Below, in pieces: positions 1 through 62,877 of a DNA stretch of 62,877 nt. Under the pieces are notes generated by a model. That model was not told where the DNA came from, did no database searches, and saw nothing but the letters and a program-made list of their open reading frames with translations. The DNA is from Lachnospiraceae bacterium. GTDB taxonomy: Bacteria > Bacillota > Clostridia > Lachnospirales > Lachnospiraceae. The position numbers and the translations under genes are program-made. The stretch spans positions 1 through 62,877 of the forward strand of contig JAFYGB010000012.1 of assembly GCA_017543445.1 (NCBI GenBank), read 5' to 3'. Numbering within the stretch: the first letter of the stretch is position 1; every line of letters begins with the position of its first letter.

Positions 1-2
1 AG

Positions 3-1076
3 ATGATCAAATGGATATTGCTGGCGGCGTTGCTGCTGGTTCTGATATTGCTGGTGGTTTGGTTTTTCATCAGTTCTGGGAAGATCCGGACCTATACCGA
101 GGAGAACAGCATCTCGGAGAAATTCGTGATGGACGTCAATGGGGCGCCGAACGGTTTCTTCATCAACAGCGTGGATCAGGCGAACCCGGTGCTCCTGCTG
201 GTGTCCAGCGGGCCGGGAACCGACGACTACGTATTCACCGATAAGTACGAAGATATGCGGCTGGAGGAGGATTTCACGGTCGTGTACTGGGACTACCGGT
301 GGATGGGCATTGCCTACAGCGGCGACGCGGATGTGGACAGCATCACGCTCGAGAACCTGTTGGCGGACACGAAGTTTGTGACGGATTACCTGAAGGAGCG
401 CTTCGGTAAGGAGAAGATCTACATCATGGGCTTCTCCGGAGGTTCACATATTGCGCTTCGGGCGGCGCAGCAGCATCCGGAGGACTATTACGCCTACATC
501 GGCATGGCGCAGGTCGTGACGGACTCTGAGGACCGCGACACGCGCATGTATGATTTTATGAAAGCGACCTTTGAAGAGAAAGGCGCGAAGGGTTCTCTGA
601 AGACTTTGGACCAAGCGGTGGAGCACCTGGAGAACGGTAAGGTCCGCTGCAAAAACTGGTACGATTTCGTGGTTCTGGTGCATGACGCCGGCGGCGGAAC
701 GATCCAGGATAAAACTGAGTTTTCCGGCATCGTCTGGCCCATCATTACCTGCAGTTGCTACACGGTTTCGGAGAAGATCAACTATATACGCGGCATGAAG
801 ATGTATCGCACAACGCCGTTGAACAGCGAGCTGAAGGGTTTCGACTATCGGGAGAGTTTGCAGGAGCTTAAGGTCCCGGCCTATTTCATCAGCGGCGAGA
901 AGGATTATAATTGCCCGTGGGAGTTGGTAGAAGAGTATTGTGAAATGCTGAACGCGCCGGATAAGGGCTTCCTCAAGGTGCCGGATGCGGCGCACAGCCC
1001 GTTGTGGGAAAACCCGCAGGTGACCTGCGAGTTTTTGCGGAAGGTAAAGGAGAAATGCGGGGGTTCGGGAACGTGA
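3..1076 (+). CDS. Membrane-anchored alpha/beta hydrolase
   Basis: Alpha/beta-hydrolase fold protein of 357 aa, probably anchored outside the membrane by one N-terminal segment (residues about 4-24). Residues 68-76 carry SSGPGTDDY, which resembles the oxyanion-hole motif of prolyl iminopeptidase-like hydrolases. GFSGG at 143-147 supplies the nucleophile Ser145, and His331 in AAHSP is the likely catalytic His. The substrate is unknown; an aminopeptidase or esterase is possible. The ATG lies 3 bases from the window edge, so its ribosome site is not visible and an upstream start cannot be excluded. The TetR gene follows after 46 bases on the same strand and may regulate it. Confidence 0.8.
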   Translation: MIKWILLAALLLVLILLVVWFFISSGKIRTYTEENSISEKFVMDVNGAPNGFFINSVDQANPVLLLVSSGPGTDDYVFTDKYEDMRLEEDFTVVYWDYRWMGIAYSGDADVDSITLENLLADTKFVTDYLKERFGKEKIYIMGFSGGSHIALRAAQQHPEDYYAYIGMAQVVTDSEDRDTRMYDFMKATFEEKGAKGSLKTLDQAVEHLENGKVRCKNWYDFVVLVHDAGGGTIQDKTEFSGIVWPIITCSCYTVSEKINYIRGMKMYRTTPLNSELKGFDYRESLQELKVPAYFISGEKDYNCPWELVEEYCEMLNAPDKGFLKVPDAAHSPLWENPQVTCEFLRKVKEKCGGSGT

Positions 1077-1122
1077 AGCCCGGACTTGGAGCCCAAGATA
1101 GGAGACGAAGAGGAGCAGTCAT

Positions 1123-1704
1123 ATGAGCGATACATATCATCACGGAAACCTGCGGCAGGCGCTGATCGAGGCCGGCATCCGTATCATCAACGAGCAGGGC
1201 GAGGAGGCGCTGTCGCTGCGAAAGGTCGCGGCGGCTTGCGAGGTATCGCATGCGGCGCCGTACGCGCATTTTAAGGATAAAGAGGAGCTGCTGGCGGCCA
1301 TGAAGAGCAGCGTGACGGAACAGTTTACAGCGCAGCTTCTTCAGGCGGTTGAGGGAGCGGCCGGCGCTTCGGCGGCCGGCGCCGAGCAGAAGATCCTGGC
1401 CATGGGCCGGGCATATATCTCGTTCTTTAGCCACAACCCGGATTATTTCACCTTCCTGTTCGGGAAGCAGAAACTCGTGGCACACCTGCGCATGGACGAA
1501 GATCACGAAGAAGACTACCCGCCGTTTAAACTGCTGAAGACAGTGTTCCGGCAGTATCTGAAGGAGAGCGGCTCGGCGCTTTCGCCCGCGGAGCAGGAGG
1601 TCGGTTTGATCAAGATCTGGTCTTCCGTCCACGGCATGGCGGCCCTCGCTTGCATGGCCGGCGTCGAAACCACCATCGACCGGGAGCAGATCGAACTAAG
1701 CTGA
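1123..1704 (+). CDS. TetR/AcrR family transcriptional regulator
   Basis: A 193-aa one-component regulator. The N-terminal helix-turn-helix spans about residues 10-55, with ALSLRKVAAACEVSHAAPYA and the FKDKEELL segment typical of TetR. The C-terminal ligand domain resembles the WHG-type TetR_C family, with a conserved WSSVHGMA-like segment near residue 165. It follows the hydrolase closely and probably senses a small molecule related to that enzyme or the downstream exporter; the ligand is unknown. A GGAG-containing sequence precedes the ATG at 1123. No terminator is visible before the next promoter at 1729. Confidence 0.85.
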   Translation: MSDTYHHGNLRQALIEAGIRIINEQGEEALSLRKVAAACEVSHAAPYAHFKDKEELLAAMKSSVTEQFTAQLLQAVEGAAGASAAGAEQKILAMGRAYISFFSHNPDYFTFLFGKQKLVAHLRMDEDHEEDYPPFKLLKTVFRQYLKESGSALSPAEQEVGLIKIWSSVHGMAALACMAGVETTIDREQIELS

Positions 1705-1728
1705 GTGGATAATATTTTTGAATAGGTG

Positions 1729-1773
1729 TTGACAAGCATACGGCAAGTGTATATAATGGGTATATACACTTGC
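1729..1773 (+). promoter_or_regulatory. Sigma-A promoter overlapped by a perfect 13-bp inverted repeat (GntR operator)
   Basis: TTGACA at 1729-1734 and TATAAT at 1752-1757 are separated by 17 bases, a full consensus promoter. GCAAGTGTATATA at 1743-1755 is exactly reverse-complemented at 1761-1773, with a 5-base centre, so the palindrome covers the -10 box. The GntR gene begins 72 bases downstream of the palindrome. Repression by steric block by that protein is inferred. Confidence 0.85.
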
Positions 1774-1844
1774 TTTTCTGTTGAGGGGACATGCGCATAT
1801 TTCCCCCTCACTTGTGCACAAGAAAAAAACAAGAGGAATTCCAT

Positions 1845-2234
1845 ATGGACATTATTATCAGTAACACCTCGGGTGTGCCGATCTACGAGCAGATCGAGGA
1901 GCAGATCAAAAGCCAGATCATGACGGGTGAGCTTAGCGCGGGGGACGCCCTGCCTTCCATGCGTGTGCTGGCGAAAGAACTCCGCATCAGCGTGATCACG
2001 ACGAAGCGGGCTTACGAGGATCTCGAACGCGATGGTTTCATTGAGTCCGTGGTCGGTAAGGGAAGCTTCGTGAAAGGCGTGAACGCCGAGATCCTGCGGG
2101 AGAATACCCTCTACGCGATCGAAGAACTGCTGGATAAGGCGGCAGATCGCGCTGTGATGGGGAAGGTCTCCCTCGAAGAAATGCAGGAGATGCTAAGGCT
2201 CATTTACGAGGAAAAGGAAACCACTGCGAAATAG
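1845..2234 (+). CDS. GntR family regulator, YtrA subfamily
   Basis: A 129-aa regulator with an N-terminal winged helix (about residues 10-75): PIYEQIEEQIKSQI, then SMRVLAKELRIS and TTKRAYEDLERDGFI, the signature of the short YtrA-type GntR proteins. The C-terminal tail is only about 50 aa, too short for a FadR or UTRA ligand domain. The ATG at 1845 follows AAGAGGA with good spacing; an in-frame start at 1791 lacks a better site and would sit just downstream of the operator. In known YtrA systems the repressor controls the adjacent ABC transporter, and that arrangement (2265-4712) is present here. Confidence 0.9.
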   Translation: MDIIISNTSGVPIYEQIEEQIKSQIMTGELSAGDALPSMRVLAKELRISVITTKRAYEDLERDGFIESVVGKGSFVKGVNAEILRENTLYAIEELLDKAADRAVMGKVSLEEMQEMLRLIYEEKETTAK

Positions 2235-2264
2235 TCTCTCAAGACAGAGACATAGGAGTGATCT

Positions 2265-3131
2265 ATGGAAGAGATTAAGAATGTGATCGAGCTTGAAAAA
2301 GTCACGAAGGATTACGGCGATTTTAAGCTGGACAGTGTATCATTTTCCGTGCCGGAGGGATCCGTGTGCGGATTTATCGGGCAGAACGGGGCCGGTAAGA
2401 CGACCACGATCAACCTGATTCTGGATGTGATCAAACGCGATGCCGGAGAGATCCGCGTGTTCGGTGAGACCATCGATAAAAACAGCGCGGCCTTACGGGA
2501 GGACATCGGCGTGGTATTCGACGAGATGGGCTTCCACGAATTCATGACCGCAAAAGACATCAACTTCATGATGAAGCATATCTATAAGAACTGGGATTCA
2601 GAGATGTTCTTCAACTATCTGAAAGAGTTTTCCCTGCCGTCGAAGAAGAAGTGCGGTTCGTTCTCCCGCGGCATGCGCATGAAACTGCAGATCGCCGTGG
2701 CGCTTTCGCACCATGCGAAACTGCTCATCATGGATGAGCCGACCAGCGGCCTGGACCCCATCGTCCGCAACGAGATGATCAACATTTTCCGCGATTATGT
2801 GGTCGAAGAGGATCACACGATCCTGCTGTCGTCGCATATCACGGGCGACCTGGAGAAACTCGCGGATGAGGTCGTTTTCATCGACAAAGGACGGATCGTC
2901 CTCGCGGGCAATAAAGACGAGCTTCTGGAGAAACACGGCATCCTGAAGTGCAAAAAGGAAGACCTGGCGCAGGTCAGCACGTCGCTCATCGTGAGCACGG
3001 AAATGAGCAGCTTCGGCGCGGAGGCTCTGGTCAATGACCGCCGCGCGGCAGCGAAACTGTACCCCGATATGGTGATCGAACCGGCCGCCTTAGAGCAGAT
3101 CATGATCTATTATGTGAACCGAAGGGGGTGA
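2265..3131 (+). CDS. ABC transporter ATP-binding protein
   Basis: ATPase subunit of an ABC-2 type exporter, 288 aa. Walker A GQNGAGKTT lies near residue 40, the signature is the degenerate SFSRGMRMKL near residue 132, and Walker B is LLIMDEPTSGLDP near 155. A switch His follows (LSSHITGDLEKLADEV). The C-terminal 70 aa form the variable extension of the YtrB/CcmA-like group. It starts 30 bases after the GntR gene and 4 bases before the permease gene, so 1845-4712 reads as one operon. The exported substrate cannot be told from sequence; peptide antibiotics or lipids are typical for YtrA-controlled exporters. Confidence 0.92.
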   Translation: MEEIKNVIELEKVTKDYGDFKLDSVSFSVPEGSVCGFIGQNGAGKTTTINLILDVIKRDAGEIRVFGETIDKNSAALREDIGVVFDEMGFHEFMTAKDINFMMKHIYKNWDSEMFFNYLKEFSLPSKKKCGSFSRGMRMKLQIAVALSHHAKLLIMDEPTSGLDPIVRNEMINIFRDYVVEEDHTILLSSHITGDLEKLADEVVFIDKGRIVLAGNKDELLEKHGILKCKKEDLAQVSTSLIVSTEMSSFGAEALVNDRRAAAKLYPDMVIEPAALEQIMIYYVNRRG

Positions 3132-3135
3132 GCCC

Positions 3136-3930
3136 ATGAAAGGATTGATCATAAAAGACCTCATGTGTCTGAAGAAGCAGCTCGTGCTGTTCGCCTTCTT
3201 GGTCGCGGGCGTGCTGGCGGTCTCGATCATGTATGTGCTCAGCGCGCGCTTCGGAAACATAGCCCTCGCTGCAGAGAAGATGATCGCGGATAACCAACTG
3301 CCCGGCCCGGACGTTCAAAAACTCGGCAGCCTCGCGCTTGTATTATTCATGCTCCTTCCGATCGCGATGGTCGGCGACATGGCCAATGTATTCGATGCCG
3401 ACGGGAAGGCCGGTTTCGCCCGCGTTGCAGGCACGCTTCCGGTCCCGCTTCGGAAACGCGTGCTGTCCCGCTATCTCACGATCTTTGCGCTTTTTGGCAT
3501 AGGCGTGGTGGTGGATATCGTCATCGCCGCCGTGCTCGCGGCATTGACCGACATGATCACGTTCGCGGATTTCTTCGGGATCATCCTGTCGGCCGCGTCG
3601 ATCCAAAGCATCTACAGCGCCCTGGCGATCATGTTCTGCATACTCTTGGGGAAAAACCATCTGGATCTTGCGAGATTTCTGGCGATCCTGACCCTGTTTG
3701 CCGGTGTCATCCTCGCAAACCTCGGTAAGATCATCGCGGTCGTGAAGAAAATCGCTGCGTCTTCGTCGGCTTATAACCCGGAGGCAAGCGGAGATATTTC
3801 CTTCCTCTGGGATATTCGGGATTTCCTGATCGAGAAATGGTACATTCTGTTGATCCTCGCGGCAGCAGTCTGTGTGAGCTCGTATTTTCTGTCCTGCATC
3901 GCGGCAGAGACGAAGAGAGGGGTGATCTGA
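3136..3930 (+). CDS. ABC-2 type permease subunit 1
   Basis: A 264-aa integral membrane protein with about six hydrophobic segments: two near 15-35 and 68-88, then clusters at 113-140, 148-175, 185-205 and 238-258. It fits the ABC2_membrane_2-like permeases paired with YtrB-type ATPases. The start ATG at 3136 follows GGGGGTGAG. The stop overlaps the next ATG (TGATG at 3928-3932), indicating translational coupling with the second permease. Confidence 0.8.
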   Translation: MKGLIIKDLMCLKKQLVLFAFLVAGVLAVSIMYVLSARFGNIALAAEKMIADNQLPGPDVQKLGSLALVLFMLLPIAMVGDMANVFDADGKAGFARVAGTLPVPLRKRVLSRYLTIFALFGIGVVVDIVIAAVLAALTDMITFADFFGIILSAASIQSIYSALAIMFCILLGKNHLDLARFLAILTLFAGVILANLGKIIAVVKKIAASSSAYNPEASGDISFLWDIRDFLIEKWYILLILAAAVCVSSYFLSCIAAETKRGVI

Positions 3931-4712
3931 TGATTGGTTTATTATACAAAGATTTCGTCATGATCCGTGGGAAGAAGATGGCCTGGATCCTGGGCATTGT
4001 GACGCTTGCTTTTATCGTGCTGCGAGTGATTTTCTCAGGATCGAGGGCGCCTTCGGACATGATCGTCTATGATGATAACGGGAATGTGGTCAATGCCCTC
4101 GATATATTTTTTGTCACCGCTGTAATATCGCTTATGATCATATGTGTCGGAACCGTGATCAATGCTTCAGTCATGCGGATCTGCAGCGCGGATGAGAAAA
4201 ACAAGACGCGTGCCTATTTGTTTTCCGGCCCGTTGACGCGGAGAGGTTATGTCGCTTCGAAGTACCTGTTTGTCTTAGGTTTAACCCTCTCTTTGCTGGC
4301 ATTATCAGGCTTTTGGGCATTCTTCTGCAAAACCTTCATGACGACGAACAGTACGAATGACGGCTTCATGAAGATCATTAACTCATTTGCCGTTCCGTTC
4401 TATTGTTTCGCGCTCGTGATCGCGGCCCTCGAACTTCCCGTGTTCCTGTTACTGGGGCGTGATAAGGCGATGTTAGTGAAGATCGGCCTCATTATGCTGA
4501 TCGGCATGTTCGTCATCGCGTACCTGCTCTTCGGGGACCTGGATGTTTTTGAGAAAATCGATTTTGATCGTATCACTCGTTGGATCGCGGAGCATGTGCA
4601 TCTGCTGAAGCGGATGAACATCATTGCCCCGATCGTGGGACTTATTGCCATGGGAATATCCTTTGGGATCACCGCGCTGCTGTACGGGAGGAAGGAGAGA
4701 GATTTTACGTGA
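3930..4712 (+). CDS. ABC-2 type permease subunit 2
   Basis: A 260-aa membrane protein with about six hydrophobic segments, beginning MIGLLYKDFVMIRG like the first permease (MKGLIIKDLMCLKK), so the two are probably paralogous halves of a heterodimeric channel. The start is set at 3930 because that ATG overlaps the upstream stop and a GAGAGGGG site precedes it; an in-frame extension to 3837 would overlap the upstream gene by 94 bases. It ends 25 bases before the promoter of the toxin-antitoxin operon with no evident terminator. Confidence 0.82.
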   Translation: MIGLLYKDFVMIRGKKMAWILGIVTLAFIVLRVIFSGSRAPSDMIVYDDNGNVVNALDIFFVTAVISLMIICVGTVINASVMRICSADEKNKTRAYLFSGPLTRRGYVASKYLFVLGLTLSLLALSGFWAFFCKTFMTTNSTNDGFMKIINSFAVPFYCFALVIAALELPVFLLLGRDKAMLVKIGLIMLIGMFVIAYLLFGDLDVFEKIDFDRITRWIAEHVHLLKRMNIIAPIVGLIAMGISFGITALLYGRKERDFT

Positions 4713-4737
4713 GAAGGCCCGTTCAGGACGAGAGGTC

Positions 4738-4777
4738 TTGACAAGGGCGAAAACGTACGCTATAATGTACGTGGAGG
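4738..4777 (+). promoter_or_regulatory. Toxin-antitoxin promoter with operator palindrome and RBS
   Basis: TTGACA at 4738-4743 and TATAAT at 4761-4766 have a 17-base spacer. ACGTAC at 4753-4758 and GTACGT at 4767-4772 form an inverted repeat flanking the -10 box. GGAGG at 4773-4777 directly follows, 7 bases before the ATG, so the leader is very short. This layout fits autorepression by the antitoxin or the complex. Confidence 0.8.
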
Positions 4778-4784
4778 TGATGGT

Positions 4785-5036
4785 ATGAGCACTACGACAT
4801 CGATAACTGCTTTGCGTAAGAATCTTTATTCTTTGATCGACAGCGCTGTTCGTTTCAATGAACCGATCAATGTTGTGACCAAAAGCGGTAATGCGGTTAT
4901 TATCAGCGAAGAAGAATATAAGAGCTTGATGGAGACCGTACACCTTCTGTCCATTCCGGGCATGAAAGAAAAACTGCTTAAGGGGAAGGCTACGCCGGTC
5001 GAAGACTGCGTGGCAGAAGACGAGGTAAAGTGGTGA
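4785..5036 (+). CDS. Type II antitoxin, Phd/YefM family
   Basis: An 83-aa antitoxin. The N-terminal half (residues 1-55) has the YefM/Phd fold signature: SITALRKNLYSLIDSAVR, then VTKSGNAVIISEEEYKSLMET. The acidic C-terminus (VEDCVAEDEVKW) is the part that normally wraps the toxin. It overlaps the YoeB gene by a few bases, the standard antitoxin-first order. It should bind the palindrome in its own promoter. Confidence 0.92.
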   Translation: MSTTTSITALRKNLYSLIDSAVRFNEPINVVTKSGNAVIISEEEYKSLMETVHLLSIPGMKEKLLKGKATPVEDCVAEDEVKW

Positions 5037-5296
5037 GTTACGAAGTGAAGTTCACGAAACCGGCGATCAAGGATGTAGCTAAACTGAAGACCGCCGGCCT
5101 CTCGGAGAAGGCACGTAATCTGATCGATCTTATGAAGAATAATCCGTATCAGAATCCACCGCCTTACGAGAAACTGGTCGGAGATCTGAAAGGACTCTAC
5201 TCCCGACGAATCAATCATCAGCACAGGCTGGTGTACGAAGTGTTAGACGATATTAAGGTCGTAAAGATCTTAAGTATGTGGTCACACTATGAGTAA
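5033..5296 (+). CDS. yoeB: YoeB/Txe family mRNA interferase toxin
   Basis: Ribosome-dependent mRNA endonuclease of the RelE superfamily, 87 aa. The family core is present: YEKLVGDLKGLYSRRINHQH, then RLVYEV, and the C-terminal SHYE holding the His-Tyr pair used in catalysis in E. coli YoeB. Glu in YEKL and Arg in SRRI match the other known catalytic residues, so it looks active. Two adjacent GTG codons (5030, 5033) could start it; 5033 is preferred because GAGG at 5022-5025 is better spaced and it gives the usual GTGA overlap with the antitoxin stop. Confidence 0.92.
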   Translation: MSYEVKFTKPAIKDVAKLKTAGLSEKARNLIDLMKNNPYQNPPPYEKLVGDLKGLYSRRINHQHRLVYEVLDDIKVVKILSMWSHYE

Positions 5297-5301
5297 ATAT
5301 G

Positions 5302-5345
5302 GAACAGTAAGTGAACCGGGTCAGGCGCACTTACTGTTCTATTAT
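5302..5345 (+). terminator. Hairpin after the toxin-antitoxin operon
   Basis: GAACAGTAAGTG at 5302-5313 pairs exactly with CACTTACTGTTC at 5328-5339 (12-bp stem, 14-base loop), followed by TATTATTTT. The T-run is interrupted, so termination efficiency is uncertain. Confidence 0.65.
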
Positions 5346-5394
5346 TTTACATATTGTCATGTTAAGTGCTGTCAGGCAGTGCTCCGGCGCTTTC

Positions 5395-5423
5395 TTTTCA
5401 TTTTCGGGTAAATATGATATAAT
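5395..5423 (+). promoter_or_regulatory. Promoter of the SGNH esterase gene
   Basis: TTTTCA at 5395-5400 (4 of 6 matches to -35), a 17-base spacer, and TATAAT at 5418-5423 preceded by TGA (extended -10). The start codon is 61 bases downstream of the -10. Confidence 0.65.
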
Positions 5424-5483
5424 ACCTTCGTTCGGGCGCGGGATGGGAACCGCACCTATTGTAGAGAAAATGGAGGAAACAAC

Positions 5484-6980
5484 ATGAGAAAAGGAAAATG
5501 GAGGCAGGGGCTCCTATGCGGAACATTGGCCGCGATGATGGCTCTCGGCGCGTGTGCGAAGGAAGACGACGGTAAGGCGACGGCGGCGCCCACAAGCGCC
5601 GTGGAAACGACAGCATCCACGGAAACGACACCAGAACAGACGACGGCGCCGGAAACATCGGCGGCAGTTACGACCGAAGCGCCTACGGAAGCGCCCACAG
5701 CGGCACCGACGACGGCGCCCACGGCAGCACCGACGACAGCAGCGCCTACAACAGCAGAAGAGAAAACAACGGAGGCAGAAATGGATTTTTATGAGAAAAT
5801 GATCGCCGACTCTTTTATTCAGACCGGCAACACCGCACGCATGAAGAAGGTCATGGAGAAGGCGGAAAACGGTGAGGACGTCACCATCGCCTACATCGGC
5901 GGCTCCATCACAGAGGGAGCGCTCGCGACCAGTCAACCGAAGACGTACGCGCGTCTTTCCTACCAGTATTTCGCTGACACCTTCGGCACCGGTGAGAACG
6001 TGCATTTCCTGAACGCCGGCTTTTCCGGCACCCCGTCGACGCTCGGCATTATCCGCTATGACCGTGATATGCTGATGAGCGGCTACACGACGCCGGTCAC
6101 CTATCCGGACATCATTTTCATCGAGTTCGCGGTCAATGACGGCGACGACCCGACCTTCGGCGAGTGCTACGAGAGCATGATCCGCCAGGCGCTGAACGCC
6201 CCGAACGAGCCCGTGGTGGTCCTTCTGTTCGCGGTGTTCGAGTCCGAATTCAACCTGCAGGATCGCCTGATGCCGCTGGGTAAGCATTACGACCTGCCCA
6301 TGATCAGCATCAAGAACGCCGTGATCCCGCAGATCCACGCGGGTAACATCACCAACCGCGAGTTTTTCGCGCGTGACGGCTACCATCCCATGGACTACGG
6401 CCATCAGATCATGAGCGACTGCATCACCTACTATTTCGACCGCGTTGCGGAGGCAGAGACGGACGCTTCCTACACCATGCCCCAGGATACTGTCATCGGA
6501 AATTCGTTCGAGAACATGACGATGATCGATACGACGATCAACGATCCTGCGATCGTGATCAACCCCGGTTCCTTCACGCAGAAGGATAAGACGAGCGGTG
6601 TGTTCCAGTTCGACAACAAGCGTGAAAAACTCGGCGACAACTGGATGCATGCGAAGGACGGCGGCAGCGAGTCCTTTACCATGACATTAAACTGTAAGAG
6701 CCTGATCATGGCGTATAAGCGCAGCAGCGCGAAGGACCTGGCGGGAGCTGTGGAGGTCCTGGTGGACGGCGAGCCCGTGAAGCCGCTCATTTCCCCTGCT
6801 TTCAACCAAAAGGCCAATGTAGCTCGCGTGGAGAGCTACAGCGCAGGTGGCTGGAACAACCCGTGGCTGGCGATCATCCTCGATGAAGAGACCACAGCCG
6901 ACCACACCATCGAAGTAAAGATGGCAGAAGGCGATGAAGAAAAAGAATTCACCATCTTCGCATTTGGATATACGAAATAA
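5484..6980 (+). CDS. SGNH/GDSL esterase lipoprotein
   Basis: Predicted lipoprotein (signal with ALGAC lipobox, Cys near residue 22) followed by a Thr/Ala/Pro-rich linker to about residue 95 and an SGNH-hydrolase domain. The catalytic blocks are visible: YIGGSITEG (Ser), NAGFSG (Gly), FAVNDGDD (Asn) and RDGYHPMDYGH (Asp-His). The C-terminal 150 aa form an extra beta-rich domain. Rumen relatives act as acetyl-xylan or other carbohydrate esterases, which would match the GH10 xylanase at 11857, but the substrate is inferred. GGAGG precedes the ATG. It is transcribed alone, with its own promoter and terminator. Confidence 0.85.
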   Translation: MRKGKWRQGLLCGTLAAMMALGACAKEDDGKATAAPTSAVETTASTETTPEQTTAPETSAAVTTEAPTEAPTAAPTTAPTAAPTTAAPTTAEEKTTEAEMDFYEKMIADSFIQTGNTARMKKVMEKAENGEDVTIAYIGGSITEGALATSQPKTYARLSYQYFADTFGTGENVHFLNAGFSGTPSTLGIIRYDRDMLMSGYTTPVTYPDIIFIEFAVNDGDDPTFGECYESMIRQALNAPNEPVVVLLFAVFESEFNLQDRLMPLGKHYDLPMISIKNAVIPQIHAGNITNREFFARDGYHPMDYGHQIMSDCITYYFDRVAEAETDASYTMPQDTVIGNSFENMTMIDTTINDPAIVINPGSFTQKDKTSGVFQFDNKREKLGDNWMHAKDGGSESFTMTLNCKSLIMAYKRSSAKDLAGAVEVLVDGEPVKPLISPAFNQKANVARVESYSAGGWNNPWLAIILDEETTADHTIEVKMAEGDEEKEFTIFAFGYTK

Positions 6981-6983
6981 TTG

Positions 6984-7023
6984 AAAATCTGTGGTAGAAA
7001 TGTTTTCTACCACAGATTTTTTT
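6984..7023 (+). terminator. Rho-independent terminator
   Basis: AAAATCTGTGGTAGAAA at 6984-7000 pairs over 17 bp with 7004-7020 (3-base loop), ending in a run of seven T. Strong and possibly bidirectional. Confidence 0.93.
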
Positions 7024-7034
7024 GCTTCCATCTA

Positions 7035-7063
7035 TTGACATGACCTTTTTTATCTGCTATATT
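7035..7063 (+). promoter_or_regulatory. Promoter of the small secreted protein gene
   Basis: TTGACA at 7035-7040, 17-base spacer, TATATT at 7058-7063, with TGC just upstream of the -10 (extended -10). Confidence 0.78.
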
Positions 7064-7133
7064 ACAATTGACTAGTCAGAAAGAATAAGTGAACGTAAAT
7101 ATTCATAAAATACTATTTAGGAGGGTTATGCAA

Positions 7134-7547
7134 ATGAAAAAAATGATTTCTGTATTTGTTGCAATGGCGTTTATGGTATGGCAGACAACCTCGGTCGGAG
7201 CCTATGGTGATCACGACGGGGGCTCTATGGGATCACCATCCATAGATTTCAGTTTAGATAATTCGATTAGTGCTGATCAGAAGACAGCATCTGCTTCAAC
7301 ATGGACATCGGTTCCCACCGGGACAAATACGTATGTTTCGGCGTATTTCCTCTGGGAAAACTGGGATACGTCCACTTTGGAGTCGACTTATTTGGCGGCC
7401 GGACATGATGGTGCCGTGACAGTTAGTCCGCCTGCTTTGCGAGCCGTGACCGGTGAATACTATTGTGTATCTTCTTATCACTCTATCACGTATTATGGAG
7501 GCAATGGAGGTACATATATGAATACCCTCTACACAAGCGTTCCGTAG
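7134..7547 (+). CDS. Small secreted protein of unknown function
   Basis: A 137-aa protein with a clear signal peptide (MKKMISVFVAMAFMVW... cleavage near VGA-YG). The mature part is rich in Ser, Thr, Tyr and Gly and has only one Cys. No family was recognised. AGGAGGG at 7119-7125 is 8 bases before the ATG at 7134 but only 2 bases before the in-frame ATG at 7128, so 7134 is chosen. Base composition is AT-richer than the preceding genes. It may be co-transcribed with the solute-binding lipoprotein 35 bases downstream. A stretch that includes its last codons recurs at about 10322 as part of a duplication. Confidence 0.7.
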   Translation: MKKMISVFVAMAFMVWQTTSVGAYGDHDGGSMGSPSIDFSLDNSISADQKTASASTWTSVPTGTNTYVSAYFLWENWDTSTLESTYLAAGHDGAVTVSPPALRAVTGEYYCVSSYHSITYYGGNGGTYMNTLYTSVP

Positions 7548-7610
7548 GTTTTGGCTATGGAATTTTTTGGGGAGAAGTGTAGATGAAAAGAAGACATATC
7601 ATACTGAATG
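7540..7610 (+). repeat. Upstream boundary of the tandem duplication, copy 1
   Basis: The stretch from GTTCCGTAGG (about 7540) through the ribosome site and start of the solute-binding gene is repeated almost exactly from about 10322. The repeat includes the last three codons of the small secreted protein gene, which marks the duplication breakpoint. Confidence 0.75.
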
Positions 7611-8989
7611 TTTTACTGATTATATTACTGGTATTGACATCTTGTTATGCATCAAATCCGTCAGGATCTTCAGACTCTTCGAAACCGGTGGCTTCCTCGT
7701 CGACTTCAGATGAAACGGTGAACTCTAAGGAAGATTTGCCGGACGATGATTCCAGACCGCGCATCGTTTGGGCGGTGAATTTTCACGCATATATTTCGGA
7801 GGACGTACAAGTTCAGATCCAAAACTTTTTGGATGAAAAGGGAATAGATTGCAAGATTGAGTTTACTCCGCTGATCATGGAGGGGGGAGCGGCATATGAG
7901 AAATGGCTTAATGGTCAAAAAGAAGCAGGGACTATGCCGGATATTTTGACGGGCTGCTTGTGGGAACATGGTGTACTGGATCTGGCTGCGTTTGTAAAGA
8001 AAGAATTATTGCCATTGAATAGTTACTTGGAGTCCGAGGCGGGCCAGGAACTGTATGATGCATATGCAGAAGTGGAGTGGAACAGAACTAAAGTTGATGG
8101 GGTGATTTATTCGATTCCGGTGCGGCAAAGACAATATCAAAACACGCAAGGTAGGTTTTATCTGTGTGTAAACGACGAGTATAAATCATTCTTCGATGCA
8201 GGCTTTGACGGAACTTATGCTTCTCTTAGAAAAATAGTAGGAGCCATTCCCGGTTCTCCGAAAATTGCTATGGTGCCATCCTTCGACATGAATTATGCCT
8301 ATTCATTTTATCAGACGCAGTTAATTCTTTATGCGACCTACTGTTGGGAGAGAGAGGAGTTCGTTGATTTGACTAAACAAAATGACTTTAAAGAACTCCT
8401 TTTGAACATTTACGCAGATTATCAGAGCGGGGTACTGGTCGATATAGAATCCGAAGAGCAGGTTAACGGAAATGCATGCGCCTATGTTGGTTTTTCCGGA
8501 GAGTTACGGGATTATTATGACATACCGGAGGACTACACAGAATATGTCTTAGCTCCGGAAATGTATCTTTCTGCTCCTGGAGCGGGTTCCTATGGAATTT
8601 CAGCCTTTTCGGGAAAAAAGGATCTCGCATTTCAGGTTCTCTCCGCATGCTATTCGGATCCGAAGATTGCGTCTCTGATTTTTTGGCGTACTGCGGACGA
8701 GGATAGGTGGAACGAGAGAACAAGGTTTTTGAAAACATGTGAGCCAAGCCCGCTTAACAATTTCATACCGGATATTACATTGGAAGAATGGGCAATAATA
8801 CGTTCATATAATAATGATCTAAATACCTTGGAGGGTGAGTTTTATCTTCAGCAGAGCGGGAACAGCGTGAAAATTCTCAATCCGAATTTTCCAAATGCGG
8901 TGGACCAGTTTTTTTCTTCTCCTAAAGACTATGGGACAGTTATAGAGAAAATCAGCGATCAGATCAGAAAATGGATCAATAAGAAATAA
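7583..8989 (+). CDS. Extracellular solute-binding lipoprotein (intact copy)
   Basis: A 468-aa lipoprotein (signal with VLTSC, Cys near residue 21; Ser-rich spacer to about 55) followed by a region resembling family 1 solute-binding proteins: KWLNGQKEAGTMPDIL and VDGVIYSIPVRQ are the typical hinge and strand segments. No permease or ATPase genes accompany it, so it may serve a remote transporter or act as a sensor. GGGGAG at 7571-7576 precedes the ATG. A close paralogue with a frameshift lies at 10367. The family assignment is moderate. Confidence 0.7.
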   Translation: MKRRHIILNVLLIILLVLTSCYASNPSGSSDSSKPVASSSTSDETVNSKEDLPDDDSRPRIVWAVNFHAYISEDVQVQIQNFLDEKGIDCKIEFTPLIMEGGAAYEKWLNGQKEAGTMPDILTGCLWEHGVLDLAAFVKKELLPLNSYLESEAGQELYDAYAEVEWNRTKVDGVIYSIPVRQRQYQNTQGRFYLCVNDEYKSFFDAGFDGTYASLRKIVGAIPGSPKIAMVPSFDMNYAYSFYQTQLILYATYCWEREEFVDLTKQNDFKELLLNIYADYQSGVLVDIESEEQVNGNACAYVGFSGELRDYYDIPEDYTEYVLAPEMYLSAPGAGSYGISAFSGKKDLAFQVLSACYSDPKIASLIFWRTADEDRWNERTRFLKTCEPSPLNNFIPDITLEEWAIIRSYNNDLNTLEGEFYLQQSGNSVKILNPNFPNAVDQFFSSPKDYGTVIEKISDQIRKWINKK

Positions 8990-9003
8990 TAGTGGAGGCT
9001 CCC

Positions 9004-10296
9004 ATGAAACATAGGATCAGGCAGATGGTGCTTTTGGGAACTTGCTTTATGTTATGTGCTTGCAAGAGCGATACAAATGCAACGACAGGCGCGCAGATAA
9101 CGGAGAGCGATGTAGAGACGACACCCACTTCGCAAATATCGGTGGCAGATAGAGGTTTCGATTGCAATTACTATATGAGAAATGGTTTCCTTACAGAGGA
9201 CATGGCTCTGTATCATGATAATCATGAACGATTACAAATCTATGATGTGAAGAGCGGGCAGGATCTGGTATTTTGCTTTGATCCGGGATGTGAACATGAG
9301 CGTGGACAAAAGACGCATACTGGCGAGGTGATCAAGAAGGGTTGTATAGCCTACGAATTTTTCACGGATACTGTGATGCTTCAGGGAGACAACTGTTATT
9401 TTATGGATCGCTTTTCCGGAGAAGTTTATAGTTCGGATCTTCAAGGTGAAAATCGGAGACTACTCGGAAGGATACCGACTTATGTTCAGGCGAATAATGT
9501 ATTTTTTTCAAAGGATGCTTTGTTTGCCACCTACTCTACTCAATATGAGATGATCGAGTTGAAAGGAGAGAATGGGGAACCACAGTGGGTGATCGGTGAA
9601 AAGCAGGCCATGGATACCTGTGGACTGGTTCGTTTTGACCTGAAGGATGGAACATTTACCGAGGTATTCAGAGAACAGGGATACAACGCGATGGTTTCAC
9701 AACGTGAAATACGTGGAGACCATTTGTACTTCCAGTATTCATATACGGATCTCCCCTACATGGCGCCCGACGGAAACATGTTCGGCTTCGAACGACCGGA
9801 AGAGTTTAAGGATCTTAGCGTGGAGGAGTACATTGCAGAGAGATATAGCCGATATAAAATGCGTATCTACGATTATGATATTGCAACTGGAGAATTGGTA
9901 ACGATTTTAGACAACGAGCCGATCATAAACGTATGCTTTTGTAAGGATTTTTTTGCCACAGCCGTGTCTGGATCCGGAAAAACGAAACTATATCGATATA
10001 ACGGAGAATGCTTTTGCGAATTGGACTATACTTTATTTAGAGGTGTTTGGAGTGATGATCATCTGATAGGTGTTTTTGAAGAGTGGCCAAACGATTGCCT
10101 CATGATTGATGAAACCACCGGGGAAGAATTGAAAAGGGTGACGATACCGCGAAATACGATCTTCCCATACTCCATAATCGGTGAGAGCTGCTACGGAAGT
10201 GTACATAAAGATGGAACCTCGGGTAGCGGCTATATTTCCGCAGATGACTTCTGGAACGGAGATTTCTCAAAAGCGATCGCTTTCAAAGTGCGATGA
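9004..10296 (+). CDS. Lipoprotein of unknown function, propeller-like
   Basis: A 430-aa lipoprotein (MLCACKSD, Cys near 20). The body contains repeated short beta segments such as LQIYDVKSGQ, MRIYDYDIATGEL and LMIDETTGEEL, which suggests a beta-propeller-like fold, and a CFDPGCEH motif of unknown role. No defined family was recognised. The start at 9004 is preferred over the upstream in-frame GTG at 8992 because GGAGG at 8994-8998 precedes it by 5 bases. It sits between the two solute-binding copies and shares their AT-rich composition. Confidence 0.65.
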   Translation: MKHRIRQMVLLGTCFMLCACKSDTNATTGAQITESDVETTPTSQISVADRGFDCNYYMRNGFLTEDMALYHDNHERLQIYDVKSGQDLVFCFDPGCEHERGQKTHTGEVIKKGCIAYEFFTDTVMLQGDNCYFMDRFSGEVYSSDLQGENRRLLGRIPTYVQANNVFFSKDALFATYSTQYEMIELKGENGEPQWVIGEKQAMDTCGLVRFDLKDGTFTEVFREQGYNAMVSQREIRGDHLYFQYSYTDLPYMAPDGNMFGFERPEEFKDLSVEEYIAERYSRYKMRIYDYDIATGELVTILDNEPIINVCFCKDFFATAVSGSGKTKLYRYNGECFCELDYTLFRGVWSDDHLIGVFEEWPNDCLMIDETTGEELKRVTIPRNTIFPYSIIGESCYGSVHKDGTSGSGYISADDFWNGDFSKAIAFKVR

Positions 10297-10366
10297 GTGG
10301 TTGACTGCACCATCAAAGAAATGTTCCGTAGGTTTTGGCTATGGTATTTTTTGGGGAGAAGTGTAG

Positions 10367-11775
10367 ATGAAAAGAAGACATATCATCCTGAATGTTTTAC
10401 TGATTATATTACTGGTATTGACATCTTGTTATGCATCAAATCCGTCAGGGCCTTCGGACTCTTCGAAGCCGTTGGCTTCCTCGTCGACTTCAGATGAAAC
10501 GGTGAACTCAAAGGACGTTTTGCCGGCAGATGACTTAAGACCGCATATCGTTTGGGCAGTGAATATTCATGCAAATATCTCGGAGGATGCACAAGTTCAG
10601 ATCCAAAACTTTTTGGATGAAAAGGGAATAGATTGCAAGATTGAGTTTACTCCGCTGATCATGGAGGGGGGATCGGCATATGAGAAATGGCTTAATGGTC
10701 AAAAAGAAGCAGGAACTACGCCGGATATTCTGACGGGCTGTTTTTGGGAGCATGGGGTAGTGGATCTGGCTGCTTTTGTCAAGAAAGAATTATTACCTCT
10801 GAACAGTTACCTGGAGTCCGAGGCGGGTAAGGAACTGTATGATGCGTATGCAGAAGTGGAATGGAACAGAACTAGAGTTGATGGGGTGATTTATTCGATT
10901 CCGGTGCGGCATAGATCATATCAAAATACACAAGGCAGGATTTACCTATGTGTAAAAGATGAGTACAAGTCATTCTTTGATGCAGGCTTTGACGGGACAT
11001 ATGTTTCTCTTAGAAAAGTAAGAGAAACTATTCCGGGTTCCCCGAAGATTGCTATAGTGCCAAATTTTGGAATAAATATAGCCTCCTCCTTTTTTCAAAC
11101 CCAGATGGTTCTTAATGCTCCATACTGTTGGGACAGAAATGAAATAGTTGATTTGACGAGGAAAAAAGACTATAAAGAACTTCTTTTGGATATCTATTCT
11201 GATTATCAGAGTGGAGTACTTGTCGATGTAGGATCCATAGAACAGGTTGACGGAAGTGTATGTGCATATATTGGTTATTCAGGGGCAGGAGGGGGGTATT
11301 ATGACATACCGGAGGGTTATACAGAATATGTATTAGCTCCGGAAATGTATCTTTCTTCTCCCGGGGCTGGTTCCTATGGAATTCAGCCTTTTCGGGAAAA
11401 AAGGATCTCGCATTTCAGGTTCTCTCCGCATGCTATTCGGATCCGAAGATCGCGTCTCTGATTTTTTGGCGTACTGCGGACGAGGATAGGTGGAACGAGA
11501 GAACACGCTTCTTGAAAACATGTGAGCCAAGCCCTCTTAACAATTTCATACCGGATATTTCACAGGAGGAGTTCTTGATTCTTCAGTCGTATGATAATGA
11601 TCTTAATGCACTAGGACGTGAGTTTTATCTGCAGCAGAGCGGAAACAACGTGTATAGTCTCAATCCAAATTTTCCGGATGTAGTGGAACAGTTTTTTTCA
11701 TCGCCCAAAGATTACGAAGGTATTCTTGAGAAGGTCAATGAGCAACTTCAAGACTGGATCGATAAAAAACAGTAG
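10367..11775 (+). pseudogene. Frameshifted second copy of the solute-binding lipoprotein
   Basis: Paralogue of the gene at 7583, with the same signal peptide and near-identical sequence over most of its length. Where the intact copy reads GGAATTTCAG, this copy reads GGAATTCAG at about 11379-11386: one T is missing. The frame then shifts and terminates at 11461, while the original frame resumes and continues to the expected stop at 11775 (TCEPSPLNNF...). Restoring the base would give about 469 aa, close to 468 in the intact copy. A sequencing or assembly error in the T-run cannot be excluded. The homology extends about 45 bases upstream of the ATG. Confidence 0.85.
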
Positions 11776-11792
11776 ATGGAGATTAACAAAGC

Positions 11793-11824
11793 GGAGGTGT
11801 CGCGATGCGACACCTCCACTTTTC
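11793..11824. terminator. Bidirectional terminator between converging genes
   Basis: GGAGGTGTCGC (11793-11803) and GCGACACCTCC (11807-11817) form an 11-bp stem with a 3-base loop. TTTT follows on the plus strand and TTTGTTAAT on the minus strand, so it can serve both the solute-binding copy and the xylanase gene. Confidence 0.85.
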
Positions 11825-11856
11825 TGGTGTATTTTTATGCCTTTTTCATCCGCAGA

Positions 11857-13293
11857 TCAATCGTTCTGCAGTACGTTGTACACATAGTAGAAGGAGTTTT
11901 TCCGCTCATACTTCTCATTGAACAGGCCGCAGTACGGACCGTTCATCTTGTAAGAGTAGTTGTTCTTCGGAAGCTTCGGGTTGTCGCACAGACCCCAGGA
12001 AGTGAAGTTTGTGAACTTGCCGTGCGCGCTGAGTGTTCCGTCACCGTTGATGTCCTTCAGCATGTTCATGAGATCTGCGTAGAAGCGGGCGTGCTTCTCA
12101 ACGGTTTCATCGTCGCCGTTGTAGTTGCGGACTGCAACTTCGGTCATGTGGACTTCAACGTCGAGTTCAGCATACTTAACGATGGCCAGGCGGATGTTTT
12201 CGATGTCGCCCTGGTTCATGCAACCGGCCTGGGTGCCGTAGCCGCCGATGTAACCCTGCATTCCGACGCCGTCGCAGAGCTTGCGATCGGTTCCGTCCGC
12301 GTTCTTCGCATAGGAGTTGATGTTCTTCACCAGGTTGATGATCGCGTTGCGTTTATCGGAATAGAAGGTGTTGTAATCGTTGTAGAATAGCTTGATGTTC
12401 GCGCCGAGCTTCTCGACAGTGTTGCGTGCATACAGGAAGGACAGGTAGATGTAGTCCTCGCCGACCTTGGTGTAGAAGATGTTGTCGTCGCCGTTACGCT
12501 TCGTGCGGATGTGGCAGGGGTCGCCCGCTGCGTACTCACTCGCGCTGTCGCCGACCGCTTCATTGACCACGTCCCAGCAGTAAACGACGCCGGGGAATTC
12601 GGTCTCGAAGTGGGTAATGACTGCGTCGATGTAGTACTCCAGGCGCTTCTTCATGGTCTCTGCATCAACGTACTCGCCTTTGCTGTCGTAGCCTTCGCGG
12701 AAGAACCAGTCGGTCATGTAAGCGTCCCAAACCAGTACGTGGCCACGTACGCCGAGGCCGTTTTCCTGGGCCCACTTTACGATCTTGTCGGCATTTCCGA
12801 AATACATGCCGGGCATGCCGTCCGGGTTCTTTTTGGACTCGGACTGGTTGAGCAGGGAGTAGGCCTTCAATTCGTTCGTTGCGGTGACACTGGCGAAGTT
12901 GTCGGCGATCATGGACTTGTAACCTGCGTTGTTCATCTCGTTGTTGCCGATGCAACCGCCGAAGGTAAAGCCGCGTTTTTCTGCCTGAGTAGTGAGCTTT
13001 TCTGTCATATCAGTCGGGATGGTGTACTTCGGGTCCTCCGGAAGCGGTGCTGCCGTCGTTGGCGCTGCGGTCGTCGGTGCTGCCGTGGTAGGCGCTGCTG
13101 TGGTCGGAGCCGCGGTCGTCGTCGCTGCCGTGGTGGCATTTTCCGTGGTTGGCGCTGCCTCTGCCGTAGTTGCCTCGGCGGTCACAGCTGCGGTCGTATC
13201 CGCAGCTGCTGTCGTGGGCTTGTCGTCGGTCTTACAACCGGCGAGCGCCAGACACAGGCATGCGGACAATGCAATGCTTGTAAATTTCCTCAT
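11857..13293 (-). CDS. GH10 endo-1,4-beta-xylanase lipoprotein
   Basis: Secreted lipoprotein (ALAGC lipobox, Cys20), then a Thr/Ala/Pro linker with repeated TTAAP units (about 25-84), then a GH10 catalytic domain. The acid/base Glu245 is in WDVVNEAVG and the nucleophile Glu385 in VHMTEVAV; HVLVWD near 185-190 is also typical. It should hydrolyse xylan at the cell surface. The start is ambiguous: ATG 13308 lies inside a hairpin and is 13 bases from the GGAGG, whereas ATG 13293 matches the MRK start of the other lipoproteins and becomes well spaced if that hairpin forms. The total is 478 aa from 13293. It probably cooperates with the SGNH esterase at 5484. Confidence 0.92.
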   Translation of the reverse strand: MRKFTSIALSACLCLALAGCKTDDKPTTAAADTTAAVTAEATTAEAAPTTENATTAATTTAAPTTAAPTTAAPTTAAPTTAAPLPEDPKYTIPTDMTEKLTTQAEKRGFTFGGCIGNNEMNNAGYKSMIADNFASVTATNELKAYSLLNQSESKKNPDGMPGMYFGNADKIVKWAQENGLGVRGHVLVWDAYMTDWFFREGYDSKGEYVDAETMKKRLEYYIDAVITHFETEFPGVVYCWDVVNEAVGDSASEYAAGDPCHIRTKRNGDDNIFYTKVGEDYIYLSFLYARNTVEKLGANIKLFYNDYNTFYSDKRNAIINLVKNINSYAKNADGTDRKLCDGVGMQGYIGGYGTQAGCMNQGDIENIRLAIVKYAELDVEVHMTEVAVRNYNGDDETVEKHARFYADLMNMLKDINGDGTLSAHGKFTNFTSWGLCDNPKLPKNNYSYKMNGPYCGLFNEKYERKNSFYYVYNVLQND

Positions 13294-13326
13294 TTTGATT
13301 CGGCACATGTGAATATGTGCCCCTCC
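13291..13326 (-). promoter_or_regulatory. RBS-proximal hairpin deciding the xylanase start
   Basis: On the minus strand GGAGG (13326-13322) is followed at once by a 7-bp hairpin: GGCACAT (13321-13315), 6-base loop, ATGTGCC (13308-13302). The hairpin contains the upstream ATG (13308). Eight bases after it lies the ATG at 13293. Folding would mask the first ATG and bring the ribosome site next to the second. Confidence 0.6.
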
Positions 13327-13411
13327 TTTTCTCATGTTTCTACGTGCCCTTCTGCTGCATTTTGGGCTCTGTAGAGTATAACATGGTTTTCGAAACAAAG
13401 CAAGGGGGGCA

Positions 13412-13452
13412 CACGGTTCATGAGGGACGTTCGCCATATACCGCACTTGCCG
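13412..13452. repeat. 41-bp direct repeat, copy 1
   Basis: Identical over 41 bases to 13586-13626. A GC-rich hairpin follows in each copy. The region 13294-13654 between the xylanase start and the next minus-strand gene holds only these repeats and their hairpins; no gene is seen there. Confidence 0.85.
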
Positions 13453-13585
13453 TGCGAGCACGGCAGTGCGAACGCTTGGCTCACTGTTTATAGTGTACGT
13501 TGTGTTCGATAAACACCGCGCAGACGGGCTGCGCCCTTTACCTGCGCTACCTCATTCACCGCTCTCGAAACGCTGCGCGTTTCTT

Positions 13586-13640
13586 CACGGTTCATGAGGG
13601 ACGTTCGCCATATACCGCACTTGCCGCACAAGTGCGGCAG
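13586..13640 (-). repeat. 41-bp direct repeat, copy 2, with hairpin
   Basis: Copy 2 of the 41-bp repeat (13586-13626). It runs into CCGCACTTG...CAAGTGCGG (9-bp stem, 13618-13640), just beyond the stop of the 13655-14440 gene, so it may act as that gene's terminator. Both copies are followed by GGCTCACTGTTTAT, which in copy 2 is the gene's last codons. Copy 1 therefore looks like a duplicated gene end. Confidence 0.75.
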
Positions 13641-13654
13641 TGACGGTGCACGGC

Positions 13655-14440
13655 TCACTGTTTATCGAACACGTATTCGTATGTCATTGGTTTCGCGGGA
13701 TCTCCGTTGTAGATGTCGAGGTGGCCGTTTTCGAGGGTTCCGGTGTAGTCGATGGTTCCGAGGAATTTCTCGGTCATCTTGAATTCGGTTCCGTTGATGG
13801 TCCATTCTTTGATTTTGATCTCGAGGTCGTCGCGGTAGGACATGCCGGTTCCGTCAGCGTTCAGAACGAGTCTGGCTTCTTTATCGGTTTCCTTCGTCTC
13901 CGAGCAGACCATCTTGATATAAAGGCGCTTATACTCGCCGGCCGCCGCCTGCATCTCAGGCGTCGCTTCCTTGACTTCCTTAACGGTCTTCTTAACTTCC
14001 GTCGGCATCTCGTCGATCTTTACGATCTGATAGTTGTCGAGGATCACGAGGGTATTGCCCGCGATCTCCGTCTTGCGGAAGGGATCCAGGACCTCACCGA
14101 AAACTTCAGCGTGCGAATTATCGCTCACGAACAGGTCATCGCCCTCCGTTTTCCACGCCCATTTACGCACCATGAAAAGATCGCCGTCGATCAGTTCGGC
14201 CTCGCCGGAAGCGACAAAAGCGTCGATCTCCTCCTGCGGCGTTCCCTCGGGGATCTTGACTTCAGACAGGACCTTCACAACGCCGCCATCTTCGAACATA
14301 AAGAGGGCGTTCTGCATCATCTTCAGGAAATCTCCATCGGGCCGCTCGGAAAGCTCCTCCGCCGTGATCCACTCCATTTCAAATGTCTCAGGGTTCATCC
14401 CACGAATCGATACCAGTCTCCATACACTACCAATATCCAT
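13655..14440 (-). CDS. Conserved-looking protein of unknown function
   Basis: A 261-aa protein without signal peptide or membrane segment, rich in Glu, Lys and Thr. The C-terminal half (LVLNADGTGMSY, FKMTEKFLGTIDYTGTLENG) has the beta-strand rhythm of lipocalin-like or META-type domains, but no family is recognised with confidence. GGAGGAAAC precedes the ATG and a promoter lies at 14502-14530. The product may be cytoplasmic. It is transcribed toward the xylanase gene, separated by 361 bases of repeats. Confidence 0.75.
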   Translation of the reverse strand: MDIGSVWRLVSIRGMNPETFEMEWITAEELSERPDGDFLKMMQNALFMFEDGGVVKVLSEVKIPEGTPQEEIDAFVASGEAELIDGDLFMVRKWAWKTEGDDLFVSDNSHAEVFGEVLDPFRKTEIAGNTLVILDNYQIVKIDEMPTEVKKTVKEVKEATPEMQAAAGEYKRLYIKMVCSETKETDKEARLVLNADGTGMSYRDDLEIKIKEWTINGTEFKMTEKFLGTIDYTGTLENGHLDIYNGDPAKPMTYEYVFDKQ

Positions 14441-14501
14441 AATTGTTTCCTCCGTAAATATGAATTTTTATAATCTTTTCAGGGACAATGTCACTGCTCT
14501 T

Positions 14502-14530
14502 ATTTTACCACATTTTGTCCCGCCTGGCAA
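14502..14530 (-). promoter_or_regulatory. Promoter of the 13655-14440 gene
   Basis: On the minus strand TTGCCA (14530-14525), 17-base spacer, TAAAAT (14507-14502), about 60 bases upstream of the ATG. Confidence 0.7.
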
Positions 14531-14615
14531 ACGTTTCCGATGGGTGGTCTACAATTGTTTCCTCGGAAAATGCAAGCTGGATCAGGGGGGTTGGGGCTAC
14601 CCGGGAGGTCACTCC

Positions 14616-15279
14616 TACGCGCAAAAACGAGGAAAGCAAGAAAATGCGCGTAAGGTCTCACCGCCCGGGACAGCAATCCTACGCGCAAAGTAGAGAAAAG
14701 CAAGAAAATGCGCGTAAGCGCGCACTGCCCGAGAGGATATTCCTACGCGCAAAAGCGAGAAAAACAAGATTATGCGCGTAAGCGCGCACCGCCTAGGGTT
14801 GCATCCTTACGCGCGAAAGCGAGAAAAGCAAGAAAATGCGCGTAAGCGCGCACCGCCTAGGGGTGCATCTTTACGCGCGAAAGCGAGAAAAGCAAGATCA
14901 TGCGCGTAAACGCGCACTGCCCGAGAGGATATTCCTACGCGCAAAAGCGAGAAAAACAAGATTATGCGCGTAAGCGCGCACTGCCTAGGGCTTCATTCCT
15001 ACGCGCAAAAGCGAGAAAAGCAAGATTATGCGCGTAAGCGCGCACTGCCCGGGATGATATTCCTACGCGCAAAACAGAGAAAAGCAAGATTATGCGCGTA
15101 AGCGCACACTGCCCGGGGCTTCATTCCTACGCGCAAAAGCGAGAAAAACAAGATCATGCGCGTAAGCGCGCACTGCCTAGGGCTTCACTCCTACGCGCAA
15201 AAGCGAGAAAAACAAGATTATGCGCGTAAGCAAGCACTGCCTAGGGGTGTATTCCTACGCGCAAAACAGAGAAAAGCAA
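14616..15279. repeat. 64-bp tandem array of inverted-repeat units (family A, locus 1)
   Basis: Eleven units start at 14616, 14680, 14744, 14808, 14872, 14936, 15000, 15064, 15128, 15192 and 15256, exactly 64 bases apart; the last is cut at about 15279. Each unit has TACGCGCA, a 21-base purine-rich spacer (AAAGCGAGAAAAACAAGAT type), TGCGCGTA, and a 27-base linker (AGCGCGCACTGCC... then CCGAGAGGATATTCC- or CTAGGGCTTCATTCC-type endings). Arms are almost invariant; linkers vary by unit. The array fills most of 14441-15394, which has no credible gene: ORFs across it are translations of the repeat. Confidence 0.95.
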
Positions 15280-15293
15280 GTCCCGATTTCTCC

Positions 15294-15322
15294 TTTACGA
15301 CCGCAAGAAAACATGATATACT
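15294..15322 (+). promoter_or_regulatory. Promoter of the SbcD-like gene
   Basis: TTTACG (15294-15299), 17-base spacer, TATACT (15317-15322) preceded by TGA (extended -10). It begins 15 bases after the repeat array ends. Confidence 0.65.
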
Positions 15323-15394
15323 TACAGTAGTCAAAACAGAGCGAGGTTTGAGAAGGAAGCCACATTTGAAGTTTTTAATCGGGAGGTAAGATCT

Positions 15395-16462
15395 ATGCGA
15401 TTTGTACATATAGCGGACGTCCACCTCGGCGCCATTCCGGATGGGAATAAGCCGTGGGCGACCGAGCGGGCGCGTGAACTCTGGGATACGTTCTCCGAGG
15501 TCATCGATGTCTGCAACGAGAAGAAAGCGGACCTGCTTCTGATCGCCGGGAACCTGTTCCACAGGCAGCCGCTGAAGCGCGAACTGAAGGAGGTCAATGC
15601 ACTCTTTGAGAAGCTTGAGAGGACGCGTGTAGTCCTCATGGCGGGCGACCGCGACTATCTTAAGGAGACATCTGCGTATCTCGATTTTACGTGGGATGAG
15701 AGCGTGCATTTCTTCACTTCGGCGACGCCGGAGAAGATGTATTTTGAGGATCTGGACTGTGAGATCTGGGGCATGAGTTATCATACACCGACCATCACGG
15801 AGCCTTTGTATGACTCGATTCCGCAGAAATCGCGTAAGGAAGTCCCTTCAGACAGTTACCGCATCTTGCTGGCGCATGGCGGCGAGGATGATCACATCCC
15901 GTTTCGTAAAGACCGCCTGATGGAGAAGGATTTCGATTACATTGCCCTCGGACACGAGCCCATCGCGCAGATGCGCGACCGCGACCGCATGGCGTATGCC
16001 GGAAGCCTCGAGCCGATCTCGGAGAATGAGCCCGGCGAGCACGGCTACATCATCGGCGAGATCACGGAGGAAGGAACGAGTTTCGAACTGATCCCGATCT
16101 CGCAGCGGCAGTACATCACCGTGCAGGTGCCGGTGGTTCGTGAGTCGACGACGCAGACCCTGGTCGATGCGGTGAAGAAGATCATCTACGAGCAGGGCGA
16201 CCAGAACCTGTACACACTGAACCTGGTCGGACGTTTTAACCCGCAGAAGCCCATCGACCTCGATGAACTCGAAAAAACGGGAAATATAGTCCGCATCAAT
16301 GATAAAACACAGGCGTATTATGACATCTTGAAGATCGCGCACGAGCACGACGGCGACCTGGTCGGCGAGTACCTCGAGGCGCTGCATAAGTTGCCGCCGA
16401 GCCCGCTGACGAATAAGGCGTTGTATTACGGACTGTCGGCGCTGCTGGCGGATCAGGAATAG
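15395..16462 (+). CDS. SbcD/YhaO-like metallophosphoesterase with altered metal motifs
   Basis: A 355-aa protein with the length and order of DNA-repair exonuclease subunit D (SbcD/YhaO type), paired with an SbcC/YhaN-like ATPase 12 bases downstream. The first metal motif is intact (DVHLG, Asp8 and His10) and so is His161 in LLAHGG. However, the GDxxD motif reads GNLFH (52-56), GNHD reads GDRD (84-87), and GHxH reads GHEP (186-189). Several metal ligands are thus replaced and nuclease activity may be weak or lost. The C-terminal 120 aa resemble the capping domain. GGGAGG precedes the ATG. Confidence 0.82.
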   Translation: MRFVHIADVHLGAIPDGNKPWATERARELWDTFSEVIDVCNEKKADLLLIAGNLFHRQPLKRELKEVNALFEKLERTRVVLMAGDRDYLKETSAYLDFTWDESVHFFTSATPEKMYFEDLDCEIWGMSYHTPTITEPLYDSIPQKSRKEVPSDSYRILLAHGGEDDHIPFRKDRLMEKDFDYIALGHEPIAQMRDRDRMAYAGSLEPISENEPGEHGYIIGEITEEGTSFELIPISQRQYITVQVPVVRESTTQTLVDAVKKIIYEQGDQNLYTLNLVGRFNPQKPIDLDELEKTGNIVRINDKTQAYYDILKIAHEHDGDLVGEYLEALHKLPPSPLTNKALYYGLSALLADQE

Positions 16463-16474
16463 GAGGGAGCCGGT

Positions 16475-18256
16475 ATGATCATTAACGAACTTACATTGGC
16501 CCACTTCGGAAAATTCCACGGCAAGGTCGTTAAATTCGACAACGGGCTGAACATCCTGCACGGCAAGAACGAAGCGGGAAAATCCACCATCCACACCTTT
16601 ATCTACTGTATGTTCTTTGGAATGGAGACGAAGCGGGGGACGACGGGACCGCAGAATCTGTACAAACAGTACGAGCCCTGGGAGGATCAGGGCGGCTACG
16701 GCGGCAGTCTGATCTTCACGTCGTTCGGCAAGCAGTATAAGATCGAGCGCAGCTTCCTGCGTCCGGATCCGTGGGTGAAACTCACGAACCTGACGGATAA
16801 TGTGGAAGTCATCCCACCGCAGGAGCACATCAATACATTGCTCGGGAACATGACCGAGACGGCCTTCCGCAACATGGTGAGTCTGGGGCAGATGAAGGCC
16901 ACGTTTGAAGAGGGCCTGGCGGATGAATTGAAGAACCACGTGGCGAGCTTAGGATCGTCGAAGAACGTCGAGATCGATATGGAGCATTCGCTGGAGACCT
17001 TGTATTCCAAGCGTGAAGCGATCGAGAAGAAGCGTGTCGAGGTCGCGGAGAACCAGCGGAAGAACCTGATGGAAGCGCTCGCGGAGTCGGACCGCCGCAT
17101 GGACGACCTGGCACATCGGGAGAAGGATCTCAAGCAGAAACTCGGAGAGGACCGTAAGCAGGAATACGATATGTTCCAGGAGCAGCGGACCTTCCGCAGC
17201 CAGACCGAAGAGGAACTTCGGGATATCAAGGACCAGATGCGCAGACTCGAGCATGAGCAGACGCGCTGGAAGAACGAGGCGGACTCCTGGTCGGGTAAGA
17301 CCGGACTGAAACTCGAGAAACTGGAGCAGGGTAAGAAACCGAAGTCCCTACGCGGCCTGATCTTAGCGCTGTACATTCTTTTGACGGCCTGCCTCGGCGG
17401 CGCGGTATTCTTCCTGTGCGACTACCTGATCTCGTATTTCCGCAGTGAAGATCCCCGTTTTGACTTTTCTATCATTCTGGGACCGTCCCTGTGCGGCGCG
17501 GTGCTGATCCTGCTGGTTTTGATCATTATGATCTCCCGTGGGGCACGTCGCAGACGTCGCGCGTACCGTATGTATGAGGAGCGCATGGCGTCCTACAAGG
17601 ATGCAAAGAGCTCCTACGAAGAATTGGCCGGACAACAGACCAGCCTCGGAGAGAAGATCTCCGACATCGCAGGCAGCGATTATATGAAGCTGCACGAGGC
17701 GAATAATGACCTGGAGAAGGAGATCCTGCGCTGCAGCTGGGAGCAGGAGCAGGAACAGCAGCACATGGACGACCTGAGCCGCGAATTGACGGTGATGGAA
17801 GAGATCTGTGCACGAAATGCTGCCTACTCCGTAGAGATCGGTGCCATCGATCTGGCCGTGGATACGGTGAAGAAAGTGGCAAAACAGATCCGCGAGTCCT
17901 TCGGCGACAAACTGAATAAGAAAGTCGGCGAGTACATGGCAGTCATTTCCGGCGGCCTGTACAGCGACATTATCATCGATGAGAATTTCGATATCTTCAT
18001 CCAGACGGAAGAGGAGCCCATCCCGGTATCGCAGCTGAGCCGCGGCACCATGGAGCAGGTGTACTTCTGCCTGCGTCTGGCGGCAGCGGACCTGATGTGG
18101 CCCGAGCTCAACCCGCCCATCATCCTGGACGATACCTTCGCCTACTATGATGATAAACGAACCTATGACACCCTTCTTTTGCTGCGTCACCTGCGTCGTC
18201 AGGTCATCATCCTGACCTGCCAGGGCCGCGAAAAAGAGTACCTGAAGGACATGTGA
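16475..18256 (+). CDS. SbcC/YhaN-like ATPase with central membrane segments
   Basis: A 593-aa SMC-type ATPase, shorter than YhaN or SbcC (about 960-1050 aa). Walker A is GKNEAGKST (30-38), the signature is QLSRGTMEQ (about 520) and Walker B IILDDTFAYYDD (about 550). Long charged coiled coils flank the middle. Where SbcC has a zinc hook, this protein has two hydrophobic segments (about 294-316 and 331-354) followed by RGARRRRRAYR, so the coil tip is predicted to sit in the membrane. It is co-transcribed with the SbcD-like gene. A role in DNA handling at the membrane is inference. Confidence 0.82.
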   Translation: MIINELTLAHFGKFHGKVVKFDNGLNILHGKNEAGKSTIHTFIYCMFFGMETKRGTTGPQNLYKQYEPWEDQGGYGGSLIFTSFGKQYKIERSFLRPDPWVKLTNLTDNVEVIPPQEHINTLLGNMTETAFRNMVSLGQMKATFEEGLADELKNHVASLGSSKNVEIDMEHSLETLYSKREAIEKKRVEVAENQRKNLMEALAESDRRMDDLAHREKDLKQKLGEDRKQEYDMFQEQRTFRSQTEEELRDIKDQMRRLEHEQTRWKNEADSWSGKTGLKLEKLEQGKKPKSLRGLILALYILLTACLGGAVFFLCDYLISYFRSEDPRFDFSIILGPSLCGAVLILLVLIIMISRGARRRRRAYRMYEERMASYKDAKSSYEELAGQQTSLGEKISDIAGSDYMKLHEANNDLEKEILRCSWEQEQEQQHMDDLSRELTVMEEICARNAAYSVEIGAIDLAVDTVKKVAKQIRESFGDKLNKKVGEYMAVISGGLYSDIIIDENFDIFIQTEEEPIPVSQLSRGTMEQVYFCLRLAAADLMWPELNPPIILDDTFAYYDDKRTYDTLLLLRHLRRQVIILTCQGREKEYLKDM

Positions 18257-18257
18257 T

Positions 18258-18950
18258 ATGGAGAAATATGCAATCGTGACCGGTGCGTCCGATGGGATCG
18301 GACGCGCGATCTGCGAGGCGCTGTGCCGTGAGGGCGTGAAGGTGTTCGGGATCGGACGCAAGATGCCTGCACAGGAGATTCCGGGGCTCACTATGCACCT
18401 GTTGGACATGGTGGAGGATCCTTCGGCGGCCTGTGACCTGGTTGCACGCCTGGCGAAAGAATATCCGATCGACTTGCTGGTGAATAATGCTGGCTGCGCG
18501 TTCTACGGCCTGCATGAGAATATGGCCATGAATGACATCCACGCCATGGTCACGCTGAATTTGGAACTGCCGATGCTGTTCACACGCATCCTGCTTCCGA
18601 AGCTGCGCAGCCGCAAGGGCACGGTGGTCATGATCTCGTCGGTGACGGCGAAACATGCGAGCCCGCACGCGGCGGCCTACGGAGCGACGAAGGCAGGCCT
18701 GGCTGCATTTTCCGAAAGCATCTTCGAGGAGGTGCGTAAGCATGGCGTGAAGGTCGTGACCATCGCGCCGGACCTGACGCGGACCCACCTGTACCGCAAC
18801 GCCGATTTTACAACGTCGGACGCGGCCGATGAGTGCCTCTACCCGTCGGACGTAGCGGACGCAGTGCTTTTCGCCCTGCAGGCGCGTCCCGGCAGCGTGA
18901 TCCGCGAGATCACCCTGCGACCGCAGAAAAACCGCATCGTCAAGAAATGA
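18258..18950 (+). CDS. Short-chain dehydrogenase/reductase
   Basis: A 230-aa classical SDR. Cofactor motif TGASDGIGRA (9-18), NNAG near 74, catalytic Ser in MISSVTAKHASP and the YxxxK motif YGATK near 137. It should be an NAD(P)H-dependent oxidoreductase; the substrate is unknown. It starts 1 base after the SbcC-like stop and ends the operon at a strong terminator. Confidence 0.9.
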   Translation: MEKYAIVTGASDGIGRAICEALCREGVKVFGIGRKMPAQEIPGLTMHLLDMVEDPSAACDLVARLAKEYPIDLLVNNAGCAFYGLHENMAMNDIHAMVTLNLELPMLFTRILLPKLRSRKGTVVMISSVTAKHASPHAAAYGATKAGLAAFSESIFEEVRKHGVKVVTIAPDLTRTHLYRNADFTTSDAADECLYPSDVADAVLFALQARPGSVIREITLRPQKNRIVKK

Positions 18951-18978
18951 CTGTGAAACATTAAAACACAAATGAAAG

Positions 18979-19022
18979 AAACCGAGATAAAGTATCGTTT
19001 TCACGACTTTATCTCGGTTTTT
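18979..19022 (+). terminator. Rho-independent terminator
   Basis: AAACCGAGATAAAGT (18979-18993) pairs with ACTTTATCTCGGTTT (19006-19020) over 15 bp, ending in TTTTT. On the minus strand it could also serve hipA. Confidence 0.92.
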
Positions 19023-19049
19023 GCTATATAATTTCGCAAAATCGTATAA

Positions 19050-20336
19050 TTACGCCAATGCTTGAAATGCTGTTTGAATCGCGGCAGCCGTCTTCTCAGT
19101 CACGAAGGCTTCCTCCGCGTATTTCGGCCAGTCGGCGAGAGCGGATGCGACCTCGGCGAGGATCGCCTTCGCCCGGACCGGACGGATATTCATGTTTCTT
19201 CCCGCGTCGATCAGGTCCTCACGTGTGATCGCGTCGAGCTTTCCGTTCACGCTCATCTGGTGCCGGCACAGCCAGCGGTTTTCGGGATTAAGCGCGAACG
19301 TGATATCGTAGGCGGGAGAGAGGGCCCATTTTCCGCGACGGTCCATCAGAAAGGCGATGTTTTTCACGTGATCGTCCTGATTTCGCGCCATCACATTGAA
19401 GGCCATGCGGCGGAAGAACTGCTCGACCTCGACGTTCCCCATCCCGAGTCGGCGGATCACCATGGCCGCCTGCTCGTAACTATGGGCGCCGGGATCGTTG
19501 AAATCGTAGTGCGCGATCCCGCCCAGCGTCTGCATGTGCAGTTTCTCGCCCTTCTCACCGATGCGGTCGAAACGCTTCGTCATGAAGTGGTACCTTCCGG
19601 ACTGCGGCTTCAGCATACACTCGGTCATCTCGATGCCGGCCGCGACCGCCATGCGATGGTAAGCATATTCGATCCGCGTGAACTCCTCGCCATCGTCCTT
19701 ATCATCGTGGTCGCGGTTTCCCGAAACGCCATCGAATTTGATGAGCCAGTGCTCGTAACCGGAACGCGCCTTCGCTTGGCCGGAGCGGATGTCGCCCGTC
19801 TGGCGGTTCCACTGGATCACGGCCTTCGCGCGGGCGCCGCCGGCCGACGTTCCGACACTGATCAGCTGGTGGATATCGGACTCCGACGCGCGCATTTCCT
19901 CACGGCTGGACAGGATGTCCGACGCAGCCTGGACCAACACGTCCAGGTCCAAACTTTCGTCCCGCGTGGACACGAGTTCCTCCGCGGGGCGGTATTCGAG
20001 CGCCCCCATGCCGCGGGCTCCGGTGTAGCACAGCCGTTCCACCGCGAGTATGGTGCCTGCGTCACGTCCGCGCCTGGCAAAGGCTTCCTCCAGCAGCTTC
20101 GAACCGTAGCGGTCCGGGAGTGAGTCTGCGAGCATGCCCGGCAGTCCTCGGAACGCATCGGTCATCAGGCCCGGGAACGCATAGTTTTGCGCGGACAATG
20201 GCATCCAGAGCGGAGATACTTCGATGCCGCTTCGCAGGAAGTCACGCTCATACGTGAAGACTGCCGGATGCCCGCTGTCTTCCTGTGCGACAGTCCCGAT
20301 TCGGGTCCCCCACAGGTAAACGCCTGCTCCGATCAT
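19050..20336 (-). CDS. hipA: HipA-type Ser/Thr kinase toxin
   Basis: A 428-aa HipA-family kinase, normal for the family. The N-terminal HipA_N domain covers about 1-110. The glycine-rich loop SVGTSAGGARAKA is near 165. The catalytic ARNQDDHVKN (about 320) and the metal-binding LSPAYDITFA (about 340) are intact, so activity is expected. In E. coli HipA phosphorylates glutamyl-tRNA synthetase; the target here is not known. The ATG overlaps the HipB stop by 4 bases, so translation is coupled. Confidence 0.93.
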   Translation of the reverse strand: MIGAGVYLWGTRIGTVAQEDSGHPAVFTYERDFLRSGIEVSPLWMPLSAQNYAFPGLMTDAFRGLPGMLADSLPDRYGSKLLEEAFARRGRDAGTILAVERLCYTGARGMGALEYRPAEELVSTRDESLDLDVLVQAASDILSSREEMRASESDIHQLISVGTSAGGARAKAVIQWNRQTGDIRSGQAKARSGYEHWLIKFDGVSGNRDHDDKDDGEEFTRIEYAYHRMAVAAGIEMTECMLKPQSGRYHFMTKRFDRIGEKGEKLHMQTLGGIAHYDFNDPGAHSYEQAAMVIRRLGMGNVEVEQFFRRMAFNVMARNQDDHVKNIAFLMDRRGKWALSPAYDITFALNPENRWLCRHQMSVNGKLDAITREDLIDAGRNMNIRPVRAKAILAEVASALADWPKYAEEAFVTEKTAAAIQTAFQALA

Positions 20337-20680
20337 GCTTCATCCCCCCATTTCCACTCGCCCTTCTTCGTGCCTTCCTGTTCCGGGTGGCGCACACGCA
20401 TGCGCGTCTTCTTCCCGCGCAGCATCTCGCTTGCCGTCGGTTCATCCTCCGGCAGCAGGACCTGGAGGTTTCCGAGGCACCCGAGCGCCCGCATCAACTC
20501 GAACAGACTGTCCGTGCGGATGGGCAGTCCGTTTTCGATCCGCGTGATGACAGCCTTCGGTACGCCGGCGCGTTGCGCCAGTTCGTTCTGCGTCAGTTCT
20601 GCGCGCACCCGCATTCCGCGCAGGCGTTTTCCAATCTCCTCGGTCAGAGTCATCGTATTCTCGGTCCCGTAGATCTTCAT
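20333..20680 (-). CDS. hipB: HipB-like XRE-family antitoxin
   Basis: A 115-aa DNA-binding protein with an XRE helix-turn-helix (about 12-65): IGKRLRGMRVRAELTQNELA, then GVPKAVITRIENGL. A basic tail (KKTRMRVRHPEQEGTKKGEWKW) follows. It precedes hipA with an overlap, as in hipBA modules, and should neutralise HipA and repress the operon. GAAAGGAGC precedes the ATG. Confidence 0.9.
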   Translation of the reverse strand: MKIYGTENTMTLTEEIGKRLRGMRVRAELTQNELAQRAGVPKAVITRIENGLPIRTDSLFELMRALGCLGNLQVLLPEDEPTASEMLRGKKTRMRVRHPEQEGTKKGEWKWGDEA

Positions 20681-20706
20681 GGCGTGCTCCTTTCAAAAGA
20701 TAAATA

Positions 20707-20760
20707 CATGAAATCATGACTTTAAACCAGTAAACCACATTTAATTATGCAAATTCATAA
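20707..20760 (-). promoter_or_regulatory. Candidate HipB operators
   Basis: Two inverted repeats lie between the hipBA -10 and hipB: TTATG/CATAA with a 6-base centre (20745-20760), just downstream of the -10, and CATGA/TCATG with a 2-base centre (20707-20718). HipB binding is inferred from position. Confidence 0.5.
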
Positions 20761-20764
20761 CTTT

Positions 20765-20793
20765 ATTATATACTACTGGCATAGCTATGTCAA
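20765..20793 (-). promoter_or_regulatory. hipBA promoter
   Basis: On the minus strand TTGACA (20793-20788), 17-base spacer, TATAAT (20770-20765): both boxes are perfect consensus. Confidence 0.85.
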
Positions 20794-20807
20794 GCCCCTT
20801 CGGGCGG

Positions 20808-20836
20808 TTGCTATTTCCTAACTTCTATGTTAAAAT
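20808..20836 (+). promoter_or_regulatory. Promoter of the kinase-Nudix operon
   Basis: TTGCTA (20808-20813), 17-base spacer, TAAAAT (20831-20836) with TGT upstream. Divergent from the hipBA promoter; the -35 boxes are 14 bases apart. Confidence 0.7.
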
Positions 20837-20900
20837 GATATATTGGATTATGGGTCAATACGCCCACGATCCCAAAGACCACAAAAAGGAGGCAAAACGC

Positions 20901-22364
20901 ATGAAGCGTCAGCGCAGGATCGCGGTCGTCAACGATGTGACCGGCTTCGGACGGTGTTCCGTCACGGTCGCATTGCCCATATTATCCGCGATGCGGTTGG
21001 AAACATGTATCGTTCCGACGGCGGTGCTTTCGATGCATACTGCCTACCCGGAGTACATGCTCCACGACTTTACCCCGTACCTGCCCGCGTACATCGACTC
21101 GTGGGCGCAGAGGAATCTGACCTTTGACGGGATATTGACCGGATTTTTGGGATCGGAAGAGCAAATCGAGGATGTCGAGAGGTTCCTTATGACCTTCGGT
21201 GGAACGGAGGCTGAGCCGGGTGCGCGGCCGCGCATCGTGGTCGATCCGGTCATGGGAGATCATGGGAAGATCTATACATCCTACACCGAGCCGATGTGCA
21301 AAGCCATGCGCAGACTGATGCCGTACGCCGACATCGTAACGCCGAACGTGACCGAACTGTGCGAACTCACAGATGCTTCGTATGAAGAGGTCATGGCGGA
21401 GTTCTCGAAGGCGGGCGTGCAGGATCAGACTTGGAAAATGCTGTGCCGGAAGCTGGCCGATATGGGACCGAAGGTGGTCGTTGTGACGGGATTGCCGCAG
21501 GATGCGCAGATCCTGAACCTGGTCTACCACCGCACGGACGATACGCTGAACGTGATCGCGTCGCAGCGTGTCGGGATCGAGCGTTGCGGGACCGGCGACA
21601 TCTTTTCTTCGGTGCTGGCAGGCGCGTATGTGCATGGGGCGTCCGTCGAGGAGGCTGTGGCGCTCGCCGCCCGCTTCATAAGCGTGGCCGCCGAGACGAC
21701 ACAGAACTTTAACGTCGATCCGAAAGAGGGACTTTGCTTCGAAGAATGTCTCTCCATGCTGACAGAGATCGATCCGCAGCATTCGGAACTGCTGGATGTC
21801 CGTACACCGGAGGGTGAAGTCACCGGTATGGTCGTGACGCGCGAGGTCGCGCATCGCTACGGATATCTGCACGGAACGGTGCATCTGTGGATCTATCGGC
21901 TGTCGCAGGATGCGACCGGGGTGGATGTGCTCTTACAACGACGCAGCGAGAATAAGGAGTCCTATCCGGGCTGCTTAGATATCTCGAGTGCCGGCCACAT
22001 GAGCGCCGGACAGGTGCCGGACGAGGCGGTCCTTCGCGAGTTATCGGAAGAACTGGGGCTGACGCCTGCATTGTCCGATCTTAAGTTCTTAGGGACATTC
22101 ATGGGCTACAGTAGCGGACATTTTCACGGAAAAGTATTTCGTAACCATGAGCTGAGCTATGTTTACGTATACGAAAAGGACATGGATCCGAAGGATCTCA
22201 CACCCTCTCCGGAGGAAGTGAGCGAGGTCTGCTGGATCCCGGGAAGTGTCGTTACCGAGGCAGCGAAAAACCATGATCCGGGGTATTGTTTGTATGAAGA
22301 GGAATGGAAAATGGTGCTCAACGGCATCACAACCATCCGCAAACCATTGGGAGGTCAATCATGA
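20901..22364 (+). CDS. Pyridoxal/pyridoxamine kinase fused to a Nudix domain
   Basis: A 487-aa two-domain protein. Residues 1-290 are a PdxK/PdxY-type vitamin B6 kinase of the ribokinase superfamily: NDVTGFGRCS at 11-20, DPVMGD at 115-120, TPNVTE near 147-152 and GTGD at 230-233 with catalytic Asp233. Residues about 300-487 are a Nudix hydrolase of the IDI/YfcD-like group. Its Nudix box runs 365-387 (RELSEELGL intact) but the first Glu is Gln371. AAAAAGGAGG precedes the ATG; an in-frame extension to 20787 would overlap the promoter. Its stop overlaps the next start. Confidence 0.88.
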   Translation: MKRQRRIAVVNDVTGFGRCSVTVALPILSAMRLETCIVPTAVLSMHTAYPEYMLHDFTPYLPAYIDSWAQRNLTFDGILTGFLGSEEQIEDVERFLMTFGGTEAEPGARPRIVVDPVMGDHGKIYTSYTEPMCKAMRRLMPYADIVTPNVTELCELTDASYEEVMAEFSKAGVQDQTWKMLCRKLADMGPKVVVVTGLPQDAQILNLVYHRTDDTLNVIASQRVGIERCGTGDIFSSVLAGAYVHGASVEEAVALAARFISVAAETTQNFNVDPKEGLCFEECLSMLTEIDPQHSELLDVRTPEGEVTGMVVTREVAHRYGYLHGTVHLWIYRLSQDATGVDVLLQRRSENKESYPGCLDISSAGHMSAGQVPDEAVLRELSEELGLTPALSDLKFLGTFMGYSSGHFHGKVFRNHELSYVYVYEKDMDPKDLTPSPEEVSEVCWIPGSVVTEAAKNHDPGYCLYEEEWKMVLNGITTIRKPLGGQS

Positions 22365-23563
22365 CTAAAATCGACATTTTTTCCGGTTTTTTAGGTGCCG
22401 GAAAGACAACACTGATCAAAAAGCTTTTGAAGGAAGCCCTGCAGGGCCAGAAGATCGTACTCATCGAGAATGAGTTCGGCGAGATCGGCATCGACGGCGG
22501 CTTTTTGAAGGAGGCAGGTATTCAGATCACCGAGATGAACTCTGGTTGTATCTGCTGTTCGCTCGTCGGCGACTTCGGCGAAGCTTTGAAGAAGGTGTTG
22601 GATACGTATGCGCCGGAGCGCATCCTGATCGAGCCGTCCGGCGTCGGTAAGCTCTCCGACGTTATTTCGGCGGTCGGCGGCGTAGTTTCCCATCGTGAGG
22701 ATGTGGAACTGGGCGCGTTCGTGACCATCGTGGACGCGACGAAGGCGAAGATGTATATCAAGAACTTCGGCGAGTTCTTCAACAATCAGATCGAAAACGC
22801 GAAGACGATCATCCTGTCTCGTACGCAGAAGGTTTCCCAGGAGAAACTGGACGAGCTGATGGCGCTGCTTCGCGAGCACAATGCAGATGCGACCATCGTT
22901 ACCACGCCTTGGGATGAGATCGACGGTAAGGTCATCCTGTCCGCGATGCAGCCTGAAGCATCCATGGCAGAGGAGATGATGCGCCAGCTTCGTGAGGAGC
23001 ATGCGAAGACGCACCATCACCACCATCATGATGAGGAGTGCGACGATCCGGAGTGCGAATGCCATCATCACCATCATGACGACGACGATGATGATGACGA
23101 CGAGGAGTGCGAGTGCCACCATCATCACCACCACGATGATGACGATGACGACGAGGATGAGCATGAACATCACCATCACCATCATCACGATGACGACGAA
23201 GAGTGCGATGATCCGGAGTGTGAGTGCCATCACCACCACGATCATGATCATCACCACCATCATCATCATGGCCACGATGCAGACGAGGTATTTATCAGCT
23301 GGGGCGTTGAGACACCGAGAAAATACGACACGGCTGAACTTCAGTCCATGCTGGAAGCCCTCGACGATGCAGAGACCTATGGTCTGGTATTGCGTGCGAA
23401 GGGCATCGTGCCGGATGCAAACGGCGGCTGGTTGTTCTTCGACATGACTCCGGGCGAGGCAGAGGTCCGCACCGGCGCTGCCGACTATACCGGCAAACTG
23501 TGCGTCATCGGTTCCAAACTGAACGAAGAAGCACTGGCAACACTCTTTAAAGTGAATGCGTAA
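22361..23563 (+). CDS. CobW/COG0523 GTPase with a long His/Asp-rich metal-binding region
   Basis: A 400-aa G3E-family GTPase. Walker A is GFLGAGKTT (9-17), the invariant metal motif CICC is at 63-66 in MNSGCICCSL, and ILSRTQ replaces the usual NKxD. About residues 224-310 are a run of His, Asp, Glu and Cys with three CxC clusters (twice as CDDPECECHHH), a massive metal-binding or storage region. Residues 310-400 are the CobW C-terminal domain. The family inserts or chaperones Zn, Co or Ni; which metal is not visible. The ATG overlaps the upstream stop (ATGA), so it is coupled to the kinase-Nudix gene. Confidence 0.92.
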   Translation: MTKIDIFSGFLGAGKTTLIKKLLKEALQGQKIVLIENEFGEIGIDGGFLKEAGIQITEMNSGCICCSLVGDFGEALKKVLDTYAPERILIEPSGVGKLSDVISAVGGVVSHREDVELGAFVTIVDATKAKMYIKNFGEFFNNQIENAKTIILSRTQKVSQEKLDELMALLREHNADATIVTTPWDEIDGKVILSAMQPEASMAEEMMRQLREEHAKTHHHHHHDEECDDPECECHHHHHDDDDDDDDEECECHHHHHHDDDDDDEDEHEHHHHHHHDDDEECDDPECECHHHHDHDHHHHHHHGHDADEVFISWGVETPRKYDTAELQSMLEALDDAETYGLVLRAKGIVPDANGGWLFFDMTPGEAEVRTGAADYTGKLCVIGSKLNEEALATLFKVNA

Positions 23564-23579
23564 TACGTAAGGAGGCACT

Positions 23580-24533
23580 ATGCCGAAACAAACAGAACCC
23601 CGCGTTCCGGTCTATCTGATCCACGGATTTCTGGAAAGCGGAAAGACTTCTTTTTTGAATTTTACATTGTCTCAGGAGTACTTCAACACAGGCGAGCGTA
23701 CGCTCATCATCCTGTGTGAGGAGGGTGAGGTCGAACTCGACGCCGAGCGCATCCGCAAGATGAAAGCGGATGTCGTAACGGTCGAATCCGAGTCCGAACT
23801 CACAGAAGAATTCCTGATGGTCATGGATGCGAAATACTCACCGGACCGCGTGCTCATCGAGTACAACGGTATGTGGAATCCGCAGACGATCATGGATATC
23901 AAGACGCCCTCAGACTGGGTGCTGTACCAGGGCATCACGACCATCGACGCGAGCACGTTTAATGTATACTTGAACAACATGAAGCCGCTCATCGTCGCTA
24001 TGGTGAACCTGTCCGATCTGGTCATCTTCAACCGTTGCACGCAGGATATGCCGCTGTCGTCGTATCGCAGAAGCATCCGTGCGACGAACCCCGGCGCGCA
24101 GATCATCTTTGAAAATGTCAACGGCGAGGTCATGAATGTCCCGGATGAACTTCCGTATGACCTGAAGGCACCGATCATCGACATCGAAGACATCGACTAC
24201 GGCATCTTCTTTATCGATGCGCAGGACCATCCCGAGAATTATAAGGATAAGGTCGTTCGCTTTAAAGCCATGGCCTATCTGTCGAAGGAATTTAAGGGCG
24301 ATACCTTCGTGCCCGGCCGTCATGCGATGACGTGCTGCGCGGAGGATCTGACCTTCTGCGGCTATATGTGCCACAGCAAGTTCGTTCACAACCTGAAGTC
24401 AGGCGATTGGGTACGCGTGACTGCGCAGGTGAAGTATGAGAAGGTGAAGCAATATCGCGGCATCGGCCCGGTTCTGTACGCACAGAACATCGAGCCCACA
24501 GAAAAACCCGAAAAAGAAGTCGTATATTTCTAA
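23580..24533 (+). CDS. Second G3E GTPase with a YcgQ-like C-terminal domain
   Basis: A 317-aa protein. The N-terminal part (1-180) is CobW-like, with Walker A GFLESGKTS (16-24) and CEEGEVELD, but it lacks the CxCC metal motif of its neighbour. The C-terminal part (about 195-317: VVRFKAMAYLSKEF, FVPGRHAMTCCAEDLTFCGY) resembles the C-terminal domain of TIGR03943/YcgQ, a protein linked to metal-responsive YcgR-YcgQ permeases. The pairing suggests a metal-trafficking role; the fusion is unusual. It starts 16 bases after the first GTPase with AAGGAGG before the ATG. Confidence 0.78.
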   Translation: MPKQTEPRVPVYLIHGFLESGKTSFLNFTLSQEYFNTGERTLIILCEEGEVELDAERIRKMKADVVTVESESELTEEFLMVMDAKYSPDRVLIEYNGMWNPQTIMDIKTPSDWVLYQGITTIDASTFNVYLNNMKPLIVAMVNLSDLVIFNRCTQDMPLSSYRRSIRATNPGAQIIFENVNGEVMNVPDELPYDLKAPIIDIEDIDYGIFFIDAQDHPENYKDKVVRFKAMAYLSKEFKGDTFVPGRHAMTCCAEDLTFCGYMCHSKFVHNLKSGDWVRVTAQVKYEKVKQYRGIGPVLYAQNIEPTEKPEKEVVYF

Positions 24534-24551
24534 CGGAGAAAAAACTAAATT

Positions 24552-25847
24552 ATGACAGATAACATCCGAAGAGTTTTCCTGGTCGACTATGAAAACACTT
24601 CGATCCGCGGGCTGTACGGAATATCCTGCCTTACGGGCAATGCGAAGGTCGTGGTATTCTGTTCGACACCCGTGATCCAGCGCGCCGTGGAGGATGTCCT
24701 GTACGCCTATAAGCAGCAGGGAATCGAGATCGGCACCTTCATCCTGATCAAACAGGGTAAGAACGCACTGGATTTCATGATCAGTACCTACTTAGGGTAC
24801 GAGGTCAATGCGAAGATCGACAAGGAGATCTACATCATTTCCGGTGACCATGGCTATGGCTCCGCCGTCGAAATGGCTAAGCAACTCGACTCCCGCATGA
24901 TGATCGGGAGCGGTCGGAATATCTTTGAATGTCTGCCGGGCTACATGCGTCAGGGGCGCTTCGATATCGAAGACCCGAACGATTTCGCATTGCCCGCGGA
25001 AGCGGAACTTCCGAAATTACCGCCGGCCCGCGAGGATTCGCGTACGGGACTGGCGTATCCGGTAGCGGACGCACACCGTCCGAAGCGGGAGCGCCGTTCT
25101 ATCTTCTCCGCATTTCGTAAGAAGAAACCGGCAGAGCCTGTTCCGGCTCCCGCCGAGCCTGTAGAAGCGGTCCACGTGGATGAGCTTCCGCCGCAGGCGA
25201 AGATGCCGGCGCGAAAGAAGACACCGAAGGTGGTCGTCGAGGTGATCGATTTAGAGGACCTGCAGGTGCCGACCCGCGTGGTGGGACATAAGGTGTCCGA
25301 AGAAAAGCAGGCGGAGGCCGCCGTTGCGACGAAGAAGGAAAAGACGAAGGTCGCGGTAGCGGAGCCGAGCGTAAAGCCGGAGAAGGCGAAACCGGAGAAA
25401 ACCGAGAAGGTGAAGCCGGAGAAGGCGCCGAAGTTAAGCCGCGCTGAGAAGGCGAAGCTCGCGAAAGCGGAGAAAGAAAAGGCTGAAAGAGAGAAGGCCG
25501 AAAGAGAAAGAGCCGAAAGAGAAAGAGCGGAGCGGGAGAGACTCGAACGCGAGAAGGCAGAGAGAGAGCGACTCGCGAAAGAGAAGGCTGCGAAGCCGGA
25601 GAAGCCTGCACGCGCGGCCGGTCGTACATTGACCAAACGTGAGAAGCAGGAACTGCGAAACAACATCGAGCAGTATATGGTACAGGACGGGATCATTCCG
25701 GAGAAGTTTCATCTCGGAGTGTCGTCCGCCATCGCCAATGCAAAGGATGAGACCGAATGCAGCGAGGGCGTGAAGATCGCGCTCGGACGCTTCTATCCGC
25801 AGTACATTGAGACGATTTTGCGATACTATCATAAGTATCGAAAGTGA
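24552..25847 (+). CDS. PIN/NYN-like nuclease-fold protein with long Lys/Glu/Ala-rich region
   Basis: A 431-aa protein. The N-terminal 135 aa resemble the PIN-like/NYN RNase fold: FLVDYENTSIRG (Asp11), KNALDFMISTYLGY and YIISGDHGYGSAVE supply the expected acidic residues. Residues about 225-350 are a low-complexity highly charged helix (repeats of AEREKAERERAERE type). The C-terminal 75 aa form a conserved-looking globular end (LTKREKQELRNNIEQYM). An RNA-directed nuclease is plausible, but the substrate is unknown. It is the fourth gene of the co-directional run from 20901. Confidence 0.75.
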   Translation: MTDNIRRVFLVDYENTSIRGLYGISCLTGNAKVVVFCSTPVIQRAVEDVLYAYKQQGIEIGTFILIKQGKNALDFMISTYLGYEVNAKIDKEIYIISGDHGYGSAVEMAKQLDSRMMIGSGRNIFECLPGYMRQGRFDIEDPNDFALPAEAELPKLPPAREDSRTGLAYPVADAHRPKRERRSIFSAFRKKKPAEPVPAPAEPVEAVHVDELPPQAKMPARKKTPKVVVEVIDLEDLQVPTRVVGHKVSEEKQAEAAVATKKEKTKVAVAEPSVKPEKAKPEKTEKVKPEKAPKLSRAEKAKLAKAEKEKAEREKAERERAERERAERERLEREKAERERLAKEKAAKPEKPARAAGRTLTKREKQELRNNIEQYMVQDGIIPEKFHLGVSSAIANAKDETECSEGVKIALGRFYPQYIETILRYYHKYRK

Positions 25848-25889
25848 TTCTTTCCGGCCGCGTCATGCGGCCCGAAGAACGGGGGTTTT

Positions 25890-26732
25890 ATGAGAGAGAT
25901 AAAGAATTTAACGATGGATGAAGAACGTGCGCTGTACCATCTGCAGGACGCAGTGGTGCGCGGCTGTGTGTTCGAAGGACCGGCGGACGGGGAGTCCGCG
26001 ATGAAAGAGGGACGCGATCTTAGGGTTGAAGATTGCCGTTTCGCTCTTCGGTATCCGCTGTGGCACGTTCAGAGGTTTACACTGGCGAATTCGGTGATGG
26101 AAGAGACTTGTCGGGCACCGCTTTGGTATTCCTGCGACGGTATCATTTCAGACACCGCGATCCGCGGCGTAAAGTGCCTGCGCGAATGCGACCGCATCGT
26201 GCTTAAGAATGTTTCGGCGCAGTCGCCGGAATTCGGCTGGAAGTGCCGCGATCTTACGATCGAGAACGGGGACTACACGTCCGAGTACTTCCTGCTGGAG
26301 AGTAAAAACATAACCATCTGCAATCTGACATTGGCCGGAAAATACACATTTCAGTACACGGAAAATGTCACGATCGAGGATAGCGTACTAAACACGAAGG
26401 ACGCGTTCTGGCACGCGAAAAACGTGGTCGTTCGCGACAGTATCGTGAACGGCGAGTACCTGGGCTGGTATTCCGAAGGCCTGACACTGATCAACTGCAA
26501 GATCAAAGGGACCCAGCCGTTCTGCTATTGCAAGGACCTGAAACTGGTGAACTGCACCATGGAGGAGACCGACCTGTCGTTTGAGTATTCCGACGTGGAA
26601 GCAGACGTTGTGGGACAGATCCTGTCGGTGAAGAACCCGCGTTCCGGCCGCATCGTGGCGGACGGATACGGCGAGATCATCTCGTCGGAGAGCGTGTTCC
26701 CGCTGACATGCGAGATCTTAGTACGTAAATAA
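25890..26732 (+). CDS. DUF3737 family protein (right-handed beta-helix)
   Basis: A 280-aa protein matching DUF3737: many short repeats such as LRVEDCRF, LTIENGDYTS, ITICNLTLAG, VTIEDSVLN, VVVRDSIVNG and LTLINCKIKG build a parallel beta-helix. The function is not established. It is cytoplasmic by sequence. A GC-rich hairpin (about 25849-25878, GGCCGC/GCGGCC core) lies in the 42-base gap after the PIN-like gene and may attenuate transcription. The site AACGGGGG precedes the ATG. Confidence 0.88.
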   Translation: MREIKNLTMDEERALYHLQDAVVRGCVFEGPADGESAMKEGRDLRVEDCRFALRYPLWHVQRFTLANSVMEETCRAPLWYSCDGIISDTAIRGVKCLRECDRIVLKNVSAQSPEFGWKCRDLTIENGDYTSEYFLLESKNITICNLTLAGKYTFQYTENVTIEDSVLNTKDAFWHAKNVVVRDSIVNGEYLGWYSEGLTLINCKIKGTQPFCYCKDLKLVNCTMEETDLSFEYSDVEADVVGQILSVKNPRSGRIVADGYGEIISSESVFPLTCEILVRK

Positions 26733-26777
26733 CGAAACAAGTGGAACATACCTTTAGACGAGATCGAGGAAGGAACC

Positions 26778-27245
26778 ATGAAAGCGAAACTGCGCGTATT
26801 GTTATACCGACTGGTACAGCTGACCTGGGGGCTGCCGCAGACATTGGTGGGAGCCTTTGTTTTCCTGCTTACGATCCGCAGGCCGCACTATGTGTATCAC
26901 GGCGCGATCGTGACTGCATGGAAGCAGGGCGGCAGCGTTAGCCTGGGTATGTTCCTCTTTGTATCCGGGAGGAATTCCCGCGAAAAGAACCATTTTGACA
27001 TTCCGATCTGGCGTCAGATCCTGGTGCACGAGTACGGACATTCCGTACAGTCCCTGGTGCTGGGGCCGTTCTATCTGTTCGTCATCGGGCTGCCTTCGAT
27101 CGTATGGGCGGGCCTCCCGGCTTTAAGCCGGATGCGCCGCCGCAAAGAGATCTCTTACTATGATTTCTATCCCGAGCGCTGGGCGAATGCCTGGGGCGAA
27201 AAGGTAACAAAAGAGCCCTCCATGGGGAGGGCCCGGTTGTATTGA
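26778..27245 (+). CDS. Small membrane protein with HExxH metalloprotease-like motif
   Basis: A 155-aa protein with hydrophobic segments near 14-36 and 94-114 and the motif VHEYGHSVQSL near 83-93, an HExxH zinc site. The fold resembles small uncharacterised membrane metalloprotease-like proteins; no activity is established. A tail of basic residues follows. The last codons overlap a hairpin that is a good terminator only for the opposite strand. It starts 45 bases after DUF3737. Confidence 0.7.
   Translation: MKAKLRVLLYRLVQLTWGLPQTLVGAFVFLLTIRRPHYVYHGAIVTAWKQGGSVSLGMFLFVSGRNSREKNHFDIPIWRQILVHEYGHSVQSLVLGPFYLFVIGLPSIVWAGLPALSRMRRRKEISYYDFYPERWANAWGEKVTKEPSMGRARLY
27206..27232 (-). terminator. 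Terminator for the YegP-like gene inside the converging gene
   Basis: GCCCTCC (27215-27221) and GGAGGGC (27226-27232) form a 7-bp stem. On the minus strand it is followed by TCTTTTGTT. It lies in the last codons of the plus-strand gene. Confidence 0.7.
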
Positions 27246-27257
27246 TATTCGACCGTA

Positions 27258-27650
27258 TCAACGGTTTTGTACGATGAGCTCCGCGTCCGGCGCGTTCTTC
27301 AAAACGCTCGCGATGCCGTTCTTGCAGGAAGCTTTCGTCGTATAAGATGATGAATTTAATAAGATCTCGCCGTTTCTGGCGCGAAGGCGGAACCGAAAGG
27401 TTCCGTTTTTGTCTTTGTAGATCTCGAATTTCGGGTTTTTCACCGGCTTTGCGTTCGCGTCCTTTATGCGAACGGTGCAGTCGTCGAGCCCGATCTCCGT
27501 AAGGGAAGCGAGCCTCCGCACACTTTCGACGCATCGCTTTGCGACGGACAGCGAGGAAAATGTCAGCGACGTCGCGACTGCTTCTCCGTTTCGGGCATGC
27601 AAAGAAAACGTGACATTGCCCGGTATGACGTCAATGATAAATCTCCCCAT
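27258..27650 (-). CDS. YegP-like DUF1508 protein
   Basis: A 130-aa protein. The second half (FEIYKDKNGTFRFRLRARNG, ILLNSSSYTTKASCKNGI) is a clear DUF1508/YegP domain, and the first half (VTFSLHARNGEAVATS) is a diverged copy, giving the two-repeat YegP layout. The function is unknown. A GGAAA site precedes the ATG, and an extended -10 promoter lies upstream. Converges on the 26778-27245 gene. Confidence 0.82.
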   Translation of the reverse strand: MGRFIIDVIPGNVTFSLHARNGEAVATSLTFSSLSVAKRCVESVRRLASLTEIGLDDCTVRIKDANAKPVKNPKFEIYKDKNGTFRFRLRARNGEILLNSSSYTTKASCKNGIASVLKNAPDAELIVQNR

Positions 27651-27681
27651 ATCATTTCCTTTCCAAACGTTTCGTAGAGTC

Positions 27682-27690
27682 AGTATACCA
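27682..27690 (-). promoter_or_regulatory. Extended -10 promoter of the YegP-like gene
   Basis: TGGTATACT on the minus strand (27690-27682) is an extended -10; no good -35 is seen 17 bases upstream. Confidence 0.5.
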
Positions 27691-27856
27691 AATTCGTTTC
27701 AAAAAGGGAAGAGTATCCGTCCGTGTGAGTCGGATTTTCTTACGATTTTTGTATTTTTTCTCCGAAAAACCAAGTTAGCACTTGAAAAAAGAAAAAAATC
27801 ATGTATTCTAGTATAGTGGACTTAATATACAGTTACTCATTTTTGGAGGCTCATTC

Positions 27857-29176
27857 ATGAAGAAAGTGGTTAAATTCGGCGGAAGCTCGCTGGCATCCGC
27901 AGAACAGTTTGAAAAAGTTGGAGCGATCATCCGCAGCGACGCCAGCCGTCGTTTTGTTGTGCCGTCGGCACCCGGAAAGCGGAATAAAAAAGATACAAAA
28001 GTAACCGATATGCTGTACGACTGCTATGCGACTGCAGAGGCAGGCGAGGATTTTGAGGCGAAGCTGAAAGCCATCCGCGCTCGTTATCAGGAGATCATCG
28101 ATGGCCTTAATCTGTCGCTGTCTCTGGACGCGGAGTTCGACATCATCCGCAAAGCATTTTCCGAGAAGGCAGGACGCGACTATGCAGCATCCCGCGGCGA
28201 GTACTTAAACGGTATCGTTATGGCGGCATATCTCGGATATGAATTCATCGACGCAGCGACCGTGATCCGTTTTAATGAGGAGGGACACTTCCTTCCCGAA
28301 CTGACGAACGAACTGCTTGGTAAGCGTTTGGAGAACGTGGACAGCGCGGTCATCCCGGGCTTCTACGGAGCACGCGAGGACGGCACAGTTGTTACCTTCT
28401 CCCGTGGCGGTTCTGATATCACCGGTTCCATCGTAGCCCGTGCCATCCGTGCGGACATGTACGAGAACTGGACGGACGTTTCCGGTTTCCTGGTTGCGGA
28501 TCCCCGCATCGTAGAGAACCCGGAGGTCATCGAGACCATCACCTATCGTGAGCTGCGCGAGCTGTCCTACATGGGCGCCGGCGTGCTGCACGAGGATGCG
28601 ATCTTCCCGGTACGTAAGGAAGGCATCCCGATCAACATTAAGAATACCAACCGTCCGGAAGATCCGGGCACACTGATCGTAGAGAGCACCTGCCGCAAGC
28701 CCCGATTCACCATCACGGGTATCGCAGGTAAGAAGAATTTTGCTTCCGTAACGATCGAAAAAGATATGATGAACTCCGAGATCGGTTTCGGCCGTAAGGT
28801 CCTGACCGCTTTCGAGGAAAATGCGCTCTCCTTCGAGCATGTTCCGTCCGGCATCGACACCATGACGGTGTTCGTGGATCAGCACGCATTTGAAGAGAAG
28901 GAGCAGAACGTGATCTCCGCCCTGCATCGTCTGGTTGAGCCGGACAGCGTTGAGGTGGATTCTGACCTGGCATTGATCGCGATCGTGGGACGCGGTATGC
29001 GTTCGACCCGCGGAACCGCCGGCCGTATTTTCTCCGCATTGGCCCATGCACGTGTGAACGTCCGCATGATCGACCAGGGCTCCAGTGAGCTCAACGTCAT
29101 CGTCGGCGTGGACAATGCTGACTTCGAGACCGCCATCCGCGCGATCTACGACATCTTCGTAACGACCAATATCTAA
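27857..29176 (+). CDS. Aspartate kinase
   Basis: A 439-aa monofunctional aspartokinase, the first enzyme of the Lys/Thr/Met pathway. VKFGGSS opens the kinase domain (residues 5-11), FSRGGSDITGS is the Asp/ATP region near 180, and two C-terminal ACT domains (about 285-439) give allosteric control. The length and the absence of a downstream dehydrogenase fit the class often named LysC or YclM. TTGAAA (27782) with TATTCT (27804) is a weak promoter. No T-box or lysine riboswitch is visible in the 80-base leader. A CAGTCGG/CCGACTG hairpin (29187-29203) follows the stop. Confidence 0.94.
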   Translation: MKKVVKFGGSSLASAEQFEKVGAIIRSDASRRFVVPSAPGKRNKKDTKVTDMLYDCYATAEAGEDFEAKLKAIRARYQEIIDGLNLSLSLDAEFDIIRKAFSEKAGRDYAASRGEYLNGIVMAAYLGYEFIDAATVIRFNEEGHFLPELTNELLGKRLENVDSAVIPGFYGAREDGTVVTFSRGGSDITGSIVARAIRADMYENWTDVSGFLVADPRIVENPEVIETITYRELRELSYMGAGVLHEDAIFPVRKEGIPINIKNTNRPEDPGTLIVESTCRKPRFTITGIAGKKNFASVTIEKDMMNSEIGFGRKVLTAFEENALSFEHVPSGIDTMTVFVDQHAFEEKEQNVISALHRLVEPDSVEVDSDLALIAIVGRGMRSTRGTAGRIFSALAHARVNVRMIDQGSSELNVIVGVDNADFETAIRAIYDIFVTTNI

Positions 29177-29230
29177 GGTTTTATTTCAGTCGGATACCGA
29201 CTGCAAAGCCACCGAAAGGAATCAAACCGA

Positions 29231-30421
29231 ATGGTAACTGTGTTTTTGATCGCACCGTATGTTTTGGTGCACTATCATATTTTACGCTGGTTTTTATCCT
29301 GGCTGGGTGCCGTACATCCGGTCTTTAAGCAGAAGAAGGTCTTCATCCCGATCTGCGTTGTCTATACTTACCTGATCCTGAGCCTCGGCATCGCGATCCT
29401 GATGCCGGACGGCATGGCAGAGCGCGCGATCCGCATCATGGGTAATTACGCGATGGGATTTTCCCTGTACATCGCCATGTCGATCGCGGTCGCGGATGTG
29501 ATCCATCTGATCCGCAAGTGGTGGCTCAAGAAATACAACAAAACAGCCTCCAAACGCTTCTTCATCATTTCCGGCGCGATCACGTTGATCGTCATTTCCA
29601 TCGTCGGTGTTTATGGCATCATCAATGCTCGCATCATCCGCCGTACGGCGTATGAGATCACCGTGCCGAAGGTAGTGGCCGGAGTCGCTTCCCTGAAAGT
29701 CATCCTGATCGCGGACCTGCACATGGGTTACAGCATCGGTGTGGACATGATCGCCGATATGGTCAATAAGATCAATCAGGAGGACGCGGATCTTATCATC
29801 CTCGCCGGCGATATCTACGATAATTCGTACGATGCGTTGGAAGATCCGGACCGTCTGGCAGAGCTCCTCGCGAGCATGAAGAGTACCTACGGTACCTATG
29901 CGTGCTATGGAAATCACGATGTGGACGAAACGGTGTTCGTCGGTTTTACTTTCCGTGTTACGGAGAAACCGGTCGCCGATCCCCGCATGGAGGATTTCCT
30001 GAAAGCATCGAAGATCACTTTGCTTCGTGATGAATACGTTCTGATCGATGATAAGTTCTATATTTACGGAAGACCGGATGCATCGAGACCCGGTGAGGGC
30101 ATCGACGTACGTAAGACTCCGGAAGAGACGATGCAGGGCCTCGACCTTTCGAAGCCGGTCATCATGATCGACCACCAGCCGAAGCAGCTGAACGAACTCG
30201 CCGCTGCTGGTGTGGATGTGGATCTTTGCGGTCATACACACGACGGACAGATGTTCCCCGGGAACGTGCTTACCTGGCTTTTGTGGGATAACTCCTACGG
30301 CTATGAGCAGTTTGGTAACATGCACAACATCGTTACTTCCGGCGTCGGCGTTTACGGACCGTTCATGCGTGTAGGCACGAAGGCAGAGTATTGCCCGATC
30401 ACGATTCGTTTTGCACAGTGA
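29231..30421 (+). CDS. Membrane metallophosphoesterase (YkuE-like)
   Basis: A 396-aa protein with about four N-terminal membrane segments (to about residue 135) and a calcineurin-like phosphoesterase domain. All metal motifs are present: DLHMG, GDIYD, GNHDVD, DHQP and GHTHDGQ. The active site should face outside. YkuE-type enzymes act on lipid-linked or cell-envelope phosphoesters; the substrate here is unknown. It follows aspartate kinase by 54 bases and ends at a hairpin. Confidence 0.9.
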   Translation: MVTVFLIAPYVLVHYHILRWFLSWLGAVHPVFKQKKVFIPICVVYTYLILSLGIAILMPDGMAERAIRIMGNYAMGFSLYIAMSIAVADVIHLIRKWWLKKYNKTASKRFFIISGAITLIVISIVGVYGIINARIIRRTAYEITVPKVVAGVASLKVILIADLHMGYSIGVDMIADMVNKINQEDADLIILAGDIYDNSYDALEDPDRLAELLASMKSTYGTYACYGNHDVDETVFVGFTFRVTEKPVADPRMEDFLKASKITLLRDEYVLIDDKFYIYGRPDASRPGEGIDVRKTPEETMQGLDLSKPVIMIDHQPKQLNELAAAGVDVDLCGHTHDGQMFPGNVLTWLLWDNSYGYEQFGNMHNIVTSGVGVYGPFMRVGTKAEYCPITIRFAQ

Positions 30422-30458
30422 TCGAATCTGTTGAAAATTATTAAACAAATATTAAACA

Positions 30459-30493
30459 GGCCGTCGGTTTCGTGGGAAACCGGCGGCCGTTTT
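30459..30493 (+). terminator. Terminator after the phosphoesterase gene
   Basis: GGCCGTCGGTTTC (30459-30471) and GAAACCGGCGGCC (30476-30488) form a 13-bp stem with one T-G pair and a 4-base loop, then GTTTT. Confidence 0.8.
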
Positions 30494-30550
30494 CGTATGG
30501 AGAATGAAACCGAATTGTAATAAAAAAGTCAAATATGTACGTATGGGCCG

Positions 30551-30559
30551 TGCTATAAT
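30551..30559 (+). promoter_or_regulatory. Extended -10 promoter of the first DUF885 gene
   Basis: TGCTATAAT (30551-30559) is a perfect extended -10; no clear -35 is present. Confidence 0.55.
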
Positions 30560-30625
30560 TTATGAAAACGAAGTCGGCGCGAAGGATCGCCGACCTGCCC
30601 AAAATCAGAGATTTGGAGAAAGAAT

Positions 30626-32635
30626 ATGAGAAAAAGATGGAAGAAGATCGGTGCTGCGGCGCTGAGTGTGACACTTGCCTTTGGCTCATTGGCGGGATGT
30701 GAGAAGGAGACGAAGGAGCCGACGACGGCCGCGGTCGCCACGACGGCGGATGTGAAAACAACAACGGAGCCGGATACACAGTCGAAGCTGACGGACGAAT
30801 CGGAGCCTAAGGCTTCCTTGGTGTCCGTGGAGCCGAGACCCACATTGACAACGACGGAGACGCCGACGACGGAAATTCCAACGACGGAAACACCGACGAC
30901 CGAAACACCAACAACGGAGGCTCCGACGACAGCGGTACCGACGACACAGGCACCGAAAGCAGAGAACGACGACCAGAAAGCATTTATCGAGTTGATGCAG
31001 GAGATGACGGAGTATCTGATCGGTGACAGCTATTACACAGCGACTACAACGATCGAACGTCCGGAAGACTATGGATTTACCCCGGATAAACTGACGAACT
31101 ACAGCCTCGCCTCTTACAAGATCTCCGAGGAAGCCGAAGAAGAAGTCGAGAAGACAGAGAAGGCGCTGAAGGCGAAACTGGATGCGATCGACCGTGAAGC
31201 ATTGACCGATAAGCAGAAACTGGCGTACGATAAGTTCCAGTATGAATTCGACATCGACGCACGCATGATGAAACTGAAGAAGTTCGCGAGTCCGCTGGAT
31301 GTGCAGAATGGTATCATGGAGCAGCTCGGTATCGCTCTCTACAACTTCCCATTTGATGAGGAAGACGACCTGATCGGCTACCAGAAGGTCCTCGAGACGC
31401 TTCCGGAGACGCTTTCGGACGCGATCGAATTCATCAAGTACCAGAAGGAGACATTGAACTACGAACCATCTGATAAAATGATTGAAGACGCGATCAAATA
31501 TGCATTGGATCTGACGGAAGATAAAGACAATCCGCTCTTGGACGCTTACGATGAAAAGGTCAATGATCTTTCCCTGTCCGCGGATAAGAAGGCAGAGTAC
31601 ATTCGGAAGAACCGTGAATATGTTACCGGCACGCTGTTTGATGTGTTTAAGAAATTTGCCGAAGACGTAAAGCAGTTCGACACAGAGACGAATGATATAA
31701 AGGGCCTGTGCCATTATGAGGACGGAACGACCTACTACGAAACCTACCTGCGAGCTTTGCTGGGCGTGGAGATGACGACGCAGGAGATCTTCGATTACAT
31801 CGAGAGCGCCATGCTGAAGGATATCGAGGAGATGAATTCGCTTACGAAAAGCAACATCGGTGCGGCACTGGCGGTCTATTCGAGAACTTACGAACTGCCG
31901 TACGAACGTACTTCCGTGGATGAGATCGCGAAGTATTACATACAAGCTTTGGCGAAAGATTATCCTATGGAACTCCTGCCGGAGTACAACATTAAGAACC
32001 TCCCGCCTGCATTGCAGATCGAAGGACTTGGCGCGTATTACCTGCCGGCCGAATGGGGAGAGACCTCTCCGTTGATCATCCGCGTGAACCCGAAGGCAGC
32101 GAAAGATGGAACCGGCATGCGCCTCGATTCGGTCTTAGTCCACGAGGGCTTCGGCGGTCATATGCTGCAGTATGCATGCGCGGATCCGTATTGTGAAGAC
32201 GTCACGAAGATGTTCACGGAACTCGGCTACATCGAAGGCTGGGCCGTTTATGCGCAGCGCGAGTCTACGTTCTACTTAGGATTATCGGATGCGCTTGCGA
32301 AACTGATCAATTTTAACGATTCAGTCGGCTACGATGTCGAGGCATTAGCGGATATCGGGGTCAATGGGCTGGGTTGGACCCGGGAGGAACTGAAGAAGTA
32401 CTTAAACGATACATTGATGCTTGGATCGGCTGCGGATGAGATCTACGATTTTGTCGCAGCGTCACCGGGTACGATTCTTCCATACTCCTTCGGACCGCAT
32501 AAGACGAAGGAACTGATCGAGAAGTATAAAGAGCAACATGCGGCGGATCTGGATGTGAAGGAGATGCATCGGAAATATATGAGCATCGGCTCGGCATCCT
32601 TTGACGTCGTAGAGAAATATTTCCTCGGAGAATAA
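30626..32635 (+). CDS. DUF885 lipoprotein, copy 1
   Basis: A 669-aa lipoprotein (LAGC lipobox near residue 22; Thr/Pro/Glu linker with repeats of TTETP to about 110) with a DUF885 domain of about 540 aa. The zinc motif reads HEGFGGHMLQ (about 508-517), where the family usually has HExxPGHHLQ, and EGWAVYAQRE follows near 540. A metallopeptidase role at the cell surface is likely. GGAG precedes the ATG. The next gene is a close paralogue; the gap of 48 bases holds a CCACGGGGC/GCCCC hairpin. Confidence 0.9.
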   Translation: MRKRWKKIGAAALSVTLAFGSLAGCEKETKEPTTAAVATTADVKTTTEPDTQSKLTDESEPKASLVSVEPRPTLTTTETPTTEIPTTETPTTETPTTEAPTTAVPTTQAPKAENDDQKAFIELMQEMTEYLIGDSYYTATTTIERPEDYGFTPDKLTNYSLASYKISEEAEEEVEKTEKALKAKLDAIDREALTDKQKLAYDKFQYEFDIDARMMKLKKFASPLDVQNGIMEQLGIALYNFPFDEEDDLIGYQKVLETLPETLSDAIEFIKYQKETLNYEPSDKMIEDAIKYALDLTEDKDNPLLDAYDEKVNDLSLSADKKAEYIRKNREYVTGTLFDVFKKFAEDVKQFDTETNDIKGLCHYEDGTTYYETYLRALLGVEMTTQEIFDYIESAMLKDIEEMNSLTKSNIGAALAVYSRTYELPYERTSVDEIAKYYIQALAKDYPMELLPEYNIKNLPPALQIEGLGAYYLPAEWGETSPLIIRVNPKAAKDGTGMRLDSVLVHEGFGGHMLQYACADPYCEDVTKMFTELGYIEGWAVYAQRESTFYLGLSDALAKLINFNDSVGYDVEALADIGVNGLGWTREELKKYLNDTLMLGSAADEIYDFVAASPGTILPYSFGPHKTKELIEKYKEQHAADLDVKEMHRKYMSIGSASFDVVEKYFLGE

Positions 32636-32683
32636 ACCACGGGGCATGGCCCCTTGTATGGCCGGAAGAAGGCGCAGGAAAGT

Positions 32684-34669
32684 ATGAGGAAACGGATGTA
32701 TAAGGTCGGGGCGACAGCCCTGAGTATGACACTGCTGGTTGGCTCGCTCGCAGGCTGCGGAAAGAAGGACGCAGAGCCTTCGGTCGAAGAGACCACATTG
32801 GCCGCAGAAACGGCCGATGCTACAGGCGCAGAAGCGAAAGAGACAGAAAATGCCTCGACGGCTGCGCCTGTAACGACGGAGCCTACGACGGTTGTGCCTA
32901 CGACCGTGGAACCCACGACGGAGGAACCCACAACGGAGGAACCTACGACGGAAGAACCCACGACCGAGGAGGAATTGGTGCTTCCGGATCCGAACCGCGA
33001 TCCTTCGGAAGTATTTTCCGAACTCGAACAGGAGATCCTGGAATACCGCATCGGAAATAACTATTATCTGGCGGTGTCTACGATGGAGCGTCCGGAGGAT
33101 TATGGTTTCACACGCGACAAACTGACGGACTACACGATCTACAACTTCCGGGTCACAGATAAAGAGAATAAAACGAAGGCTGAGAAGAAACTGAAGGCGA
33201 AACTGGACGCGATCAACTACGACGGTCTGACGGATGCGCAGAAGCTGGCTTATGATAAGCTGCAGTACGATTTTGATATCGATGCGCGCATGCGGGAACA
33301 GGCCGAACTGGCGAGTCCCATTGCCCCCAATGACGAGACTCGGGGTGGTATCTTCGCGTTTATTGGTGCACTTTATGAGTTGCCGCTGAAAACGGAAGAA
33401 GATCTGATCGGCTATCAGAAGTTGTTGGAGGCGGTACCGAAGACCCTGCAGGATGCGCTCGATTTCATGCAGTATCAGTTGGATGAGTACGGATATAACC
33501 AGCTTCCCGAAAAGGTCAGGGCTGCGGCGGAAAATGCTGTCGCCATTGCGGATCCGGAGGACAATATCCTTCTGACCAGCTATGAAGAAAAAGTTCGCGC
33601 CATGGATCTTCCCGAAGAGACGAAGGAAGCCTACATTCGCCAAAACGAGGAGTATCTTTGCGGACCTCTGAAGGATGCCCTGATGAAGTTTTCACGGGAT
33701 ATTCAAAAGTTTAACTCCTCTTCCAATAAGACGAGGGGGTTGTGTTATTATGAAGGCGGAGCCGAATACTACGACGTAATGGTACGGAAACTTCTGGGCG
33801 TGGAGATGAAACCGCAGGAGATATTTGATTACATCGAAGCGCACTTGAAAGCAAACCTCACACTGAACCAGATGTATGCACAGATCAAGCCCGAGGAATA
33901 CGAGGCGTACGAGGCGTTTTATCAGGGGAAGTACGAGAGGCCTTACGACCCAACATCGGTTACGGATATCGCCGCGTATTACACCACGGCCATGGCGAAG
34001 GATTATCCGATGGAACTTCTGCCGGCCTACGAGATCTCGGAAATGCCGGAGATCTTACAGGGAGGCAGTTACAATGCGTATTATGTGCCGGCCAGATGGG
34101 GCGATACGTCGCCGCTGGTGATCCGGTATGATCCGTACATGTCCGGCTTCGAACTGTTGTTTGATTCAGTGTTGTGCCATGAAGGTTTAGGAGGTCACAT
34201 GTTGCAATGCGCTTGTGCTGATGAGAACGACAAAGTTTCAACGATGAATAACTATAAGGGATACACCGAAGGCTGGGCGGAATATGTCCAGTGTGAGTCG
34301 TCGAAGTATGCAGGGATGTCGAAGGAACTGGTAGCGTTCCGAAAACTAGATCTTACCTTCGGTCAGGATCTGGAGGCACTGGCAGACCTCGCGGTCAATG
34401 GCTTGGGCTGGTCGAAAGACGATCTGTATGAGTATTTGGACAAATATGGCGTCGCCAAATATGATGCTCAACAAGTGTATGATCGGGTGATCGCACGTCC
34501 GGGGTACAGTCTTCCGTATTCGTTCGGGGAGAAGAAAACACTCGACCTGATGGATGCATATAAAAGAGCGCACGCAGATGACTTGGATGTGAAGGAGATG
34601 CACCGCAAGTATATGAGCATTGGCACCACATCGTTTGACATCGTAGAGAAATATTTTCTCGGAGAATGA
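32684..34669 (+). CDS. DUF885 lipoprotein, copy 2
   Basis: A 661-aa paralogue of the upstream lipoprotein (LAGC lipobox; linker with TTEEP repeats; body sharing MERPEDYGFT, DKLQYDFDIDARM and EIFDYIEA). The zinc motif is HEGLGGHMLQ with the second ligand in EGWAEYVQCE. The start ATG at 32684 is preferred over 32654 since AGGAAAG precedes it and the MRKR opening equals that of copy 1. It is most likely the product of tandem duplication and is followed by a hairpin. Confidence 0.9.
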   Translation: MRKRMYKVGATALSMTLLVGSLAGCGKKDAEPSVEETTLAAETADATGAEAKETENASTAAPVTTEPTTVVPTTVEPTTEEPTTEEPTTEEPTTEEELVLPDPNRDPSEVFSELEQEILEYRIGNNYYLAVSTMERPEDYGFTRDKLTDYTIYNFRVTDKENKTKAEKKLKAKLDAINYDGLTDAQKLAYDKLQYDFDIDARMREQAELASPIAPNDETRGGIFAFIGALYELPLKTEEDLIGYQKLLEAVPKTLQDALDFMQYQLDEYGYNQLPEKVRAAAENAVAIADPEDNILLTSYEEKVRAMDLPEETKEAYIRQNEEYLCGPLKDALMKFSRDIQKFNSSSNKTRGLCYYEGGAEYYDVMVRKLLGVEMKPQEIFDYIEAHLKANLTLNQMYAQIKPEEYEAYEAFYQGKYERPYDPTSVTDIAAYYTTAMAKDYPMELLPAYEISEMPEILQGGSYNAYYVPARWGDTSPLVIRYDPYMSGFELLFDSVLCHEGLGGHMLQCACADENDKVSTMNNYKGYTEGWAEYVQCESSKYAGMSKELVAFRKLDLTFGQDLEALADLAVNGLGWSKDDLYEYLDKYGVAKYDAQQVYDRVIARPGYSLPYSFGEKKTLDLMDAYKRAHADDLDVKEMHRKYMSIGTTSFDIVEKYFLGE

Positions 34670-34693
34670 TCTTCGGATCGGGCTTCGTGTGGG

Positions 34694-34725
34694 GACGCCG
34701 GGCAGGGGCCTGCCCGGCGTCTTCT
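34694..34725 (+). terminator. GC-rich terminator
   Basis: GACGCCGGGCAGG (34694-34706) and CCTGCCCGGCGTC (34709-34721) form a perfect 13-bp palindrome with a 2-base centre, then TTCTATA. The T-run is weak. Confidence 0.65.
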
Positions 34726-34739
34726 ATACACGGTTTCGG

Positions 34740-34768
34740 TTGAAACGAGACCGCCTATCGGGTATAAT
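34740..34768 (+). promoter_or_regulatory. Promoter of the HAD/hydrolase pair
   Basis: TTGAAA (34740-34745), 17-base spacer, TATAAT (34763-34768). Confidence 0.78.
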
Positions 34769-34803
34769 AAAACGCAGGAAGGTAATACGAAAGGACAGCC
34801 CCC

Positions 34804-35658
34804 ATGGATCAGCAGAAGAAACCGAAAACACTATATGTCACCGATTTGGACGGAACATTGCTCCACAGTGATGAGATGATCTCGGAGTATTCCGCGCGCA
34901 GGCTCAACGAGCTGGCGCAGGACGGGATGCTCTTTTCCTATGCGACTGCGCGGTCCATCTACTCCGCGAAGAAAGTCACGGCAGGACTGAATGTGAGCAT
35001 TCCGCTCATTTTGTATAACGGCGTCTGCATCATGGATAACAGTACGCGAAATCTTCTGACACAGTGCGATTTCGGGGCGGATGCGCCGAAGATCCTCGAA
35101 AAACTGCTGGCAGCGGACATTTACCCCGTCGTATATTCGTTTATCGAGGGCAGAGAGCGGTTTTCTTACCATACGACGTTAAGTAATGCACCCGTGATGG
35201 ATTTCGGGGCTTCTCGGACGGATGAGCGCAAACGGCCGGTGGACAGCGTGGAAGCTTTGGCTGCCGGAAACATTTTCTACTTTACGTGTATTGACCGCAA
35301 GGAGAAGCTGCTGCCGCTCTATGAGTATTACAAGGACACCTACAGCTGCTACTATTCGACGGATATGTACTCGGGCGAGCAGTGGCTGGAGATCGTGCCG
35401 AAGGTCGCGTCGAAGGCGCGGGCCGCGCTGCAGCTGAAGGAGATGCTCGGCGCTGAACGGCTGGTTGTTTTCGGCGACCAGGTGAACGACATTCCGCTGT
35501 TTTCGGTGGCGGACGAAGCCTACGCCGTGGGCAATGCGGTGCCGGAACTGAAGGCACTCGCGACCGGCGTGATCGGCACGAACGACGAAGACGCCGTCGT
35601 GCATTGGCTGGAAGAAGAATGGGAGAGGGAGAAACAAAATGGGAAGAGTGAAGGTTGA
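34804..35658 (+). CDS. HAD-family (Cof-type) phosphatase, first
   Basis: A 284-aa Cof-type HAD hydrolase. DLDGTLLHSD (motif I, near 15-24), ATARS (motif II, near 58), a mobile cap, then VASKARAAL with Lys near 200 and FGDQVNDIPLFSVA (motif IV). It should dephosphorylate sugar phosphates or flavin nucleotides; the substrate is unknown. It overlaps the following alpha/beta-hydrolase gene by 20 bases. Confidence 0.9.
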   Translation: MDQQKKPKTLYVTDLDGTLLHSDEMISEYSARRLNELAQDGMLFSYATARSIYSAKKVTAGLNVSIPLILYNGVCIMDNSTRNLLTQCDFGADAPKILEKLLAADIYPVVYSFIEGRERFSYHTTLSNAPVMDFGASRTDERKRPVDSVEALAAGNIFYFTCIDRKEKLLPLYEYYKDTYSCYYSTDMYSGEQWLEIVPKVASKARAALQLKEMLGAERLVVFGDQVNDIPLFSVADEAYAVGNAVPELKALATGVIGTNDEDAVVHWLEEEWEREKQNGKSEG

Positions 35659-36472
35659 AGAAGGTATTGAACTGTTTTATGAGGAGTTCGGAAGCGGGGA
35701 CCGGGTGATCCTGTCCGCACAGGTGGGCTTCTACCCGAAGGGTGTGCAGCAGGAACTGGCGAAGATGGGGTACCATGTGTACTGCATCACGCTGCGCGGT
35801 TTCTATCCTTCGAGTTATGTTACGACGGACTACGGCGAGACCTGGTACGATGTGTTCGCGGATGATGTGGTCCGTGTCGCCGACGCGCTGGGCATCGATA
35901 AATTTGTATATACGGGAGCGTCGCATGGTTCCGGCGTGGGCTGGCACTTGTTGCTACGTCACCCCGAGCGCGTGCAGGCGTTCGTGGCCATGGTGCCCGG
36001 ACCGCACAGCCTGGCGGCAGGAGCCATGAGTTATCGGCAAATGCTGATGCAGGGCATCATCACGTCGCCGCCGCCCATGGATCCGCCCATCACGACGGAT
36101 GAGGCGCGAAAGGTACGCCGCGGGATCCGCGAGGAACACATTTCCCACAATCGCGAACCGCACCCGCTGGAGAAGGCGATCGAGTATGGTCGGCCGCTTA
36201 TGAAGTATAAAAACGAGGAGAACCTCTGCGCGGCGCTGAAGACGATCCAGACGCCGACGCTGATCTTGGGCGGCGTGGATGACCCGATCAGCACGCCCGA
36301 ACTGATGGTGCGCACCGCGCACTGCCTGCCGCATTGTAAGCTGGTAATGTACTCGGAGTGCGGGCACAACATCGACACCGACCTGGTGGAGGAGCTTGCC
36401 GAGGAGGCGGACCGCTTCCTGAAGCGCGCGTTGAGTGACGGGACCTGGTACGAGAAGGTCGTGGAGGGGTGA
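35639..36472 (+). CDS. Alpha/beta hydrolase
   Basis: A 277-aa alpha/beta-hydrolase without signal peptide. TGASHGSGVG contains the nucleophile in GASHG; the Asp is likely in GVDDPIST and the His in ECGHNID near the end. The reaction is not known. The start overlaps the HAD gene; the ATG at 35639 is preceded by GGGAGAGGGAG within that gene. A TCAACC/GGTTGA inverted repeat lies downstream at 36493-36507. Confidence 0.85.
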   Translation: MGRVKVEEGIELFYEEFGSGDRVILSAQVGFYPKGVQQELAKMGYHVYCITLRGFYPSSYVTTDYGETWYDVFADDVVRVADALGIDKFVYTGASHGSGVGWHLLLRHPERVQAFVAMVPGPHSLAAGAMSYRQMLMQGIITSPPPMDPPITTDEARKVRRGIREEHISHNREPHPLEKAIEYGRPLMKYKNEENLCAALKTIQTPTLILGGVDDPISTPELMVRTAHCLPHCKLVMYSECGHNIDTDLVEELAEEADRFLKRALSDGTWYEKVVEG

Positions 36473-36628
36473 TCGCCGTCTGTTCGGTACAGTCAACCGG
36501 TGGTTGAGTTTAGAAAAAACAAGCGTCTTCAACCGACAGTTCGTGTACACGCACGACTATTTGTGACAGAATACAGGCGAAAGGCGATCGAAGGATCGAC
36601 CTTATCGGTATTTTGGAGGTAACATAAG

Positions 36629-36874
36629 ATGAGTGAAATGAATTGGATGGCATTGACCGCGAAAGCTACGTTTGCTGAGAATATCGGGGACTTTCTGCCC
36701 CTGCTGATCCCGCTAATTTTGGTGCAGTTCGGCTTGATGGTGTATGCCCTAGTGCATATCCTAAAGCACGATAAGTATAAGATGGGAAACCGCGTGCTCT
36801 GGATCGTGGTGAGCTGCCTGCTGTCGATCATCGGCCCGATCCTGTACATCGTTCTGGGAAAAGAGGAGGATTGA
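36629..36874 (+). CDS. PLDc_N-domain small membrane protein
   Basis: An 81-aa protein with two membrane segments (about 23-45 and 56-75) and the PLDc_N motif ALVHILKHDKYKMGNRVLW. Such proteins commonly sit beside ABC transporters. TTTTGGAGG precedes the ATG. The ABC ATPase gene begins 1 base after its stop, so they are co-transcribed. Confidence 0.82.
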   Translation: MSEMNWMALTAKATFAENIGDFLPLLIPLILVQFGLMVYALVHILKHDKYKMGNRVLWIVVSCLLSIIGPILYIVLGKEED

Positions 36875-36875
36875 C

Positions 36876-37772
36876 GTGCTTTCGATCGAAGGGCTTTATA
36901 AGCGTTTTGGAGATAAAGAAGTCATCAAGGGTCTGAACCTGCACGTTCCGAAGAAGAGCATCTACGGCTTCGTCGGGACGAACGGCGCGGGTAAGACTAC
37001 GACGATGAAGATGGTTTTAGGACTGCTGCAGGCCGACGCGGGCACCATCCTCGTGGACGGGGAGCGGGTGACCTACGGGAACACCACGACGAACCGCGGG
37101 ATCGGCTACCTGCCGGACGTGCCGGAGTTCTATCCGTTCATGACGACGCGGGAGTACCTCGGACTTTGCGGCAAGATCTGCGGACTGTCGGAGCATGAGG
37201 CGCAGAACCGCGCGGATGAATTGCTGACGCGTGTGGGACTGGCGCAGGAGCGGCACCGCATCAAGGGCTTCTCACGAGGTATGAAGCAGCGACTCGGCAT
37301 TGCCCAGGCACTGATCAACCGCCCGAAGCTGCTGATCTGCGACGAGCCGACGTCGGCGCTGGACCCGGTGGGCCGTAAGGAGATCCTGGACATCATCAAG
37401 GATGTCCGCGAGGAGACGACGGTCCTGTTTTCCACGCACATTTTGTCGGATGTGGAGCGCATCTGCACGGACGTTGCCTTCCTGAAGGACGGCGTGATCG
37501 CCCTGCAGGGCACGATCGACGACGTGCGCGGCATCAATCAGAGTGCCGAGTTTATGGTGGAGACCGTGAGCACGGAGGATGTGGCGGGGCTCTGCTCGCA
37601 TTTTCCGAATGCGAAGCCGACCGGCTCACAGACCGTTTCCTTTGCGGGCAATGATGAGGCGATGCTGGCGGTCATGGCGTACCTGTCCGAGCAGAACATC
37701 CCGGTACTGAAGGTGGAGCGCGCCGAGACGTCGCTGGAGGATCTGTTTATGGAGGTGACGAAGCATGAATAA
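36876..37772 (+). CDS. ABC transporter ATP-binding protein
   Basis: A 298-aa ABC ATPase starting at GTG 36876 after GAGGAGG. Walker A is GTNGAGKTT (about 37-45), the signature is GFSRGMKQRL near 130, and Walker [14 protein letters not shown] near 155. The C-terminal 75 aa are the extension of ABC-2 exporter ATPases. It pairs with the downstream permease, whose ATG overlaps this gene by 8 bases. The exported substrate is unknown. Confidence 0.92.
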   Translation: MLSIEGLYKRFGDKEVIKGLNLHVPKKSIYGFVGTNGAGKTTTMKMVLGLLQADAGTILVDGERVTYGNTTTNRGIGYLPDVPEFYPFMTTREYLGLCGKICGLSEHEAQNRADELLTRVGLAQERHRIKGFSRGMKQRLGIAQALINRPKLLICDEPTSALDPVGRKEILDIIKDVREETTVLFSTHILSDVERICTDVAFLKDGVIALQGTIDDVRGINQSAEFMVETVSTEDVAGLCSHFPNAKPTGSQTVSFAGNDEAMLAVMAYLSEQNIPVLKVERAETSLEDLFMEVTKHE

Positions 37773-38568
37773 TGTATTGTTTACCTGGATCCGAAAGGAA
37801 TTTACCGGCGTATGGCGCGGCGGGCGGCTGACCATTTTCCTGATCGTGTGCGCCGGATGCGGCGTGTTGAACCCCGCTATGGCAAAACTGACGCCGCTTC
37901 TGCTTGAGGTCATGAAGGATCAGATGGCAGAGATGGGGCTCGTTCTGGATGCGCCCAATGTCACAGCGTGGACATCCTGGGAGCAGTATTGCAAAAACAT
38001 CTGGATGCCGCTGCTGATCTTCGTGCTGATGTTCGGAAATATCTTCACGAAAGAGTACGGCGCGCATACATTGACCCCGATGGTCACGAAAGGCTTAGGA
38101 AAACGCACCGTCCTCTGGGGCAAGGCGATCCTGCTTCTGTTGGTTTGGAACGTCGGTTACGGTCTGTACTTCGTTGTGACCTACGGATATACCGAGTTTT
38201 ACTGGCCCATGGGGCTGAGCCGGCGCGTTTGCGACATGACGCTGATGTTCTACGCATACAGTTTGTACATCATAGCCCTGGTTGTTTTCTTCTCCGTTTT
38301 GTGGAAGGAGTTTTCGGGTGTGCTGGCTTCGATGGCGGCGATCGTGTTGGGAGAGACGTTCTTCAGCATGATCCCGAAGGTTTCCAAATACATTCCCGCA
38401 GCGATTGCCTCACCGGCGATCCTGATGGAGAAGACCGGGGGTGAAAAAGAGGCCTGGAAGTATGCGGGCCTGTCGGATTTCGCCGGACCGATATTCGTAA
38501 CGCTGGGCATCACGGCGGCGCTGTTCGTGGCTGCGACCCTGCTCATGAAACACAAATCCGTCGATTAA
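37765..38568 (+). CDS. ABC-2 type permease
   Basis: A 267-aa integral membrane protein with about six segments. It shows the ABC-2 layout, including an amphipathic N-terminus (FTWIRKEFTGVWRGGRL) and FGNIFTKEYGAHT in the first loop. It forms an exporter with the ATPase upstream. No other permease gene is nearby, so it probably works as a homodimer. The gap to the next gene (82 bases) holds no clear terminator. Confidence 0.85.
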   Translation: MNNVLFTWIRKEFTGVWRGGRLTIFLIVCAGCGVLNPAMAKLTPLLLEVMKDQMAEMGLVLDAPNVTAWTSWEQYCKNIWMPLLIFVLMFGNIFTKEYGAHTLTPMVTKGLGKRTVLWGKAILLLLVWNVGYGLYFVVTYGYTEFYWPMGLSRRVCDMTLMFYAYSLYIIALVVFFSVLWKEFSGVLASMAAIVLGETFFSMIPKVSKYIPAAIASPAILMEKTGGEKEAWKYAGLSDFAGPIFVTLGITAALFVAATLLMKHKSVD

Positions 38569-38649
38569 GCGGGCAATGTCACTTGCCTTGTCGAATTTTG
38601 AAAAATATACAGGTGGCGAGAGGCTGCCTTGATGAAAGGGAGGTTTACC

Positions 38650-39783
38650 TTGAAAGTTATAAATCTCGATAAGATCACAGAATATCTGGAAGGACTGGTC
38701 CGGGCCGGCGTTCCGTCGGTCGACTGCATCGTGATGCAGGATCACAAGCAGATCTACCGCCACACGGCGGGCACGGCTGACGCCGCGCGCACGCAACCAG
38801 TGTCGCAGGACCAGCTCTACCTGATGTTTTCCATGACGAAGGTGCAGACCATGACGGCCTTGATGACCCTCGTGGAGCAGGGGAAGGTATCCCTTACCGA
38901 CCCCGTCGGCAAATACCTGCCGGCGTATAATGACCTCATGGTGGAGACGCCCGAGGGCGCCGTTCCCGCGAAGACGCCGCTGCTTCTGTGGCACTTAGTG
39001 TCCATGCAGTCGGGCCTCGATTATGATCTGGGCCGGCCTGGCATTGTCCGCGTTTTGAAGGAGCGCGGCGCGCAGGCGACCACCCGCGAGATCGTGGATG
39101 CATTTACCGAGTCACCCTTAAAATTCGAACCGGGCTCGCACTTCCTGTACAGCCTGAGCCACGACGTCGTGGCGGCCGTGATCGAGGTGGTCACCGGCAT
39201 GACCTTCGGCGAATACCTGAAGCAGACCATCTGGGAGCCCGCCGGCATGAAGAATACCTTCTTCGCGAAGCCGGACAATGCGGGCCTGCCGCGCCTGGCG
39301 CAGCAGTGGATCTGCAACGAGCGCGGCGAGATCGTCACCATGGAGCAGACATGCAACTACCAGCTTTCGGATGCTTATGAGAGTGGCGGCGCAGGCCTCA
39401 TCAGTTGCGCAGCGGACTATGCGCTTCTGGGCGACATGCTCGCCTGCGGCGGCACCGCGGCGAATGGAAGCGTGATTCTGCGCCCCGAGAGCGTTGAATT
39501 GATAAAGAAGAACTTGCTGGGTGAAACATCCCGCCGCGACATCGCGATGACGATGGGCCGCGTCGGTTACGGCTACGGCGTCGGCATGCAGGTACTCATG
39601 GAGCCCGAGAAGATCGGCTCGACCTCACCCGCCGGTGTGTTCGGCTGGGACGGCGCCGCCGGCAGCTGCGTGACCATGGACACCGCATTGAAGACCGCAC
39701 TGATCTACATTGAGCACGTCCGCAACCACGGCACAAGCTACGGCGAGATCCACCCGACCCTCCGCGACCTCGTATTCGGATAA
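38650..39783 (+). CDS. Beta-lactamase-fold serine hydrolase
   Basis: A 377-aa class C beta-lactamase/DD-peptidase-like hydrolase. The SxxK motif is SMTK near 60, the YxN-like motif reads YSLSH near 165, and the last motif region is GWDGAAGS near 340. Many relatives are esterases, so the substrate is not known. No signal peptide is visible, which suggests cytoplasmic action. The start is set at TTG 38650 because GGGAGG (38638-38643) is 6 bases away; ATG 38632 (GAGAGG upstream) is the alternative and adds 6 residues. Confidence 0.88.
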   Translation: MKVINLDKITEYLEGLVRAGVPSVDCIVMQDHKQIYRHTAGTADAARTQPVSQDQLYLMFSMTKVQTMTALMTLVEQGKVSLTDPVGKYLPAYNDLMVETPEGAVPAKTPLLLWHLVSMQSGLDYDLGRPGIVRVLKERGAQATTREIVDAFTESPLKFEPGSHFLYSLSHDVVAAVIEVVTGMTFGEYLKQTIWEPAGMKNTFFAKPDNAGLPRLAQQWICNERGEIVTMEQTCNYQLSDAYESGGAGLISCAADYALLGDMLACGGTAANGSVILRPESVELIKKNLLGETSRRDIAMTMGRVGYGYGVGMQVLMEPEKIGSTSPAGVFGWDGAAGSCVTMDTALKTALIYIEHVRNHGTSYGEIHPTLRDLVFG

Positions 39784-39788
39784 GGGGG

Positions 39789-39823
39789 AATGTGTCAATG
39801 GGGACGGTTCCATTTGACACATT
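39789..39823. repeat. GTGTCAA-type inverted repeat, copy 1
   Basis: AATGTGTCAATGG (39789-39801) pairs with CCATTTGACACATT (39810-39823), with one bulge. The GGAACGG-type centre and GTGTCAA/TTGACAC arms recur at 40487-40547. Confidence 0.75.
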
Positions 39824-39848
39824 GGTAGTGCGGGGCGAGCTTTTAGAG

Positions 39849-39932
39849 GTATCACAACAAAAAGGTCCTGTCAAGGCCAGGCCGCCTGCGGCGGTGCTTC
39901 GCAGCCTTGACGGGGCCTTTTTGTTGTGATAC
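39849..39932. ncRNA. Long 29-bp hairpin, probable structured RNA or double terminator
   Basis: GTATCACAACAAAAAGG... (39849-39877) pairs with 39904-39932 over 29 positions, the only mismatches being two that become G-U pairs in RNA. The 26-base loop holds a second stem (CCGCC/GGCGG). Its inner part (AAAAAGGTCC, GGGGCCTTTTT) looks like a bidirectional terminator, but the stem continues far beyond one. Expression is not shown. Confidence 0.6.
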
Positions 39933-39946
39933 GTGGTGATCAACGT

Positions 39947-39977
39947 CGATGTAAGCCGGCTTGCGCCGCTTACATCG
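39947..39977. repeat. 10-bp inverted repeat
   Basis: CGATGTAAGC (39947-39956) and GCTTACATCG (39968-39977), 11-base centre. It lies 14 bases past the long hairpin. Confidence 0.7.
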
Positions 39978-40004
39978 GCCAAAGGATAAGAAAACAAGGG
40001 GGTT

Positions 40005-40416
40005 GTACCTAAGGGGAGGGGGAGAGCCCCGTTTAGGTACGAGTAGTGCCTCCGGAGCATTCGTCGGAACCAAGCTTTTGTACCCTGATAGTGGGATTTG
40101 ACGCGATTAGGGTACAGTTTGGATGCGGGCGCGACCTTCGAAAAAAGCAATTTGTACCCTAGCGGAAGGTTTTGGCATCGTTTAGGGTACGATTTGAAAG
40201 CAGGTGCAGCTTATGAAGACAAGCTTTCCGTACCCTAACGGAGGGTTCTGACCTCGCTTAGGGTACAAATTGAATTCAAGCGCCTTCTCCGGGAACGAGA
40301 ATTCGTACCCTAATGGAGTAGTTTGATCTTGTTTAGGGTACTAATTGAATTCAAGCACCTCCTGTGGGGACAAACTTCTGTACCCTAGAAGAGGCTCTCG
40401 CACCGCTTTGGGGTAC
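40005..40416. repeat. About 75-bp tandem array of inverted-repeat units (family B)
   Basis: Six units begin at 40005, 40080, 40154, 40230, 40305 and 40380 (spacing 74-76). Each carries GTACCCTA, about 22 bases, then TAGGGTAC (GTACCT/AGGTAC in the first), followed by a 38-40-base linker with AATTGAATTCAAGC in the third and fourth. Arms are conserved, spacers diverge. It fills most of the 845-base gap between 39783 and 40629, which has no credible gene; the ORF extension from 40434 lacks a ribosome site. Confidence 0.92.
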
Positions 40417-40486
40417 ATCTTAGACCACGGAGCGTGATACCCCTCCCCCGGAGGAGCATACAACACTGGGGATTTGCACAAATAGT

Positions 40487-40547
40487 GAATGTGTCAAAAG
40501 GAACCGTTCTTGTTGCAGGTCATAGACCTGCAACGGTTGACACATTC
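40487..40547 (+). promoter_or_regulatory. Nested hairpin overlapping the -35 of the surface-protein gene
   Basis: GAATGTGTCAA (40487-40497) pairs with TTGACACATTC (40537-40547); inside, GTTGCAGGTC (40512-40521) pairs with GACCTGCAAC (40525-40534). The right outer arm contains the -35 TTGACA, so protein binding or structure here could control the promoter. Confidence 0.65.
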
Positions 40548-40565
40548 TACTTTCTGTGGCATAAT
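40537..40565 (+). promoter_or_regulatory. Promoter of the zinc-ribbon surface protein gene
   Basis: TTGACA (40537-40542), 17-base spacer, CATAAT (40560-40565) preceded by TGG (extended -10). Confidence 0.75.
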
Positions 40566-40628
40566 AAAAGAAAGCGTTTTTTGAGTGTAACTATTGAAAA
40601 TCAAATATCAGAGAGGAAGGTGACTGAT

Positions 40629-42821
40629 ATGAAACACATCCGTAATGGCTTCGTCTATCTTCTGATAGCTGCCTTGATCTTTTGTTATCTCCCCGTTCCG
40701 ACGTTTGCGAAGGACATGGAGGAGTGTTACCATTGTAACAAGACCGGCGAGTTTCATTGTCCGACGTGTGGGAATCAGGGCGTAGTTCTTTGTGATGGCT
40801 GCGGCGGTGCCGGCACGTGGGTATGTCCCGGCGAAGAGGGTAAGGGGCCGTGTGACCACGGCTATTATATCTGCCCGAGTTGTAACGGCGACGGATTTGC
40901 AAGGCCGATTCCGGCGGACGGGGCGACGTCTCCCTGCGGTCAATGTAACGGCACAGGAAAATTGGAGTGCTGGCATTGTCACGGCGCAGGCGGTGGCGTT
41001 TGTGACCGCTGCGGCGGCTCTGGCTGGGCCGAGTGTCAGAACGGAAATTGTAAGATCGCCAGAACGATCGGCTATAAGTGTCCGGAGTGTAAGGGAACCG
41101 GCTTTTTAGGCGGTCAAAACGACGGTGTTCACAACGTTCCGCAAGTGGGTGACCACATCATCACAGATTCGAAGACTTATACCGGTTACTATTATGGGAC
41201 CGGTGAGACCGATCCTGCTCCGGGCAGCAATCCGGGCAGAGATCCATACACGGGCAGAGACTACATTTGGTTTGTAGATCTGGGCCCCGCGTCCTGGGAT
41301 ATCAATGGAACGACCATCACCGTCTCCCGAAACGGAGCGCCGGTGACGGGTGTCGTTGATCTGAAATTAGGTGATCCGATCCGACTGGAAGGCCTCGCGG
41401 GCATGCGCGATGTTCATGTTTACCTGACGGATGAAAACGGAGTGAAAGTGGAACTCCAACCCAACGGAGATGGCGAGGTTACAGTAGGAAATCAGGTCGG
41501 AGAACTGTATGTTCCCACGTTCCATCCGAGCCTGTCCATTGAATATACGCCTTCGGGCGATGAGCCTGGTCCGGACGAACCGGGTCCTGGCCCCGATGTC
41601 CCCGGTCCGGACAATCCGAATCCCGGCCCGGATGAAACTGGTCCCGGCCCCGATCCGAGCGAGCCCGACCCGGGTATCGACGACCCGTATCCCGGTCCCG
41701 ATGAGCCCAACCCGCCGCAGGATCGCACCTGGTTCGTAGACTTTGGCAAAGGCAGTTGGACTGTAGAAGACAGCGATAAGACGGCGACCGCATGGATCGG
41801 AGGCAAGCAGGCGACTGGCGAGATCGAGCTGAATGCCAGGGATGTGATTCAGTTGAAGGATATTGACCGCGAGAAGATGGTCGTTCGCGTTCGTGCGGAT
41901 GACGGTTTCTGCGTAACGCTCATCCTGAACGGGGATGACGAGGTAAGCCTCGGACGTTATGAAGAGGTCGACTTCGTGATCGGTCCGGATCATATCCATT
42001 TTGTCGTGGAAGAAAGACACGACGAGGATATTGATGATCCGCAGGGCGGCGGCGATCCGAACGAGGGCAATGATCCCCAGGGCGGCGAAAACACCCCAAT
42101 CAGCGCAGATCCGGATGCCGAACCGAAAAATGCCGACACCCCGGTCGCTGTACCGGAGGACCGCAAGAGTGATTTCGATATCATGCCTGCCGTAGCGGAA
42201 AATACTTCCGCCCGCAGCGCCGCGAAGGTCGAGACCGCGCGGATGAATAAAGAAGAACAGACATACTACGAAGCATTGACCGAAGAAAAACTCACGGACA
42301 TCGTGGAAAATGTGAAGAAGATCGTCGAAACGGCGCAGCCCGGAAAGATCGAGGGCGAGACCGACAAAGTCCTCGAGCAGATCGCGAAGGACAATGGCTT
42401 CGCTTCGAAAGAAGACGGAAAGATCTTCCCAATCAACTTCGAAGGCCACCAGGACATTGGTTTCCCTGTGAAGGTCACGGTCGTGCTGAATAAGGGCGAC
42501 CTGGACGGCGGCAGCGCGTTGTACGCTTACCACCAGATGGAAAACGGTCAGATCGAAGCCCTCGGCGAGGCGGAGTATGACACTTACGAAGACGGAAGCG
42601 TTCGCACGCTCTCCTTCTACACGACCGGATTTTCCACCTTCTTTACGGCGTCGAAGCAGCTGGATCTTTCGAAGATCACAGCCAATGCGGCTCCGAAGGC
42701 GGAAAGCACCCATGATAACTTCCCGGTCATTCTCGTGATCGTCATCGCCGCGTGTGTTCTCGTGATCGCAGTCGTTGTGATCATCGTGCTCGCGAAGAAG
42801 AAAAAGGGTGCAAAGGCATAA
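40629..42821 (+). CDS. Secreted, C-terminally anchored protein with DnaJ-like Cys repeats
   Basis: A 730-aa protein with a signal peptide (to about 26), then a DnaJ-type zinc-ribbon region (about 30-170) with repeated CxxC pairs (CYHCNKTGEF, CPTCGNQG, CDGCGGAG, CPSCNGDG and others). Two related beta-rich segments follow (WFVDLGPASWDI near 213 and WFVDFGKGSWTV near 368), split by a Pro/Gly/Asp-rich linker. A C-terminal membrane segment (about 698-722) ends in KKKKGAKA. It is probably a cell-wall-facing protein; the function is unknown. GAGAGGAAGG precedes the ATG. Confidence 0.8.
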   Translation: MKHIRNGFVYLLIAALIFCYLPVPTFAKDMEECYHCNKTGEFHCPTCGNQGVVLCDGCGGAGTWVCPGEEGKGPCDHGYYICPSCNGDGFARPIPADGATSPCGQCNGTGKLECWHCHGAGGGVCDRCGGSGWAECQNGNCKIARTIGYKCPECKGTGFLGGQNDGVHNVPQVGDHIITDSKTYTGYYYGTGETDPAPGSNPGRDPYTGRDYIWFVDLGPASWDINGTTITVSRNGAPVTGVVDLKLGDPIRLEGLAGMRDVHVYLTDENGVKVELQPNGDGEVTVGNQVGELYVPTFHPSLSIEYTPSGDEPGPDEPGPGPDVPGPDNPNPGPDETGPGPDPSEPDPGIDDPYPGPDEPNPPQDRTWFVDFGKGSWTVEDSDKTATAWIGGKQATGEIELNARDVIQLKDIDREKMVVRVRADDGFCVTLILNGDDEVSLGRYEEVDFVIGPDHIHFVVEERHDEDIDDPQGGGDPNEGNDPQGGENTPISADPDAEPKNADTPVAVPEDRKSDFDIMPAVAENTSARSAAKVETARMNKEEQTYYEALTEEKLTDIVENVKKIVETAQPGKIEGETDKVLEQIAKDNGFASKEDGKIFPINFEGHQDIGFPVKVTVVLNKGDLDGGSALYAYHQMENGQIEALGEAEYDTYEDGSVRTLSFYTTGFSTFFTASKQLDLSKITANAAPKAESTHDNFPVILVIVIAACVLVIAVVVIIVLAKKKKGAKA

Positions 42822-42845
42822 GCAATAAAACAACCAACAGAACAT

Positions 42846-42888
42846 AGCAGAACGGCCGGCATACATTTTGTATGCCGGCCGTCCTGCT
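42846..42888. terminator. Long bidirectional terminator
   Basis: AGCAG A ACGGCCGGCATACA and its complement (42869-42888) form a 20-bp stem with one mismatch (loop 42866-42868). TTT follows. It separates the converging surface-protein and HAD genes. Confidence 0.85.
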
Positions 42889-43680
42889 TTATTTCAGTAT
42901 GAATTTTTCAAATGCATTTGCGATGCCGTCGTCCATAATGTCGGTGGTGACGTATTCCGCTTCGTCGAACATCGAGGCCGGGGATGAATTCCCCATGACG
43001 ATGGGGTGGGCCACATGGCGCAGCATAGGCAGGTCGTTGGGGCCGTCGCCGATGGCGTAGGTGTTGTCGATGGAGAGGCCGAGTTTTTTAAGGACGAAGT
43101 CGATGCCGGTGGCCTTCGTGTAGCCGCAGGGCACATATTCGCTGAAAATGCCGCCGCGGTCGGTGTAGGTCACGTAGGGGCTCACTTCCTCGACGAAACG
43201 TTTCAGGTCGCCATTGATGCCGGTCCAGGTGATGAATTTGTCAAAACGCATCTGCGACGCCGGCGTATCATCCTTCAGGTCGTAGCGCGTTTTCAGGTCT
43301 GCGATGAAGTCGATCGCTTCCTGCGTCGAGTAGGTCTTCAGGTCACAGTAGAGACCGTGGTCCGCCTCGCCCATGAAGTCCATGCCGCAGTTCAGGGCCG
43401 AGCGGTAAATGCTTCGGCAGGCGCGCTGGGAGAGCACCTTATGCAGCAGGACCTCGCCGCGATAAACGATGTAGGTGCCGCATCCGCAGATGAAGCCGTC
43501 GAAGGGTGTGTCGAAGAGAAAGCGGTCCATGTTCGACCAGGCTCGTCCTGTGTTGATGAAGACCAGATGCCCCAGGGACTGCGCGTGTGCGATGGCCGCG
43601 CATGCGCTTTCGGGGATGTAGGCGCTTCGTTCCGGGACTAAGGTCCCGTCAATATCCAAAAAAACGATCTTTCGTTCCAT
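42889..43680 (-). CDS. HAD-family (Cof-type) phosphatase, second
   Basis: A 263-aa Cof-type HAD hydrolase. FLDIDGTLVPE (motif I, near 6-16), INTGRAWS (motif II, near 43), cap domain to about 180, then TKATGIDFVL with a conserved Lys and IGDGPNDLPMLR (motif IV). Likely acts on a sugar phosphate or similar; the exact substrate is unknown. A GGAAAGGATC ribosome site lies upstream of the ATG at 43680. A weak TTGACT/TAAACA promoter may lie near 43730-43760 on the minus strand. Confidence 0.9.
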   Translation of the reverse strand: MERKIVFLDIDGTLVPERSAYIPESACAAIAHAQSLGHLVFINTGRAWSNMDRFLFDTPFDGFICGCGTYIVYRGEVLLHKVLSQRACRSIYRSALNCGMDFMGEADHGLYCDLKTYSTQEAIDFIADLKTRYDLKDDTPASQMRFDKFITWTGINGDLKRFVEEVSPYVTYTDRGGIFSEYVPCGYTKATGIDFVLKKLGLSIDNTYAIGDGPNDLPMLRHVAHPIVMGNSSPASMFDEAEYVTTDIMDDGIANAFEKFILK

Positions 43681-43829
43681 GATGATCCTTTCCGATGGGA
43701 GATCGTGCGCGGAAATTAAATGCGCACCTTCCTATGTTTAGCACAGAAACATAAGAAAGTCAAGACAGGGTACATTGAAAAAAGAATAGAATCCATCAGT
43801 TTTTGTCGATTTTTTAACACGATAATACA

Positions 43830-43858
43830 TTGCATTGCTATGGATAACGTGGTAAAAT
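43830..43858 (+). promoter_or_regulatory. Promoter of the glutamate racemase gene
   Basis: TTGCAT (43830-43835), 17-base spacer, TAAAAT (43853-43858) preceded by TGG. A CTCGCC/GGCGAG hairpin lies in the leader (43873-43891). Confidence 0.72.
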
Positions 43859-43904
43859 TATGAACGGAATACTCGCCAAGGAACGGCGAGAACAGAGGTA
43901 GACT

Positions 43905-44756
43905 ATGATCGAGCAAGTTGGTGGGGAGTTCGTTCATGACCCGATCGGAGTTTTTGATTCCGGTCTGGGGGGATTAAGCGTTTTACGTGAATTGCTGAAT
44001 CTTATGCCGAACGAGCATTATATTTATTACGGCGACTCCCTGCATGCACCCTATGGGACGAAGAGCCTCCAAGAGGTTCGGGACAGGTCCTTTGCCATAA
44101 CTGAATACCTGCTGGAACGTAAGATCAAAGCATTGGTCGTGGCTTGTAACACGGCGACCAGCGCAGCGATCGCACAGATCCGTGAAAGATATCCCGAGCT
44201 GGTGGTGGTCGGTATCGAACCCGCCATCAAGCCCGCTATTACAGAACATCCGGACCGGGACATCCTGGTCCTGGCGACTCCGTTTACCTTGCGAGAGGAG
44301 AAATTCAAAACCTTAAGCGAGCGTTTTGCGGACTCCGGCCGCATCGTTTCCCTGCCCAGCATCGAGCTGGTGGAATTCGTAGAGAGGGGAGACTTAGACA
44401 GTCCGGAACTTCATGATTATCTTCAGGAAAAACTGGCACCTTATCTGTCACAGACCGGGCGTATCGGTGCGGTCGTTTTAGGGTGCACGCATTTTCCGTT
44501 TTTGCGCCGCGCTTTAGAGCGCGTGCTGCCGGCGGAGATACCGATCTACGACGGCGGAGCGGGAACAGCACGGCAGACCCGCCGTTGTCTGGAACATGCA
44601 GACCTCCTGCGTACCGTAGGAGCGAGCCATATCTGCATGATCAACACGAAAGAAAGAGAAGAGTTCAGAGCGATCTACATGGACGGGACGTTTGTATCGG
44701 ACGCACCCGCGCAGGGGTTGTACGCTCTGTCCATGAAACTTCTTTTAAATGAATAA
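43905..44756 (+). CDS. murI: Glutamate racemase
   Basis: A 283-aa cofactor-independent glutamate racemase that makes D-glutamate for peptidoglycan. The N-terminal GVFDSGLGGLSVLREL (about 15-30) holds the first acidic residue, ACNTATS near 82 has one catalytic Cys, and VLGCTHFPFL near 195 the second. YGDSLHAPYG near 45 is the substrate loop. GAGGTAG precedes the ATG. The next gene starts 43 bases downstream without a terminator, so it may lead the efflux operon. Confidence 0.95.
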   Translation: MIEQVGGEFVHDPIGVFDSGLGGLSVLRELLNLMPNEHYIYYGDSLHAPYGTKSLQEVRDRSFAITEYLLERKIKALVVACNTATSAAIAQIRERYPELVVVGIEPAIKPAITEHPDRDILVLATPFTLREEKFKTLSERFADSGRIVSLPSIELVEFVERGDLDSPELHDYLQEKLAPYLSQTGRIGAVVLGCTHFPFLRRALERVLPAEIPIYDGGAGTARQTRRCLEHADLLRTVGASHICMINTKEREEFRAIYMDGTFVSDAPAQGLYALSMKLLLNE

Positions 44757-44799
44757 GCCGATCCTGCGTAGAGACAGGCGGCAAGATTAGGAGAACATT

Positions 44800-45888
44800 A
44801 TGAAAAAAAGACGAGCAAAGGCGTGCTCACTGATCGCGTGTGGGCTGAGCCTTTCGGTACTGGCTGGTTGCTCGTTGCTTCCGAAGGAGATCGATGAGCG
44901 AAAATCTCCCGTGATCGCAACGCAGGAACCGTTCGAGTACACCCCGGACATCGTCCAAAGAGAAACCATCTATGACCAGGTGCTTCTGTACCCGAAGTTC
45001 ACCGATCTGGGCGGCGCGTCCCAGGCGTTTCCGCAGCCCGGAGTGGTCGGTGAGATCTATGTGAATGTCGGCGACCATGTAAAGCAGGGTGAATTGCTGG
45101 CGGAGATGGATTATGTCAAACAAATGCGTGAAGATCTGGAAGAACTCGAAGAGAGTATGGCGGAGAACCAGCAGAAGCTGGATTCCCTGATCCGTCAGCA
45201 GGACTGGGATCTGCGCGAATGTGAGATCCGCAAAAAGTATAAGCAGATCACGAAGGTGCAGTACGAGGAGCAGGTCCACGACGTAAACGAACGTTACTTT
45301 ACGCAGATCCAGGATCTTCAGGATACGCTTTCGATCCAGCTGATCGAAAAGCAGTTGTATGATCAACAGATCGCGGATGGAACGATCTATTCGAAGATCG
45401 ATGGTACCATTTCGACGTTGCGTTCCGATACCGTCGGAAAATACGTAGACACCACTACGCCCTTTGTTCAGGTCGTAGATTCTTCGATCTGCATGTTCGA
45501 ACTGGAGACCGAGTATGCGGATCATTTTACGGTCGGTGAGGAAGTGTTGCTGGAGTCCAGCTCTGCGGTCTATTATGAGACGGTCGTTTATTCCGTTGAA
45601 GGAAACCGCGTACTGTTCAAACCGAACCAGGACCAGATCATTTCCCTGAAATCGACGGCCCGTCTGTTCCTCGTTCTGGATAAGAGGGAAAATGTACTCA
45701 CATTGTCCAAAACGAGTATTCGATACACCGAAGACGCGGCTTATGTATATGTACTGGATGATGATGGCTTCCGTACGATGAAGGAAGTCACTGTTGGCAT
45801 GGAGGGCGGTCCTTCGGATACGTCCGCGAAAACCCGAATTGAGATCGTCAGCGGCCTGGAACAGGGCGATGTCGTGATCGGACGATAG
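44800..45888 (+). CDS. HlyD-like adaptor lipoprotein 1
   Basis: A 362-aa lipoprotein (VLAGC, Cys near 24). The body matches periplasmic-adaptor (RND/MacA-like) organisation: a first biotinyl-lipoyl half (VVGEIYVNVGDHVKQGELLAEM near 85-106), a coiled coil (about 107-190), the second half (DGTIYSKIDGTISTL), a beta-barrel (VGEEVLLESSS) and a final strand domain (VTVGMEGG). It probably links the permease at 48161 to its substrate in the cell envelope. It is the first of three such lipoproteins in a row. Confidence 0.85.
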   Translation: MKKRRAKACSLIACGLSLSVLAGCSLLPKEIDERKSPVIATQEPFEYTPDIVQRETIYDQVLLYPKFTDLGGASQAFPQPGVVGEIYVNVGDHVKQGELLAEMDYVKQMREDLEELEESMAENQQKLDSLIRQQDWDLRECEIRKKYKQITKVQYEEQVHDVNERYFTQIQDLQDTLSIQLIEKQLYDQQIADGTIYSKIDGTISTLRSDTVGKYVDTTTPFVQVVDSSICMFELETEYADHFTVGEEVLLESSSAVYYETVVYSVEGNRVLFKPNQDQIISLKSTARLFLVLDKRENVLTLSKTSIRYTEDAAYVYVLDDDGFRTMKEVTVGMEGGPSDTSAKTRIEIVSGLEQGDVVIGR

Positions 45889-45898
45889 GAGGCACATG

Positions 45899-47050
45899 AT
45901 GAAGAGATATTTGAAGAGATCCTGTGCCGTAGTCCTGTCGGTATTGATGGCAGCATCGATTCCGGGATGTTCGACAAAGGATACAAAAGAAGATATTCCG
46001 GCTCTTATGGAGCCGCAGAACCTGGAAGTTACCACGGTGAAGGTGGAGCGTGCGGATGTCCGTGTCTACAAGGTAGAAACGACGCGCGTCGAGCCGAAGG
46101 GAGAAGAAGTCTATTTCGCAATGGATGGAACCGTGGAGCAAGTATTCGTTCAGCAGGGACAATACGTCGAAAAAGGAACGCTGCTCGCACAGCTTTCGGC
46201 GGAAGAATATGAGGAGAAGATCCCTCAGACGGAAAAAGAGATCGAAGACCTGCTGAAGGCGTACGATAAGGAGAATGCAAAGGCTGCAAAGCAAGCGAAG
46301 GAGATCGAGGATAAGATCGCCCGCCTGAAGCGCGAAGTCCGCTCCAGCGGTGGAGACTTAAGGAACCAGAAACGTACCGAACTCGAGATCGCACAGATCG
46401 AGCAGGAGCGTTTCAACGTGGACAATGAGATCCGGATCCAAAACCATCAGAACCGGGAAGCCAAACTCCGCGAAAAACTCGCAGAGCTGGAAGAGATGGA
46501 AACATCGAGCAAACTGTACTCCCCGTACGATGGTTACGTGCTGAACCAGCCGCTGAACCTGATCGGTCAGCGCTTCCATGAGGAGGATGCTGCCTTTGTG
46601 ATCTACGATGCTTCGCAGTTGTATGTCACCGCAGATTACTATTCTGAGGCTCGTTTTGAGAAGATGCATGAGCACTATGCCCTGATCGATGGCGAGAAGG
46701 TCGAACTGGAATTCGTTGAGTTGACAGAGGAACAGCTGAAGCAGCTGTCGGTGAAGTCGACGCCGGGCTCTTCCGTTTCCAAGCGTGTCCAGTACCGTCT
46801 GGCACTGAAGGAAGGCCAGACAGTGAATTTCGGTGACTATGCGTTAGTCATTTTCGTAACGGATAGCAGGGAAGATGTTCTGACCCTCCCTACGGATCTG
46901 GTTTCGTATGACGGGTTCGGTTACCATGTTTACAAATATGAGGATGGCGTGCGTAAGCAGGTTGAGATCATCCCGGGCTTACGGGATAATTGCCGCATAG
47001 AGATCATAAGCGGCCTGGAAGAGGGGGATGTCGTTTATGCTCAACATTAA
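45899..47050 (+). CDS. HlyD-like adaptor lipoprotein 2
   Basis: A 383-aa lipoprotein (SIPGC, Cys near 23). Lipoyl half near 75-100 (FVQQGQYVEKGTLLAQLSAE), a long coiled coil (about 105-200), second lipoyl segment (SPYDGYVLNQPLNLIGQ), and a C-terminal barrel and strand domain ending ISGLEEGDVV. GGAGG (45888-45892) is 6 bases from ATG 45899 and only 3 from ATG 45896, so 45899 is preferred. It overlaps the following lipoprotein start. Its relation to adaptor 1 is clear, but they are not identical in sequence. Confidence 0.85.
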   Translation: MKRYLKRSCAVVLSVLMAASIPGCSTKDTKEDIPALMEPQNLEVTTVKVERADVRVYKVETTRVEPKGEEVYFAMDGTVEQVFVQQGQYVEKGTLLAQLSAEEYEEKIPQTEKEIEDLLKAYDKENAKAAKQAKEIEDKIARLKREVRSSGGDLRNQKRTELEIAQIEQERFNVDNEIRIQNHQNREAKLREKLAELEEMETSSKLYSPYDGYVLNQPLNLIGQRFHEEDAAFVIYDASQLYVTADYYSEARFEKMHEHYALIDGEKVELEFVELTEEQLKQLSVKSTPGSSVSKRVQYRLALKEGQTVNFGDYALVIFVTDSREDVLTLPTDLVSYDGFGYHVYKYEDGVRKQVEIIPGLRDNCRIEIISGLEEGDVVYAQH

Positions 47051-48152
47051 GAGAAGATGCGCCCTTGTGGGGCTGGCTTTATGCATGACGTTTGGTATGA
47101 CCGCATGCGACAACAAAAAATCTGAAGAAGTCGACGTTTCAGAGTATCTGAAGATGGCGGATCCTTCGGCGGTACATAAGACTTCGTATGAGACGATCGA
47201 ATTGGAAGTCACCGATCATACGGAGAGATTCGGCGATATCGCCAGCGCGAAGTACGAGGAAACAGTGGTAACGCTGGACGTTCCCTATGGAAATATCGTA
47301 CCGGTCAACTTTATCGTAGCGAACAATCATACCGTACATAAGGGTACGAAAGTATTCCAGTACACACTGGAGTTTGAGGAAGTCTACATGGCGCAGAAGC
47401 GTCTCGAACTGCAGCGTAGAAACGAGCGTTTTGAAATCTACAGAGCGAACGAAGAGGAACGTCTGGCGGAGCTTCTGAAATCCATAAGCCAGTTGCCGGA
47501 AGGCAGTGAGGCATTGGCCGAGGCGATCGTGGATTACCAGGAACAGCAGGATGCGTTCAATGAAACACTGCAGACCACGCAGGAAGGCATCGATAAACTG
47601 GCAGAGGAAGTTGCGGCTTTCGATGACAACGGTAAGACGTTTTATGTCGAGTCGCCGGAAGACGGTATCTGCACGTTTAACTACCGCGTGTACTGGCTGC
47701 AGGATCAGTCGGAGATCTTCCGCATCAAGAAACCGTACACCAACATCTATGCAGTTGCGAACCAGTTCCAAAACTACATGGTCGGACAGAAAGTAGTCGG
47801 CGACTACAGCGATCCGAATGGTGAGAAACATACCGTCGAGGGGCATGTCCTGTCTGTGGACAGCGTTCTGCCGATGAACCTGGCGACGGAAACAGCATAT
47901 ATATGGTTTGATTTTCCGGAGGGTATGGAGGAAACGCCGGCTTCGATCCATGCGGTCGTAGAAGCAGTTTCCCTGAAAGATATCATCCTCGTTCCGATCG
48001 ATGTGGTCAGAAAGAGCGGAGGAGCTAACTATATTGAGATCCTGACGGACGAAGGTATTACCAGAAAAAACATCGAGATCTTTATGGAAGCCGGCTTGAA
48101 CTATGTCATTCTCGACACTTCGCTGGCGGGCAGTAAAGTGATCGTACGATAG
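47037..48152 (+). CDS. HlyD-like adaptor lipoprotein 3
   Basis: A 371-aa lipoprotein (MTAC, Cys near 24). It is the most diverged of the three: VPVNFIVANNHTVHKGTKVFQY resembles the lipoyl half, followed by a coiled coil (QLPEGSEALAEAIVDYQEQQ) and YVESPEDGICTFNYR. The last part ends with a beta-barrel-like domain and VILDTSLAGSKVIV. The start at 47037 follows GAGGGGG by 9 bases; the in-frame ATG 47028 is too close to it. It overlaps adaptor 2 by 14 bases. The next gene follows after 8 bases. Confidence 0.8.
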   Translation: MLNIKRRCALVGLALCMTFGMTACDNKKSEEVDVSEYLKMADPSAVHKTSYETIELEVTDHTERFGDIASAKYEETVVTLDVPYGNIVPVNFIVANNHTVHKGTKVFQYTLEFEEVYMAQKRLELQRRNERFEIYRANEEERLAELLKSISQLPEGSEALAEAIVDYQEQQDAFNETLQTTQEGIDKLAEEVAAFDDNGKTFYVESPEDGICTFNYRVYWLQDQSEIFRIKKPYTNIYAVANQFQNYMVGQKVVGDYSDPNGEKHTVEGHVLSVDSVLPMNLATETAYIWFDFPEGMEETPASIHAVVEAVSLKDIILVPIDVVRKSGGANYIEILTDEGITRKNIEIFMEAGLNYVILDTSLAGSKVIVR

Positions 48153-48160
48153 GAGGAGCC

Positions 48161-50947
48161 ATGATTCGATTTTTATTTCAGAAAATGCTGCATAAAAAAT
48201 GGCTGGTCCTCAGTTTGTTTATCGGTAACATCTTATTGATCGCCATCGCAGCGAGCCACCCCATGTATAAGGACGCGGCCATCAAACGTATGTTTGCGGA
48301 CGATTTCGAACAGTACATGGTAGAGGAAAATAAACACCCGGCGTTAATGTCGGTATTTTATGCGAGAAGGACCCAGGGGAACCAGGAGGTCGTTGACTCG
48401 ATCCAGAAACGTTTAGATGAATGGCCGGATAAGATAGGCATCCCCTATGAGTACAACATCGCTTTCCGGTACCAGATGCAGCAGACGGCTGTATTGGTAA
48501 AGCCTCGAAGCACCTCTCCGGGATCCCTGAATCTATGCCTGTCGGATATGACCGATTTTGCGGATCATATCAAGATCATTTCCGGACGTATGTACGAGCC
48601 GGGTATTGATGACCGCACCATCGAGGCGGTCGTAAGTGAAAGCACATTTATCAAAAACGATCTGGTCTTAAACGATGTGCTGGAGTTCCGTTACATCGTG
48701 AACGGAAACGGAGAAACGATCTATGTTAAGATCGTCGGCGTATTCCGCAACGATAAAGAGGAAGACGCCTACTGGGTACAGTCTCCTAACAAATTAACGG
48801 ATAACCTCTTCGTTTCGACGGACGTATTTGAAGCACTGTATGAAAGCGATTGGAACTACAAAGCAGTCGTACGCTGCTACTGGTATCTGATGCTCGATAC
48901 AGACATGATGAACCCGGATAATTCCGATCTGCTGTGTAAGGAAACACAGACACTGATCGATGAATTTACCGAAGAAAAGCTCACAGTTACGTCACCGCCG
49001 TATATGGATCTCCTTTCGGATCTGGTCACGAAGGTAAATAAAGTATCCGTGACCTTGCTGATTCTTCAGGTTCCGGTCCTCGTGCTTTTGTGCGCGTTCC
49101 TGTTTATGATCTCCTCGCAGATGCTTTCTTTGGAGCAGAACGAGATCTCTATGTTTAAAAGCCGTGGCGCAGGTGGTTTCCAGATCTTCCTGTTATACTT
49201 CCTGCAGTCCATATTTATCGCGTTGGTTTCCGGCGTGATCGGTATCTTTTTGGGACGCTTCATGTGTAAGGCGCTCGGTTCGTCGGTGGCCTTCCTGGAG
49301 TTCGTTTCCCGCCGTTCGCTGGAGATCCGGATCACTAGCGAGGTATTCGTTTATGTGGGAATCGCATGTGCGATCTCCATCCTGATGACCGTTCTTCCGG
49401 TCATCTCATACAGCCGCGTTTCCATCGTTTCGCTGAAACGTAACCGCGCCCGTGTGAAGAAGCAGTTCTGGCAGCGCTTTTACCTGGATTTCCTGCTTCT
49501 GGGTATCGGTATCTACGGTTTGTATAACTTTAATAACCAAAAGGATGAGTTGGTACGTAAGGTGCTCAACGGCGGCTCTCTGGATCCGATGTTGTATTTC
49601 AGTTCGTCCATCTTCATTCTGGGTGCCGGACTGGTGGCACTGCGTATCCAGCCGCTGATCGTAAAACTTCTGTTTAAGGTCGGTAAGAAGATATGGTCGC
49701 CGCAGACCTATGCATCTCTGCTCCAGATCATCCGCACCAGTGCCAAGCAGTACTTTATCATGTGCTTCCTGATCCTGACGGTGTCGTTGGGTATCTTCAA
49801 TGCGACGGTAGCCCGCACGATCCTTTCGAATGCGGAGAACAACACGATCTACCAGATCGGTCCGGACGTGGTATTGAAAGAACGCTGGAAGGACAACAGC
49901 GACATGGTCCGCGGAAATGCCGAGTCCGCGTATATCTATTATGAGCCGAGCCGAGCTCGCTTCGATGATATTCAGGGCGTTGAGAAACTGACATATGTTC
50001 AGCGTGAGACGATCGAGGTAAATAATCAGATCACCAGCGATTTCATGGGCATCGACTCTAAGGCATTCGGTGAGACGGTATCGATGAAAGACGACCTGCT
50101 CCCGACGCACTTCTACAACTATTTAAACGCATTGGCATCCGATGCAAATGCGGTCCTGCTTTCTGAGAATTTCCGCGACGCCTATGGTATCAAGATCGGC
50201 GATAAGGTCGAACTGAAAGTTGTCGGACAGACCTACACCGGAACGGTTTACGGTTTCTTTGATTATTGGCCGACCTACAGTGCTTCGGTCATGGAGAAGC
50301 AGGCTAACGGAACGATGGTTTCCGTAGATAAATACATGGTCGTTGCGAATCTGGCCTCTGTACAGTTCGCATGGGGCACGCGTCCGTATGAAGTATGGAT
50401 GAAGATGCAGGACAGCGCTGATTCCGTCTATGATTTCATCGAGACAAATAGTATCAACCTGGAGAAGTTTGAGGATCGCTTCGAAGAGATCCGTAAGATC
50501 CGCAACCAGACGCTCTTCCAGGGAACCAACGGTACCTTGACGATGAGTTTCATCATCATTCTGGTGCTGTGCGGCGCAGGTTTCCTGATCTACTGGATCC
50601 TGTCCATTCGTTCCCGTGAACTTTTGTTTGGTGTCTTCCGTGCCATGGGTATGAGTAAGGGCGCCATCCTGCATATGCTGGTCAATGAACAGATCTTCAG
50701 CAGCTGCCTTTCCATCGGACTGGGCGCGCTGATCGGTGTGATCGCATCACGGAATTTCGTTCCGCTGATCCAGATCGCATATTCGGCGGATAAGCAGTCA
50801 TTGCCGCTGGAACTGATCACGGAGACCAACGATATGGTTCGTTTGTTCGCCATCATCGGCATCGTATTTGTTGTATGTATGGCCATCTTAACGAGGATCG
50901 TATTGTCTATGAAGATCACCAACGCTCTGAAGTTGGGTGAGGATTAA
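48161..50947 (+). CDS. FtsX-type ABC permease (MacB-like, large)
   Basis: A 928-aa permease. One N-terminal membrane segment (about 13-32), a large extracytoplasmic domain, then segments near 295-320, 345-370, 405-425, 450-465 and 525-545. A second extracytoplasmic domain (about 555-780) and three final segments (about 790-812, 845-865, 893-915) follow. Such double-core FtsX permeases pair with LolD-type ATPases. It probably moves lipophilic substrates or transmits force to the envelope, together with the three adaptors. AGGAGG precedes the ATG. Confidence 0.88.
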   Translation: MIRFLFQKMLHKKWLVLSLFIGNILLIAIAASHPMYKDAAIKRMFADDFEQYMVEENKHPALMSVFYARRTQGNQEVVDSIQKRLDEWPDKIGIPYEYNIAFRYQMQQTAVLVKPRSTSPGSLNLCLSDMTDFADHIKIISGRMYEPGIDDRTIEAVVSESTFIKNDLVLNDVLEFRYIVNGNGETIYVKIVGVFRNDKEEDAYWVQSPNKLTDNLFVSTDVFEALYESDWNYKAVVRCYWYLMLDTDMMNPDNSDLLCKETQTLIDEFTEEKLTVTSPPYMDLLSDLVTKVNKVSVTLLILQVPVLVLLCAFLFMISSQMLSLEQNEISMFKSRGAGGFQIFLLYFLQSIFIALVSGVIGIFLGRFMCKALGSSVAFLEFVSRRSLEIRITSEVFVYVGIACAISILMTVLPVISYSRVSIVSLKRNRARVKKQFWQRFYLDFLLLGIGIYGLYNFNNQKDELVRKVLNGGSLDPMLYFSSSIFILGAGLVALRIQPLIVKLLFKVGKKIWSPQTYASLLQIIRTSAKQYFIMCFLILTVSLGIFNATVARTILSNAENNTIYQIGPDVVLKERWKDNSDMVRGNAESAYIYYEPSRARFDDIQGVEKLTYVQRETIEVNNQITSDFMGIDSKAFGETVSMKDDLLPTHFYNYLNALASDANAVLLSENFRDAYGIKIGDKVELKVVGQTYTGTVYGFFDYWPTYSASVMEKQANGTMVSVDKYMVVANLASVQFAWGTRPYEVWMKMQDSADSVYDFIETNSINLEKFEDRFEEIRKIRNQTLFQGTNGTLTMSFIIILVLCGAGFLIYWILSIRSRELLFGVFRAMGMSKGAILHMLVNEQIFSSCLSIGLGALIGVIASRNFVPLIQIAYSADKQSLPLELITETNDMVRLFAIIGIVFVVCMAILTRIVLSMKITNALKLGED

Positions 50948-50958
50948 GGAGGTAGAGT

Positions 50959-51648
50959 ATGGCATATAGAGAATTGATCATGCGTGCTAACGATATTACC
51001 CGTTCCTTCCCTCTGGCAGGCGGTGGTAAGATCCAGGTATTAAAAGGGATCTCCGTGGAGATCCCGAAGAAAAGCATCACGTTGCTCCGCGGCCGTTCCG
51101 GTTCGGGTAAGACGACGTTGATCAATATTTTGAGCGCGCTCGACTATCCGACGGAGGGTAAGGTCTTCTTTAAGGATCAGGACATCACGAAGATGAGCGA
51201 GAGCGCTCGCGAGGCATTGCGCCGTAAAGAGATCGGCATCATTTTCCAGTCGGTCTCCCTGATCCCGATCATGACGGCGTATGAAAACGTTGAGTTCGCG
51301 CTGCGACTGGCGGGGTACGAAGGCGACCGCAAGGAGCGTGCCGAGAAGGCACTGAAGATGGTCGGCCTGGGCGCGCGTATGCACCACATGCCGCAGGAAC
51401 TATCCGGTGGTGAGCAGCAGCGTGTCGCGATCGCACGTGCAATGGCGCATAAGCCGAAACTCATCTTTGCGGATGAGCCGACGGCCGAGCTCGACAGCGG
51501 TACCGCACGTCACGTCATGAAGATCTTTAAGGATCTGGTACAGGAAGAGGATATCACGATCGTTATGACGACCCATGATATCAGCCTGATGGACGCAGCG
51601 GACCGGACCTATGTAATGGAAGACGGGGAGGTGGTAAGTAATGGCTGA
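50959..51648 (+). CDS. ABC ATPase, LolD/MacB type
   Basis: A 229-aa ATPase. Walker A GRSGSGKTT near 45, signature ELSGGEQQRV near 146, Walker B LIFADEPTAELDSG near 168 and TTHDISLMD. It belongs to the LolD/MacB-type ATPases that serve FtsX permeases. AAGGAGG precedes the ATG. It overlaps the second ATPase by 8 bases. The operon thus has two distinct ATPases for one permease, suggesting a heterodimeric nucleotide-binding pair. Confidence 0.92.
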   Translation: MAYRELIMRANDITRSFPLAGGGKIQVLKGISVEIPKKSITLLRGRSGSGKTTLINILSALDYPTEGKVFFKDQDITKMSESAREALRRKEIGIIFQSVSLIPIMTAYENVEFALRLAGYEGDRKERAEKALKMVGLGARMHHMPQELSGGEQQRVAIARAMAHKPKLIFADEPTAELDSGTARHVMKIFKDLVQEEDITIVMTTHDISLMDAADRTYVMEDGEVVSNG

Positions 51649-52516
51649 ACCTATGATCATTGCGGATAACCTCGTTAAGATCTACAAAACACAGGACATC
51701 GAAGTTCTGGCGCTGCAGGGACTGGAACTTACCGTTGAAGCGGGCGAGCTGATGGCCATCATCGGCAACAGTGGTAGCGGTAAATCCACGTTCCTCAACA
51801 TGATCGGCGGCCTGGACCGCCCGAGCGCAGGAAAACTCTTCGTGGATGGTAAGAACCTGTTCACGATGACGGACCGCCAGCTGGTGGATTATAAGAAGAA
51901 CACCGTCGGTTTCGTTTGGCAGAACAACGCTAGAAACCTCCTGCCGTATCTTTCGGCTGTGGAAAATGTCATGATGCCCATGACGTTCTCCGGCGCGAGT
52001 AAGAAGCGCGAGCGTGCGTTGGAACTGTTGGAGATGGTCGGCATGAGCCACCGTAAAAACAGCCGCTTGGCGCAGTTGTCCGGTGGTGAACAGCAGCGTG
52101 TCGCGATCGCGATCGCCCTGGCAAACCAGCCGAAACTGCTCCTCGCGGATGAGCCGACCGGCTCGGTCGACCGTGCGACGGCGGATTACATCCTGGAGAT
52201 GTTTAAGAAACTCAATCGCGAGATGGGCCTGACGATCGTTATCGTTACCCACGACGTGACATTGTCCAAATCCGTACAGCGTGTCGTTTCGATCCGCGAC
52301 GGAAAGACGAGCAGTGAGCGTATCATGCGCGATGCATCCTCCGATGACAGCGAGTCCCTGGCAGGCTGGGAGCAGGAGGAGTTCGCGGTCCTGGACCGCG
52401 CCGGCCGCGTGCAGATCCCGAGGGAGCTGCTGGATGAGATGAACCTGGAGGGAAACAAAGTACGCCTCCAGTTAAAAGACGGACAGATCGTCATCGAGAA
52501 TCCGAAGAAAAAATAA
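51641..52516 (+). CDS. ABC ATPase with C-terminal AbrB-like domain
   Basis: A 291-aa ATPase. Residues 1-225 are a LolD/MacB-type domain: GNSGSGKST near 45, QLSGGEQQRVA near 147, LLLADEPTGSVD near 168. The C-terminal tail (about 247-288) reads FAVLDRAGRVQIPRELLDEM and LRLQLKDGQIVIEN-like, a SpoVT/AbrB swapped-hairpin motif. Whether it dimerises or binds DNA is unknown. It ends the operon at a hairpin. Confidence 0.88.
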   Translation: MAEPMIIADNLVKIYKTQDIEVLALQGLELTVEAGELMAIIGNSGSGKSTFLNMIGGLDRPSAGKLFVDGKNLFTMTDRQLVDYKKNTVGFVWQNNARNLLPYLSAVENVMMPMTFSGASKKRERALELLEMVGMSHRKNSRLAQLSGGEQQRVAIAIALANQPKLLLADEPTGSVDRATADYILEMFKKLNREMGLTIVIVTHDVTLSKSVQRVVSIRDGKTSSERIMRDASSDDSESLAGWEQEEFAVLDRAGRVQIPRELLDEMNLEGNKVRLQLKDGQIVIENPKKK

Positions 52517-52536
52517 AAGATAAGCCCACAGGGCAC

Positions 52537-52573
52537 GACCGGGGGACTGGCGCGCGGCGGCAGTTCCCCGGTC
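52537..52573 (+). terminator. Hairpin after the efflux operon
   Basis: GACCGGGGGACTG (52537-52549) and CAGTTCCCCGGTC (52561-52573) form a 13-bp stem with one G-T pair. No T-run follows, so it may act as a stabiliser or weak terminator. Confidence 0.6.
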
Positions 52574-52584
52574 GATTCTCGGTA

Positions 52585-52615
52585 TTGACTTTTGCTGTCA
52601 AATCAACTATATAAT
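52585..52615 (+). promoter_or_regulatory. Promoter of the amino-acid ABC operon
   Basis: TTGACT (52585-52590), then TATATA at 52608 (17-base spacer) or TATAAT at 52610 (19-base spacer). Confidence 0.7.
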
Positions 52616-52664
52616 AAGTTATGTGGAGCGATCCGCAGAAAGGTTTTGAAGGAGGATCAGATTT

Positions 52665-53453
52665 ATGAAAAAGATCACTTTATTATTGCTTATCACAGTG
52701 CTTTGCGCAGTCGCATTGACCGCGTGCGGTTCCAAAAAAGAAAACACGGTACATTCCATCGATGACCTGAAGGGTAAGAAGATCGGTGTTCAGATCGGAA
52801 CGACCGGAGACACGCTGGCCGGAGATATCGAAAACGCGGTCGTAGAGAAATATAACAAATATGCCGACGCCGTACAGGCCCTTAAGCAGGGTAAGATCGA
52901 CGCAGTCATCGTCGACAGTGATACGGCCAATGTATTCGTCAACAAGAATAAGGATGTTACACTCTTAAGCGAAGGTTTCGCGGATGAGGAATATGCGATC
53001 GCCATGCACCTCGACAACCAGGACCTTCAGATGGAGATCAACGGGGCTCTGGCAGAGCTGAAGTCGGATGGCACCTTGAAGAAGATCAAGGATTTTTATG
53101 ACGGCGATAAGAGTGAAGACTCGGACATGAAGCCTTACACGAAGAATGAAAACGCAGATAGAAGTAAGGGTACCCTGGTCATGGCAACGAACTCTGAATT
53201 CCCGCCTTATGAGTATGTAGAGGGCGGCAAGATCGTCGGCTTTGACGTAGATATGATGAACGCAGTATGCGATAAGCTCGGATATGAGCTTAAGATCGAG
53301 GACATGCAGTTTGATTCCATCATCGCTGCCATTCAGTCCGGTAAGGCCGATGTAGGCGTAGCCGGAATGTCGGTAACGGCTGACCGAGAGAGAAACGTTC
53401 GTTTCTCTGACTCCTATACCGTGACACACCTTGTAGTTATGGTCAGAAAATAA
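52665..53453 (+). CDS. Circularly permuted amino-acid-binding lipoprotein (SBP_bac_3)
   Basis: A 262-aa lipoprotein (ALTAC, Cys21) of the family 3 binding proteins, but its segments are out of order. Residues 31-147 (SIDDLKGKKIGVQIGTTGD, YADAVQALKQGKIDAVIVD, ELKSDGTLKKI) normally form the second lobe and the C-terminus. Residues 169-262 (GTLVMATNSEFPPYEYV, GKIVGFDVDMMNAV, GKADVGVAGMSVTADRERNV, FSDSYT) normally come first. A 20-aa polar linker joins them. The predicted function is amino-acid capture for the permease and ATPase downstream. AAGGAGG precedes the ATG. Confidence 0.85.
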   Translation: MKKITLLLLITVLCAVALTACGSKKENTVHSIDDLKGKKIGVQIGTTGDTLAGDIENAVVEKYNKYADAVQALKQGKIDAVIVDSDTANVFVNKNKDVTLLSEGFADEEYAIAMHLDNQDLQMEINGALAELKSDGTLKKIKDFYDGDKSEDSDMKPYTKNENADRSKGTLVMATNSEFPPYEYVEGGKIVGFDVDMMNAVCDKLGYELKIEDMQFDSIIAAIQSGKADVGVAGMSVTADRERNVRFSDSYTVTHLVVMVRK

Positions 53454-53477
53454 TCACTTTTCCGGAGGTAATGCTTC

Positions 53478-54167
53478 GTGGACTTAATGGAAAGCATTCG
53501 TCAAAACTTTATCGATGAGGACCGTTGGAAATACCTTTTTGACGGTCTTATGACCACGCTCCTGATCACTCTGTTTGCAGTGTTGATCGGGCTGGCCCTC
53601 GGTTTCCTGGTTGCTATCATCCGGTCCACACATTTGAAGACCGGAAAGCTGACGATCTTAGATTTCTTCTGTAAGATCTATCTGGCAGTGATCCGTGGCA
53701 CGCCTGTGGTCGTGCAGCTTCTGATCACGTATTTCGTCATCTTCGGCAGCGTGGACATCTCAAAGGTCCTGGTGGCGATCCTGGCCTTCGGTATCAACTC
53801 CGGTGCTTATGTCGCCGAGATCGTCCGCGGTGGCATCATGTCCATCGATAACGGGCAGTTCGAGGCGGGACGCAGTCTGGGTCTCAACTACCGTCAGACC
53901 ATGCAGCGCATCATCATGCCGCAGGCGTTGAAGACGGTTCTGCCTGCATTGGCCAATGAAGCCATCGTCCTTTTGAAGGAGACTTCGGTCGCCGGCTACA
54001 TCGCCATTGCGGACCTCACGAAGGGTGGAGATATCATACGTTCCCAGACGTTCTCGCCGTTCCTTCCGCTGATCTCGGTGGCACTCATTTACCTGGTGAT
54101 CGTACTGTTCTTGACGCATATGACAGGAAAACTCGAAAGGAGGCTGGCGGCAAATGATCGACGTTAA
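53478..54167 (+). CDS. Amino-acid ABC transporter permease (HisM/GlnP type)
   Basis: A 229-aa permease starting at GTG 53478 with CGGAGGTAA upstream. About five membrane segments; the EAA loop reads [20 protein letters not shown] near 135-155. A polar amino acid is the likely substrate. It overlaps the ATPase gene by 14 bases. Confidence 0.92.
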
Positions 54168-54882
54168 AGGCCTGAGAAAAACCTTCGGGGATCAGGAGAT
54201 ACTCAAAGGGATCGACGCGCATATCGAGAAGGGTGAGAAGATCGTTATCATCGGGCCGTCCGGCTCCGGAAAATCGACCTTCATCCGCTGCCTGAACCTG
54301 ATGGAGATCCCCACTGCGGGAACCATCACATTCGACGGTAAGGATATCACGCACTTAAACAGTAAAGAGATCAACATGGTAAGACAGAGGATGGGCATGG
54401 TGTTCCAGCATTTTAACCTGTTCCCGCATCTTACCGTAAAGAAGAACATAACGCTGGCGCCGGTCATGCTGGGCCTCATGTCGAAGGAAGAGGCGAGTAA
54501 GAAGGCCGACGAGCTGCTGGAGAGGGTAGGACTGCCGGATAAGGCGAATGAATACCCCAAGCAGCTGTCGGGCGGACAGAAGCAGCGTGTCGCCATCGCG
54601 CGTTCCTTGGCCATGAACCCCGAAGTCATGCTTTTTGACGAGCCAACTTCGGCCCTCGACCCCGAGATGGTCGGTGAGGTCCTGCTGCTCATGAAGCAGC
54701 TGGCTGAGGATGGTATGACCATGGTGGTGGTAACGCACGAGATGGGCTTCGCGCGCGAGGTCGCGTCGCGAGTTCTGTTCATGGCGGACGGCAATATCCT
54801 GGAGGAGAACACTCCGGACCGGTTCTTTACGAACCCGAAGAATCAACGACTGAAGGATTTTCTTTCAAAGGTTATATCTTAA
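54154..54882 (+). CDS. Amino-acid ABC transporter ATPase (GlnQ/HisP type)
   Basis: A 242-aa ATPase. Walker [10 protein letters not shown] near 33, Q-loop [12 protein letters not shown], signature [17 protein letters not shown] near 134, Walker [15 protein letters not shown] near 155 and VVTHEMGFA. It follows the permease in the standard binding protein-permease-ATPase order and ends at a strong terminator. Confidence 0.95.
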
Positions 54883-54888
54883 TGAGAC

Positions 54889-54920
54889 CGGGCAGGATCC
54901 GCTCCTGCCCGATTTTTTTG
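54889..54920 (+). terminator. Rho-independent terminator
   Basis: CGGGCAGGA (54889-54897) and TCCTGCCCG (54903-54911), 5-base loop, then seven T. Confidence 0.93.
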
Positions 54921-54939
54921 ATTTTCTTCGGAAAATGTG

Positions 54940-54968
54940 TTGACAGGGCAGATGTGGTGTGCTATACT
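54940..54968 (+). promoter_or_regulatory. Promoter of the metal-efflux operon
   Basis: TTGACA (54940-54945), 17-base spacer, TATACT (54963-54968) with TGC upstream. Confidence 0.85.
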
Positions 54969-54974
54969 GTTGAT

Positions 54975-54994
54975 AGTTAAACAAACGTTTAACT
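54975..54994 (+). promoter_or_regulatory. ArsR/CadC-type operator candidate
   Basis: AGTTAAAC and GTTTAACT form a perfect inverted repeat with a 4-base centre, 6 bases past the -10. Its core TTAAACAAACGTTTAA has the same geometry as the cadC operator of Staphylococcus as recalled. The ArsR gene at 59118 is the likely repressor. Confidence 0.65.
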
Positions 54995-55033
54995 GTTGAA
55001 ACATCGTTTTACCACTTTACGGAGGATAGAGAT

Positions 55034-55252
55034 ATGAAAAAGATTTACAAGATCGAAGTGGACTGCGCAGCGTGTGCACTGAAGATGGAGCAGGCGGCGA
55101 AGAAGGTCGAAGGCATTCTGGATGCTACCGTTTCGTTTGTAACGCAGAAGATGCACGTAGAGTTTGATGAGAACGCAGAGCCCGAAAAGATCATGCCGAA
55201 GGTACTGAAGGCTTGCCGTAAGGTGGAGCCGGACTGCAAGATCGAATTTTAA
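55034..55252 (+). CDS. Free-standing heavy-metal-associated (HMA) domain
   Basis: A 72-aa single HMA domain with the metal motif CAAC in EVDCAACALKMEQAA (residues 9-23) and a ferredoxin-like fold. The motif lacks the usual Met and Gly of copper proteins (GMTCxxC). It probably carries the metal for the P-type ATPase, whose own N-terminus lacks such a domain. GGAGG precedes the ATG. Confidence 0.88.
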   Translation: MKKIYKIEVDCAACALKMEQAAKKVEGILDATVSFVTQKMHVEFDENAEPEKIMPKVLKACRKVEPDCKIEF

Positions 55253-55268
55253 TATTCCGAGGTAACTC

Positions 55269-57185
55269 ATGAAGCGTAAGCAAAAGAAGTTGTTATACCG
55301 CATCATCGTCGCGGGTATTTTGTTCGCGATCCTGATGATCTGCGAGCACGGACCGGAAAGCATTTCAGGCTGGACGGAGAATACGTGGCTGTTTGCCGCG
55401 ATCTGCCTGGTTCCGTACCTGATCATCGGCTACGATGTGCTACGGAAGGCCGTGCTGGGCATCCTGCACGGACAGGTCCTGGATGAAAACTTCCTGATGA
55501 CTGTGGCGACGATCGGTGCGTTCGCTCTGGGAGACTTCGTTGAGGCAGTCGCCGTGCTTTTGTTCTACCAGATCGGTGAATTGTTCCAGCAGCTGGCGAC
55601 CGCGAAGAGCCGCAAGAGCATCGCGGATCTCATGGACATTCGCCCGGACATCGCGAACCTCGAGTCAGAGGACGAAACCGTCTCCGAGGTGGATCCCTGT
55701 GAAGTGCCGGTCGGCAGCATCGTGGTAGTGCGTCCCGGCGAGAAGGTGCCCATCGATGGCATCATCGAGAGCGGTACTTCGTCGCTGAATACGGCAGCCC
55801 TGACCGGTGAAAGCATGCCCCGCGACGTGCAGGGCGGCGACGAGATCTTCAGCGGCTGCGTGAACCTGACCGGAACGCTTAGGATCCGCACGACGAAGGA
55901 TTTCGGCGCCTCCACGGTTTCGAAGATCCTGGAGCTCGTGGAGCATTCCGGTACGAAAAAATCAAAGTCGGAGCGGTTTATCACCCGTTTCGCGCAAGTT
56001 TATACGCCGGCGGTCTGCCTGGCGGCGCTGGTTCTGGCATTCCTGCCGCCGATCATTTCCCTCCTGATGGGCCATGAAGCCCTCTGGGGGCAATGGATCA
56101 GCCGCGGCCTGACATTTCTCGTTATCAGCTGCCCGTGCGCACTGGTCATCTCGATCCCGCTCGGTTTCTTCGGCGGAATCGGCTGTGCTTCGCGCTGCGG
56201 CATCCTGGTAAAGGGTTCCGACTATCTGGAGCGTCTGGCGGCGCTCACTACGCTGGTCATGGATAAGACCGGCACCCTGACCCGTGGACAGTTCGCGGTA
56301 CGCGAGGTGCGTGCGGTGTCAGGTGATAAGCAGCAGGTGTTATACTACGCAGCCTGCGCGGAGAAAGACTCCAACCACCCGATCGCGATCTGCATCAAAA
56401 ACGCCTGCGAGACCGACGTTTCCGCTGTGGAGGCGAACATCACGGAGCGCGGCGGTTTCGGCCTCCACGGTACGCTGGCGGACGGCACGAAGGTCGCTGT
56501 GGGCAATGCCCGCCTGATGCAGGAGCAGGGCATCACCGGCTTTACGGAAATGCCTGCCGATGAAGTTGGTGCGCAGACTGTGGTCTATGTCGCAAAGGAC
56601 GGCGCGTACCTGGGTGCGATCTGCATCGAGGATCCGTTGAAGGAGACTACGCCGGCGGCTCTTAAGAAACTGCGGGAGGCCGGCATCAGCCGGATGATCA
56701 TGCTGACCGGCGACGGACAGAAGGCGGCACAGGCCGTTTCGGAGCGCCTCGGCGGACTCGAATACTACGCGGAATTGCTGCCCGAGGATAAGGTACGCCG
56801 GGTCGAAGAACTGATCGGCGACAATGATGCGCCGGTGGGCTTCGTCGGCGACGGCATCAACGACGCCCCGGTACTCGCGCTTTCCTATGTCGGTATCGCC
56901 ATGGGCGCGATGGGAAGCGACGCGGCCATCGAGGCAGCGGACGTGGTTTTGATGGATGACGATCCAATGAAGATCGCGCTGGCACGCAAGATTTCGTTAA
57001 AGACCTTGCACATTGTCCGCGAAAATGTTATATTTGCTCTGGGCGTGAAGGGACTGTGCCTGCTGCTCGGAGCGCTGGGACTGGCCGGTATGTGGCTCGC
57101 GGTATTCGCGGACGTCGGCGTGATGGTCCTGGCCGTGCTGAACTCCATGCACGCACTGAAGAAGCCAAAAGAAACGGGAGAGTGA
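55269..57185 (+). CDS. P1B-type heavy-metal-transporting ATPase
   Basis: A 638-aa P-type ATPase of the Cd/Zn/Pb group. The N-terminus begins directly with membrane segments (no HMA). The actuator TGES is in LTGESMPRD near 177, the membrane metal site is CPC in SCPCALVIS near 290, phosphorylation DKTGTLTRG near 330, SNHPIA near 370, and GDGINDAPVL near 535. It should export a divalent soft metal such as Zn or Cd. It is 16 bases downstream of the HMA gene and the start overlaps no gene. Confidence 0.93.
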   Translation: MKRKQKKLLYRIIVAGILFAILMICEHGPESISGWTENTWLFAAICLVPYLIIGYDVLRKAVLGILHGQVLDENFLMTVATIGAFALGDFVEAVAVLLFYQIGELFQQLATAKSRKSIADLMDIRPDIANLESEDETVSEVDPCEVPVGSIVVVRPGEKVPIDGIIESGTSSLNTAALTGESMPRDVQGGDEIFSGCVNLTGTLRIRTTKDFGASTVSKILELVEHSGTKKSKSERFITRFAQVYTPAVCLAALVLAFLPPIISLLMGHEALWGQWISRGLTFLVISCPCALVISIPLGFFGGIGCASRCGILVKGSDYLERLAALTTLVMDKTGTLTRGQFAVREVRAVSGDKQQVLYYAACAEKDSNHPIAICIKNACETDVSAVEANITERGGFGLHGTLADGTKVAVGNARLMQEQGITGFTEMPADEVGAQTVVYVAKDGAYLGAICIEDPLKETTPAALKKLREAGISRMIMLTGDGQKAAQAVSERLGGLEYYAELLPEDKVRRVEELIGDNDAPVGFVGDGINDAPVLALSYVGIAMGAMGSDAAIEAADVVLMDDDPMKIALARKISLKTLHIVRENVIFALGVKGLCLLLGALGLAGMWLAVFADVGVMVLAVLNSMHALKKPKETGE

Positions 57186-57186
57186 C

Positions 57187-58203
57187 ATGGGTTCCGACTT
57201 ATTATTCAGTTTAAATACGACCATGCCGGTATTTCTGATCATGGTCATCGGATATATGCTGGGAAGGGCCCGCATCTTGACGAAGGAATTCTGCAAGACA
57301 GCGGATTGGGTGGTGTTCCACCTGGCCCTTCCCTGCATGCTGTTTTTGGATATTTCTAAGATCGATCTGTCGAAGGAATTCGACGGGTCGTATGTTCTGT
57401 TCTGCGCCGGCGCCACGATCGCGGCCATTCTGCTCCTGTGGCTTCTGGCAGCTGCGTTCATGAAGGATAAGACCATCATCGGCGAATTCGTGCAGGCCAG
57501 CTACCGCAGCAGCGCGGCCATCCTGGGCACGACCTACATCATCAATATGTACGGCGACACCGGCATGGCGCCGCTCATGATCGTCGGCAGCGTGCCGCTG
57601 TTTAACATGTTCGCGGTCATCATCCTGACATTTACCGCGCCGAAAGCGGGTGCCGGGGAGGGGGCGAGCACTTCGGATTCGGCGGATGCTGCAACAAAGC
57701 CCACGGCGCAAACGACCGCGTCGGCAAGTCGGGAGTTTACGAAAGCTCTGATCGGGATCGCGAAGAACCCGATCATCCACGGTATCGTCCTGGGTATGCT
57801 CTACCATCTGGTTCCGTTCGAACTGCCCGTGATCGCGGAAAAGACGCTCGGGAACTTGGGAAACCTGACCGCCCCGTTAGCACTTTTGTCCATCGGCGCT
57901 TCCTTTAAGGGAACGGCGGCCATCCGCAGGATCCGTCCGACGTTGCTGGCTTCCTTTATCAAACTGTTCGTTTTGGTCGGGATCTTCATCCCCATCGCCG
58001 TCTGGTTCGGTTTCCGCGACTCGAAACTGGTCGCCCTGCTCATCATGCTGGGCAGCCCGACGACTGCGACCAGCTACATTATGGCAAAAAACATGGGCCA
58101 CGAGGGCGTCGTATCCTCGGGAAGCATTGCCCTGACCACGCTGCTCTCGTCATTTTCCCTGACGTTATGGGTGTTCATTCTGAAGAGTATGGGATTGATC
58201 TGA
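57187..58203 (+). CDS. AEC-family (auxin efflux carrier-like) transporter
   Basis: A 338-aa permease with about ten membrane segments in two bundles separated by a hydrophilic Thr/Ser/Ala loop (about 150-180), typical of the AEC/MdcF group. It begins 1 base after the ATPase stop with GGAG upstream, so it belongs to the same operon. Transport of a carboxylate such as malate or malonate is typical; the link to metal export is unclear. Confidence 0.88.
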   Translation: MGSDLLFSLNTTMPVFLIMVIGYMLGRARILTKEFCKTADWVVFHLALPCMLFLDISKIDLSKEFDGSYVLFCAGATIAAILLLWLLAAAFMKDKTIIGEFVQASYRSSAAILGTTYIINMYGDTGMAPLMIVGSVPLFNMFAVIILTFTAPKAGAGEGASTSDSADAATKPTAQTTASASREFTKALIGIAKNPIIHGIVLGMLYHLVPFELPVIAEKTLGNLGNLTAPLALLSIGASFKGTAAIRRIRPTLLASFIKLFVLVGIFIPIAVWFGFRDSKLVALLIMLGSPTTATSYIMAKNMGHEGVVSSGSIALTTLLSSFSLTLWVFILKSMGLI

Positions 58204-58222
58204 TTAAAATTTTCTATTACTG

Positions 58223-58249
58223 TTGACAACTGCGGTTTTTTTGTATAGT
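58223..58249 (+). promoter_or_regulatory. Weak promoter of the lipoprotein gene
   Basis: TTGACA (58223-58228) and TATAGT (58244-58249), with a spacer of only 15 bases. Confidence 0.45.
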
Positions 58250-58340
58250 AGACTTAAGGATAGTTGTGTAAAAACCATTCTGCAGCAGAGAAAAATCAGA
58301 CCCATGACAGGGTGAATCGTAGAGGAAGAGAGAGATTCGC

Positions 58341-58982
58341 ATGAAAAAAGAACGAATCACATTGCGTGTGTTTTTGTTGGTATCGATGTTGGTCTCCTTG
58401 TGCGCGATTTCCGGGTGCAAAAAAACGGATAAAAATGATGATCTATCGAACCTAGAAGTTGTAAGGACGGAAGCGAATTGGATCATTCCGCCGTCGCTGG
58501 ACTTCCTGGAACAGGACTCGCAGGCCTTGATCATAGGTAAGGTCGTGGAGAGAGAAGAACCCGATTCGACGAAAGCCGGGGAAGATCATCGGACCTATTA
58601 TAAGGTGAAAGTAAAAAAAGTCCTGAATGGTACACTGGAAAACAATGAATCGGAGATCCGCGTGCATCAGATGTGGTGGTTATCCAAGTCTGAGGATGGG
58701 GTCGAACGGGTATACACCATGTCCAACATGAAAGCGTTGAAAGTCGGCGACACCTGGTTGTTCTTTGTAAAATACGGAGCCTCACTGGATGCATATCAGA
58801 TCTTCGGTGACCAAAATGGCTGCTGGCCGTTAGCCGATCCGAAATTGGTTAAGCTGCTCGAAACAAAGATGACCCTTCCGACGGAGGAAGTGGCAGCGTA
58901 CTGGAGATCTTATGATAACGATTTTAAATTGCCGATCTACTACGAGATTTTAGAGAAATACGGAGATCAGATCAAGCCTTGA
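58341..58982 (+). CDS. Lipoprotein of unknown function
   Basis: A 213-aa lipoprotein (AISGC, Cys near 26). The mature protein contains SQALIIGKVVEREEPD, YYKVKVKKVLNGTL and LKVGDTWLFFVKYG, the pattern of a beta-barrel (OB-like) domain seen in several secreted proteins of unknown role. No family is assigned with confidence. GAGAGAG precedes the ATG. A terminator follows at 59053. Confidence 0.72.
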   Translation: MKKERITLRVFLLVSMLVSLCAISGCKKTDKNDDLSNLEVVRTEANWIIPPSLDFLEQDSQALIIGKVVEREEPDSTKAGEDHRTYYKVKVKKVLNGTLENNESEIRVHQMWWLSKSEDGVERVYTMSNMKALKVGDTWLFFVKYGASLDAYQIFGDQNGCWPLADPKLVKLLETKMTLPTEEVAAYWRSYDNDFKLPIYYEILEKYGDQIKP

Positions 58983-59052
58983 TCTTTCGGAGTGACATCG
59001 TTAGATGTGCATGGATCTGAGAAATGAAATACGAATAGAACATAGAAACAGT

Positions 59053-59088
59053 TGAGGACATTGCAAAAAAGCAATGCCCTCATTTTTT
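59053..59088 (+). terminator. Rho-independent terminator
   Basis: TGAGGACATTGC (59053-59064) and GCAATGCCCTCA (59071-59082), one mismatch, A-rich loop, then six T. On the minus strand it may also end the ArsR transcript. Confidence 0.88.
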
Positions 59089-59117
59089 ACTCAAGTATTT
59101 GCATGCATCGATAGGAT

Positions 59118-59513
59118 TTATGCTTTGTAATAGTCCGCTCCGTGGGTGATGCCGAACATGGCGTCGATCATTTTATGGAGCAGGAGCGCCTTCGGTGTAT
59201 CCGCCAAGCGGTAGTAGATCTCTTTGCCGGCGCGGCGGTTCGTGATCAGCCCGGTCTGGCGCAGGGAGCGCAGGTGGTGTGAAACGGCCGGAGCGCTCAT
59301 GTCGATGAAGACAGCGATGTTGGAAACGCATTCCTCGCTGTGAGCCAGTAGCCACAGAATCTTCAGACGTGTGCTGTCGCAAAGCTGGCCGAAGGTGTCG
59401 GCTGCTTCGATAAAGGCCATCTCCGATGGACGATGCTCCAATAGTTCCTTCGTTTCGGCTGCGTGTTCATGTTCGTGAAGCGGTCCCAAACTGTCTGCGG
59501 TAAAATGTTCCAT
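59118..59513 (-). CDS. ArsR/SmtB family metal-sensing repressor
   Basis: A 131-aa ArsR-family repressor with winged helix near 40-105 (DSTRLKILWLLAHSE, SAPAVSHHLRSLRQTGLI, EIYYRLAD). The C-terminal helix has HKMIDAMFGITHGAD: two His separated by ten residues and an Asp two after, close to the alpha-5 metal site of SmtB and CzrA. The first ligand of that site is Leu instead of Asp. A His-rich N-terminus (HEHEH) may add ligands. The start at 59513 is chosen for AGGAGGG. It probably controls the efflux operon at 55034 and itself. Confidence 0.9.
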   Translation of the reverse strand: MEHFTADSLGPLHEHEHAAETKELLEHRPSEMAFIEAADTFGQLCDSTRLKILWLLAHSEECVSNIAVFIDMSAPAVSHHLRSLRQTGLITNRRAGKEIYYRLADTPKALLLHKMIDAMFGITHGADYYKA

Positions 59514-59569
59514 AAGCCCTCCTGGTATGTGGGTACGTCTTGGGGATATATTGCCCATGGACGTTTAAG

Positions 59570-59579
59570 TGATTAATCA
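59570..59579. promoter_or_regulatory. Palindrome in the arsR leader
   Basis: TGATTAATCA is a perfect 10-bp palindrome. ACGTTTAAG (59561-59569) beside it matches half of the operator at 54975. Autoregulation is possible. Confidence 0.45.
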
Positions 59580-59595
59580 AGCATATCTTTAAATA

Positions 59596-59624
59596 ATCAT
59601 AACACGAGCCGTGAAAAATGTCAA
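59596..59624 (-). promoter_or_regulatory. arsR promoter
   Basis: On the minus strand TTGACA (59624-59619), 17-base spacer, TATGAT (59601-59596). Confidence 0.8.
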
Positions 59625-59631
59625 AGCGGGA

Positions 59632-59660
59632 TTGAAAAAACGGGGAAAATAGGATATAAT
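59632..59660 (+). promoter_or_regulatory. clpX promoter
   Basis: TTGAAA (59632-59637), 17-base spacer, TATAAT (59655-59660). Back to back with the arsR promoter. Confidence 0.8.
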
Positions 59661-59727
59661 CGTAAAGTGGAAGAGATGAGAATGTGTGCAAAGGAAATGG
59701 CGAATGCCAGATGTGAAAGGAATAACT

Positions 59728-61152
59728 ATGCCCGATAAGTTCAACGATTCCGATTCCAAGTCGGAAGAGACAAAAGATAAAAAAGATAACGACGGAAGAG
59801 TCCGCTACTGTTTCTCGTGTCGTCGGACAGAGGATCAGACGGGGCCCCTGATCGAGATCCCCGGAGGCTTTTCGATCTGCCGCGACTGTATGCAGAAAAC
59901 CATGGACATGATGAAGGACAATGACTTCACGAAGATCGGTTTTCCTCCGAACGTGGTGTTCGGTTCGCAGTACAGCAGTTTTACCGATTTCATGAATGAG
60001 ATCAGCGGCGTCAGCGAGCCGGAAGAGATCGGCAAATTGAAGCCGAAGAAGAAAAAGAAGAAAGAAAAGGTGGAGGAAGAGGCACCGCCTCTGACCATCA
60101 AGAACGTTCCGCCGCCCCACAAGATCAAGGAGAAACTGGATGAGTACGTGATCGGACAGGATCACGCGAAGAAGGTGATCTCCGTTGCGGTTTACAACCA
60201 TTATAAGCGCGTGCTTTCCGAAGAGCAGTCCGATGTCGAGATCCAGAAGTCGAACATGCTGATGATCGGACCGACCGGCTCCGGTAAGACGTACTTAGTG
60301 AAGACGCTGGCGAAGCTGCTTCGCGTGCCGCTTGCGATCGCGGACGCGACGTCTCTGACCGAGGCGGGCTACATCGGCGACGATATCGAGTCTGTGCTCA
60401 GCAAACTCCTCGCGGCTGCTGACGGCGACGTCGAGAAGGCAGAGCATGGTATCGTGTTCATAGACGAGATCGATAAGATCGCGAAGAAGAAGAATACCAA
60501 CAGCCGCGACGTCAGCGGCGAGGCCGTACAGCAGGGCTTGCTGAAACTGCTGGAGGGCGCGACGGTCGAGGTACCGGTCGGCGCCATGAGTAAGAACGCG
60601 ATGGTTCCATTGACCTCAATGGATACGTCAAACATCCTGTTCATCTGCGGTGGTGCATTTCCCGATCTCGAAGAGATCATCAAGAGCCGCCTCTTACATA
60701 ATTCGACCATGGGCTTCCAGGGCGACTTGAAGGATCGCTACGACAACGATCCGCACCTGATGAGTCACGTGGAAAATGAGGACCTGCGGGAGTTCGGTAT
60801 GATCCCGGAATTCCTGGGACGTCTGCCCGTCGTGTTTACGCTCGACGGTCTGTCGAAGGAAGCCCTGATCAAGATCTTGAAAGAGCCGAAGAACGCGATC
60901 CTGAAGCAGTACCACCGCCTGTTCGAGATCGACAGCGTGAACCTGAAATTCTCCGATGACGCGCTGGAAGTGATCGCGGAACGCGCTCTGAAGAAGAACA
61001 CCGGAGCACGTGCGCTGCGGGCCATCATCGAGGATTTCATGCTCGACATTATGTACGAGATCCCGAAGGATCCGAACATCGGCGAGGTCACGATCACACG
61101 TGCCTACATCGAAGGCAAAGGCGGGCCGGAGATAAAAATCCGTGAAGGGTGA
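59728..61152 (+). CDS. clpX: ClpX AAA+ unfoldase, diverged
   Basis: A 474-aa ClpX, about 50 aa longer than E. coli ClpX. The zinc domain has Cys28, Cys31, Cys51 and Cys54. A Lys-rich insert (KLKPKKKKKKEKVEEEA) lies near 104-120. Walker A GPTGSGKT near 180, pore loop GYIGDD near 215, Walker B FIDEID near 243, ClpP-docking loop MGF in TMGFQGD, and sensor GAR in NTGARAL. The RKH substrate loop is replaced (AMSKNAM), so substrate choice may differ. The start at 59728 is preferred for GAAAGGA. No clpP or tig is adjacent, so it may be a second paralogue. Confidence 0.9.
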   Translation: MPDKFNDSDSKSEETKDKKDNDGRVRYCFSCRRTEDQTGPLIEIPGGFSICRDCMQKTMDMMKDNDFTKIGFPPNVVFGSQYSSFTDFMNEISGVSEPEEIGKLKPKKKKKKEKVEEEAPPLTIKNVPPPHKIKEKLDEYVIGQDHAKKVISVAVYNHYKRVLSEEQSDVEIQKSNMLMIGPTGSGKTYLVKTLAKLLRVPLAIADATSLTEAGYIGDDIESVLSKLLAAADGDVEKAEHGIVFIDEIDKIAKKKNTNSRDVSGEAVQQGLLKLLEGATVEVPVGAMSKNAMVPLTSMDTSNILFICGGAFPDLEEIIKSRLLHNSTMGFQGDLKDRYDNDPHLMSHVENEDLREFGMIPEFLGRLPVVFTLDGLSKEALIKILKEPKNAILKQYHRLFEIDSVNLKFSDDALEVIAERALKKNTGARALRAIIEDFMLDIMYEIPKDPNIGEVTITRAYIEGKGGPEIKIREG

Positions 61153-61201
61153 ATGGGCTAGTGTGACAAAATAAAATATCATCAAAAGGAGGATTGACGA
61201 A

Positions 61202-62626
61202 ATGAGCGAAGAATTAGAACTCATGGAAAACGAAGCTGTAAAACTGCCGGATTATGAAGGCGAGATCATGGCGATCGTCCGAAGTCAATCCTCCCCGAAG
61301 GTGATGCAGGAGAAGCTGGGTGACTATCATGAAAATGATATAGCCGAGGTTCTCCCAAAGCTGACACCTTCCGAGCGGATGAAACTGTATCGCGTGCTGG
61401 GCACCGAAGTTTTATCCGCTGTTTTTGAATATACGGAAGAAGAGGATACGAAGCGCTTCATCGATGAGATGGACATTAAGAAGGCAGCGGATATCATCAG
61501 TAACCTCGAGACCGATACCGCGGCGCAGTTGTTGCGCGGCATCGAGAAGGAGCGGCGGTCGCTGATCATCGCGGGTATGGAGCCTGACGCGCGGCGTGAA
61601 GTCGAGATGATCGCGGCATACGATGAGGATGAGATCGGTAGCAAGATGACCGCGAACTTCATCGTGATCCGCGAGAACCTGACGGTGAAGCAGGCGATGT
61701 CCAGCCTGATCGAGCAGGCAGCGGAGAACGATAACATTGCCACGATCTTCGTTGAGGATGAGAAGGGCGAGTACTACGGAGCGATCGACCTGAAAGAACT
61801 CATCATTGCCCGCAACTCCACACCGCTGGAGAGCCTGGTGGTGACCTCCTTCCCTTACGTATACGGACATGAAGATATCGATAGTTGTATCGAACGACTG
61901 AAGGACTATTCGGAGGCCTACATTCCGGTCCTGAATAATCAGAACCACATCCAGGGTGTCATCACCGCGCAAAACATCATCGAAGTTGTCGATGACGAGA
62001 TGGGCGAAGATTACGCACGACTGGCAGGTTTGACCGCAGAGGAAGATCTGGCGGAGCCGCTGACGCAGAGTTTGCGGAAGCGTCTGCCGTGGCTGTTGGT
62101 TTTGCTGGGCCTGGGCATGCTGGTGTCCAGCGTGGTCGGAGCGTTTGAGAAGGTCGTGTCGCAACTGACACTGATCATCGCATTCCAGTCGCTGATCCTG
62201 GATATGGCCGGTAACGGCGGCACGCAATCGCTGGCGGTGACCATCCGTGTGCTGATGGATGAGAACCTCACGCGGCGGCAGAAAGTCGGGCTGGTCTTCA
62301 AGGAGATGCGCATCGGCCTGTGCAACGGCGTTATTCTAGGCGGTATCTCGTTCGGTCTGCTGGGCCTGTATATTTTGCTCTTCAAGGGGAAGACCGCAGC
62401 GTTTGCTTATTCGGTTTCCGCTTGCATCGGCATCTCGATCGTTGTTGCGATGCTGATCGCGAGCCTGGTCGGAACCGTGATCCCGCTTTTCTTTAAGAAG
62501 ATCAAGGTCGACCCGGCGGTCGCATCGGGCCCCCTGATCACGACCATCAACGACCTGGCGGCCGTGGTAACTTACTATGGAATGAGTTGGCTGCTTCTGA
62601 TCGAAGTCATGAAGCTCGGTGGCTGA
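61202..62626 (+). CDS. mgtE: MgtE family magnesium transporter
   Basis: A 474-aa Mg2+ channel. The MgtE N domain is about 45-150, two CBS domains cover about 155-275 (LEPDAR... GYYGAIDLKEL and HIQGVITAQ), and five membrane segments fill 300-470, including NGGTQSLAVTIR with the conserved pore region. GGAGG precedes the ATG. Only 49 bases separate it from clpX, too short for an M-box riboswitch. Confidence 0.94.
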   Translation: MSEELELMENEAVKLPDYEGEIMAIVRSQSSPKVMQEKLGDYHENDIAEVLPKLTPSERMKLYRVLGTEVLSAVFEYTEEEDTKRFIDEMDIKKAADIISNLETDTAAQLLRGIEKERRSLIIAGMEPDARREVEMIAAYDEDEIGSKMTANFIVIRENLTVKQAMSSLIEQAAENDNIATIFVEDEKGEYYGAIDLKELIIARNSTPLESLVVTSFPYVYGHEDIDSCIERLKDYSEAYIPVLNNQNHIQGVITAQNIIEVVDDEMGEDYARLAGLTAEEDLAEPLTQSLRKRLPWLLVLLGLGMLVSSVVGAFEKVVSQLTLIIAFQSLILDMAGNGGTQSLAVTIRVLMDENLTRRQKVGLVFKEMRIGLCNGVILGGISFGLLGLYILLFKGKTAAFAYSVSACIGISIVVAMLIASLVGTVIPLFFKKIKVDPAVASGPLITTINDLAAVVTYYGMSWLLLIEVMKLGG

Positions 62627-62632
62627 AGCTCG

Positions 62633-62668
62633 GAGACAGGAGACGGTTCTGCGTCGCCTGTCTCTTTT
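62633..62668 (+). terminator. Terminator after mgtE
   Basis: GAGACAGGAGACG (62633-62645) pairs with CGTCGCCTGTCTC (62652-62664) with one mismatch, followed by TTTTG. Confidence 0.88.
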
Positions 62669-62690
62669 GCTGTCTGGGTGGGGAACCCCA

Positions 62691-62877
62691 TACGCGCAAA
62701 ATGAAGATTTCCGCAGAATTGCGCGTAGGATAAGTGTACCGGACGAGTGTTCCCTACGCGCAAAAGGAAGATTTTCGCAGAATTGCGCGTAAGAAAAGCG
62801 CCTGGGTTCGGTCGACTCTACGCGCAAAAGGAAGATTTTCGAGAAACTGCGCGTAGGAAAAGCGCATCGGGCGAGTG
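62691..62877. repeat. 64-bp inverted-repeat array (family A, locus 2), runs off window
   Basis: Units start at 62691, 62755 and 62819, exactly 64 bases apart. Each has TACGCGCA, a 21-base spacer (AAAGGAAGATTTTCGCAGAAT type), TGCGCGTA and a 27-base linker. Arms equal those at 14616-15279; spacer and linker sequence differ. The right end is cut by the window. Confidence 0.93.

Follow-up and report, generated by a model that had tools for sequence, protein, structure and literature searches.

Centromere arrays of the ParB/SopB kind, such as sopC, are made of tandem dyad sites for a DNA-binding protein. In one published account, the gene for a REP-associated tyrosine transposase (RAYT) is described as flanked by its own palindromic REP/BIME repeats, gene and repeats are said to coevolve, with dispersed copies, and the presence of the gene goes with the abundance of the repeats (PMC2817692). 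The EDxHD homing endonuclease I-Bth0305I, according to its description, dimerises on a target of nearly 60 bp (PMC3943268), a useful precedent for long dyads. Here we examine a tandem array in a stretch of 62,877 nucleotides from a Lachnospiraceae bacterium (contig JAFYGB010000012.1; hereafter the window). It is one of many intergenic arrays in gut and rumen Lachnospiraceae, and the evidence points to a partnership between a nuclease and its own DNA repeats. The partnership is new in the sense that the open-licence full texts searched held no description of such arrays or of the nuclease gene family.

The array occupies positions 14616-15279 of the forward strand. The original prediction of eleven unit starts in 64-bp steps is borne out, from 14616 to 15256 and with no insertion or deletion. 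Ten units (14616-15228) are complete, with a first arm (TACGCGCA/G), a 21-bp loop, a second arm (TGCGCGTA) and a 27-bp linker making up the 64-bp period. The eleventh (15256-15279) is a half unit that has the first arm and the start of the loop and lacks the second arm. In two of the complete units (14808 and 14872) the first arm reads TACGCGCG instead of TACGCGCA. The loops are A/G-rich and linker variants recur, as had been noted. Exact 8-N-8 matches to TACGCGCA-N15..35-TGCGCGTA number 11 in the window, eight of them in this array and three at 62691-62855, versus none in 100 shuffles.

The flanking genes are divergent, as predicted. A gene for a 261-aa protein with no Pfam family at E≤0.1 lies on the reverse strand (13655-14440); on the forward strand are a gene for an SbcD-like calcineurin phosphoesterase (15395-16462), which served as the synteny anchor across species, and one for an SbcC/YhaN-like AAA ATPase (16475-18256). 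We regard all three as neighbors only. The suggested tie to the SbcCD-like pair was not upheld: arrays elsewhere adjoin other genes, and because their neighbors differ we reject a functional link to the SbcD and AAA genes. The recurrent partner of the arrays is a different nuclease gene, unlinked to this pair. Elsewhere the window contains a closely similar gene pair with the look of extracellular binding proteins (7583-8989 and 10367-11775, the second in two open frames) and a protein (22304-23563) with a GTPase-like start and, by eye, long His/Asp-rich repeats, perhaps metal-binding.

A blind scan of the window for at least three recurrent inverted 7-mer pairs returned exactly three arrays, at 14616, about 40005 and 62691, the latter two being absent from the original prediction. 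The array at 62691-62877 (forward strand), 3′ of an mgtE-like gene and cut by the contig end, belongs to the same arm family and keeps the 8-21-8-27 geometry and the 64-bp period; its loops and linkers differ from those of the 14616 array. The array at about 40005-40416 (forward strand) has other arms: its unit is GTACCCTA-N21-TAGGGTAC (first unit GTACCTAA; N20-21), with steps of 74-76 bp and a period of about 75. These arms resemble those 5′ of a nuclease paralog on contig C60 of the source genome (L311; GTACCTAA, period 96), and we infer that the array belongs to that paralog. Arrays with GTACCCTA arms are found in the window (40005-40416) and on contig C55 (about 29726-29950), and exact units of this type occur in one of the six genomes of the genus.

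The source genome (G000; 2.64 Mb in 83 contigs) has 29 exact TACGCG units. In the seven TACGCG array stretches examined there, including the one at 14616, the spacing is exactly 64 bp in 33 instances and 129 bp in one, where one unit has a 22-bp loop. The window (62691-62877) and contig C57 (10781-11157) each stop within an array, and the two arrays have similar, oppositely oriented loops; for this reason we think that these arrays probably broke the assembly, and the two contigs may be neighbors. The pattern search of the clade, proposed originally as a check, found units in all six genomes of the genus (5 to 63 exact units each), with multi-unit arrays in at least four named MAGs (RGIG7973, RGIG7558, RGIG8251 and UBA1201). 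Among 397 genomes of the family Lachnospiraceae, a strict tandem pattern was present in 3, each from the source genus, and a relaxed one in 4, the fourth through a single site. TACGCG arrays are also present in RM5 and RUI372, two further Lachnospiraceae.

Conservation within the unit is uneven. Between loci of the source genome the identity is 0.93 in arms, 0.37 in loops and 0.33 in linkers, and within loci it is 0.93, 0.78 and 0.61, respectively, the arm values being partly by construction since units were located by their arms. The loop measures 21 bp in nearly all units and 20 or 22 bp in a few. Spacings in RM5 are 64 (11 instances), 63 (5), 75 (4) and 74 bp (1), the long linkers being extended by 11 bp, or about one helical turn; in RUI372 they are 63 (19), 64 (10) and 65 bp (1). 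Loop and period are thus nearly fixed across loci, across species and in RM5 and RUI372, as the sequence drifts. At the locus equivalent to 14616, ten units are present in the source genome, ten in RGIG8251, twelve in UBA1201 (counted as exact hexamers, two units having a 20-bp loop), seven in RGIG7558 and five in RGIG7973. Growth by whole units, as originally proposed, is therefore seen as gain and loss at one locus in five species, with the 64-bp step nearly always kept. In RGIG7558 (L082, 1-870) this locus has repeats with ACGACAT/ATGTCGT arms followed by the seven TACGCG units; the same arms are found beside the nuclease paralog L322 of RUG508.

When the array flanks of the source genus (g1) were compared with those of the diverged RM5, a single gene family was common to both, a 265-aa nuclease of the PD-(D/E)XK fold, and the array was 5′ of the gene in five of five cases. 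The flanks of g1 and RUI372 had no gene family in common; those of RM5 and RUI372 gave one weak pair (L253 and L264; 27% identity, E 1e-9), which is taken as a common enzyme family. The protein, about 265 aa long, is laid out as an N-terminal helix, beta strands and a long helix, followed by the C-terminal domain. This domain matches PD-(D/E)XK folds, and by fold and acidic active-site motifs the protein is a predicted nuclease of that superfamily. Neither Pfam nor NCBIfam gave the family a match above cut-off, Pfam found no transposase family in it, and sequence searches of solved structures returned no convincing match (best E 0.68 and 0.17). A model of the N-terminal part, built on three sequences, has a pLDDT of 90.7. 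Foldseek found no match to it below E 0.19, so we do not claim it as an integrase arm-binding domain, an identity that was our own assumption; a second look returned for the most part chains made of long helices (Rad50 hook 8.6, prefoldin about 8) and no convincing relative.

Homologs were found in 9 of the 10 genomes searched (two of those genomes look identical), with four to seven in each of the six genomes of the genus. A family sample had matches in 25 of 60 genomes, including some fragments and some segments of large frames, and a phylum sample in 4 of 199 at E≤1e-25, two in Lachnospiraceae and two inside frames of 656 and 1218 aa. On viral contigs (L359-L369), proteins of 714-1129 aa share the C-terminal nuclease domain. 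A phage origin was considered and rejected, as the viral contigs gave single pattern hits only and in these 11 relatives the nuclease domain is part of the larger protein. An unannotated 4.2-kb 'phage' record contains a nearly full-length homolog, and no array was detected in it. Plasmid hits covered 26-46% of the nuclease query and fell under features annotated as AAA family ATPase.

With TRF, tandem repeats of 40-130 bp were detected within 1 kb upstream of 37 of 54 homolog loci. Downstream the figure was 8 of 54, and among 193 control genes it was 8 (Fisher 3.6e-23, with related loci treated as independent, which these counts are not). Of the 26 loci from the genus, RM5 and RUG13328, 22 have such an upstream array; of the 28 from other genera, 15 do. 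The 26 derive from 42 matches, 30 with loci, less three duplicates (G402 looks the same as G005) and the fragment L315; the 28 derive from 45 matches, 30 with loci, less two repeated own-genome loci, and two of them, L351 and L352, are fragments, a third (L353) being a domain within a 1237-aa frame. Most of the regions that supplied the control genes had been retrieved for their arrays, and 28 genes with a known upstream array were left out. A strict blind detector found arrays upstream at 23 of 54 loci, downstream at 5 of 54, at 1 of 193 controls and in 0 of 1080 Markov sequences. Its sole control hit, also one of the eight TRF control hits, is an RM5 TTACTAG array with the arms of the RM5 paralog L317. 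Thirteen of the 17 homolog loci that had no upstream array by TRF are in other genera, and some are the fragments or large frame mentioned above (L351-L353). The seven homologs of G211, tested apart from the 54, have an upstream array in two cases, and the fourth, partial homolog of the source genome (L383) has none. Three nuclease genes (L312, L316 and L322) have arrays with similar arms on both sides, in a cassette-like arrangement.

Arm sequences differ between the arrays of paralogs that are about 30-38% identical; they include TACGGCTG, GCGAACA, GGCTAACA, GTACCTAA, TTACTAG, TACGACAT and GCAGCAA, and most arrays upstream of homologs have arms other than TACGCG. In at least four families (TACGCG, GCGAACA, TTACTAG and TACCTGC) the genome has further arrays, away from the gene, with the arms that stand beside it. 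The gene on contig C66 has GCGAACA arms, and the source genome contains 13 exact units with them, spread over five contigs: three lie by the gene, C63 and C69 carry arrays, and C33 and C44 hold one unit each. In the window and on C55 there are GTACC(C)TA arms resembling those of the C60 gene, at different periods, and RM5 TTACTAG and G211 TACCTGC arms are likewise found in arrays elsewhere. In G211 (genus g207) a blind scan of 400 kb gave four arrays, three TACCTGC and one TTAGCCT, and none in the Markov control. All four use arms found beside homologs there: the TTAGCCT array is a homolog's own upstream array, and on another contig TACCTGC arms are located downstream of a homolog, at a distance of about 0.8 kb. 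Each paralog would thus own an arm sequence that is common to its upstream array and to arrays elsewhere in the genome; the TACGCG owner in the source genome would be the gene on contig C54.

Pairs of close homologs hint at where the arms might be read. L307 and L308 are 93% identical in the nuclease domain and 56% in the beta region, and their arms are AGACTGCC and TACGGCTG, respectively. L325 and L319, with 96% and 38% identity in these regions, also have different arms. (The arms of L307, L309, L314, L319 and L325 were read by eye.) However, L304 and L308 have common arms at only 52% identity in the beta region, and L304 and L307 differ in arms at a beta-region identity that is no lower. 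The N-terminus as reader of the arm is for this reason only suggestive.

The geometry is kept when the arms differ. In 22 of the 23 strictly detected arrays one or the other arm-to-arm distance falls within 28-32 bp, each array having two chances and some being orthologs; the exception is L339 (26 and 38). The periods of 35 arrays form groups with means of 52.6 (14 arrays), 62.9 (8), 73.7 (11) and 95.0 bp (2), near 5, 6, 7 and 9 helical turns. At 10.5 bp their phasing gives R 0.89 with a phase of 0.14 bp, matched by 0 of 20000 uniform random sets; the 35 were hand-picked, one per arm family by the author's judgement, and a few of them lie downstream of the gene or are separated from it by 0.5-0.85 kb. 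Further tandem repeats at these loci were left out, for example L304 (66), L306 (63), L307 (50), L317 (42 and 63), L326 (54), L327 (51), L339 (47) and L386 (53), together with any multiple of a period and the variants of RM5 and RUI372. The near-fixed loop and period, the RM5 linkers longer by about one turn and these near-whole-turn periods lend support to the early suggestion that spacing is selected, and the same evidence favors reading the array as a set of putative binding sites.

RUG508 (G005) offers a case of gene loss. Its TACGCG ortholog is cut to the last 43-50 codons, beside an array remnant, and the gene downstream is in place, as read from the sequence. This genome, a single MAG that is 88% complete, has 5 exact units, as compared with 29-63 in its five siblings, and keeps other nuclease paralogs. 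What is left at the locus equivalent to 14616 is a single canonical unit, another whose loop measures 12 bp, and half-sites: the arms survive and the phase does not. RUI372 (G401) has 16 TACGCG-N25-CGCGTA sites, mostly in arrays, and no nuclease homolog was found there even at E≤1, an empty search that alone is no proof of absence.

Several readings that dispense with a cognate protein can be set against these observations. CRISPR-like arrays were rejected: the parts between the arms are not unique spacers between identical repeats, since loops and linkers recur and only the split arms are constant. Coding repeats were excluded, as the arrays sit between genes. The original prediction had also allowed for small structured RNAs, each with an 8-bp stem and a 21-nt loop; the arms are indeed inverted repeats, and in one orientation the loops are purine-rich. 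No tRNA, tmRNA or Rfam RNA was detected, however, and the inner arm bases do not covary, being complementary in 105 of 158 cases where 102.5 are expected if the two arms vary independently; compensatory stem changes were not seen. A hairpin RNA is accordingly unlikely, since the arms do not covary, and the RM5 linkers that differ by about one helical turn are needless for an RNA, so that small structured or processed RNAs are the least credible of the readings considered. The non-pairing variation fits what would be independent protein half-sites rather than stems. We also find it very improbable that the array is a neutral satellite, produced by slippage or unequal exchange, whose regularity reflects duplication history. 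The likeness of units within a locus and the variable copy number would suit it, but between loci the arms, by which units were found, stay alike where the loops do not, and even arrays with different arms keep the loop length and the periods near whole turns.

The reading we judge probable makes the array a dispersed set of cognate binding sites for the Lachnospiraceae nuclease family. The nuclease would bind as a dimer to two arms 28-32 bp apart, and units set at nearly whole helical turns would place neighboring dimers on the same face of the DNA. The N-terminus would read the arm, the nuclease gene may be autoregulated at its own array, and nuclease-induced recombination may maintain the arrays by adding or removing whole units. 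Against this cognate reading stand the RUI372 arrays with no detected nuclease, the 17 of 54 homologs with no upstream array by TRF, and the cases in which N-terminus and arms do not agree (L304, L308, L307). More tentatively, and somewhat short of an even prospect, we propose a new class of nuclease-repeat systems: one chromosome would hold several orthogonal nuclease-array pairs, in each of which a homing-endonuclease-like protein with an exchangeable DNA-reading N-terminus both writes and maintains its helically phased arrays and is in turn regulated by them. A related possibility, which we hold with some doubt, is a selfish pair, homing-like or REP/RAYT-like, in which cutting at or near the arms leads repair to copy or expand the arrays while the host gains nothing. 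Being about why rather than what, it is a special case of the cognate reading, and its likelihood overlaps with that of the larger claim; the dissimilar loops and linkers between loci exclude recent copying from one locus to another. The arrays might instead be sites of an unrelated DNA-architecture or segregation protein of the ParB/SopB type, with nuclease genes merely lying behind them or regulated by them. Tandem dyads at whole-turn periods would suit such a protein, as would dispersed arrays adjoining ordinary genes and the RUI372 arrays. We nevertheless regard it as improbable: the arms of paralogs differ, at least four gene-side arm families recur elsewhere in the same genome, and one general protein hardly fits because it would have several arm families to read. 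In addition, the units are few and out of phase in RUG508, which lost the nuclease. As far as the neighbors of the arrays were covered (the first 45-50 residues of most, with a few searched), no ParB-type gene was noticed among them.

Should gene and array indeed be paired, a Lachnospiraceae chromosome would contain several orthogonal sets of addressable DNA sites, and for each set there would be a small nuclease as its possible reader; exchangeable N-termini with matched arms would form a natural set for learning a DNA-recognition code. It would also explain intergenic repeats at which gut-genome contigs break. In RM5 (L258 and L259), arrays adjoin runs of paralogous small lipoprotein-like genes (about 39-96% identity).

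The locus shares features with several known systems. CRISPR arrays may have a similar period of about 64 bp, but here the split arms are conserved and the intervening parts are locus-specific and recurring, not unique spacers. ParB/SopB arrays are also tandem dyad sites; here, by contrast, arrays are numerous and spread over many loci, a genome has several arm families, and the associated gene is nuclease-like. The candidate defence proteins PDC-S68 of PADLOC, a name for which the open-licence full texts gave no hit, have the C-terminal nuclease domain in common with our family (E about 1e-27), but their models span about 1200 positions, whereas the protein described here has 265 aa, another N-terminus and an upstream array. 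By fold match, the catalytic domain is closest to the EDxHD homing endonucleases, in which a nuclease domain is likewise joined to a separate part; here no intron, intein or insertion into a target gene was seen, and tandem arrays adjoin the gene. With REP/RAYT, as portrayed in that account, the system has in common a gene flanked by its own repeats, here mainly on the upstream side only, and dispersed cognate repeats. It differs in having a PD-(D/E)XK nuclease fold instead of an IS200/IS605-type transposase, and tandem units at whole-turn periods, in each of which a loop of about 21 bp separates two 8-bp arms. REP/RAYT genomes usually hold more than 100 repeats, as against tens here (5-63 exact TACGCG units in six genomes). 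Because enzyme class, unit architecture and copy number all differ, the system would seem to be REP/RAYT-like in its logic, and closest to it there, but not a member; if our reading is true, it would be a second, independent partnership of enzyme and repeat beside RAYT/REP.
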